A stretch of DNA of 36,004 bases. Source: Parcubacteria group bacterium Gr01-1014_33 (lineage in GTDB: Bacteria > Patescibacteriota > Minisyncoccia > Sungbacterales > HO2-52-23). The stretch lies in the NCBI GenBank assembly GCA_007376125.1, contig VMFQ01000004.1:1-36004 (forward strand), read 5' to 3'. The notes under the pieces were generated by a model. It was not told the DNA's origin and searched no databases. It worked only from the letters and a program-made list of their open reading frames with translations. Position 1 is the first letter of the stretch, and the number at the start of each line of letters is the position of its first letter. Below, piece after piece: positions 1 through 36,004 of the stretch. Both the position numbers and the translations under genes were made by a program.

Positions 1-2
1 GA

Positions 3-68
3 GACGAAGTACTGGACATGACTCCGAAAGAATATAAAGATTTTCTTTTTGAACTTTATAACCGATAG
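3..68 (+). CDS. 3' end of a truncated CDS (…DEVLDMTPKEYKDFLFELYNR*)
   Basis: Open frame from the window edge to TAG at 66-68; product unknown. Confidence 0.4.
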   Translation, partial: DEVLDMTPKEYKDFLFELYNR

Positions 69-117
69 ATCGCCCGTTCTCGCTATTTTCCGTTATTCTC
101 TATTCTCTATCTAAGCC

Positions 118-144
118 CATATCCTAAACTTAGTTTAGGATATG
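118..144. repeat. Perfect palindrome CATATCCTAAAC-TTA-GTTTAGGATATG
   Basis: 12-bp perfect arms with a 3-nt loop, in the intergenic space after the first CDS. Confidence 0.8.
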
Positions 145-215
145 AAAATACCTTTATTTATTGGTTATTGGCCGGTACCCCATAAATTGGAATAAAGGTC
201 GAAATCCAATGTATC

Positions 216-485
216 ATGGGATCACCTATGAAAAAGAACTATCGCATCGCTCCTGACATCAAGGAGCAAATTCTCAAACGCATCAAAGAAGAAGGAATAT
301 CGGTAGCGTCAGCCGCCAAAGACCACGGCATCCACGAGACGACGATATACAACTGGCTCGGCGCAGGAGCAGAGCATACCCCTTCGTGGATTGAATTCGT
401 AAAACTCAAACGAGAAAACAGGTCTCTCCTTGAGCTGGTAGGCGAGATTACGCTCAAGCTCTCTGAATCCCAAAAAAAGAGTTGA
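216..485 (+). CDS. IS3-family transposase OrfA (HTH)
   Basis: 89 aa with HTH-like KEQILKRIKEEGISVASAAKDHGIHETTIYNW. Confidence 0.85.
   Translation: MGSPMKKNYRIAPDIKEQILKRIKEEGISVASAAKDHGIHETTIYNWLGAGAEHTPSWIEFVKLKRENRSLLELVGEITLKLSESQKKS
473..479 (+). promoter_or_regulatory. Programmed -1 frameshift heptamer A_AAA_AAG
   Basis: CAA AAA AAG read in the OrfA frame just before its stop; OrfB lies in the -1 frame and overlaps (TTGA at 482-485). Confidence 0.75.
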
Positions 486-1297
486 GGGGAACGCTGAATT
501 GCAGCAAGACAATCCTTGCCAAAGAACTCGGCGTATCCGTCTCAACGCTGTACTACAAGAAAAAACTTCCGCATAAGGATGGCGCATTAAAAATCAGGAT
601 AGAGGAAGCATGGCGCTATCATCCCGCGTATGGACACCGGAGACTGGCAATGCACCTGTGCATCAACAAGAAGCGCATACGGCGGGTGATGAGCATTTTT
701 GATCTACATCCCTACCGCCGGAGAGGCAAAAAACCAAGGAAATCAAACAGAATTTCGGGAGCGGCGTATCCCAATCTCCTTAAGCATACGATCCCGCACT
801 ACGAGGGCCACATCTGGGCGGCAGACTTCACCTACCTCTTATACAAGGGAAAATTCCTGTATGTGGCCACAGTCATTGATCTTTACACGCGGAAAATTGT
901 TGGCTGGGCAGCCATGAGAACTCATAGCACTCCATTGGTGCTGCAAGCCCTCTTCATGGCGTTATCCGCCAATCCGCGTCCCCATATCTTTCACTCTGAC
1001 AACGGGAGCGAGTATATATCAAAAGTGTTTGTGCGGGTACTTACGGAAATCGGCATCGCCATTTCCCGCATTGCCCCCGGATGTCCATGGGAAAACGGAT
1101 ACCAAGAATCCTTCTACGCCCAGTTCAAGATTGATCTTGGGGATCCGACTCGCTTCGCATCATTAGGAGAGCTGGTGTACGAGATTGCCAAGACGATCTG
1201 GTACTACAATCACACACGGATACATACCGCAATCAAAATGCCGCCGGCGATATTCGCCGAGCGGCACAAGAGAAAACTTGTCGAAAACCATTCCTAA
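482..1297 (+). CDS. IS3-family transposase OrfB (DDE/rve integrase core)
   Basis: HTH_21-like region plus rve core: WAADFTYL, FHSDNGSEY, GCPWENGYQESFY. Confidence 0.9.
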   Translation: MRGTLNCSKTILAKELGVSVSTLYYKKKLPHKDGALKIRIEEAWRYHPAYGHRRLAMHLCINKKRIRRVMSIFDLHPYRRRGKKPRKSNRISGAAYPNLLKHTIPHYEGHIWAADFTYLLYKGKFLYVATVIDLYTRKIVGWAAMRTHSTPLVLQALFMALSANPRPHIFHSDNGSEYISKVFVRVLTEIGIAISRIAPGCPWENGYQESFYAQFKIDLGDPTRFASLGELVYEIAKTIWYYNHTRIHTAIKMPPAIFAERHKRKLVENHS

Positions 1298-1314
1298 AAA
1301 AGGGGTACTTGACA

Positions 1315-2806
1315 CGATGCCGGTGCCGTTGGGATCGGTTCTTCGCGCATCTTCCGTCCGCACAAATTTGGTAAATAGCCGCCCCATATCTTCCGGTTTG
1401 ATGCCGATTCCTTCATCGCGGACGCTCAAGCGTACTGAATTTTGAGAAGTCTTCTCAAGACGGACGGTAATGGTTCCTTTTGGAGTATATTTTATGCCGT
1501 TATCAACGAGATTGACCACCACCTCCCGCATTTTATCAGGATCAAGCGAAAGCGTGAAAATACCATCAAGTTCATTGATAAATTCAAGTGTAAGTCCTTT
1601 CTTTTCCACCGTTGACTTAAATTCTTCTATTACCCGCGTGACAATACTTACAAAATCCGTGGGCTTAAATTCATAGCGGATCTTCCCGGACTCCATCCGC
1701 GACAAATTCAACATGTCGCTGACAAGTTTTACCAGCTGTTCGGTGGAAAACGCAACTTTGCTTAATGCGTCTTCTATTATTGCGGCAATCTTCCCGTATG
1801 ACCCCTCCCGAATGAGCGAAATATACCCTTTTATTACAGTAAGCGGCGCACGCAACTGGTGAGACGCAATTGAAATAAATTCAGACTTGGTTTGATCAAG
1901 TTTTTTCAACTCCACGTTTGCCGCTTCAAGCTCAGTGGTAAGCACCTGTAATTGCTCCCGTTGTTCCACCTCCTTAAGTACACTGCGGATAAGCAGAATG
2001 CCGAAAACCGTGGTCACCAAGAATGTAAATAAATCAACAACCCTATTGATCAAAGAAATTGCAATAAATATCCTAGAGAACAAAAGAATAAGAAGCACAC
2101 CAACAAAAGCTTCTGTTGCAATTATCTTTATATTGAAAAGGTGATGCTTGAGGATTGCATAGGTGGTCATGCTGAGGAAAATAAGAGTGTATAATGGCAT
2201 GAAAATAACAAATGTGTCACTACCAACCAACACGACCGGTAATAGTACTGTCAAAATAATGAGTCCAAGCATCGTGAAGATACCAATCAGTACGAAACGC
2301 AATTGCTGCTTCTCAATGTCATAAGCTTTTTTCATCTTTCTAAATAATATATAGATTGCCGCCGTGCTGAAAAACGTTGTCAAAAGTCCAAAGGCCAACA
2401 TTCCGGGTCCAGTAATGAGTTTTAAAGATCCATCTATTATCTCGACCTTGATGAATGCCAATGGAGAAAGTGTTATTATCATTACAAAGAACGTACTGAT
2501 AAGCACGGATAGGAGTTTTTTTCTTCTCAATTGTAGCGCTCGGTGCGGCAATGTGTGGGACAAGAGAAAAAAGAGCATGCTCATGCATGTTGCAAAAAAA
2601 ATTGTGAGTCGGGACCAAAATAGATTGGTCTCTGGGGTGACAGATAGATGTGCCGCCACGAGCCATAGAGACATTACTAAAATCAAAGTAGCAAAACTCC
2701 TGTTTGTTGCGCTCCGCCAATCTTGACGAAAAATCTCTATCAATAAGAGTATATTTATTGCAATCACGACTGCTAATATACCTACCCGGAGCGAAATTAG
2801 TTCCAT
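1315..2806 (-). pseudogene. 7TM-sensor histidine kinase, C-terminus truncated by the IS3 element
   Basis: N-terminal 7TM region, HisKA 'SEFISIASHQLRAPLTVIKGY', N and G1 boxes present; the frame runs into the IS right after the G2 start 'PNGTGI' (the ORF then reads IS sequence to 1163). Confidence 0.85.
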
Positions 2807-2835
2807 AAGTTATTAATAAATAAGATACTCTATCA

Positions 2836-3702
2836 TCAGTTATTTAAAAATTTTAAAACAGCGTTGTTAAATTGATCCGCCACTTCAATAAAAGGAACGT
2901 GCCCCACATTCGGAATCGTTGTGATCTTTGCATTCTGAAAAGATCTGAAGCTTGAGACAATTAGTCTGAGAGGGATAATTGTGTCTTTTTCTCCCCAAAT
3001 GATTAATGTTCTGTTCTTTATAGATCGTATCTTATTTGCTAATAGCAAACTCTGTCTCAATTTAATCAAACGGCTGACTAATAACAAAGTGGGCGATTTT
3101 TTCACTGTTGTATAAAAATAATCTATGAATTCTTGCTTGAGTTCTGTTTTCGGATTATGAAATGCACTTCGTAGAAATTTCTCCACATTCTTGTTTTCTC
3201 TCTCTGGTTTGAGTATTATTCGTGATATCAATTTTGCGAATGGATACCATGCGATCATCTTATCTTGAAGGGTCACCTGCGTTGAGAGACCTACGGAATC
3301 GACGACAACTACGCATCTAATCTGCTCTGGATGGGCTAATACTATCTTTAATGCTATCCAACCACCAATGGAATGTCCTACTATATGAAGCGATTGAAAG
3401 TGCTGATAATCAATAAATTTTTCAACAACCCGTACAAAATCATTCTCTGGATCAAGCGTTGCATAGTTGATTTCCGATGAACGTCCGGCTCCGGGAAGAT
3501 CGATTGCATATACCGTAAAGTGTTTCGAGAACTCGGAGATATTCGGATACCACATCCCCCAACCGAAATTCGCGCCGTGAATCAAAAGCATGGGCGGACC
3601 GCTTCCTGCAACGGCGTAGTTCACGTAATATTTATCAATTAATATTTGGTGAAGCTTTATATCGGCATTAATTGCTTTTATCAAGTTTTGTTCTGTATTC
3701 AT
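2836..3702 (-). CDS. alpha/beta hydrolase
   Basis: LLIHGANFGWGMW, nucleophile elbow GHSIGG, C-terminal GHVPFIE. Confidence 0.9.
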   Translation of the reverse strand: MNTEQNLIKAINADIKLHQILIDKYYVNYAVAGSGPPMLLIHGANFGWGMWYPNISEFSKHFTVYAIDLPGAGRSSEINYATLDPENDFVRVVEKFIDYQHFQSLHIVGHSIGGWIALKIVLAHPEQIRCVVVVDSVGLSTQVTLQDKMIAWYPFAKLISRIILKPERENKNVEKFLRSAFHNPKTELKQEFIDYFYTTVKKSPTLLLVSRLIKLRQSLLLANKIRSIKNRTLIIWGEKDTIIPLRLIVSSFRSFQNAKITTIPNVGHVPFIEVADQFNNAVLKFLNN

Positions 3703-3731
3703 GAATCTGGCCAGAATAATAGTTACACTGG

Positions 3732-4823
3732 CTATAAGCTATTTTCTTTATCAAAAAGTTTATCCAAGTCAATAAGCCATGATCTACTCGGTAATTCATG
3801 GCCCAGGAGAATCTTTTTTGCAAGATATACACTAAAGCCTGTTGCGGTCATCACGGTGCTTGCAAGTTGGGGTCTCCCAACGAGCGTCTTGCCTATTTCG
3901 GCGACCGATTCCAAAGCACGCGGCGGAATATGAGAAGTACCTGCAAGGTCAACTGCATATTTGTGTTTCTCTGCCGTAGTGATATCAGGATGTGCCAACA
4001 TTTCATAGGGTAAGCGACCAGCTCTCCCGTTAAAGAATTCAAGATTGCGGTTTAAATCATAACGTTCTACGTCTATGAGTACGCGATCACCAAGATTAGT
4101 GATCATAATAACTGGAATACCTGCTTCCCGTGCAAGTGCGCGGAGATGGATTTTCATCTCAAAGCCATCAATGATCTCAAATATGACCTTGGGTTTCGGT
4201 TCATGAGTGAGAAAACTAGTGAGTAGGTCCTTCGAAAGCCCCTCCTCAAAAGTGATTATCTCTGCAAAAGGGTCAATTTCATAAATTTGCCTTGCAGTCA
4301 GGTCAATCTTCTTTATGTAAATCTGGTCAATCCTTGCCCGGATACGGTTTAAATTCGTGGTTTCCAACACATCAAATTCTGCCAATTTGAAAACCTTACC
4401 AATGCCAGAGTAGACGAGCGTGGTTGCGACATTGCTTCCGACGGATAAGCCGATAATTCCAATGCATGATTCCGATAATAGGTGTTGCTCTTCTGCGGTA
4501 ATAAGATTTCGGTTGCGATTTGTGCGAAGTGCGAAATATTCTTCTTGGCGTATGAGGTGAACAAGCAAACCACTCCAAGGAAAATAAGCCCAATCCCCTT
4601 TCAATCTATCCACGCTTAAAACGCTTTTAATATAGCGGTTGAGTTCCGCATCATAGTTGGGCGAGCCAAGAAGATATGCATGGGTTATCTCAAAATATTC
4701 TTTGAGCTGTGCTTCATATATATCACGCTCTTCCCAAATTCGATATCTTTTCTTCAGATTATCAATATCCTTTGCAGAATATGTTCCCTCCCGCAAAATG
4801 ATTGGCTTATAGGCATTATTCAT
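3732..4823 (-). CDS. ThiF/E1-like adenylyltransferase domain protein, Rv1355c (MoeY)-type
   Basis: GIIGLSVGSNVATTLVYSGIGKVFKLAEFDVLETTNLNRIRARIDQIYIKKIDLTARQIYEIDPFAEI; later DRVLIDVERYDL and RPQLAS. Confidence 0.8.
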   Translation of the reverse strand: MNNAYKPIILREGTYSAKDIDNLKKRYRIWEERDIYEAQLKEYFEITHAYLLGSPNYDAELNRYIKSVLSVDRLKGDWAYFPWSGLLVHLIRQEEYFALRTNRNRNLITAEEQHLLSESCIGIIGLSVGSNVATTLVYSGIGKVFKLAEFDVLETTNLNRIRARIDQIYIKKIDLTARQIYEIDPFAEIITFEEGLSKDLLTSFLTHEPKPKVIFEIIDGFEMKIHLRALAREAGIPVIMITNLGDRVLIDVERYDLNRNLEFFNGRAGRLPYEMLAHPDITTAEKHKYAVDLAGTSHIPPRALESVAEIGKTLVGRPQLASTVMTATGFSVYLAKKILLGHELPSRSWLIDLDKLFDKENSL

Positions 4824-4832
4824 TGGAGTATA

Positions 4833-6365
4833 TCAGTTAGTTTTCTCTTTCTTTACCCATTTCTGTTTCCCACCGGGCTTGAAATGCTTCGGGTCCTGAT
4901 AGGACCAAAAAATAATTATAGGCGTCATTTTCCGACGAATACTTTCGTTTGCCCAGAAATCTCGCCATTCGGAATTTTCTTTATTCAGCCACGCAATAAT
5001 TGAATTGTGTGTCTTTTCTCGCAATAATTCACTCTCTACCGCCTTCGGGCGCAACTCCACATTGATTTCAAAATACTGATTTTGCTCTTCGTTATATCCC
5101 ACATATATGCTGAATTTCCCTGTCAGCGACTTTTGCAGTTCTGGATCTTCAAGTGCCTTCCTGATGCTTTCCGGATACACATTGACACTATAGATATTCA
5201 CCGTAAAATCAGTACGTTCCGCGACATATACAAAAGGCAACTGCCAAATAATATGGTCAATGCCTTCCTTTTTTGCTTCAGTCAAAAGGTCAATTCCATG
5301 TGCCGCATAGATGTCTAAAAATGCCTGCATGGTATACACATTGCCGCGGTCCTTCAGATCATATCGTACCAGCGGCAGTCCGCTCCGGCCGGAGCAAAGT
5401 AGCCGACCATCTACTTGCTCAAAAGAGTAAAACTCGGGGATAAATTGTGTCAGCGTCGGTAACCGGTCAGTTTCTGCAAACACGTCATGATAAAGATTGG
5501 ATTTTTTGACAGCAAGACGTCGCGCCAAAATAGAAAGTGGCGTCTCGTGCGACATGGTGCCCAAATCCGCAGTACCGTAATGGTTAATCGTAGCGGTATA
5601 TATATTTCGCGCTCCTCCATTCTTTATGATGTAATCTCTATACCCTTCAGTAAATCCCTCAGCGGCGAAAAAGTATTTTAGGTCATATTGAGACCAGTTG
5701 ACGCCCGCATCTATCCCGTCATCAATCAGATCCTTTACTAACGGCGCATATCCGCCGAGAATGATCTGATCAAAACGATGCCCGAGTCCTCTGACTGCTT
5801 TCAATGTCTCTATTTTATCAGCACCGGGTGTAATAATAGTCAGTTGGTATTCACCCCGATCAATAAGGTATTTGACCGCTTGATATGAAAACATTCCGCC
5901 AATCCAAACGCCAAGCGCGAAGCAATCAATGAATAAAGTGGACTTTTTGTCTATTTCAAAGTAATCCAGAAAAGCTAACTCTGCGGTTAACCCGAATTGT
6001 CGATCCTGAAAGCTCGTACGCGGAAAGTAGAATGGTTCACCTGTAGAGCCGGATGTTGAGGCGATTGTCCACTGCTTTTGCTTGAACATTCCGTCCCAGC
6101 AAAGAGACTCAAGTGGATATGATAAAAGATAATTCTCTTTATTGGTAATTGGAACGCGTCTGAAATCTTTGATTGTTTGTATAGTTGTGGGATTTGTATT
6201 GTGCTTTTGCAGAAAATCACGATAGGCGGGGACACGACTTGTCATTTCATGAAATAATGCCAAGACATCTTTCTCCCCGCGTTTGACCCAATACTCTTCC
6301 GGCTTTGTTTTTAACTCTTTGAGTAAGGCACGAGTCTTTCCCGAAAATTCATCTACAAGAAGCAT
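4833..6365 (-). CDS. Phenylacetate-CoA ligase (PaaK)-like adenylate-forming enzyme
   Basis: 510 aa; P-loop-like STSGSTGEP; GRSGLPLVRYDLKDRG motif. Confidence 0.8.
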   Translation of the reverse strand: MLLVDEFSGKTRALLKELKTKPEEYWVKRGEKDVLALFHEMTSRVPAYRDFLQKHNTNPTTIQTIKDFRRVPITNKENYLLSYPLESLCWDGMFKQKQWTIASTSGSTGEPFYFPRTSFQDRQFGLTAELAFLDYFEIDKKSTLFIDCFALGVWIGGMFSYQAVKYLIDRGEYQLTIITPGADKIETLKAVRGLGHRFDQIILGGYAPLVKDLIDDGIDAGVNWSQYDLKYFFAAEGFTEGYRDYIIKNGGARNIYTATINHYGTADLGTMSHETPLSILARRLAVKKSNLYHDVFAETDRLPTLTQFIPEFYSFEQVDGRLLCSGRSGLPLVRYDLKDRGNVYTMQAFLDIYAAHGIDLLTEAKKEGIDHIIWQLPFVYVAERTDFTVNIYSVNVYPESIRKALEDPELQKSLTGKFSIYVGYNEEQNQYFEINVELRPKAVESELLREKTHNSIIAWLNKENSEWRDFWANESIRRKMTPIIIFWSYQDPKHFKPGGKQKWVKKEKTN

Positions 6366-6586
6366 AATGTTTGGTTATTATTAAATATGGACTTACCCTC
6401 CTTCCTATTTTATTATTTACCAAGCCGCGGTTCAATATCCTACAGGTCTTGTGTTGTTTCCTTATTGTCAGCAGGCTTCGTTCTCATGGAGAGGAAAAAA
6501 TGTTGTCGTAATAATTATCAATATACTAAATTTCTAAACCGATTTCAGTCTGCCACTATGAATCTCTGTATTCAAGGCTGAAATCT

Positions 6587-7606
6587 TTACTCCACCGGAA
6601 TCGTAATATCCTCCACTCGTAGTCGTGGCGAGTGGAATGGAATGGATTTTGTATAGCCGAGACGGAAAAAAATTTGTGGCCGATGAGAAATACCCATAAT
6701 TTGCTGAAGTTCTACCACTTCAAAGGGAAGTGCATTTATAGAAGTTTGCAATCCGTCTCGCTCAGCTTCCAGTAGGATATGTTCCAATATACGCCCCACC
6801 GACAGCCACTCCTTCTTGCTATCTCCTTGAGATCCAATAAAGCCGAATACCGGTGTATGATCTACAAGAAGCGAAATCTCTTTAGTCCTGATAAACCGTA
6901 TAACATTTATGTATTTAATCAGAAATGGCGCAATGAGAGATAGAAAGTTACCAAATCCCATAGTGAATCCCGGCATGCCAATAGGGGAAGCGGTAAAATT
7001 AGTTTTTTTATAAGCCGCCATTTCTTTCCGGAATTCTTTATTTTCAAATTCTTTTTCCCGAAAACGGATTAAATATTCAGCAATAGCAATCTTTTTTGCG
7101 TGGTCTGATACAAAGTCTACATAGATATCGTGAGAACTATATTTTTTGAAGTGATCTATTATTCCGTTGCGTGGGAGTTCATTATCGTATGGATTCCGAT
7201 TGGAGCGTCGCTCTGGTATAGAAAAAATAAGGTGGTCGTGTAGGGATGATTGACGAGGGAGAGGTACCAAAGAAATTTTTGCCGTTGCGTCTGGAAACTC
7301 GTCGGGAAAGTATTCAATATCTGTAGGGAAACCAAAATAATCAGCCGCAATGGAAAAGTTTTCGATCGCACAACCTAATGCAATATATACATGCCGATTC
7401 AATGGATCGCTAACCGGTAAAAAACGAGCAGGATTACGCAATAAAAATAGAGCATTATTAATAATTTTAAAATCCCATGGTTGACTATTGTGGCTGGATG
7501 GAGCAAGTATTGCAAACTTAATCAAAAATCGCAAACGATCTCTATCGCTTTTCTGTCGATTGAATTCTTGTATATCAATATTCCATGCTTGATAATTGTT
7601 CTTCAT
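6587..7606 (-). CDS. Nitroreductase-like / Acg-type FMN-binding protein
   Basis: LAPSSHNSQPWDFKI; ERRSNRNPYDNELP; ALGCAIENFSIAADYFG. Confidence 0.75.
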   Translation of the reverse strand: MKNNYQAWNIDIQEFNRQKSDRDRLRFLIKFAILAPSSHNSQPWDFKIINNALFLLRNPARFLPVSDPLNRHVYIALGCAIENFSIAADYFGFPTDIEYFPDEFPDATAKISLVPLPRQSSLHDHLIFSIPERRSNRNPYDNELPRNGIIDHFKKYSSHDIYVDFVSDHAKKIAIAEYLIRFREKEFENKEFRKEMAAYKKTNFTASPIGMPGFTMGFGNFLSLIAPFLIKYINVIRFIRTKEISLLVDHTPVFGFIGSQGDSKKEWLSVGRILEHILLEAERDGLQTSINALPFEVVELQQIMGISHRPQIFFRLGYTKSIPFHSPRLRVEDITIPVE

Positions 7607-7642
7607 TTTTCTCTATTAATGCTTACTGCCGGCTTTGAAGTC

Positions 7643-7807
7643 TTAGAGCCTGTTCACGATCTCGCGGTATCCAACCTGAAAATGTAGGTTTTTGAGCGAG
7701 TACAGTCGGAGCACGAAGCGTAATGGTATTACGATGAGTGCGAGACGAAGTTTTGCAACCAAAAACATGCATTTTCAGGTAGGGGGAAGATCGCGAACAG
7801 GCTCTAA
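7643..7807. mobile_element. MITE-like element (165 bp)
   Basis: TIRs TTAGAGCCTGTTCACGATC / GATCGCGAACAGGCTCTAA (18/19) plus internal IR CCTGAAAATG…CATTTTCAGG. Confidence 0.75.
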
Positions 7808-7811
7808 AACC

Positions 7812-8552
7812 TTACTGGTGATTTTTAGTTTTTGAAAGCCATCCGAGGATTATTGGGGGCAGAACAAACACACTAATAAATATAACCCCGATAAAAGTTT
7901 GAGTCATATCGAAGACACGAGTCCGTAGAGGATCGGGCGCAATTCCAACCGGAAGTAAAAAACGTATAAAAATATTCATAATGCCTATAATCGCTAAAGC
8001 GGCTAATATAAAAGAGGCGATACGCACTTCCCGTGACTTCGCCCGCACAAATGAATGCGAGAAGATGGCAAAAAAGGATCCAATACCGATAAAGAGTAAA
8101 TACGAAAGCAGGATGGATAGCCCGCGAGAAAAATTAAGATCAATACCTCCACTCGCATCTATAAATGGGTGAGGATGAGTTCTAATAGTTATAAGTATGA
8201 GGGCTGTTCCCAGCGTAAACGCAAGAATCATTCCTGGCCACGGCGATATTAAAGGGAAAAGTATATAAAAGACCAGGTACATACCAAGCACAGCCGTAAT
8301 CATCAGAAAAAAATTAGCGACAAGCAAGAAGACATAGAGCATTTGCGGATTAGTGGCGAAAAATAAAGTCCCTATAGCCATAGTCCCATTTACTAATACA
8401 AAACCAAAATGTAAAGCAGAAAGCAGAATACCTATTCTGCTCCCCGCTCGCAAGCCGCCGATCTTCCGAAAGGCACTGAAGAAATGAATCCCGCAAAACG
8501 CCAGCCCGATGGAAGAAAGCGAAAAGCCAATCGCAGTGGTAGTTATCGTCAT
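7812..8552 (-). CDS. Multi-pass membrane protein, unknown function
   Basis: 246 aa with about 7 hydrophobic segments; 5-bp gap to the TrmB-like gene. Confidence 0.65.
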   Translation of the reverse strand: MTITTTAIGFSLSSIGLAFCGIHFFSAFRKIGGLRAGSRIGILLSALHFGFVLVNGTMAIGTLFFATNPQMLYVFLLVANFFLMITAVLGMYLVFYILFPLISPWPGMILAFTLGTALILITIRTHPHPFIDASGGIDLNFSRGLSILLSYLLFIGIGSFFAIFSHSFVRAKSREVRIASFILAALAIIGIMNIFIRFLLPVGIAPDPLRTRVFDMTQTFIGVIFISVFVLPPIILGWLSKTKNHQ

Positions 8553-8557
8553 ATTTT

Positions 8558-9343
8558 TTACCCGAACGCGGGAGCAAATCCATCCGAGGCCATCTTGAGG
8601 TTAAGTACCGTTCTCTGCTCTGCCGCATCACATATTCCTCTTAATGCTCCGGCAAATTCCTTGCTCTCGGCAATAAGCGCGAAGTTTTCGCTGGGAGATA
8701 TGAACACCACGCGATCATCATAGATATTCATCTCGGAGGAGAATCCGCTTTTCTCGCGCGAGGTTAAAAGAATTTTTCGCAGGGATTCTTTATCCGGCGC
8801 CGCGCGTTTTCGGTCACCCGGCGTATCCAAAACAATGGTTTGAATTTTAATATCGGATTTCCCGTGCCAGCGTTTTGTTCCCGCATCACTCTCTGTCTGG
8901 CCCGTACGTTCAAAACCTGCGTGTACCCGTATTTCTTCCAATGACGCAAGCGTGTCTTCATACACTGTTTTGATTCCTTCGGATCCTTCAAAAAAATGAA
9001 CTTTGGGCACGGAAGTTTTGGTTGCAATGCGAGATGCTTTAAGTTCAGGGATTAACTCCTTTGCAACATCTGCAAAGACGCTATAGCGTCGGGCCATGCC
9101 TTGAAGATGGCGCACCAATTGCTCCGGCGGAGCCGCGCTGTAAAGCTGAACCCCCCTTCGCTCTACCACACTGATAAGACCGCGCTCTGCAAGCGAATCA
9201 AGGACAACATAGGTGGTACTGCGTTTGATCTTTGCCTTTTTTGCAATATCACTTGCGACCGCGGATCCTATCTCAAGTAATGCCAGGTACACTTTGACTT
9301 CTTTTTCCGAAAACTCAAGTTCCCTAAGTTTTTCTTTGATCAT
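8558..9343 (-). CDS. TrmB-like transcriptional regulator
   Basis: N-terminal wHTH MIKEKLRELEFSEKEVKVYLALLEIGSAVASDIAKKAKIKRSTTYVVLDSLAERGLI; ATG at 9343 preferred over the upstream GTG at 9364. Confidence 0.8.
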   Translation of the reverse strand: MIKEKLRELEFSEKEVKVYLALLEIGSAVASDIAKKAKIKRSTTYVVLDSLAERGLISVVERRGVQLYSAAPPEQLVRHLQGMARRYSVFADVAKELIPELKASRIATKTSVPKVHFFEGSEGIKTVYEDTLASLEEIRVHAGFERTGQTESDAGTKRWHGKSDIKIQTIVLDTPGDRKRAAPDKESLRKILLTSREKSGFSSEMNIYDDRVVFISPSENFALIAESKEFAGALRGICDAAEQRTVLNLKMASDGFAPAFG

Positions 9344-9348
9344 GGTGT

Positions 9349-9446
9349 TAATAATAATTGACACCGAAGCTTTGTCAAGCTACAATTTTATAATAGGGTT
9401 GTCAATACTTGACGACATATTTTCGGTACCCTATACTGGACGTACC
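9349..9446. promoter_or_regulatory. Divergent promoter/operator region between the TrmB-like and GreA-C-like genes
   Basis: + strand: TTGACG (9409-9414), 17 bp, TATACT (9432-9437). - strand: TTGACA (9378-9373), 16 bp, TATTAT (9356-9351). Palindrome TGTCAA-TAC-TTGACG at 9400-9414. Confidence 0.6.
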
Positions 9447-9719
9447 ATGCTTTCTCCGCAAGAAGAAACTTCGCAAAAAATAGCCATACGCCGCATTGAA
9501 ATAGGTAGTACGGTTACGGTGATGTTTCAATCTGGCGAAGCCATTGAATGCACGATTGTTCAGGCAATCCGCACTGATCCGGATCACTGCATCATCTCCT
9601 GCGAATCTCCTTTGGGCAAAGCTCTTCTAGGAAAAAGAGCCGGGGATACGGTAATCTACACCGTAGATGATCACGCCATTCAAGTTGATATCATACAAAT
9701 CTTTTCAGAAAAAAAGTAA
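9447..9719 (+). CDS. Stand-alone GreA/GreB C-terminal-domain-like protein (90 aa)
   Basis: CESPLGKALLGKRAGDTVIYTV resembles the GreA/GreB C-terminal domain; lacks the N-terminal coiled coil. Confidence 0.7.
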   Translation: MLSPQEETSQKIAIRRIEIGSTVTVMFQSGEAIECTIVQAIRTDPDHCIISCESPLGKALLGKRAGDTVIYTVDDHAIQVDIIQIFSEKK

Positions 9720-9768
9720 TTAAAACGTCTTATACCGGCGACCTGTGGATAACTTATGTTGTTATTCA

Positions 9769-9798
9769 TTGACAACGATATTAACCAGGTAGCATAAT
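9769..9798 (+). promoter_or_regulatory. Putative sigma70-type promoter of the graspetide-like locus
   Basis: TTGACA (9769-9774), 18 bp, CATAAT (9793-9798). Confidence 0.6.
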
Positions 9799-9870
9799 AG
9801 ATATAGCCAGCTGGCATGCATGGTGCATGTCGAAATGCTGGCACCGGGTCTTTAACAAGGAGATACGCAC

Positions 9871-10071
9871 ATGGTATCGGGACAACTCATTCCTTTTGTC
9901 GCAGGTTTTATTGAGGAGGGGAGCGTGGAAGAAGGAACAGAAGTACCCCGCTCCTACTCCGAAGATGCCCAAATGGGCATCTGGAACGAGGGAGACCTCC
10001 TTAACCCCGTCTATCTATCCCCCACACAGCTCCATACGCCACGTGGGGATCATATAGGAGATGAGGCTTAA
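9871..10071 (+). CDS. Candidate graspetide (microviridin-like) precursor peptide, 66 aa
   Basis: MVSGQLIPFVAGFIEEGSVEEGTEVPRSYSEDAQMGIWNEGDLLNPVYLSPTQLHTPRGDHIGDEA; SD aaGGAG 8 nt upstream; directly precedes the ATP-grasp gene; PFVAGFIEE resembles the PFFARFLE leader motif; Ser/Thr- and Asp/Glu-rich C-terminal half. Confidence 0.75.
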   Translation: MVSGQLIPFVAGFIEEGSVEEGTEVPRSYSEDAQMGIWNEGDLLNPVYLSPTQLHTPRGDHIGDEA

Positions 10072-10090
10072 CGGGAAGTCCCCTCTTAAC

Positions 10091-10128
10091 ACTATCGACC
10101 AACTGCCACGAAGTGGTTGGTCGATAGT
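10091..10128 (+). promoter_or_regulatory. Strong intercistronic RNA hairpin between precursor and ligase
   Basis: ACTATCGACCAAC…GTTGGTCGATAGT, 13 bp perfect and extendable with G-U pairs to about 16 bp, 6-nt loop, no poly-U tail. Confidence 0.8.
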
Positions 10129-10170
10129 CCTCAACTATTCATACCAGGACCTAAAGAAAAGGAGGTTAAG

Positions 10171-11127
10171 ATGATTCTACTTATTACCAGAAAAGATGAT
10201 ATCCATGCTGATCTTGTCGTAAAAAATCTTGTAGAATTAAAAGCAAAATTTTTTCGCCTTAATACTGATTATTTATCTGACTATGAAATATCTCTTTCTT
10301 TAAATTCTGGATATATTCGCCATCCTGTTACTAAAAGATCAGTAAATTTATCAGAGGTGAAAAGTATTTGGATAAGACGAAGATCTTTGCCTGAAAAAAT
10401 TAAAGATGTTAAAGAGGAGTTTCGTTCGTTCTGCGAAGAAGAATGGTTACGTTTTTATCAAAATATTTGGTCAGTGTTAGAGGATCGATTTTGGATTAGT
10501 CCCCCATATGCGATCGACGCTACGCGGAGTAAGATGAAACAACTAATAATAGCTAGAGATATTGGTTTTCTTGTTCCGGAGACAATCATAACCAACTCTA
10601 TTGATGAAGTTATTGAACTGCAGAGAAAATTTAGTGTATGCATCTACAAACCTCATGATGGGGGAGCGCTCTCTACAGGATCAGATCAAATGATTTATAC
10701 TAATATTATAGATACCATATTAGAGAAATCGGAAGAACTAACAGAGAGCTTGAAGATCTGTCCTGGAATATTCCAGCCATATATTGAGAAAGATTACGAA
10801 CTTCGTATCAATGTAGTTGGTAACAAAGTTTTTGCCGCTAAAATTGATTCGCAGAAAAGCGATAAAACAAGGATAGATTGGAGAAGATATGACTTTAAAA
10901 ATGTCCCACACAGTATTTATCATCTTCCTCCAGAGGAAGAAAACAAATGTATTTCGCTATTAGAAAAATTAGGATTACAATTTGGGGCGATTGATATGAT
11001 AGTTACATCAGCTAAAAAGTATATTTTTCTAGAAATTAATGCTAATGGTCAATGGGCGTGGATCCAGTTACTGACAAAACAATTGATATCTTTTGAAATA
11101 GCGAGACTTCTTGCCATCCATGCGTAG
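10171..11127 (+). CDS. MvdC/MvdD-type ATP-grasp ribosomal-peptide maturase (graspetide ligase)
   Basis: SD AAGGAGG before ATG at 10171; MILLITRKDD, SIWIRRRSLPE, SPPYAIDATRSKMKQLIIARDIGFLVPETIITN, YKPHDGG, FQPYIEKDYELRINVVGNKVFAAKIDSQ, DWRRY, LGLQFGAIDMIVT, FLEINANGQWAWIQ. Confidence 0.9.
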   Translation: MILLITRKDDIHADLVVKNLVELKAKFFRLNTDYLSDYEISLSLNSGYIRHPVTKRSVNLSEVKSIWIRRRSLPEKIKDVKEEFRSFCEEEWLRFYQNIWSVLEDRFWISPPYAIDATRSKMKQLIIARDIGFLVPETIITNSIDEVIELQRKFSVCIYKPHDGGALSTGSDQMIYTNIIDTILEKSEELTESLKICPGIFQPYIEKDYELRINVVGNKVFAAKIDSQKSDKTRIDWRRYDFKNVPHSIYHLPPEEENKCISLLEKLGLQFGAIDMIVTSAKKYIFLEINANGQWAWIQLLTKQLISFEIARLLAIHA

Positions 11128-11136
11128 TAATTATAC

Positions 11137-11171
11137 TGGACTGCAGATATATCTTCTACAGTCCATTTTTT
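11137..11171 (+). terminator. Intrinsic terminator after the ATP-grasp gene
   Basis: TGGACTGcAGA-tatatct-TCTaCAGTCCA hairpin followed by TTTTTT. Confidence 0.8.
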
Positions 11172-11654
11172 ATGAACAAAGAATTAAAAAAAATCTATAG
11201 GGAAGATCAGAAAGATAGAAGGAATCCTCTTTTCAAAACGGATTTTAGTCAATTTCGGAAAAGGGACCTTTTGCGTAAAAAGAAACTTGATACACTTTTC
11301 CGCTCTTGCCGGATAAAGACAGGAGAAGATTATTACCACGCGGCATTACTCTATCATCATAACCTTTCTACTGCGAGTTCAAAAAGGGCGGTTCGCCTTG
11401 CCAGAGTCAGTATTGAGTTGGGGACTAAAAAAGCACTGCGTCTTTACGCAATTACTATAGACAGATTATTAATCAAACAAGGCAAGAAACAAAAATTTGG
11501 TACTCAATATAGACTGATAAAAGGCACGTGGAGACTCTATTCGGTCGATCCTAAAACTACAAATACTGAACGCGCTTTATATAATATACCCCCACTTCCA
11601 CATATCAGAAGTGTGGCTTATGAGGACGACACGAAGAATGAAATTAAACGATAG
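11172..11654 (+). CDS. DUF6624-like protein
   Basis: 160 aa; YREDQKDRR…, KKQKFGTQYR…GTWRLYSVDPKTTNTERALYNIPPL resembles DUF6624 proteins. Confidence 0.6.
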   Translation: MNKELKKIYREDQKDRRNPLFKTDFSQFRKRDLLRKKKLDTLFRSCRIKTGEDYYHAALLYHHNLSTASSKRAVRLARVSIELGTKKALRLYAITIDRLLIKQGKKQKFGTQYRLIKGTWRLYSVDPKTTNTERALYNIPPLPHIRSVAYEDDTKNEIKR

Positions 11655-11670
11655 ACATGTCCCCAATCAA

Positions 11671-11703
11671 ATTGGTTTATATAAGTCAAAAGTATAAACC
11701 AAT
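11671..11703. repeat. Hairpin ATTGGTTTATA…TATAAACCAAT
   Basis: 11-bp perfect arms, 11-nt loop, downstream of the DUF6624-like gene. Confidence 0.7.
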
Positions 11704-11800
11704 AACCAGACCATAGAAACTACACTTTGTCACTATCTTACTTATCCACAAAAGTTGTCTTGACAAAGCAGTCCACCTTAAAGAAATAATCGGCATACGA

Positions 11801-12250
11801 TCACTTGATGGCTTTTATAAAGTAGATACTGTTTTGTAAGGCGTCCACAATTGCTCTCAAAATGTCATCCGATACCATATCCACTTCAGAAACGCTTCGG
11901 TATCCAAACTGTTCATCGCGAAATGTTTTTCCCCTAAATTCAACCGGGCGAATATATCGAGGAATCATATGCCAATGGACCTGCGGGTTGGAAGGATTCA
12001 CTTGATATGCGTGATTCATTGAACAGGCCCAATTGAACATGGTTGCACCAAACGTTTTTTTTACGAGTGCTTCAAGATTTTTTATTACCTGCAGAAAGTC
12101 ACTCATTTCTTCTTGGGTCACTTCGGACAGGCTTGCACAAGGCCTCTTGAGAACAACCGCGCATCTTCCCAGATACTTTTGATTGGGGTTCAAGCGCACG
12201 TCCCAATACGAAGTGCTATGGATCAGATCCTTTTTACTTATGTCGCTCAT
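11801..12250 (-). CDS. HIT-family protein
   Basis: QVHWHMIPRY histidine-triad region (first His replaced by Gln); LGRCAVVLKR; start at MSDISK. Confidence 0.8.
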   Translation of the reverse strand: MSDISKKDLIHSTSYWDVRLNPNQKYLGRCAVVLKRPCASLSEVTQEEMSDFLQVIKNLEALVKKTFGATMFNWACSMNHAYQVNPSNPQVHWHMIPRYIRPVEFRGKTFRDEQFGYRSVSEVDMVSDDILRAIVDALQNSIYFIKAIK

Positions 12251-12312
12251 AATTAAAGTGTAGTATAACCGGTAAAAACGTACAACAGGTTGACAATTCT
12301 TAAACTGCACAG

Positions 12313-13365
12313 TCAATCTCTGTTAGTACTTCTTTCGGCTATTTCATCGGCTACTAGGTGGGGGGCACGACCACACTTTTTACTAATCTTAAATATATTT
12401 TTCAAATTTCTCTTTATGGAAAGTACACGCCGCATGACACGTCTGACATTGACGTTTTTGTGTTCATATTCGTCCACCACAGTGATAAGTCCCCCCGCAT
12501 TAATCACATAGTCAGGCGCATATAAAATATTCCTCTTATGCAAATTCTCTCCAGTTTCACTACTGTCAAGTTGGTTGTTCGCTCCACCTGCCACAATCCG
12601 GCATTGAAGTTCCCTGATGCTTCGCGCATTTACCGAGCGACTTAACGCACAAGGAGAAAAAACATCAACTTTTTGATAGTGAATTTCTGATGGTTTTACG
12701 ACTTCAACACGGGGAAACATTCTTTTGATTTCTGCAATTTTTCTCCGGTCAATATCCGCAACAAAAATTTTCTGTGCATGGAAATAGAGAAGTTTCAAAA
12801 GCGCGCTCCCCACCTTGCCAACTCCCTGAATCGCAAAACTTCTTTTCGAAAGATCGTCATCTCCATATATCTCTTTCATACACGTTTTAATGCCGTAAAA
12901 AATACCAACTCCCGTAAAACGCGTAGCATCACTTTTTATTCCCACCATATACGGACTTGCTCGTCGCATCACACTTAAATCATCTTGATTAAGACCGACA
13001 TCTGTGCCGGTAATGAAATGGCCCCCAAAGTAGTTAACCCGTTCTGCATAAGATTTGAGAAGTTCGTTTCTCTTTTTGGTTGCTCCCGGATGCATCATGA
13101 TCACTCCTTTTGCCCCCCCATAAGAAAGCCCTGCCATTGCGAGCTTATAGGACATGCCCCGGGAAAGACGGAGTGCATCCTTTAAGGCTTCCATTTCATT
13201 TGGATAGCGCCATAGGCGTGTTGCCCCAAAAGACGGATGGTGTAAATCTCCTCGATGAATCGCAACAAATCCTTGAAGCCCCGTCTTTGCATCATGAAGA
13301 AAGCTAATAAGTCTATGATTGTCAAATTCATATAACTTTTCTATTAGAATTCCTTTGAATTTCAT
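12313..13365 (-). CDS. Glu/Leu/Phe/Val dehydrogenase family protein
   Basis: LSRGMSYKLAMAGLSYGGAKGVIMMHP; GTDVGLNQDDL; Rossmann region FAIQGVGKVGSALLKLL; VINAGGLI. Confidence 0.85.
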   Translation of the reverse strand: MKFKGILIEKLYEFDNHRLISFLHDAKTGLQGFVAIHRGDLHHPSFGATRLWRYPNEMEALKDALRLSRGMSYKLAMAGLSYGGAKGVIMMHPGATKKRNELLKSYAERVNYFGGHFITGTDVGLNQDDLSVMRRASPYMVGIKSDATRFTGVGIFYGIKTCMKEIYGDDDLSKRSFAIQGVGKVGSALLKLLYFHAQKIFVADIDRRKIAEIKRMFPRVEVVKPSEIHYQKVDVFSPCALSRSVNARSIRELQCRIVAGGANNQLDSSETGENLHKRNILYAPDYVINAGGLITVVDEYEHKNVNVRRVMRRVLSIKRNLKNIFKISKKCGRAPHLVADEIAERSTNRD

Positions 13366-13776
13366 AAAATGGTTCGCCCCCTCTCTTAATATTTTTTGTT
13401 TATGGCGCTATAGCTTGAAATCTATGTGATTACACGTGCCCTATATTTCACAAAAAAATATTAAAATAAAATCCCTTGCAAAGGGACTGGACACGTTTCA
13501 AAAATCAATTTTTGACAAAGTAAAAAACTTCATGCATTCTCCGCATATTTCGACCCGAGTATCTGAAAAAGTATTTTTCCCGCTTATGTTTTTGCTAAAA
13601 AACCGCTGATCAGATTCGGCTATTCCCATAAACGCATAATAACCAATAAATCATATCTTGTTAAGTACGCGTGTTTTCAAACTCACTTCTATTATATACC
13701 GCAACAAAACGCTCCGCAAGCAAGACGTTGAGAGGAGGGATTACTTTTGACAAGGCGGATATGGTAAGATACGGAT

Positions 13777-14553
13777 ATGCAAATCGTGGTAAAAAACTCC
13801 ATCCTCAGCTACGCCCTTTGCGGCGCGCCTGTCGCGGACGGGAAACCATGCATTGTTTTTCTCCATGGCTGGGGACGGACGTTTGAGGATTTTAATCAGC
13901 TTTCCGCCGCACTTTCTCGCGCGCTCCCCGATTATGCGTTTTTATTGCTTGACCTTCCCGGGTTTGGCGGCTCTTCCCTATCTGCGGATACAGGACTTTC
14001 GCTTGACGATTACGCGCGGATTTTAAATGAGCTTTTTGATAAACTTGAAATCAAGAAAGTGATACTTGTGGGGCATTCCGTTGGCGGAAGAATTGCCATA
14101 AAGTGTGCAACTCTTTTCCCTAGTCGGGTGGAGAAGCTTATTCTTATCGCGGCCGCTGGAGTTCCTCTTCGTTCATTTCGGATACCACTCCTTGGCGCGG
14201 GACGGATTCTTTTCAATACCTTGTTTTTCGCTTTTCGCGATTTTAGATTTATCCTACGGTTAAAAAATCTTTTGGGCGCACTGTTTGGTTCCCGCGATTA
14301 CCAAACTTCTCGCGGGGCCCTCCGCGAAACTCTCAAAAAAGTGGTTTCCGAAGATCTCCGCCCGGATGCCCAAAAGATTTCAATTTCCACTTTTCTTATT
14401 TGGGGGCGCAACGACCCCACTACACCCCTTCGCGACGCCCAAGAGTACCACTCGCTCATCAAAGGATCTCGCCTTGAAGTTCTTGAAGGAGGACATTTTG
14501 TATTCCTTGAAAAACCGGACGAATGCGCGGAGATTATCCTCTCTTTCTTATAA
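13777..14553 (+). CDS. alpha/beta hydrolase
   Basis: CIVFLHGWGRTFEDF; LVGHSVGGRIA; LIWGRNDPTTP; EGGHFVFLEKPDE. Confidence 0.9.
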   Translation: MQIVVKNSILSYALCGAPVADGKPCIVFLHGWGRTFEDFNQLSAALSRALPDYAFLLLDLPGFGGSSLSADTGLSLDDYARILNELFDKLEIKKVILVGHSVGGRIAIKCATLFPSRVEKLILIAAAGVPLRSFRIPLLGAGRILFNTLFFAFRDFRFILRLKNLLGALFGSRDYQTSRGALRETLKKVVSEDLRPDAQKISISTFLIWGRNDPTTPLRDAQEYHSLIKGSRLEVLEGGHFVFLEKPDECAEIILSFL

Positions 14554-14629
14554 GAGTAGCACATACGTTCTTTTCTGTATAAAGTCTGCATACAGAGAAA
14601 GTGTCAGCGGTAATCCTCTGTAACTCAAT

Positions 14630-14681
14630 AATAAAATTCTTACATTTGTATGCGATCGCACGTAAATGTAAGAATTTTATT
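14630..14681. repeat. 52-bp near-perfect cruciform
   Basis: AATAAAATTCTTACATTT / AAATGTAAGAATTTTATT (18 bp perfect) around a 16-nt loop that contains the palindrome TGCGATCGCA. Confidence 0.9.
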
Positions 14682-14877
14682 CCATTCTTTATATGCTCGT
14701 ATACTTTAGACCCGTTGTCTTTTAAGAAAAATGGCTTATCTATCTCAACCAAATTGGCTTATGTAAGCTAATCAAAATTATAAGACAACAGGTCTTTTAT
14801 TCAATAGACCTACTGCACGATAACAAATCTACTGCAATTTCATAATTTCGGCCAAAATCGCCTCAAAATTTTTTGTC

Positions 14878-16047
14878 TTATCTCCAGATAAGCCGCAAAA
14901 TCTTCAGCACCGACGAATTAAATACTCGTATCAGCTTTCTCTCTTCTTCAAACCGCTCTTCGGCATATTCCAGAAGTTTTTTCAAAAGTTGCGGTAGGGG
15001 AATGCCCGATGCTTCCCAGACGTGCGCGTAAAGCGTTCCGGGAAGCGTGTTTATCTCACCGAGAAAAAGTTTTTGCGCGGCGGTATCGTACAAAAACTCG
15101 CAACGCATAATGCCGCTCGCGTCAATTAGCCGGAATACACGCCGCGATATCTCCTGAACATCGCGTGTTGTCTGAGGCGGAATGCGGGCAGGGATAATAC
15201 TTGTTGATTTAGAACTTTTTTCTTGGCGAATCGTGCCGCCTTTTATTAAATATTTTGCTTCAAAATCTTGAAATGCGCCGTGATGCACCGGCTCATGCGG
15301 AAGTGAGACCGTAAGATCCTTGTGGCCGATGACAAGCACATTGATTTCTTTTAGGTTCCTCACTTCTTCTTCAATCAACGCGAGCGCATCAAACTGAAAC
15401 ACCACTTCAAGCGCCCATTCCAGTTCTTTGTCATTTGCCACGCGCGAGATACCGATGCTTGACCCAAGCGCGTTTGGTTTTACGAAAATGGGATATGGAA
15501 TATCCCCGTGGAGTTTGCCGATATTTTCTTTTGCCGCAAAAAATTCTTCTTTTGAAACCTCGCGCGTGCGCACAGACGTAATCCCCGCATCGCGCAGAAG
15601 CCGGCGCGTATGAATTTTACTCATCGCAATGGCAGACGCCCGCACACTGCATCCGACATACGGAATTCCCGCAATTTCAAAAAGCCCCTGGATTGTGCCG
15701 TCTTCTCCAAATGATCCGTGAAGGCACGGAAACGCCACATCTATCGCAGCTGATTTTTTCCGCGCGAAAATCCCGGATCCGCTTTTTTGCAGAATAAGGC
15801 GGCTATTCTTAAACGCAAAAGAATTCACGGCATATTTTTGAAGCCGGTTTTCAAATTGCGGATTCTGGAAAAATGAAACATCCGCGAGCTCGCTCCCGAA
15901 AAACCATTCGCTTCTTTTATTTATATATACGGGGATTATAGAGTATGCGGATAGACTCTTAAAACCCTCAATCACCCGCATCGCGGTAATGATTGAAATA
16001 TCATGTTCAGGTGAACGGGAGCCAAAGAAGATGCCGATGGATTGCAT
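14878..16047 (-). CDS. ddl: D-alanine--D-alanine ligase
   Basis: GIFFGSRSPEHDISIITA; FPCLHGSFGEDGTIQGLFEIAGIPYVG; LGEINTLPGT. Confidence 0.9.
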   Translation of the reverse strand: MQSIGIFFGSRSPEHDISIITAMRVIEGFKSLSAYSIIPVYINKRSEWFFGSELADVSFFQNPQFENRLQKYAVNSFAFKNSRLILQKSGSGIFARKKSAAIDVAFPCLHGSFGEDGTIQGLFEIAGIPYVGCSVRASAIAMSKIHTRRLLRDAGITSVRTREVSKEEFFAAKENIGKLHGDIPYPIFVKPNALGSSIGISRVANDKELEWALEVVFQFDALALIEEEVRNLKEINVLVIGHKDLTVSLPHEPVHHGAFQDFEAKYLIKGGTIRQEKSSKSTSIIPARIPPQTTRDVQEISRRVFRLIDASGIMRCEFLYDTAAQKLFLGEINTLPGTLYAHVWEASGIPLPQLLKKLLEYAEERFEEERKLIRVFNSSVLKILRLIWR

Positions 16048-16105
16048 AGTAGCTAATGCGATTCTTGATTATATCTTAATCATAAATTTGATCCCTACAC
16101 CATTG

Positions 16106-16143
16106 AAAACATTCCTACATTCTCAAGAATGTCGGAATGTTTT
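16106..16143. repeat. Palindromic repeat copy 1 (ATTCCnACATTCT-YR-AGAATGTnGGAAT family)
   Basis: AAAACATTCCtACATTCT-CA-AGAATGTcGGAATGTTTT; contains the stop codon of the wHTH gene. Confidence 0.85.
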
Positions 16144-16410
16144 GAGAAAAGTATGGAAAGTCTTTCCATAGGGAGAAAGAGTATGCGCCACCGACCTTCC
16201 TTGGTATTTCTTGTCAACCAAGCCCGCATGTGTAAGACGCCGCGTATGTTCAGAGATTGTTTTAATATTGCAGCGAAGAATATCAGCAATGCCTTCAACC
16301 GTCACTCCCGTATTGGCGGCAATCGTAAATAAAATATCAATGCGGCGGTGATTGGCTATCCCCTTGATATGCCGCTCTGTCTGCCTTGAAGTTTTGATAC
16401 TTGTCTCCAT
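16123..16410 (-). CDS. Winged-HTH (ArsR/MarR-like) regulator
   Basis: HRRIDILFTIAANTGVTVEGIADILRCNIKTISEHTRRLTHAGLVDKKYQGRSVAHTLSPYG; start at METSIK. Confidence 0.75.
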   Translation of the reverse strand: METSIKTSRQTERHIKGIANHRRIDILFTIAANTGVTVEGIADILRCNIKTISEHTRRLTHAGLVDKKYQGRSVAHTLSPYGKTFHTFLKTFRHS

Positions 16411-16455
16411 GAGACTTATTTTACTACTAAATAAAAGTGAGTTGAACAGCAGTAT

Positions 16456-16489
16456 GATATTCCGACATTCTTGAGAATGTTGGAATATC
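16456..16489. repeat. Palindromic repeat copy 2
   Basis: GATATTCCgACATTCT-TG-AGAATGTtGGAATATC, 46 bp upstream of the wHTH start. Confidence 0.85.
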
Positions 16490-16499
16490 GTAGGGTGTG

Positions 16500-16629
16500 T
16501 TAGAAACCGTCTGAAAAGGGTTGTTATCGCTCGCCCCGTGAGATGTCTTTGTATCTCACGGGGCGAGGAAACTCGTGGCGATCCCGACACGGCGATGACA
16601 CCTATGGGAGCTTTTCAGACAGTTTCTTA
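16500..16629. mobile_element. MITE-like element (130 bp)
   Basis: TIRs TTAGAAACCGTCTGAAAAG / CTTTTCAGACAGTTTCTTA (17/19); internal 15-bp perfect hairpin CTCGCCCCGTGAGAT/ATCTCACGGGGCGAG. Confidence 0.8.
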
Positions 16630-18036
16630 GAGATAGATCGCTGGCCAGTCGTAGGCGGAAAAATAAATGCAATCGTTGTCGTGCGCAACTCGCGCCACAA
16701 TACTTTCAACCTCCTTGCCATCAGTATACCGGATTATATGTGTTTCGTTAAACCCTCCTTCTTTAAGTCCTCGTAAAACTGCTTCCGCAACCGGAGTGTT
16801 GCCAAGTAGGATTATCTCAAAAGCAGATGCGATTTTCCTGCCAAGTTCCTCGTTGATCCGATCGCTCTCTTTTCCTCCTTCAGGAATTCCGGCAAACACT
16901 CCGATTTTTCGGCGATTGATACTCGCCAACACTTCAAGCGCGGCTCCCACTCCGTCAAGCGTAATGTTATAACTGTCGTCAATAATCAATCGGTCTCCGG
17001 GGGCAAGAATCGGTGCTAAGCGGCGCGGGAGCGGCCGTACTGATTGGCACCCTTTGGCAATCTCTTCCCGGCTCATACCAAGAAGATTCCCAAGCATTAC
17101 CGCAACTGCAAATTCCTGGCACACATGCTCTCCAAGAATCGGCATACGACATTCCAACATTCTTGAGAATGTCGGAATATTTTTATCCGCCTCTCTGGAG
17201 GATTTATTCTGGTTTCGGTCAATACGAACCAAAAGCCCGGACTCGCCGGCGCCTTCGCAGAGAAAACCCATACTCTCGTTGTCCTTTCTGCCGTAGGGAA
17301 TACTTTGAATTTCCCTCTTTTCCCAGTCTGCAAGCCGAATTTCCACCGCCTCCCGAAGAAGTAGCGAATCCTGATTCCACAATGCAATTCTCCCGGGCGA
17401 CAGAGCGTCAATCAATTCGCACTTCGCGGCCGCAGTTTGCTCAAGCGATCCGAATCGCTCGCGATGCGCTTCGTTAAGCCCGGTTAAAATTCCCACGGTG
17501 GGTTTTACAAACCGCGCCGCGGCAGTAATGTCCCCTTTTCTATATGCTCCCATTTCTACGATAAGTATATCTCCATCTTGAAACTTTGTTCGTAGAATCC
17601 ATCCCGCAATTCCTAAAAGCGTATTTACGTTTTCCGGAGTTTCGTGCACCCGGAATTTTTCGCCAAGGATTTGCGTGATTATTTCTTTTGTCGTGGTCTT
17701 TCCGAAACTTCCGGTGATTCCGACGATCATGCGGAATTTTATTTTTTGCAAACGTTTCTTGGCGCGAAACGCGATCCACTTTATTGCGATCCCCTCTCCC
17801 CGCCGAAGGAATTTAAGATTCAATATGAGCGCACACGGGATTGCCTGCGAGAAGGTGATACTCGCAAGAAATAGAATTTTCGCTTTGAGCGTCCAGTCCG
17901 CCTTTACTTTGTCTTGAAATTTGTCCCAATCCGTTGGCGTTGGATGCCGCCCAATCCACGCCCAAAAAAGTTGCCTGTCATAATGGCTTGACTGGAGTAC
18001 ACCAATAAGTATTTTGAGACGATCAATTGCAATCAT
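16627..18036 (-). CDS. murF: UDP-N-acetylmuramoyl-tripeptide--D-alanyl-D-alanine ligase (MurF-like)
   Basis: GITGSFGKTTTKEII; ETPENVNTLLGIAGWIL; LNEAHRERFGS; DDSYNITLDGVGAALEVL; stop codon lies in the TIR of the adjacent MITE. Confidence 0.85.
   Translation of the reverse strand: MIAIDRLKILIGVLQSSHYDRQLFWAWIGRHPTPTDWDKFQDKVKADWTLKAKILFLASITFSQAIPCALILNLKFLRRGEGIAIKWIAFRAKKRLQKIKFRMIVGITGSFGKTTTKEIITQILGEKFRVHETPENVNTLLGIAGWILRTKFQDGDILIVEMGAYRKGDITAAARFVKPTVGILTGLNEAHRERFGSLEQTAAAKCELIDALSPGRIALWNQDSLLLREAVEIRLADWEKREIQSIPYGRKDNESMGFLCEGAGESGLLVRIDRNQNKSSREADKNIPTFSRMLECRMPILGEHVCQEFAVAVMLGNLLGMSREEIAKGCQSVRPLPRRLAPILAPGDRLIIDDSYNITLDGVGAALEVLASINRRKIGVFAGIPEGGKESDRINEELGRKIASAFEIILLGNTPVAEAVLRGLKEGGFNETHIIRYTDGKEVESIVARVAHDNDCIYFSAYDWPAIYL
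17151..17178. repeat. Palindromic repeat copy 3, in frame within murF
   Basis: ATTCCaACATTCT-TG-AGAATGTcGGAAT; encodes part of …KNIPTFSRMLECRM…. Confidence 0.85.
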
Positions 18037-18123
18037 AATGCCATCCTACCCTATTTTCCCGTTAAAATCGAGCCTTAACATTCCATTGATTTATTAGTAA
18101 AATTGATGTATTATTTGTAAATG

Positions 18124-18196
18124 CCCCCCATAGCTCAATTGGTAGAGCAATTCCCTTTTAAGGAAGAGGTTCCAGGTTCGAGACCTGGTGGGGGGA
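18124..18196 (+). tRNA. tRNA-Lys (anticodon TTT)
   Basis: Acceptor CCCCCCA/TGGGGGG, D-arm GCTC…GAGC, anticodon loop CTTTTAA, T-arm CCAGGTTCGAGACCTGG. Confidence 0.9.
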
Positions 18197-18206
18197 TTAA
18201 AAAAAT

Positions 18207-18545
18207 ATGAAAAACTGGATACTGCGAATCAGAGCTTCTGATAAACAAATCTTTGACGACATCAAGTCGGGATTAAAAACCGTGGAAACGCGGGCGGCAA
18301 CGGAGAAATATAGAAAAATTGCCCCCGGAGATACCCTTATTTTTACCTGCGAAAAGGAGCGGATGAGAAAGACAGTCAAGGAAGTTACGCGATTCGCCAC
18401 GCGGGATAAAATGTGTAAAGAAATCCCATTCAAACAAATTTCACCTCGTGCCGCAACCGAAAAAGAAGCAAAGGAGAAATACGATACCTTCCCCGGCTAT
18501 CAGGAAAAAATAAAAAAGTTCGGGCTGGTTGCACTTTATTTATGA
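18207..18545 (+). CDS. ASCH-domain-like protein
   Basis: IKSGLKTVETRAATEKYRKIAPGDTLIF…; stop overlaps next start (ATGA). Confidence 0.6.
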   Translation: MKNWILRIRASDKQIFDDIKSGLKTVETRAATEKYRKIAPGDTLIFTCEKERMRKTVKEVTRFATRDKMCKEIPFKQISPRAATEKEAKEKYDTFPGYQEKIKKFGLVALYL

Positions 18546-19060
18546 TTGAATTTGAAAAAACCTACTTGGCAAAATATTTTCCGGAAGGATTAAGGGATTC
18601 GCCGTCAAAAGAGATCATTGATATTTACATACCAAAAAGCGCAATGCATCCTACGCTCCGGATACGACAAAACGGAGAAAAGTATGAGGTGACGAAAAAG
18701 GAACTGGTGAAAGATAATGATTCTTCGGAACGGCACGAATACACCATTTCACTCACTAAGGATGAATACGAAGTACTTGCGACTCTTAAAGGAAAGCGAG
18801 TATCAAAAGTGCGATACTATTACGATTGCAATAGACGGACTGCAGAGATTGGCGTATTCCAAGAAGATTTAAAAGGATTCGTACTCATAGATTTTGAATT
18901 CAAAACACGGGAAGAGAAAAACAATTTCCCAATGCCTGATTTCTGCCTTGCCGACGTCACCCAAGAGGAATTCGCGGCCGGAGGCATGCTGTGCGGAAAA
19001 TCGTACAAGGATATTGAAAAGAATTTAGCGCGATTTGGATATAAGAAGTTATTTTTATAA
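18542..19060 (+). CDS. CYTH-like domain protein (triphosphate tunnel metalloenzyme-like)
   Basis: N-terminal EFEKTYLAKYFPEG, TLRIRQNGEKYEVTKK, later IDFEFKTREEK. Confidence 0.65.
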   Translation: MIEFEKTYLAKYFPEGLRDSPSKEIIDIYIPKSAMHPTLRIRQNGEKYEVTKKELVKDNDSSERHEYTISLTKDEYEVLATLKGKRVSKVRYYYDCNRRTAEIGVFQEDLKGFVLIDFEFKTREEKNNFPMPDFCLADVTQEEFAAGGMLCGKSYKDIEKNLARFGYKKLFL

Positions 19061-19079
19061 AGGACCATTAGCAGAGTAA

Positions 19080-19107
19080 GCGAAACGTAAATTGCTTTAC
19101 GTTTCGC
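19080..19107. repeat. Hairpin GCGAAACGTAAA-ttgc-TTTACGTTTCGC
   Basis: 12-bp perfect arms, 4-nt loop. Confidence 0.8.
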
Positions 19108-19202
19108 GGGGTTGCTTCAAAAATGAGTGAGCAAAGCGAACGTTATTATAGAAACAACTCCGGGAAGCGCACCCGCCTTGTTCACCCCGTTACTCCAAGA
19201 AT

Positions 19203-19273
19203 GGGCCTATAGCTTAATGGGAGAGCACTCGGTTTGCATCCGAGAGATCGGGGTTCGATTCCCCGTAGGTCCA
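19203..19273 (+). tRNA. tRNA-Ala (anticodon TGC)
   Basis: Acceptor GGGCCTA/TAGGTCC, anticodon arm CTCGG-TTTGCAT-CCGAG, T-arm GGGGTTCGATTCCCC. Confidence 0.9.
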
Positions 19274-19303
19274 AGCGAAAGCGAGTAACGGGGCACGCGC
19301 GGG

Positions 19304-19330
19304 ATAAAAACAATTGTCAATCGTTTTTAT
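19304..19330. repeat. Interspersed palindrome, family P (copy A)
   Basis: ATAAAAACAATTG-T-CAATCGTTTTTAT. Confidence 0.85.
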
Positions 19331-19354
19331 GGGGTTCGCTTCCCCTATGGTCCA
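19331..19354 (+). repeat. Partial duplication of the tRNA-Ala 3' end
   Basis: GGGGTTCGCTTCCCCTATGGTCCA vs tRNA GGGGTTCGATTCCCCGTAGGTCCA (20/24). Confidence 0.65.
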
Positions 19355-19580
19355 AATTGAAAAGGTGGATTGACAAGGATGAAAGTGTCCACGAAAGTAT
19401 ATAAGTTGAAATAAAAGGAGGTCGGAAGAAATGAGAAACAGTAAGACAACCACTTGCAGGAAATGATTGTTTATAATAGAATAAAAAAACCAAGCGAGGA
19501 TGAGTCGCTCGGTCGTTTATACGAAAGGATTAGAAAGAAAACAGATCGTCTGCCATATCGCCCTTACTCAAAGAGACGCA

Positions 19581-19820
19581 TCAATCCCTTGCCATAGAAA
19601 GATCGATCATTCTAAGATGCCAATAAAAACATATATATCTCCATCCCATCTTTTTTAGCTTCTCCATTAATTCCTCTCGTGTTTTGCTATTGTCTTTTAA
19701 CTCTTTTATAAACTTCGGTCTGCTGTTTAAAGACACGAGTTGGAGCCCCTGTTCAGGATTTATATTCGCATGACTCGCAAGAAAATTAAAGATTTCCAGG
19801 GCGGTAATTTGTTGAGCCAT
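19581..19820 (-). CDS. Hypothetical protein (79 aa)
   Basis: Complete ORF MAQQITALEIFNFLASHANINPEQG…, intergenic and non-overlapping, with upstream GGAGGGAGA. Confidence 0.5.
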   Translation of the reverse strand: MAQQITALEIFNFLASHANINPEQGLQLVSLNSRPKFIKELKDNSKTREELMEKLKKMGWRYICFYWHLRMIDLSMARD

Positions 19821-19885
19821 ATGTCTCCCTCCGTATCATAAAAATGCGCTCATTTTAAGATCCAAGACGATTATATACTATACTT

Positions 19886-21679
19886 ATGGAAAATCAAGGA
19901 CTGCGTATTGACCGTATCCGCCACTCGCTCGCCCATCTTCTCGCGATGGCGGTTTTGAAAAAGTTTCCTGATGCAAAGTTGGGGATCGGGCCGATTATTG
20001 AAAACGGGTTTTATTACGACTTCGTCATCACAGAAGAACGCGGAACGAACGCAGACTCACGCGGAAGAACTCTGAGCGAAACTGATGTACCACAAATCGA
20101 AGAGACAATGCGAGAGTTTATCTCGCAGAATTTAGAATTTACAGGAGAAAAAGTAACTCCCAAAGAAGCAAAAAAGATTTTTAAAGACCAGCCGTTTAAA
20201 TTAGAGCTCATTGAAGATTTCGTTAAGGAAGAGAAAGAATTAACAATTTACCGCACCTGTCCTTCTACAACCTACAACCTACAACCTACAACCTGCTTTT
20301 TTGATCTCTGCCGCGGCGGACATGTGGAGAATACTTCCGAAATAAACCCCGATGCGTTTAAACTTACCAAAATTGCGGGCGCGTATTGGAAAGGAAACGA
20401 AAAAAATCCGCAGCTTCTGCGAATCTACGGCGTTGCGTTTGAAACGAAAAAGGAACTTGATGCGCATCTTGCGTTTTTAGAAGAAGCGCGCCGCCGCGAC
20501 CATAAGCGGCTTGGCATTGAACTTGATCTTTTTACTTTCTCCGATCTTGTCGGGTCTGGACTTCCGTTATGGACGCCAAAGGGAACAATTCTTCGCAACA
20601 TCCTTGACGATCTGGTTTGGAAACTTCGAAAAGAGCGGGGATACCAACAAGTGGATATTCCCCATATCGCCAAAAAGGAGCTTTACGAAAGAAGCGGACA
20701 TTGGCAAAAGTTTGGCGACGAACTTTTCAAAATCACGACGCGCGAAGGGCGCGAATTTGCCTTAAAGCCGATGAATTGCCCGCACCACATCCAGATTTAC
20801 CGCCGCAAACAATTTAGTTACCGCGAACTTCCCCAACGCTACGCATCAACTACCAAAGTGTATCGCGATGAACAAACGGGCGAACTTTCCGGGCTTTCGC
20901 GCGTGCGCGCAATCACTCAAGACGATGCGCACGTATTTTGCCGAAACGCGCAAGTGAAGGAGGAGATATTGAAAATATGGGAAATCGTCACGGAATTTTA
21001 CGCACTCGCAGGATTTAATCTTACCGTACGCCTTTCGCTCCACGACCCAAATCGGCCGGAAGAATATCTTGGCTCTCCCGAAATCTGGCAAGACGCGGAA
21101 GAAAAATTACGAGAGATCATACAAGAAAAAGGAGCAGACGCATCCGAAGGAATCGGAGAAGCCGCGTTCTACGGTCCCAAAATTGATTTTATGGCACGCG
21201 ATTCGCTTGGACGGGAGTGGCAAGTCGCCACGATTCAGCTTGATATGAATTTGCCGGAACGATTTGATTTGACGTGCGTCAACGAAAAAGGCGAGCATGA
21301 GCGTATCGTAATGTTACACGCCGCGATCATGGGTTCCATTGAACGATATCTTTCCATTTTGATTGAGCATTTCGCCGGTGCGTTTCCCTTTTGGCTTGCT
21401 CCGGTGCAAGTTACGATTTTGCCGGTGAGCGAAAAATTTCAGGAATATGCAAAAGATATTTTGACGCAACTTCGGGAAGCCGACATTCGTGCCGAACTTG
21501 ACGATTCAAACGAAACGCTTGGCAAACGCATCCGCGAATCCGAACTCCGAAAAATCCCGTATCTTTTAGTCGTTGGCGAGCGCGAAGTCGCATCAGACAC
21601 CATTGCCGTGAGGGAACGCGGAAAAGGAGATACGGGCACAATGGATATAGATGTATTTCTTGAGCGCATTTCGCATTAA
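19886..21679 (+). CDS. thrS: Threonyl-tRNA synthetase, lacking an N-terminal TGS domain
   Basis: IRHSLAHLLAMAVLKKFPDAKLGIGPIIENGFYYDF; MNCPHHIQIY; motif 2/3 regions; C-terminal anticodon-binding domain. Confidence 0.95.
   Translation: MENQGLRIDRIRHSLAHLLAMAVLKKFPDAKLGIGPIIENGFYYDFVITEERGTNADSRGRTLSETDVPQIEETMREFISQNLEFTGEKVTPKEAKKIFKDQPFKLELIEDFVKEEKELTIYRTCPSTTYNLQPTTCFFDLCRGGHVENTSEINPDAFKLTKIAGAYWKGNEKNPQLLRIYGVAFETKKELDAHLAFLEEARRRDHKRLGIELDLFTFSDLVGSGLPLWTPKGTILRNILDDLVWKLRKERGYQQVDIPHIAKKELYERSGHWQKFGDELFKITTREGREFALKPMNCPHHIQIYRRKQFSYRELPQRYASTTKVYRDEQTGELSGLSRVRAITQDDAHVFCRNAQVKEEILKIWEIVTEFYALAGFNLTVRLSLHDPNRPEEYLGSPEIWQDAEEKLREIIQEKGADASEGIGEAAFYGPKIDFMARDSLGREWQVATIQLDMNLPERFDLTCVNEKGEHERIVMLHAAIMGSIERYLSILIEHFAGAFPFWLAPVQVTILPVSEKFQEYAKDILTQLREADIRAELDDSNETLGKRIRESELRKIPYLLVVGEREVASDTIAVRERGKGDTGTMDIDVFLERISH
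20266..20293 (+). repeat. Tandem heptamer (TACAACC)x4 inside thrS
   Basis: Encodes TYNLQPTT between ELTIYRT and FFDLCRGGH. Confidence 0.9.
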
Positions 21680-21683
21680 TGGT

Positions 21684-22094
21684 ATGTTCCTTCTTATGAA
21701 TATCTTGCAACAGTACGAAAGAGAGCATCCGGATACGTTCCATCAGGAATTACTCGGCATAGGACCTGCGGGACAGACCTATCTTGTACGGATCGTAATC
21801 TACTGATCTTTCACACTTATGTTAATTTCGCTATTTGTGGAAACCATTGATTTTATTGGGTTTTTAGCGATATGACGTATTAAGTCAAGTGTGGAAGGTC
21901 AGTAAATATCCGGCGGCGCGATCAAAACCGAAGAACAGGCGAATATGGCGCTCCTTGGATTTATTACAATTATGATTCTCGCTTCAGTAACACTCTTTAT
22001 ATCCTCATACTCCTCTTTCCCCACCCAAGCAAGCCCAAGAGAACTCCAAAATTACGGGAAACCGCCTCCGGGCACACCCGCCGAGTACTATTAA
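21684..22094 (+). pseudogene. Small membrane-protein gene split by a MITE
   Basis: 5' part MFLLMNILQQYEREHPDTFHQELLGIGPAGQTYLVRIVIY*; after the insertion the frame continues SGGAIKTEEQANMALLGFITIMILASVTLFISSYSSF…GTPAEYY*. Confidence 0.65.
21801..21904. mobile_element. MITE-like element (104 bp)
   Basis: TIRs TACTGATCTTTCACACTT / AAGTGTGGAAGGTCAGTA (16/18). Confidence 0.75.
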
Positions 22095-22192
22095 CTTTCA
22101 CATAAAAATATGAAGAAAAGAATAGCCGATAAAACGGGGTTTACCTCTCCCTTTCTCTATGCGGATAATGGGATAAAGGTATCTTGAATTTC

Positions 22193-22822
22193 ATGACGAT
22201 ACATCATAGAAGGAATGCGCTGCGCAAAGAAAGGGCGGGGTTTACCCCAGCACTAACTGTTAGTGCTGGGTTTACCCTCGTTGAACTCCTTGTCGTAATC
22301 TCCATTATCTCGGTACTTGCGAGCGTGGTCTTGACAAGCGTAAATTCGGTGCGCGCCAAAGCGCGAGACGCGCTAAGAAAGGCCGAAATGACGGAACTGG
22401 TCAAGGCGCTCGAACTTTATTATGACGCGTACGGAAGATACCCGCCGTTCCGCGCTTCAAACTCATGTGGAGGGATACGGAGCGATTGGGCGACCAGTAA
22501 ATGCAGTGATCCGAACTGGCTGACCGCGGACAATAATTTTTTGTCTTTTATCCCCGTAGTCCCCAGGGACCCTATCAATACTATCGGGAGCGGCGGCCAG
22601 GACACCCCTTGGTGGTTTGCGCTTACCTACACATACGGCGTTACGTCGGACGGACAGATCTATGACATTCTTACCAATCTCGAGAATAAACAAGATCCGG
22701 ACCGATGCGAATTGAAACTATGGCGGTCGCATGCGGTATGGCCAACTGACACCGGCTGTTACGCCACGGCAACGCTCGGCAGTGTCCCTGACCGGTCAAA
22801 ACAGATTTATGCTCCGAAATAA
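22193..22822 (+). CDS. Type IV pilin/type II secretion pseudopilin
   Basis: GFTLVELLVVISIISVLASVVLTSVNSVRAKARDALRKAEM. Confidence 0.9.
   Translation: MTIHHRRNALRKERAGFTPALTVSAGFTLVELLVVISIISVLASVVLTSVNSVRAKARDALRKAEMTELVKALELYYDAYGRYPPFRASNSCGGIRSDWATSKCSDPNWLTADNNFLSFIPVVPRDPINTIGSGGQDTPWWFALTYTYGVTSDGQIYDILTNLENKQDPDRCELKLWRSHAVWPTDTGCYATATLGSVPDRSKQIYAPK
22246..22270. repeat. Perfect 25-bp palindrome within the prepilin leader/cleavage region
   Basis: CCCAGCACTAAC-T-GTTAGTGCTGGG between direct repeats GGGTTTACCC. Confidence 0.9.
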
Positions 22823-23783
22823 TCCTGCCGAAGCGCGACGCCAAAAACTGATTGTCATAGTAGGTCCCACCGCCTCCGGCAAATCCGAACTTGCGGTCCG
22901 GCTCGCGCGAAAATTCAATGGAGAAATTATTTCTGCGGATTCGCGGCAAGTGTATCGCGGGCTTGATATCGGCACAGGGAAAATCTCGGGGAAATGGCAT
23001 CCTCCCATCACTATCATTTCAATACGATCGTATCAAAATGATAGTAAATTCTTATACAAAGGCATCCCTCACCACTGCATTGATTTTGTGCCGCCAAAAA
23101 AGACGTTTAGCGTAGCTGAGTACAAAGCGCGCGCAGAAAATGCCATACGCGATATTTCCTCGCGGGGCAAAATTCCAATTATTGCCGGCGGAACCGCGTT
23201 TTGGATAGACGCGCTGGTATATGACTTGGACTTTCCCGATGTTCCTCCGAATCCTTCACTCCGAAAAAAACTTGAGAAAAAATCTATTGCCAAACTCCTG
23301 AAAATTTTACAAAAAGCGGATCCGAAACGCGCCCGCACGATTGAGCAGAAAAATCCGCGGCGGCTCATCCGCGCGATTGAAATCGCGCGCGCGCTCGGCA
23401 AAGTACCGGCGATCACCCGACACACTCCGTATCGCGTTCTTTGGATAGGGCTCAATCCGTCTTACGAGACCTGGTCTCATAAGATGAAAAGGCGTGTGGG
23501 CGCGATGCTTACACGCGGCATTATATTAGAAACAAAAATGCTTATCCGCCAAGGAGTGTCCAAAAAACGCGTCCATGAATTCGGATTTGAGTACCGCGCA
23601 GTGTTGGACTACACCGATAAAAAAATGACAAAAGAGGCGCTTCTGGAACGCATTATTCGGGAGAGCATCCGGTACGCGCGAAGACAGATGGCATGGTGGA
23701 AGAGAAATAAGGAGATATGGTGGATCAGTAAATCCAATGAAGCAATACAACTGGTTTCAGAATTCCTTCAGTCACCTCTTTGA
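22809..23783 (+). CDS. miaA: tRNA dimethylallyltransferase
   Basis: VGPTASGKSELAVRLARKFNGEIISADSRQVYRGLDIGTGK; GIPHHCIDFV; AGGTAFWIDALVYD; ATG at 22809 overlaps the prepilin 3' end. Confidence 0.9.
   Translation: MLRNNPAEARRQKLIVIVGPTASGKSELAVRLARKFNGEIISADSRQVYRGLDIGTGKISGKWHPPITIISIRSYQNDSKFLYKGIPHHCIDFVPPKKTFSVAEYKARAENAIRDISSRGKIPIIAGGTAFWIDALVYDLDFPDVPPNPSLRKKLEKKSIAKLLKILQKADPKRARTIEQKNPRRLIRAIEIARALGKVPAITRHTPYRVLWIGLNPSYETWSHKMKRRVGAMLTRGIILETKMLIRQGVSKKRVHEFGFEYRAVLDYTDKKMTKEALLERIIRESIRYARRQMAWWKRNKEIWWISKSNEAIQLVSEFLQSPL
23010..23045. repeat. 36-bp palindrome within miaA
   Basis: ACTATCATTT-caATACGATCGTATca-AAATGATAGT. Confidence 0.9.
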
Positions 23784-23883
23784 ATTATGAATCAGGAATT
23801 AGGAATTATGATCTCATAAATTTAATGCACAAATTCCTTTATTCTTGACTCCTAATTCTCAATTTCTTATTCTTGTTTCCGAT

Positions 23884-24450
23884 CTATCTCACCTCTCCTT
23901 CCTCCCACTCAAACGGGACAAACATCAATCGCACGCGCGCAGATTTTTTCTCTTCCCGCATCCATTCGTCAAAATCCTTGCCGCGGAGCGTGAGGTATTC
24001 ATACAGCGTTTCCCGCCGCGCCTGCGGGAAAAGGACGAGCGTTTCAAAATCGCTTTTTGCAAGACCGTATAAAAGTAAAGCTCCCTCGTGAGCCCCGGGC
24101 GCACGGCTAAGCGCGCGTTGGACCTTTTCTCGGCTCGCGGCAGAAAATCCGTCCATAATCCGATCTCCTTCCTGTTTGAGCAATTCATCTTCAATAAGCG
24201 ACAGGAGTGTATTTCGCTGGATTTCAAGAAGAACCGTCATAGAGAGAGACGAAGAAAAATCATCGGGTTTTTTCGCCGAGGATCGGTCCTGGGCGTTTAA
24301 CGAACGCTTCACTACTTCTTCGGCGTCCTTCCATGTTCTTTGCCAAATCGGCTTCCGGTTTACTAATGCGATCGGATAGAAGCCAGTGATGCTTGCTCCT
24401 AAAAACGCCGCAAAAAAAAGAGAAAGGATGATTGCCGCTATTTTTTTCAT
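23884..24450 (-). CDS. Secreted/anchored protein, possibly SurA-N-like
   Basis: MKKIAAIILSLFFAAFLGASITG signal/anchor plus a helical SurA-N-like region; 4-bp overlap with the next gene. Confidence 0.55.
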   Translation of the reverse strand: MKKIAAIILSLFFAAFLGASITGFYPIALVNRKPIWQRTWKDAEEVVKRSLNAQDRSSAKKPDDFSSSLSMTVLLEIQRNTLLSLIEDELLKQEGDRIMDGFSAASREKVQRALSRAPGAHEGALLLYGLAKSDFETLVLFPQARRETLYEYLTLRGKDFDEWMREEKKSARVRLMFVPFEWEEGEVR

Positions 24451-24833
24451 AACGAAAGAAGGAATTGTTTTATGCGCTCCCATACTCCTGTCCGCGGCTC
24501 GGGAGACAAAACGTTCTCGCTATTTTTCTTCCCGGGCACCACGACCACGACTTCTTCTCCCGGTTTTTTAAGTCCAAGGCTTTCTTTTGCGTTACGCTCT
24601 AACGCTTCGTTTGTCTCAAGCTCTTTGATACTCGCCTCAAGCTCCCCCTTTTTTTGGCTAAGCGCGCGAATATTTTGGTCAACCGAATCGGATGCGCGGT
24701 ACAGAAACGCGGCTTGGAGCAGGATGTGGACAAACCCATAGAAAAGCGCTCCTGCAAGCCCTGCAAGAACAATGTGGAAAATGAGAGATTTTTTTATCCG
24801 CCCGAAAAAGGGCTTTTTCCCGTATTGATTCAT
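24447..24833 (-). CDS. FtsB/DivIC-like septum formation initiator
   Basis: Single TM followed by coiled coil ALSQKKGELEASIKELETNEALERNAKESLGLKKPGEEVVVVV. Confidence 0.75.
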   Translation of the reverse strand: MNQYGKKPFFGRIKKSLIFHIVLAGLAGALFYGFVHILLQAAFLYRASDSVDQNIRALSQKKGELEASIKELETNEALERNAKESLGLKKPGEEVVVVVPGKKNSENVLSPEPRTGVWERIKQFLLSL

Positions 24834-24861
24834 TGATGAAAGTGGAGTATATTAAAAGAGA

Positions 24862-25002
24862 TAGGACTTACGCGTTTGGCCTAAAATATCTCCTTTCTGT
24901 CATTCCCACGAAAGTGGGAATCCAGACCCTTTTATACAAGCAAGGGAATCTGGATTCCCGATCAGGTCGGGAATGACAATGAAACCAAACGCGTAAGTCC
25001 TA
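24862..25002. mobile_element. Composite MITE-like element carrying the CATTCCCG/GGGAATG module
   Basis: 18-bp perfect TIR TAGGACTTACGCGTTTGG; inner TGTCATTCCCacgaaagtGGGAATCCAG…CTGGATTCCCGATCAGGTCGGGAATGACA. Confidence 0.8.
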
Positions 25003-25025
25003 AGAGAGATAATTCACTTTATTTT

Positions 25026-25133
25026 ATGTTTCAACATAAAAAGAAACTCAACATCCTTTGGACCGTAATTACTCTATTAGGAATTCTTTCCATGGTTGCG
25101 TTTACGCTCCTTCCGATTATCCTTACCCGTTGA
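25026..25133 (+). CDS. Small single-TM protein (35 aa)
   Basis: MFQHKKKLNILWTVITLLGILSMVAFTLLPIILTR*; not in the ORF track because of length. Confidence 0.45.
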   Translation: MFQHKKKLNILWTVITLLGILSMVAFTLLPIILTR

Positions 25134-25170
25134 AAGGAGCATAGCAGAATAGGCGCGCGGAAACAATTCG

Positions 25171-27189
25171 CTATTTCTTAAAAAGTTTTAAAAATACCTC
25201 CGGCGGTATTTCCACGCGGGCGGTTTCTTTCATGCGTTTTTTCCCGCGCTGCTGCTTTTTCCAGAGCTTCATCTTTCTCGTACGGTCTCCTCCGTAAAGA
25301 TAGCCGGTTACGTCTTTCCGAAGCGCCGGTATGGTTTCGCGCGCGACAATCCTGCCGTCCACCTCCGCCTGAAGCGCAATTTGAAAAAGCGCGCGCGGCA
25401 AAAGCTCTTTTAATTTTTCCACGCGCGCGCGCGCCGTACGATGCGCTTTTTCGCGCGGGACAATTTCAGAAAGCGAAGCAACTTTTTCTCCGGCAACCAA
25501 AATATCCATCCGCACAAGATCCGATTCTCTATACCCGCTCATCGCATACGAGAAAGACCCAAACCCTTGAGTTGCGCTTTTTAAGGTATCATAAAAATTA
25601 ACGATGATCGCGCGCAATGGAGCCTTAAATCGCACCAAGAGACGTTCTCCGGCAAGCGTTACCGCCTCATCAATGACTCCTTCCGCTTCGTTGATGCAGA
25701 CTGTAAGCACACCTAAAAACTCAACAGGAACTACGGCCTCCGCATGCGCCACAGGTTCCTCTATTGCACCTATTTCTTGGGGAGGCGGCATGCGTCCTGC
25801 AGAATATACGAACGACTCTCCCCCTTTTTTTGTTTTTACTTTAAACGCGACGGAAGGGGTAGAGAGGACAAGCCGAAGATCATATTCCCGCCGCAGGCGC
25901 TCGGAAATAATTTCCATGTGGAGCATTCCTAAAAATCCGGCGCGAAACCCGCGCCCAAGCGCGTTTGATTCTTCCGGTTCAAATATCATCGCCGCATCCT
26001 CAAGTTTGAGTTTTTTGAGCGCATCGCCAAGTATCTCGTATTCATCTTGGTTTTCGGGGAAGAGAGACGTGAAGACCACCGGCATTGGTTCGTGATACCC
26101 GGGAAGCGGCTCCACATGCGCGGACTCACGCAGACTTAACGCGGACTCACGCGGAAAACCTCCGCGTTGGTCTGTGTTTATTCCGCGTTGGTCGGCGTCC
26201 GTTCCGTGCCTGTCCGCGCTTGTGAGAGTGTCGCCGACTCTCACAAGATCCGGTTCTTTGATGCCGGTTGCGATATATCCAATCTCTCCCGCACAAAGTT
26301 CTCCCTTTGACGCACGTTCCGGCAAGAAAACACCCGCATCAATGACTTCCGCTCTTGCGCCTGTTGCCATAAAATAAATTTTCTCCCCCTTTTTGACGCT
26401 CCCGTCAAAAATCCGCACATGCGCGATAACGCCTTGGTAGGAATCGTACTTGGAATCAAACACTAACGCCCGAAGCGGGTCCGCGGACTCACGCAGAAAA
26501 TTTCCGCGTTGGTCGGCGTCCGTTCCGCGTAGTTCCGCGTTTATCCCGCGTATGTCCGCGCCTTGAGGCGGCGGAACGCGCTCCACTACTCCCTGCAAAA
26601 GCGCTTCTACTCCTTGTCCGGTTTTTGCGGAAACCTCAAAAATATCTTCCGGAACAACACCCAAAATATCCGTCAATTCGCTTTTTACGCGCTCAACTTC
26701 CGCCGAAGGTAAATCAATTTTATTGATCGCCGGAATAATACATACATCTTCTTTCCGCGCAAGATCAAGATTTGCGATTGTCTGGGCTTGTACCCCTTGG
26801 GTCGCATCCACCAAAAGAATCGCGCCTTCCACCGCGGCAAGCGCGCGCGAGACTTCATAGGAAAAATCTACATGACCGGGAGTATCAATCAGATTCAACA
26901 CAAATTTTTGTGTTGAATCTGAGGAATTAGAAATTAGGAATTTGGAATTAGGGTTTTTTGCATTCTTCTCATAATTCATAATTCCTGATTCATAATTCAT
27001 TCTGACTGGCTGCATCTTAATCGTAATCCCCTTTTCTTTTTCAAGCTCCATTTGGTCCAAGTACTGCGGCCGCATTTTTCGTGCTTCCACGCTTCCGGTT
27101 AATTCCAAAAACCGATCCGCCAATGTGGACTTTCCATGGTCAACATGGCTTATTATAACAAAATTCCTTATAGTATCTAATTGTTCCAT
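25171..27189 (-). CDS. lepA: Elongation factor 4 (LepA)
   Basis: NFVIISHVDHGKSTLADRFLE; LNLIDTPGHVDFSYEVSRALAAVEGAILLVDATQGVQAQT; AINKIDLPSA; RAGFLGMLHMEI; YGGDRTRKMKLWKKQ. Confidence 0.95.
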   Translation of the reverse strand: MEQLDTIRNFVIISHVDHGKSTLADRFLELTGSVEARKMRPQYLDQMELEKEKGITIKMQPVRMNYESGIMNYEKNAKNPNSKFLISNSSDSTQKFVLNLIDTPGHVDFSYEVSRALAAVEGAILLVDATQGVQAQTIANLDLARKEDVCIIPAINKIDLPSAEVERVKSELTDILGVVPEDIFEVSAKTGQGVEALLQGVVERVPPPQGADIRGINAELRGTDADQRGNFLRESADPLRALVFDSKYDSYQGVIAHVRIFDGSVKKGEKIYFMATGARAEVIDAGVFLPERASKGELCAGEIGYIATGIKEPDLVRVGDTLTSADRHGTDADQRGINTDQRGGFPRESALSLRESAHVEPLPGYHEPMPVVFTSLFPENQDEYEILGDALKKLKLEDAAMIFEPEESNALGRGFRAGFLGMLHMEIISERLRREYDLRLVLSTPSVAFKVKTKKGGESFVYSAGRMPPPQEIGAIEEPVAHAEAVVPVEFLGVLTVCINEAEGVIDEAVTLAGERLLVRFKAPLRAIIVNFYDTLKSATQGFGSFSYAMSGYRESDLVRMDILVAGEKVASLSEIVPREKAHRTARARVEKLKELLPRALFQIALQAEVDGRIVARETIPALRKDVTGYLYGGDRTRKMKLWKKQQRGKKRMKETARVEIPPEVFLKLFKK
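26890..26921. repeat. 32-bp perfect palindrome within lepA
   Basis: CAGATTCAACACAAA-TT-TTTGTGTTGAATCTG. Confidence 0.9.
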
Positions 27190-27266
27190 TCTCTTTGCGT
27201 CTCTGTATGTTTTTTAATACTATCTTGGCATCTTGAATTCGTTTGCGATGTTTTAAATAAGGTAAT

Positions 27267-27398
27267 AGAAGTCATCTCAAAATTAGTTTTTTCGCGTATT
27301 TTATCATTCCCGCGAAAGCGGGAATCCAGCAGATACGCCACACACTGGATTCCCAATCAGGTCGGGAATGACAGAAAGATAATTTTGAGATGGCTTCT
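27267..27398. mobile_element. Composite MITE-like element carrying the CATTCCCG module
   Basis: Outer IR AGAAGTCATCTCAAAATTA / TAATTTTGAGATGGCTTCT (18/19) around CATTCCCGCGAAAGCGGGAATCCAG…CTGGATTCCCAATCAGGTCGGGAATGACA. Confidence 0.8.
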
Positions 27399-27474
27399 AA
27401 TGCGTTTACAAATTTCTGAAGTGAATATGCTTTATTCACGTTAAGACGCCGGTTTGAAAATTGATCATTGAAAA

Positions 27475-29169
27475 TTACTTTATCTCTTCCCCGCTCCATC
27501 CTTTGGGCAGTACTTTTATTTTCAAAAGCCGCTTCTGGAGACTATGCAAAAATGCGGCTACATCTTCGCTTTTGAGTAAAAGTAAAATCGCAAAGTATGT
27601 TCCCATCCCCGCAAGTCCCGAAAGAGCGCCTTGCAAGAACACCTGAAAAAACGTGATTAACGGAAGCGTTTCGGAAAAACTCACCCGCACTCCGTACGTA
27701 ACGACTCCCGCGCCCAAAGCGGCAATACCGATTTTCAAAAGCGCGGTCCACGGAAATTGCGGATGCGTTCCCCCAAATTTTTTCCGCGCGCGCGCCATAA
27801 GCACAAAGTAAAGTCCAATCCCGTTTGCTAAAACACCAATCGCATACCCGATGCCAAGCCCCAGCACTTGGGCAGACGCAAGATCGCCCACGCGCAAAAG
27901 TCCCGAGATAACCCCCGCAAGCGGAGCGTCAGTTCCCATGAGCCGCACAAGAGAAAACGCCGATGCAATGGACATGAGGGATGCCCCGATATTTATAAAA
28001 AACGGCGCCCACGTCTCTCCGATTGCGTAAAACCCTTTTATCAAAAGCAAAAGAATACTTCCGGCTCCAAGCCCGCAGATAAGCACCGCGAGCATTGCCG
28101 CGGTAAGCCGCGTATCTTCCCATGAAAAAATTCCACCCCCGAGTCCTACGCGGACGATATGCGCACGCAATACAAGAAAAAGCGCGACCGAGGGAATCAC
28201 CCAGAAAAGAATCGCGCGCATCCCGAAAAAAAACTCGCGAAAAAACAACTCTCCCTCTTTTTCAATTGCCGCGCGATTGAGCCGCGGGAATAAAGGCACC
28301 GCATAGCTCGTCCCAAATATCCCTATCGGAACAAAATAAAGATTTTGGGCAAGCGCAAATACGCTGATGCTCCCCGGAGCAAGCACAGATCCGAGCGCAA
28401 CAAGCGCCATCAAGGTCAATTGCGAAAGCGAGACCGAAAGCACGCGGGGGAGGGAGATAAAAAGCACGCGCTTCACGTTCTTCTGCATTTTCCCCCACAC
28501 CGGCATCGGCGCAAATCCGAGCGTGCGCACCGGAAAAAACAGTACCAGAAAATTAAGCAGTGCGCCAAACGCCACTCCTATTCCAAGCCCGGCGAACCCG
28601 AAGACCGGAAGAAACGCAACAATACCCACCATGATCCCAAGATTATAGAGAATGGAACTTAAGGCGTAGGCAAAAAACCGCTGAAACGACTCCACCACCG
28701 AGGAAAGAATTCCGGAGATGCCGAAAAAAATCGGGGAGAGCAACATAATTCGCGTAAGCGTTACCGTCGCTATCCGCTCCGACTCGCTAAATCCGGGCAC
28801 AAGAGCGCGCATGAGAAACGGCGCCAAGAAGAATGCGGCAATCGCCATTCCCGCTGCTCCGATAAAAAAGAGGGTGGCAAGTTGGGAGACAAAGGAGCGC
28901 GCCTCTTCGGGGTCCCGCGCAAGCGTTTCCTGAAATAGAGGGAGGATTGCGGAAGATGCGGCGCCGAGAAGAAAGAGAACGTACAGGAAATCCGGAATCT
29001 GAAACGCGGCGTAATATATATCAAGCTCCCGCCCCGCGCCGAATTGAGAGGCCAAAAGCCGATCGCGAAGCATCCCCAGGATCCTTGACAAAAGTCCCGC
29101 GGCTCCCAGAAGGAGAGCCGCGGCATGAATATTGGCAATTCCATGATTAAGAGGATTGAGTCGAGACAT
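27475..29169 (-). CDS. murJ: Lipid II flippase MurJ
   Basis: 564 aa multi-TM MVF/MATE-like: AALLLGAAGLLSRILGMLRDRLLASQFGAGRELDIYYAAFQIPDFLY. Confidence 0.9.
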   Translation of the reverse strand: MSRLNPLNHGIANIHAAALLLGAAGLLSRILGMLRDRLLASQFGAGRELDIYYAAFQIPDFLYVLFLLGAASSAILPLFQETLARDPEEARSFVSQLATLFFIGAAGMAIAAFFLAPFLMRALVPGFSESERIATVTLTRIMLLSPIFFGISGILSSVVESFQRFFAYALSSILYNLGIMVGIVAFLPVFGFAGLGIGVAFGALLNFLVLFFPVRTLGFAPMPVWGKMQKNVKRVLFISLPRVLSVSLSQLTLMALVALGSVLAPGSISVFALAQNLYFVPIGIFGTSYAVPLFPRLNRAAIEKEGELFFREFFFGMRAILFWVIPSVALFLVLRAHIVRVGLGGGIFSWEDTRLTAAMLAVLICGLGAGSILLLLIKGFYAIGETWAPFFINIGASLMSIASAFSLVRLMGTDAPLAGVISGLLRVGDLASAQVLGLGIGYAIGVLANGIGLYFVLMARARKKFGGTHPQFPWTALLKIGIAALGAGVVTYGVRVSFSETLPLITFFQVFLQGALSGLAGMGTYFAILLLLKSEDVAAFLHSLQKRLLKIKVLPKGWSGEEIK

Positions 29170-29221
29170 GACAATAATGTATTTCTCCCATGTTTCTGCA
29201 TTGTTTCAATTTTATTTCTAT

Positions 29222-29397
29222 GAGTTTGGTGAATAATGCAGAAATAAGCCTCTTTCTGTCATTCCCGCCCCCGCCTTCGCGAGGGTAAACTCCAGCGGGA
29301 ATCCAGCAGATACCAATAAAATACAGAGTATCCCCGTTTTCACGGAGACAAGCCTGGATTCCCGATCAAGTCGGGAATGACAATATTCACCAAACTC
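29222..29397. mobile_element. Composite MITE-like element carrying the CATTCCCG module
   Basis: Outer IR GAGTTTGGTGAATA / TATTCACCAAACTC (14 bp perfect). Confidence 0.8.
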
Positions 29398-29399
29398 TT

Positions 29400-32027
29400 C
29401 TACGGAGTTTCCTCTTTGACCGGAACATCTTTTCGTTTCTCCGGCGCTTCTCCGGGAGGCGCGATTTCATCGAGTGCGGATTTTTGATCCTCTATATTTG
29501 CAATAATCTTTTTTATTTCCTGATTGTCAGGATTATATTTCTCAATTTCTCGAAATTCTTTTAATGCGTTTTCGCGCTCTCCTTTGCGATCATAGATCAA
29601 CCCGAGAAAATAGCGGGCATTCGAGTAACTCGAATTAATGGATATTGCGCGCTCAAATTCCCGTTGAGCTTTTTCAAAGTCGCCGCTCTGATAGTAAAGA
29701 AGTCCCAGCTGAAATGCAACGCCTATATCAAGAGGCGCAGACAGTTTCGCATTTTCCACGCTCTGTATTGCCGCATTTATGTCTCCGAGACGAAGCGAGA
29801 CTTGCGCGCGCATAAAGTGTGCCACCGCAAGATCGGGTTTGAGCCGAATTGCATGTTCCAGATTGTCGGCAACCTCCTTAAGGGTCGCGCTATATACCTC
29901 TTGCAAAGAGGCGCGATCGCTTTCTTTTTGCTGGTTCACCACAAACAAAACCCGATCCGCAAAGGTAATGCCCGCGCGCGCAAGATCAATGTAATACGTA
30001 GGGTTGAAGGGATCACGCTCGCTCGCGTTCCGATAATTGGAAAACGCAAGATTTTGCGCCCCGTCTATAAAAGGAATAACCAATTCATATACCGCTCCTT
30101 GAGTTCTCCAAAGGGACGGTTCCTCCGCATATAGCTCGGTCGCCCGCTCCGCTTCGCGAGTAGCAAGCACTACCGCCTCCTGAAATTCTTTTTGCACATT
30201 TTCTCCTCCTGCCGCGCGTCCAATCAATTCACGGATAGTTTCCGTTGACGCTTCGGCAACCAATGCATGATGCTGAAAATTACCTGTCTCGAATTGCGCC
30301 GCCTCCTGAAATTTTTCAACGGCGCGCGCTTTTTCTCCTTTCTCAAAAAGCGTTCTGCCTTCTGCAAGCCGCAATGCGGCGCGCATCCGTCCGATTTCAA
30401 AATAGAGGAGAGAGAATGAAAAGAAAAGGAGAAAAATGACCGCAAGCGAGGAAAGAAACATTACCCAAGGCGTTTGAAATGCAATTACATGTTCGTAAAT
30501 GCCAGCTCCCCAAAAGACGTGTCGAGGACTTATCGCATTGCCTCCGAGATGCTCCGCGTTCTTGGAAAATCCGCTTTCTCCGCTTTCAAATTCGCGCGCA
30601 GCCGGAACAGGCTCATGTGCCGCTTTTTTCTTCAGAAGCGCGGATTCCAATCCAATCACCATAAAAAGAAGAATCATAAGAGATAAATTCGCGGGATAGA
30701 GGAACGCGGCGGCGGCAAGCACCACAAACCCAAAAAAGAGCGCATGGGAAAAAGGAATTTCTTCTTCCGCGAAAAGAAGATGCTTGAGAAATAAAAAGAG
30801 CGCAGTCGCGAGAAATCCAAGAAATGCAATGGTTCCCAAAATTCCTACCGTGGCAATCTGTGTGGAGATCCACGAAGATCCTTGATTGAATCGCACATTC
30901 CAAAATATCGTGCGATTTATATCCGCTCCTTTATAGCGGCTCCAATCAAGACCAAATGTCCCCGGACCCGAGCCCAAGAGAGCGGCGCGCGCGCCTTCTC
31001 CTATCACGGATTTCCCGATTGCAAGCGTAGTCGAAAGTGAAGGAGAAACTTCAGCGGGAAGGGCAAGTGTGATAAAAGACCGCTTCCCTATATTCATAAA
31101 CATAGCAAGCGCAATGAGCGCAAGAATCATTGGGTATCTCCAGCCCAATCGGACATACAGGGGAAGAGCGCTTCTTCCCTCCCTTTCGGAAAAGCCGGCG
31201 CTCGCATTTTTCAGCATGAGTCCAAGAAAAAAAACTGCGCCTACAAGAAGCACGATCCAAGAGGTAGCAAAATTGATTACAAAGATATTTGCAAAAAGCA
31301 CTGCGGCGGAAACAATAAGGAGAAAACGAACCCACCTTTTTCCGAACGTCATCAGAGGAGAAAGCAATACCCCTACTTCTATCGCAAAAACCGCCGCATA
31401 AAAAAGAGCGAGTCCATTGATTGTTCCCACTACGTTAAAATCTATTCCCTCGCCAAAGGGTGAACCCAAAAATGCATAGAGCGAGGCGCCAAACATTAAT
31501 TGCGAAAAAGTAATAAGGCCGGAAACTGTTGTTCCGATAAAAAGCATCCAGAGAGCAACTCCCACATCTCGTTTTGATTTTAGCACCGCACTCGCGAGCA
31601 CCATTAAGAAAAACACGAAAATATAAGTTGAAAACCGTTCTGCGGTGGGACTTGCAAGGAGAAGCGAGACAAACGGCGCGCGAGAAAAAAATGTGCTTGC
31701 CGCAAACACGGCAAGCAGAAACCCGCCCGCATAGAGAATCCAGGAGCGAGAGTAACTCAATTCTGCTTTTGTAAGAAGAGAAAGCAGCCAGAGCGCCACG
31801 CCCAGCATCACGAGCATGGCAAATGTTACTTCTCTTCCAAATTCTATTCCGATCGGCAGAGGAATAAGCCAGACCGGAAGAATTGCAGAAAATACATAAA
31901 GGATAATTTTTGTCCAGTGCTCGAATCTAAATCCTCTTTTTTCTACAGGATCTCGAGGTACGGCAGTACCATTGATTTCTTCTTGTAAATCCTTGTCCTC
32001 AAAAACCTCTTTGTGTGCATATTCCAT
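29400..32027 (-). CDS. O-antigen ligase-like membrane protein with C-terminal TPR repeats
   Basis: Multi-TM N-terminal half, LLGSGPGTFGLDWSRYKG; C-terminal TPRs LGLLYYQSGDFEKAQREFERAISINSSYSNARYFLGLIYDRKGERENALKEF. Confidence 0.8.
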   Translation of the reverse strand: MEYAHKEVFEDKDLQEEINGTAVPRDPVEKRGFRFEHWTKIILYVFSAILPVWLIPLPIGIEFGREVTFAMLVMLGVALWLLSLLTKAELSYSRSWILYAGGFLLAVFAASTFFSRAPFVSLLLASPTAERFSTYIFVFFLMVLASAVLKSKRDVGVALWMLFIGTTVSGLITFSQLMFGASLYAFLGSPFGEGIDFNVVGTINGLALFYAAVFAIEVGVLLSPLMTFGKRWVRFLLIVSAAVLFANIFVINFATSWIVLLVGAVFFLGLMLKNASAGFSEREGRSALPLYVRLGWRYPMILALIALAMFMNIGKRSFITLALPAEVSPSLSTTLAIGKSVIGEGARAALLGSGPGTFGLDWSRYKGADINRTIFWNVRFNQGSSWISTQIATVGILGTIAFLGFLATALFLFLKHLLFAEEEIPFSHALFFGFVVLAAAAFLYPANLSLMILLFMVIGLESALLKKKAAHEPVPAAREFESGESGFSKNAEHLGGNAISPRHVFWGAGIYEHVIAFQTPWVMFLSSLAVIFLLFFSFSLLYFEIGRMRAALRLAEGRTLFEKGEKARAVEKFQEAAQFETGNFQHHALVAEASTETIRELIGRAAGGENVQKEFQEAVVLATREAERATELYAEEPSLWRTQGAVYELVIPFIDGAQNLAFSNYRNASERDPFNPTYYIDLARAGITFADRVLFVVNQQKESDRASLQEVYSATLKEVADNLEHAIRLKPDLAVAHFMRAQVSLRLGDINAAIQSVENAKLSAPLDIGVAFQLGLLYYQSGDFEKAQREFERAISINSSYSNARYFLGLIYDRKGERENALKEFREIEKYNPDNQEIKKIIANIEDQKSALDEIAPPGEAPEKRKDVPVKEETP

Positions 32028-32152
32028 ACTGTATTGTTTTGCCGAGAAGCGAGTTTTGCCATGCAGCAGAAGACAACACTCTCCTTCTCACGCACTTTTA
32101 TGAGTAAATGTTCTTGATAAATAATAAGGTACTTATGAATTACGCGTTTGGT

Positions 32153-32291
32153 GTCATTGCGAGCGAAGCCGAGTTCAGCTCGGCGAAGCGCGGCAATCTA
32201 TGAAAACGATTGCCAATCGTTTTCATCCTCGGAATAAGAGATTGCTTCGGGCTATAAAACGATTGTCAATCGTTTTATCCCTCGCAATGAC
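32153..32291. repeat. GTCATTGCGAG…GCAATGAC repeat element containing two family P palindromes
   Basis: Outer GTCATTGCGAG / CTCGCAATGAC; palindromes at 32200-32226 and 32254-32278. Confidence 0.75.
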
Positions 32292-32618
32292 TAAACCCAT
32301 GAGTTCTCAAAGTATTACATTTCATTTTAATAAACATATTTAATTTATCAAGCAAAGTTATCCACAAAAAAAATTTTTGTTCGTAAATGATAAATTTCTT
32401 TGGTTTTAAAAAATGCTTTATGTATAATCCAAAAAGAATCTATCTGATACGGTATCGGGATTTAAAAATAGTTTTAAAAATTTATTCCGCGTTTACTAAG
32501 AAAAAATTCTCTTTTTTCAATACTATAAAGGTTTATTAAGGTGTCAAATTTATGAAGGTTTTGTAATGTTATTGGATTTTGCCGTCTCATTGGTAGTAAA
32601 AGTTCCATTTTCTCCTTT

Positions 32619-32776
32619 CTAAACTTTGGCAGAATTTACCCCCTCCTGCAAAATGATTTACAATCGTTTTGCGCCTCCCCCTCCTTTGGAGGGGTGAGCA
32701 TAGAACGGTTGTCAACCGTTCTATGGAGTGGAGAGGTAGCGAATATCGTGAATTCAGGAAATTTGCCAAAGTTTAG
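32619..32776 (+). mobile_element. MITE M1 (158 bp)
   Basis: CTAAACTTTGGC…GCCAAAGTTTAG ends; palindromes at 32648-32672 and 32699-32725; near-identical to M2 in opposite orientation. Confidence 0.85.
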
Positions 32777-32783
32777 TCCTTCC

Positions 32784-33347
32784 TTAAAAGTGGGTATAAT
32801 CTTTGGCAAGCTCGTATATCATGACATTCGCTCCCGTAAGACGCGCTCTCCCGCACGTATTGCCATCTCCGTCATCCATAATGCTGTCTATGCGCGTAAA
32901 TATATCTTGATCCGCGATTGTCAAAAATAAATTTACCCCATCGTCAATATCGCCAGTCGCGCAACCGCTTGCGTCAGTAAGATATATGTCATTGTCGTTA
33001 TCGTATTTATAAGACTGGCCATCCACTTGACGCGAGGAAGTTAAGGATGAACCCAATCCTTGATTGGCAATCAGCCACTCGATTGGAGGATCGCCGGCCG
33101 CATATCCAAATGAAGGAGAAGGACCTGCTCCCTCAAACGGCCATTGCTTCCACGCTTTGTCCCCTCCTAATAAATGGATCGCGTTTTCAATCTGCCGAAA
33201 ATCACTCAAGATCGTAACTGCCTTTGCATTTTTTCTTGCCTGATTAAGCGATGCTATAACCGCAGCTGCAAGAAGTCCTATGATCCCAATAACGATCAGG
33301 ATTTCAAGAACAGAAAATCCCCTACATCCTCTTTTTAAACTTTTCAT
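32784..33347 (-). CDS. Type IV pilin-like pseudopilin
   Basis: MKSLKRGCRGFSVLEILIVIGIIGLLAAAVIASLNQARKNAK; ATG at 33347 preferred (upstream part of the ORF is repeat-derived). Confidence 0.85.
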   Translation of the reverse strand: MKSLKRGCRGFSVLEILIVIGIIGLLAAAVIASLNQARKNAKAVTILSDFRQIENAIHLLGGDKAWKQWPFEGAGPSPSFGYAAGDPPIEWLIANQGLGSSLTSSRQVDGQSYKYDNDNDIYLTDASGCATGDIDDGVNLFLTIADQDIFTRIDSIMDDGDGNTCGRARLTGANVMIYELAKDYTHF

Positions 33348-33398
33348 TACCCTTGTATATGATTGACTTTTTTTCTTGTTAAAAAAATACATACATTT

Positions 33399-33702
33399 AG
33401 GACTTATCCCCCCACCCGCAAAACAATTGGCAATCGTTTTGCGCCAGACTGTCCGAAAATTGTCATTGCGAGGAGCAGAGCGATGAAGCAATCCGACACA
33501 AAGTGTCGTCCCGAGCAGAGCGAAGGAATCTCGTGCCAAGATAACGGGATCGCCACGGGCGAGAAAACGGTTAGTAATCGTTTTCTCCCCTCGCGACGCT
33601 TCGCGGATTGCTTGGCAACGCTTGCAATGACAAAAATCGAGTTCTCGGACAGTCTGGGTTGGGGAGGAGGTATAACGTGTTTAGCGCAAACGTGTAAGTC
33701 CT
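33399..33702. repeat. Nested inverted-repeat element (304 bp)
   Basis: AGGACTTA…TAAGTCCT outer; CCAGACTGTCCGA (33444-33456) / TCGGACAGTCTGG (33645-33657) middle; TGTCATTGCGAGG…GCAATGACA inner; palindromes at 33417-33443 and 33561-33587. Confidence 0.7.
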
Positions 33703-33875
33703 CACATTGCCGATATACGGATAAAATAAAATTAATGACTCATGCGTGTAGCGTACCACGGGAGAGAAAGAAAAGAAAGCATTCCGATAGCGAAATGCCA
33801 TCCGTCAAAAAATGTCCCAAATGCGGAATCTTCTTTTAATAGAATTGTCATGGAACTCGTTACGCCATCAATTTT

Positions 33876-34033
33876 CTAAACTTTGGCAAATTTCCTGAAT
33901 TCGCGATAATAACATTCTCCCCCACCCCATAGAACGGTTGACAACCGTTCTATGCTCACCCCTCAAAAGGAGGGGGAGGCGCAAAACGATTGTCAATCGT
34001 TTTGCCGAATGGGGTAATTTTGCAAAAGTTTAG
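33876..34033 (-). mobile_element. MITE M2 (158 bp), opposite orientation to M1
   Basis: Reverse complement aligns with M1 along its whole length; palindromes at 33928-33954 and 33981-34005. Confidence 0.85.
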
Positions 34034-35287
34034 TTAATAGTAAGGAAGCGGAATAAATTTTAGCTGCGTTTCGGCTATTTTGCCCACGCTCGCAAAATCT
34101 TTAGTTAAGACTATTGCCACGGGAGGATGGAATTTCTCAATAAAGCTGTGGAGACTTTTTCCAAGGACGTGTTTTGAAGAGTATTTCACCTCAAACGGAT
34201 ACAATGCCTGTCCTTCCTCCACGATAAAATCAATTTCTGCCTTGCTTTTTGTCCTCCAGTACTTCAGTGCAGGAGGTAAGGCGAATCGCCGCGACAGCAA
34301 ACCAAATGCATAGTTCTCCATGAGCGCGCCGGCATCATTCCTCTCCGAAACAGGACGGAAATCCGATAACACATAATTGCGAAGTCCCGTGTCAAAAAAG
34401 TATACTTTTGGATTTTTTGTAAGTTCCGTTCTCCGATTCACGAAAAACGGTTTTATTAGAGAAATGACGTACGTTTTTTCCAGAATATTCAGATGTTTTT
34501 TTAATTCTTTATATGACAGCCCTGAAGCGCGGGAAAGCTCTTCATATTTGATCATGCCGCCAATCTGACCGGCGAGCAGTTTCTCCAGCCGCCATAACTC
34601 ATCGCTCGCCGCCAGGCGCAAAAGATCCTTAATGTCCCTCAGGAGGTAATTCTCCGCGATTCCTTCCAGAATCTTATGCTTTTCATCTTTAGTTCCGGCA
34701 ATGACAACTGCCGGATACCCTCCATAAAGCGCATATTCTTCGAGCAGGATGACGAGCCGTCGGGTTATTTCCTCCCCAAGTCGTTTGGAATAATCGAAAT
34801 CGGCAATACGAACAAACCTTTTTTGTTCAACCAGCGTATAAAGCTCGGGGTCCCTGAAAGATAGAAACTCGCGAAAGGAAAAAGGCAAAAGCGTGAACTC
34901 AAGCAAGCGCCCAACCATGTACTTCCCTGTTTGAAATGTGAGTTCTAAGGAGGATGACCCTGATATAACGAATTTTACATTCGTAGTGTCGTAGAGATAT
35001 TTAAGCTTTTGCCCGCCATGCGACGCGTATTGGAATTCATCAATAATGACGCAATTATATTGTTCCGCCAATGTCTTAAAGTCTTCAATGCTTTTATTAA
35101 AGAGTGTCAAATCATCTCGTTTCTCAAATGTAATGAATTTCAGCTTTTTCCCTTGTTCCTGAAGTTTTCCGGCAAGATGCTGGAGAAAGGTAGTTTTGCC
35201 CGCCTGACGAGGACCTACGATCGCAATCGCTTCCTTCCTCTCCAGAAATGGAGCAATCTCCTTTTCCAATTCCCTATGAATATACAT
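34034..35287 (-). CDS. AAA-family ATPase with DUF4143-like C-terminus
   Basis: AIVGPRQAGKTTFLQHLA; VIIDEFQYA; VISGSSSLEL; C-terminal KAEIDFIVEEGQALYPFEVKYSSK. Confidence 0.85.
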   Translation of the reverse strand: MYIHRELEKEIAPFLERKEAIAIVGPRQAGKTTFLQHLAGKLQEQGKKLKFITFEKRDDLTLFNKSIEDFKTLAEQYNCVIIDEFQYASHGGQKLKYLYDTTNVKFVISGSSSLELTFQTGKYMVGRLLEFTLLPFSFREFLSFRDPELYTLVEQKRFVRIADFDYSKRLGEEITRRLVILLEEYALYGGYPAVVIAGTKDEKHKILEGIAENYLLRDIKDLLRLAASDELWRLEKLLAGQIGGMIKYEELSRASGLSYKELKKHLNILEKTYVISLIKPFFVNRRTELTKNPKVYFFDTGLRNYVLSDFRPVSERNDAGALMENYAFGLLSRRFALPPALKYWRTKSKAEIDFIVEEGQALYPFEVKYSSKHVLGKSLHSFIEKFHPPVAIVLTKDFASVGKIAETQLKFIPLPYY

Positions 35288-35344
35288 AAGACCTTTTGCA
35301 CAATAACTCCCCATACGCGCTCATTCCTGATAGAATGAGAGCAT

Positions 35345-36004
35345 ATGATGAGATACCATGCATTACACAAACGACCAAAACATTTTCTTGCGTTCACGGG
35401 ACTTACCACACAAGAATATGATCATTTGATGAGCGCCCTGCGATCAGATTGGATTTCCCAGCGTATCCAGCGCCTCACTCGTCCAGACAGAAAAAGAAGA
35501 ATCGGCGGGGGAAGGAAATACGCCATGCCAGACCTTGAAGACCAATTACTCCTCACACTGGTATGGACAAAGGTGTATCCCTCCTATCTGTTTCTTGAAT
35601 ATCTGTTCGGCATTGATGAGAGCACCGTCAGCCGCGTTATTGGCTCAATCAAGCCGCTTCTCCAAGACCGATTCGTTCTCCCCGACCCGCGGAAACAGAA
35701 AGGAAGGAAGAAGATCACCACCCTTGAAGAACTGAAAGCATTCTTGCCTCCCGACATTGACCTTGATGATATCCTCGTGGATGGCACGGAACAGGCAATT
35801 CCCCGACCCGAGAAGAAGCGGAAGCGCACGGCGCATCATTCAGGCAAGAAAAAGCGCTTTACCGTCAAGACGCAGATTGCGACCACCCGAAATGGATTGA
35901 TTGTCCATGTCAGCAAACCAATCCCTGGAAGAACCCATGACTACAAGCTCTTCAAAGCATCCATCCTTCCCAAGATCATTCCCAAAGAATCACGACTCTA
36001 TGGT
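35345..36004 (+). CDS. IS5-family-like transposase (DDE_Tnp_4 type), truncated by the window end
   Basis: 220-codon open frame MMRYHALHKRPKHFLAFTGLTTQEYDHLMSAL…ESTVSRVIGSIKPLLQ…DDILVDGTEQAIPRPEKKRKRTAHHSGKKKRFTVKTQIATT…GRTHDYKLFK; absent from the ORF track because no stop is reached. Confidence 0.8.
   Translation, partial: MMRYHALHKRPKHFLAFTGLTTQEYDHLMSALRSDWISQRIQRLTRPDRKRRIGGGRKYAMPDLEDQLLLTLVWTKVYPSYLFLEYLFGIDESTVSRVIGSIKPLLQDRFVLPDPRKQKGRKKITTLEELKAFLPPDIDLDDILVDGTEQAIPRPEKKRKRTAHHSGKKKRFTVKTQIATTRNGLIVHVSKPIPGRTHDYKLFKASILPKIIPKESRLYG

Follow-up and report, generated by a model that had tools for sequence, protein, structure and literature searches.

The window (the whole stretch of DNA analysed here, 36,004 nucleotides, which is one whole contig) carries three genes in a row on its plus strand between positions 9769 and 11654, along with the signals listed below. 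The promoter, the 66-aa open reading frame (ORF) with its Shine-Dalgarno site, and the ATP-grasp gene with an AAGGAGG site of its own were all found where a sequence-only reading of this DNA had put them, and the peptide motifs quoted in that reading appear in the translations of both ORFs. Its description of the locus holds for these elements, but omits the DUF6624 gene (11172-11654) and the two hairpins.

9769-9798, plus strand: predicted sigma-70-like promoter TTGACA-18-CATAAT (agrees with the consensus at 11 of 12 bases, with no better site in the region)
9857-9862, plus strand: Shine-Dalgarno site AAGGAG of the precursor, 8 nt before the ATG (from sequence)
9871-10071, plus strand: predicted graspetide precursor, 66 aa (codon-usage frame, leader/tail pattern, a like ORF in the sister locus)
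9889-9918, plus strand: leader recognition segment IPFVAGFIEE, residues 7-16 (fit to the Phhx(1,2)h signature, aligned leaders of related loci)
10018-10068, plus strand: predicted core, residues 50-66, with S50, T52 and T56 facing D60, D64 and E65 (residues read from sequence; linkage inferred)
10091-10128, plus strand: 16-bp hairpin between the precursor and ligase genes (99-nt intergenic stretch, -32.7 kcal/mol, z -4.0)
10159-10165, plus strand: Shine-Dalgarno site AAGGAGG of the ligase (from sequence)
10171-11127, plus strand: predicted graspetide synthetase (MvdC/MvdD-type ATP-grasp ligase), 318 aa (NCBIfam, Pfam, PDB sequence, fold search, tree)
11137-11171, plus strand: terminator-like hairpin and T-run between the ligase and DUF6624 genes (z -3.9; six T)
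11172-11654, plus strand: divergent DUF6624 protein, 160 aa (aligned homologues match PF20329; invariant residues)

Elsewhere in the window, genes for a ThiF-family E1-like protein, a PaaK-like AMP ligase and an Acg-family nitroreductase lie in a row on the minus strand (3732-7606), adjoining an alpha/beta hydrolase and a 7TM histidine kinase. The nitroreductase is matched by models for ThiF-nitroreductase fusions, and this row is possibly another small biosynthetic operon. An rve integrase core (transposase-type) is encoded close to the contig end (482-1297, plus strand).

The ATP-grasp ligase

The 318-aa protein was compared to models of graspetide maturases and of RimK, the check proposed by the sequence-only reading, and it sided with the former, with scores of 213.8 bits for MvdC (TIGR04185), 204.1 bits for SAV_5884 (TIGR04187) and 191 bits for MvdD (TIGR04184) versus 44.2 bits for rimK_fam (TIGR00768), below that model's cut-off of 143.4 bits. 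The MvdC and MvdD scores fall far short of the equivalog cut-offs of 425 and 475 bits, and since no curated cut-off is reached, we place the ligase in the family but in none of its named subgroups. Its N-terminal MvdD pre-ATP-grasp domain (PF21068) exceeds the gathering score, and the RimK domain (PF08443) gives a weak match. The closest solved relatives by sequence are AMdnB (1e-38), MdnB, MdnC and CdnC. An AlphaFold model (pLDDT 85) has MdnC with bound precursor as its best fold match (TM 0.83), followed by AMdnB, CdnC, PruB, MdnB and PsnB, all ahead of any RimK. Residues D275, E288 and N290, the usual ATP-grasp Mg ligands, are conserved. The host genome has no second copy of the ligase and no other match to a RimK-family model. 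By its sequence and predicted fold, then, the protein is a graspetide synthetase and not a RimK. The label "microviridin-like" given earlier is apt for the homologous ligase, but not for the missed MvdC/MvdD cut-offs or for a single ligase in place of two.

The precursor-like ORF

Codon usage favours the frame of the 66-aa ORF (+13.4 bits, versus -2.5 bits or lower for the other five frames). As for the promoter upstream of it, promoter-like sites across the region are not significantly enriched overall. The N-terminal segment IPFVAGFIEE had been likened to the PFFARFLE helix of microviridin leaders, and it does fit the leader signature Phhx(1,2)h described by Makarova et al. (2022, PMC8939145). 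Beside ligases of this kind, we found leaders of the form [ILVM]P(F/L)..xF(A/L/I)E followed by an acidic, S/T-rich C-terminus, and ORFs were counted as precursor-like if they had a Shine-Dalgarno site, the leader motif and an acidic S/T tail. Such ORFs number 21 in the 41 kb directly upstream of ATP-grasps versus 14 in the remaining 834 kb (strand-bases) of these loci; ten simulated 36-kb sequences yielded one under identical rules. A precursor-like ORF lies at most 1.1 kb upstream of the ATP-grasp in 21 of the 43 loci, about 30-fold over the rest of the loci, a factor that is descriptive only because the rules were drawn up after the first examples had been viewed.

The C-terminal half contains S/T nucleophiles and D/E acceptors, as the sequence-only reading had pointed out (in the predicted core, S50, T52, T56, D60, D64 and E65), and the microviridin motif TxKxPSD is indeed missing. 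The spacing is T52-xxx-T56-xxx-D60-xxx-D64-E65, which misses the exact spacing of the branch-1 signature TxxxTx(6-10)Dx(1-4)D (PMC8939145). The core is a singleton among its relatives: searches of plasmids and of 368 genomes of the class gave no homologue beyond chance. A match in genome G312 (E=0.002) was discarded because its overlap spans 23 residues and no listed small ORF corresponds to it, as was one in Marinobacter (E=0.1), which is a stretch within a larger gene. A resemblance to GRASP_targ (YSEDAQMGIW versus YDHDQQIGVL), plausible by eye, was rejected by a shuffle test (z 0.8) and by the model itself (TIGR04186, cut-off 25 bits), which has no match to the precursor at E up to 10. Going by these comparisons, the core sequence is new.

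A separate ORF of this general type was seen in an Anaerolineales bacterium (JAGVAO010000002.1, positions 7519-7947 of the locus), where 142 aa are encoded directly 5' of an ATP-grasp gene at 8001. Its leader reads PIPFGLLFEE, a repeat of the (G)TxTxT...ESSDSDD type occurs four times, and the ORF probably encodes a multi-core graspetide precursor in Chloroflexota.

The sister locus and the DUF6624 gene

The nearest relative of the ligase in the tree (support 100/95) is that of locus L053, from genome G027 of another family of the class. L053 has the same order as the window, namely a leader-bearing ORF, a hairpin, the ligase, a terminator-like hairpin and a DUF6624-like gene. Its folds are stable at both gaps, with a run of nine T after the second hairpin, and stable folds in the gap between precursor and ligase also occur in L052 and L054. 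The L053 precursor, MEVETKVSPFAVRFGE...GDEAC, sits in the same place as the window ORF, and the two are alignable in the leader alone (z 0.7). Conservation of the 66-aa ORF beside homologous ligases thus extends to its type, position and leader, but not to its core, even in this sister locus. The DUF6624-like genes are 36% identical and the ligases 39% identical; with ligase identity this low, the layout has either been kept for long or moved as a unit.

The 160-aa protein encoded after the ligase matches PF20329 directly at 15.7 bits (E=0.011), under the gathering score of 27 bits, and so we call it a divergent relative and not a Pfam-certified member. Searches with phmmer and iterated HMMs lead from it to the ligase neighbours in L053 (7e-21) and L074 (2e-19) and from these to true DUF6624 proteins, and 17 of 18 aligned family members match PF20329 (best 1.9e-22). 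H63, D97, Q107 and G110 are invariant in the aligned relatives. Counting the window, 19 of the 43 loci have a DUF6624 gene, and in 16 it follows the ligase at a distance of no more than about 90 nt (in L074 on the opposite strand). Among 384 sampled genomes, 17 have DUF6624 and 25 a graspetide-type ligase; the two co-occur in 10 genomes where about 1 is expected, with a Fisher p of 3e-9 that is too optimistic, as genomes share ancestry. Judged from this association, DUF6624 is a conserved partner gene of graspetide loci. Sequence search retrieved no solved relative, a model built from the single sequence (pLDDT 71; of five models only one was good) reached no better than E=0.49 against the PDB, and viral contigs contained no relatives. 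DUF6624 genes are also present in two genomes in which no graspetide-type ligase was detected (G008:C18:6862-7266, from the window genome's own family, and G056:C41:2116-2607).

Known systems, alternative readings and biology

Graspetide loci with this leader type were described in CPR bacteria in 2022 (PMC8939145), so the window locus is not a new kind, and the earlier claim of novelty does not stand. Loci of ATP-grasp branches 1 and 2 in that work share with the window the kind of host, the Phhx(1,2)h leader, a short Thr/Asp core and a ligase adjoining the precursor, whereas the window core reads TxxxT-x3-D-x3-D-E and theirs TxxxTx(6-10)Dx(1-4)D; the cores of CPR precursors vary between clusters. 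The same work reports an associated uncharacterised family, "cluster 23", in which a His and an Arg are conserved and which is probably the family of DUF6624 relatives seen here. DUF6624 is frequent in graspetide groups 18, 20, 23 and 42 of Carter et al. (2026, PMC13097080), who describe it as uncharacterised and suggest that it may be a class of biosynthetic enzyme yet to be discovered; their groups 27 and 42 include many members from candidate phyla. As in groups 18, 20, 23 and 42, DUF6624 adjoins a graspetide synthetase in the window, but the window protein is too divergent for the Pfam cut-off. Microviridin systems (MdnA with MdnB and MdnC) have a homologous ATP-grasp ligase of the same fold and a helical PFFARFLE-type leader; unlike them, the window has a single ligase, no TxKxPSD core, no clustered C39 transporter and no acetyltransferase. 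The actinobacterial GRASP_targ/SAV_5884 systems of the fuscimiditide type (TIGR04186/TIGR04187) supply the second-best ligase model and an RPFG-type leader resembling IPFV, but the window precursor misses TIGR04186 and no isoaspartyl methyltransferase was seen adjoining. The additions made here are the core sequence, which is new, a layout of three genes and two conserved hairpins, and a divergent subfamily of DUF6624.

We read 9769-11654 as a three-gene graspetide cassette, with a probability of about 0.83 on the computational evidence. Counted against this were the core without homologues, the lack of a GRASP_targ match, the lack of a clustered peptidase or transporter and of any C39 domain, the absence of the system from the rest of the order, and the missing Shine-Dalgarno site before the DUF6624 gene, itself behind a possible terminator, which makes co-transcription of that gene less certain. 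It is improbable that the ligase, while a true graspetide synthetase, acts on a precursor encoded elsewhere in the genome: the 66-aa core has no homologue, and a precursor-like ORF sits 3' of the ligase in related loci L021/L065 and L025/L069, but the 66-aa ORF has a fitting leader motif and position, a ribosome-binding site and the favoured frame, a similar ORF occupies this place beside the sister ligase, and a scan by the same rules out to 3 kb from the window ligase turned up no further candidate. Scarcely credible is a RimK-like glutamate ligase or other peptide ligase acting on a cellular protein beside an incidental small ORF. Against the weak rimK_fam and PF08443 scores stand graspetide maturase models that score about 150-170 bits better, a fold search that puts graspetide synthetases ahead by many orders of magnitude, and the context of a leader-bearing ORF and DUF6624; this identity was rejected on model scores and fold.

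The distribution of the system bears on whether the cassette still works. Graspetide-type ligases occur in 25 of 384 sampled class genomes (TIGR04185, E<1e-25) and relatives of the window ATP-grasp protein in 15 of 380 genomes of a phylum sample, and the ligase is absent from all 22 other genomes of the order, leaving one in 23 with the system. The GC content of the ligase gene (34%) is under that of all 17 comparison genes of the window (38-52%). The cassette was likely gained horizontally. A recently acquired and now decaying remnant without export would agree with this distribution and composition and with the shortage of processing genes described below; nevertheless, the three ORFs are intact, the catalytic residues are conserved, precursor and ligase each have a ribosome-binding site and the hairpins recur in the sister locus, all of which makes such a remnant very unlikely. 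A graspetide-type ligase frame in another locus (L023/L067, G032:C46:25571-26500) has one internal TAG stop and is a decayed gene or an assembly error. Graspetide synthetase-type ATP-grasp genes were also seen in phage and prophage contigs, namely Leptospira phage vB_LalZ_80412-LE1 (KF114876.1), with one tiny ORF directly 5' of the gene, and IMG/VR contigs (L092-L097), at 26-33% identity to the window protein. A phage origin or phage-borne copies were rejected, as the window protein has no match in viral contigs and the phage relatives reach only about 33%. PADLOC gave no match, leaving a defence-system reading unsupported.

For the graspetide cassette, the analysis shows to which families the genes belong, the leader pattern, and a layout that is conserved in the sister locus; we infer the ring chemistry, the order of events, the role of DUF6624 and the biological role. 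The promoter at 9769 would drive a short leader-core precursor in excess, and the hairpin after it would probably stabilise or partly terminate the transcript, giving less ligase. The ligase would bind the helical leader segment IPFVAGFIE and, with ATP, phosphorylate the core carboxylates of D60, D64 and E65, which the hydroxyls of S50, T52 and T56 would attack to form one to three macrolactones, with a loss of 18 Da each. The DUF6624 protein may act as a partner or as a tailoring or processing protein, presumably at a lower level because of the terminator-like hairpin in front. Neither a peptidase nor a transporter is clustered with the locus, as the sequence-only reading had remarked, and a search of the genome revealed no C39 peptidase domain, so if the leader is removed and the product exported, general or unrecognised proteins would do this. 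A bolder proposal is that DUF6624, with its His-Asp-Gln-Arg site, is a new type of partner protein or tailoring enzyme for graspetides, and that its divergent subfamily (window, G027 and G511) makes with the ligase an unprecedented ring pattern, which an episymbiont would use on or against its host; we consider this rather doubtful.

The host genome is small (1.05 Mb at 97% completeness), and ribosomal protein bL30, found in 12 of 14 control genomes, was not found in it. Both features fit the CPR/Patescibacteria host suggested earlier. CPR bacteria possess few biosynthetic genes and are believed to live on other bacteria or in association with them, and a compact peptide-cyclising cassette therefore points to chemistry in that relationship. 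At 1.9 kb and three genes, the locus is small enough for co-expression testing, and it offers a minimal setting for asking what DUF6624 does in graspetide loci.

Follow-up and report, generated by a model that had tools for sequence, protein, structure and literature searches.

A probable single-core graspetide precursor in a compact patescibacterial gene cassette

Graspetides (omega-ester peptides) of candidate phyla, their leader motif and a number of associated unknown proteins have been described by Makarova et al. 2022 (PMC8939145), who stated the function of these peptides as an open question. RODEO groups of graspetides with members from candidate phyla and with DUF6624 were reported by Carter et al. 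2026 (PMC13097080), where DUF6624 was found in groups 18, 20, 23 and 42 and flagged as perhaps representing biosynthetic enzymes of a class yet to be discovered. In the fuscimiditide system, an RPFG recognition segment and a dispensable leader linker are known (PMC13003496, PMC12291112); from truncations of the ThfA leader it was concluded that a short PF-containing segment suffices and that the remainder is linker (PMC13003496). The residues of fuscimiditide connectivity are T3, T7, D18 and D22 (PMC12291112).

Here we describe a locus from Parcubacteria group bacterium Gr01-1014_33, in a stretch of 36,004 nucleotides (contig VMFQ01000004.1, hereafter the window). The source assembly is 1.05 Mb at ~97% completeness, the class and phylum comprise genomes of 0.4-1.2 Mb in very many families, and the bacterium is probably host-dependent. 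We consider it highly probable that the product of the ORF at 9871-10071 is a graspetide precursor with a single core, and that the gene belongs to a compact cassette of the candidate phyla radiation. Reports on candidate-phyla graspetides from 2022 and 2026 make the kind a known one; the peptide itself is new, and its core pattern lies outside the published branch-1 signature.

The cassette and its relatives

The ORF at 9871-10071 (+) encodes 66 aa, and its translation, MVSGQLIPFVAGFIEEGSVEEGTEVPRSYSEDAQMGIWNEGDLLNPVYLSPTQLHTPRGDHIGDEA*, contains the segments PFVAGFIEE, SYSED and SPTQLHTPRGDHIGDEA. The ORF is real, at the coordinates and in the frame of the original prediction, and AAGGAG precedes its ATG as a good ribosome-binding site. 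A competing ORF (9827-10057) was dropped for want of a ribosome-binding site. The elements of the cassette are as follows; the promoter call is a consensus match alone and not evidence of function.

9769..9798, + strand: candidate sigma-70-type promoter for the cassette, TTGACA-18-CATAAT (consensus scan, 11/12 matches)
9857..9862, + strand: ribosome-binding site AAGGAG, 8 nt 5' of the ATG (sequence)
9871..10071, + strand: very probable graspetide precursor, 66 aa (ORF; profile rank 1/880; position and architecture common to relatives)
10091..10128, + strand: strong RNA hairpin in the gap that separates the precursor gene from the ligase gene (dinucleotide shuffles, z = -4.1)
10171..11127, + strand: MvdC/MvdD-type ATP-grasp graspetide synthetase, 318 aa (PF21068, TIGR04185, PDB AMdnB)
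11172..11654, + strand: DUF6624-like protein of 160 aa, putatively a partner or a tailoring protein (family context)

The ligase gene begins 99 bases downstream of the precursor gene. N-terminally, its product carries the MvdD pre-ATP-grasp domain (PF21068, above cut-off at 1.2e-13), and PF08443 (RimK-like ATP-grasp) was also matched above cut-off. The top NCBIfam models were TIGR04185 (3.1e-63, below the equivalog cut-off), TIGR04187 and TIGR04184, which ranged from 3e-63 to 3e-56 and each stayed under its own cut-off. Among solved structures, the top relatives (1e-38 to 7e-34) were AMdnB (1.1e-38), CdnC and two entries with the title "ATP grasp ligase". The DWR motif and the EINANGQW end are retained. 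By PF21068, PF08443 and AMdnB, the precursor gene adjoins a graspetide-type ATP-grasp ligase.

Relatives of the ligase were present in 25/384 genomes of a class sample and 15/380 of a phylum sample, the window's own genome counted, and in none of 12 other genomes of the family and 22 others of the order. None were found in viral contigs. In a tree of 45 ligases, whose deeper forks were without resolution, the window ligase was sister to that of L044 (support 100/97). L044, from another genome of the same class, is the closest relative found (ligase identity 39%) and displays the same gene order of precursor, strong hairpin, ligase and DUF6624-like gene. Its precursor has 49 aa, with the leader SPFAVRFGE and MEVETKVSPFAVRFGE...NATHLGQEGDEAC. 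In a locus from Chloroflexota (L002, 4519-4947), we observed a multicore graspetide precursor with a PIPFGLLFEE leader and several T-rich / D-rich repeats, which no NCBIfam model matched.

The 106-nt stretch bearing the hairpin folds at -35.3 kcal/mol (z -4.1). When other patescibacterial loci were folded, a stem of different sequence was seen in the same place; longer stretches dilute the z-scores of these loci, and the stems were judged by eye. Strong hairpins of unrelated sequence were noted between precursor and ligase in L044, L045, L048, L057-L059, L061, L062, L064 and L067-L070. A T-run is present in only some of the hairpins, so that attenuation or transcript protection is a putative role.

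Concerning the third gene, the 11172-11654 protein alone matched PF20329 weakly (0.011, below cut-off), and 6/7 aligned members of its family matched the same model (best 1.6e-22). Relatives lie near the ligase in about 19/31 patescibacterial loci. The family and the ligase occurred together in 12/368 genomes (one was present in 23 in all, the other in 25), giving a Fisher p of about 4e-10, or 3e-9 without the window's genome, a p that takes no account of phylogeny and comes from two samples that may differ by a few genomes. The family is also present in genomes in which no ligase was found, such as G002 from the window's own taxonomic family. The structural model (pLDDT 89) is mostly helical, and a fold search against PDB gave nothing below E 0.48; what resemblance there was, TPR-like or helical-repeat, was weak.

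We did not count the genes at 2836-6365 (alpha/beta hydrolase, AMP-ligase-like) as part of the cluster: they are encoded on the opposite strand, a TrmB-type regulator lies in between, and the sister cassette does not have them alongside. Also in the window, a ThiF/E1-like protein, a PaaK-like AMP-ligase and an Acg-type nitroreductase are encoded in tandem (3732-7606, minus strand); the first and last of these each match one half of NF005901, the Rv1355c family model, and are here separate genes with the ligase-like gene in between. An IS3-type transposase pair (216-1297 and 1163-2806, assigned by eye) overlaps at its end the 3' end of a histidine kinase-like gene, whose C-terminus looks swapped for element sequence. 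Upstream of the cassette, 9447-9719 encodes a GreA/GreB C-terminal domain by itself, without the coiled-coil.

Leader and probable linker of the precursor

The N-terminal and middle parts of the precursor contain two elements.

9889..9918, + strand: leader recognition motif, I7-PFVAGFIEE-E16, of the form P-h-h-x2-h (published motif; leaders of relatives)
9946..10017, + strand: leader/linker element PRSYSEDAQMGIWNEGDLLNPVYL, which contains SYSED (aligns with linkers in L002-L005, L076-L078 and L081)

The motif P-h-h-x(1,2)-h reported in graspetide leaders (PMC8939145) is present within the first 30 residues as P8-F9-V10-A11-G12-F13. PFVAGFIEE resembles the leaders IPFILGFLE, LPFVLTLLE and IPFGLLFEE of relatives, and its designation as a leader in the original prediction is supported on both counts. 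In a leader-only profile the precursor ORF ranked second in the window, which makes the leader motif on its own weak evidence.

Broader support came from the neighbourhood of the ligases. Under a loose rule (ribosome-binding site, leader regex and core regex, <=520 bp upstream of the ligase), precursor-like ORFs were found in 14/32 patescibacterial loci, where the remaining DNA of these loci gives an expectation of 0.33. Many of these candidates carried IPFILxFLE-type leaders and TxSGT...D..D cores. We also built a linker-type profile from the leaders and linkers of graspetide precursors belonging to other phyla, leaving the window peptide out. With it, the precursor ORF took the first rank among 880 window segments (E 0.008, against 0.88 for the runner-up) and scored above all 5000 of its own shuffles, narrowly so for the best of them (12.2 vs 11.2 bits). 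It was again first with the PF block removed (9.8 vs 9.1 for the best shuffle). A profile mixing all 18 precursors, both those that have a linker and those that lack one, did not put it first, because two architectures had been forced together. Taken with the ester-type core and the synthetase gene 3', the leader motif bears out the view that the peptide is a RiPP precursor, and very probably, judging from these sequence comparisons, a graspetide precursor.

Database results count against this view. None of the NCBIfam and Pfam models matched the precursor, and TIGR04186 (GRASP_targ, putative ATP-grasp-modified RiPP) gave no match to it even at E 10 and none in its own genome; the L003-L005 precursors, as positive controls, scored above cut-off. 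A search in 380 phylum genomes gave no ortholog, returning only the precursor itself and one marginal match in a 313-aa frame.

The original prediction had also raised the possibility of two macrocyclic domains, one of them around SYSED. The alignments point elsewhere. The region 9946..10017 aligns with Y[DSN]xxxQ / PGxYSxxxxWVV linkers (also written Y[DSN]xxxQ / PGxYSxxxxW) in graspetide precursors from other phyla. PRSYSEDAQMGIW, inside which SYSED sits, aligns with PGQYSDDFGMWVV (L077), PGRYSHELGVWVV (L081), PGYYSEELDMWVV (L078), LPGHYDPARQLWV (L003) and SHYGYDHDQQIGV (L005), and SYSED was also aligned with the linker LSHYGYDHDQQIGV. In the aligned L003, L005, L077, L078 and L081 precursors, this element stands before single or repeated cores. 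It is not present in the L044 precursor, nor in the compact patescibacterial precursors, whose leader passes almost directly into the core (for example MPFILLFLEERKGAIAPTTSGTWNDIDGADAA of L067). These alignments and absences, together with the truncation results on ThfA, lead us to regard SYSED as part of the leader/linker. Homology with the linkers of other phyla is likely rather than certain, since the margins over the best shuffles are small.

Core peptide and alternative readings

With SYSED assigned to the linker, one core is left: TQLHTPRGDHIGDEA. It looks as though only the tail of the precursor, and not two separate blocks, becomes cyclic.

10018..10068, + strand: core peptide SPTQLHTPRGDHIGDEA (fuscimiditide-like stem spacing; MAFFT core columns)

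Alignment with relatives and motif statistics indicated T52, T56, D60, D64 and E65 as spaced potential donors and acceptors. T52-x3-T56 and D60-x3-D64 have the spacing of the fuscimiditide stem, with a 3-residue loop, PRG (Pro-Arg-Gly). As TxxxT...DxxxD matches that stem, we predict two nested esters, T56-D60 (inner) inside T52-D64 (outer), with about even chances against other pairings; E65 may be an alternative acceptor in the outer ring. Among shuffles of the precursor, 0.01% contain TxxxTxxxDxxxD[DE] in its strict form, a figure that is no independent test as the pattern was read from the precursor itself. The published branch-1 signature TxxxTx(6-10)Dx(1-4)D was not found in the precursor by regex (core, TxxxTxxxDxxxDE). 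The sister core NATHLGQEGDEAC of L044 has another spacing, so the exact pairing is without covariation backing. The PRG loop would fall short of the loop sizes at which the fuscimiditide enzyme works efficiently: engineered loops of <=3 residues mainly underwent a single dehydration by ThfB (PMC12291112), and the inner ring may thus not form here.

Three other readings were weighed. That the ORF is untranslated or no precursor, and that the ligase modifies another peptide elsewhere or a protein, would fit the missing database family and the patescibacterial ligase loci without an obvious precursor, which are likewise known from PMC8939145; the ribosome-binding site, the leader motif, the first rank among 880 segments, and an ORF position and hairpin as in relatives make this very improbable. 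We would be equally surprised by two macrocyclic domains, with SYSED in one ester ring and the C-terminal block in another. S28 and S30 do lie near E31 and D32, and multicore graspetide precursors exist, such as those with T-rich / D-rich repeats in L002, L003, L077 and L078. However, the repeats of true multicore precursors resemble each other, whereas the SYSED region is unlike the C-terminal block, aligns with a single-copy element of other phyla and is missing from the nearest relative and the short patescibacterial precursors. Conservation of S/T and D/E positions in homologues, which the original prediction had named as decisive, is thus lacking for SYSED. For SPTQLHTPRGDHIGDEA the type of ester block is maintained, but its individual residues are not, as the core differs from one locus to the next.

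A single core with another ring pattern is a much more serious contender, to which we give somewhat less than an even chance. Crossed or parallel esters, or three rings, could be formed, for instance from S50 or T52 to D60 together with T56 to D64/E65, or from S50/T52/T56 with D60/D64/E65. Three hydroxyl and three acidic residues are on offer, rosaritide contains three interlocking macrolactones, and the sister core retains ...T....EGDEA instead of DxxxDE. Against this, the core spacing fits the nested fuscimiditide stem, and acceptor choice in the fuscimiditide system is Asp-selective, which speaks against E65.

Proposed maturation and comparison with known systems

In the single-core reading that we prefer, the PFVAGFIEE segment would recruit and activate the downstream-encoded ATP-grasp synthetase, and a flexible linker (aa about 17-49, with SYSED) would present the C-terminal core. 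The synthetase would phosphorylate Asp side chains, which nearby Thr hydroxyls would attack, and the predicted nested omega-esters, in which E65 may replace or add to D64, would close a small stem-loop with the loss of two waters. The hairpin 3' of the precursor gene may keep the precursor transcript above that of the ligase, and the DUF6624-like protein may serve as a partner or in tailoring. After that, some protease would cut off the leader (no C39 peptidase was found in the own genome), and the peptide would presumably be exported. A full scenario, in which a minimal two-ring hairpin with a 3-residue loop can be made only with the help of the DUF6624-like protein and is released by the bacterium to act on its host or on competitors, strikes us as unlikely.

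Small, probably host-dependent bacteria keep few biosynthetic genes, and a conserved cassette of precursor, ligase and DUF6624 therefore suggests a useful peptide. With three genes, the cassette is short enough for whole expression and lets the role of DUF6624 be tested.

Compared with microviridin (MdnA with MdnB/MdnC), the locus shares the ligase family and the role of the leader motif. It differs in its precursor sequence, which has no PFFARFL leader and no microviridin-type core, in its one ligase rather than two, and in having no adjoining acetyltransferase or peptidase-transporter. With fuscimiditide and pre-fuscimiditide (ThfA/ThfB) it has in common a PF-type recognition segment, a dispensable linker and the TxxxT / DxxxD stem with nested esters, the dispensability and the esters being predictions for the window peptide; the loop is 3 residues here and 10 in fuscimiditide. 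No PIMT-type O-methyltransferase was present among the family-scanned genes around the cassette, and unlike in fuscimiditide, no aspartimide is therefore predicted. RODEO groups 27 and 42 (PMC13097080) likewise have members from uncharacterised candidate phyla, and group 42 is rich in DUF6624. The CPR graspetide loci of ATP-grasp branches 1 and 2 (PMC8939145) resemble the window in the kind of organism, the single MvdC/D-like ligase, the small precursor with its P-h-h-x(1,2)-h leader and T...T...D...D core, and the uncharacterised associated proteins, whereas the window peptide is set apart from them by its TxxxTxxxDxxxDE core, in place of TxxxTx(6-10)Dx(1-4)D, and by its longer linker.
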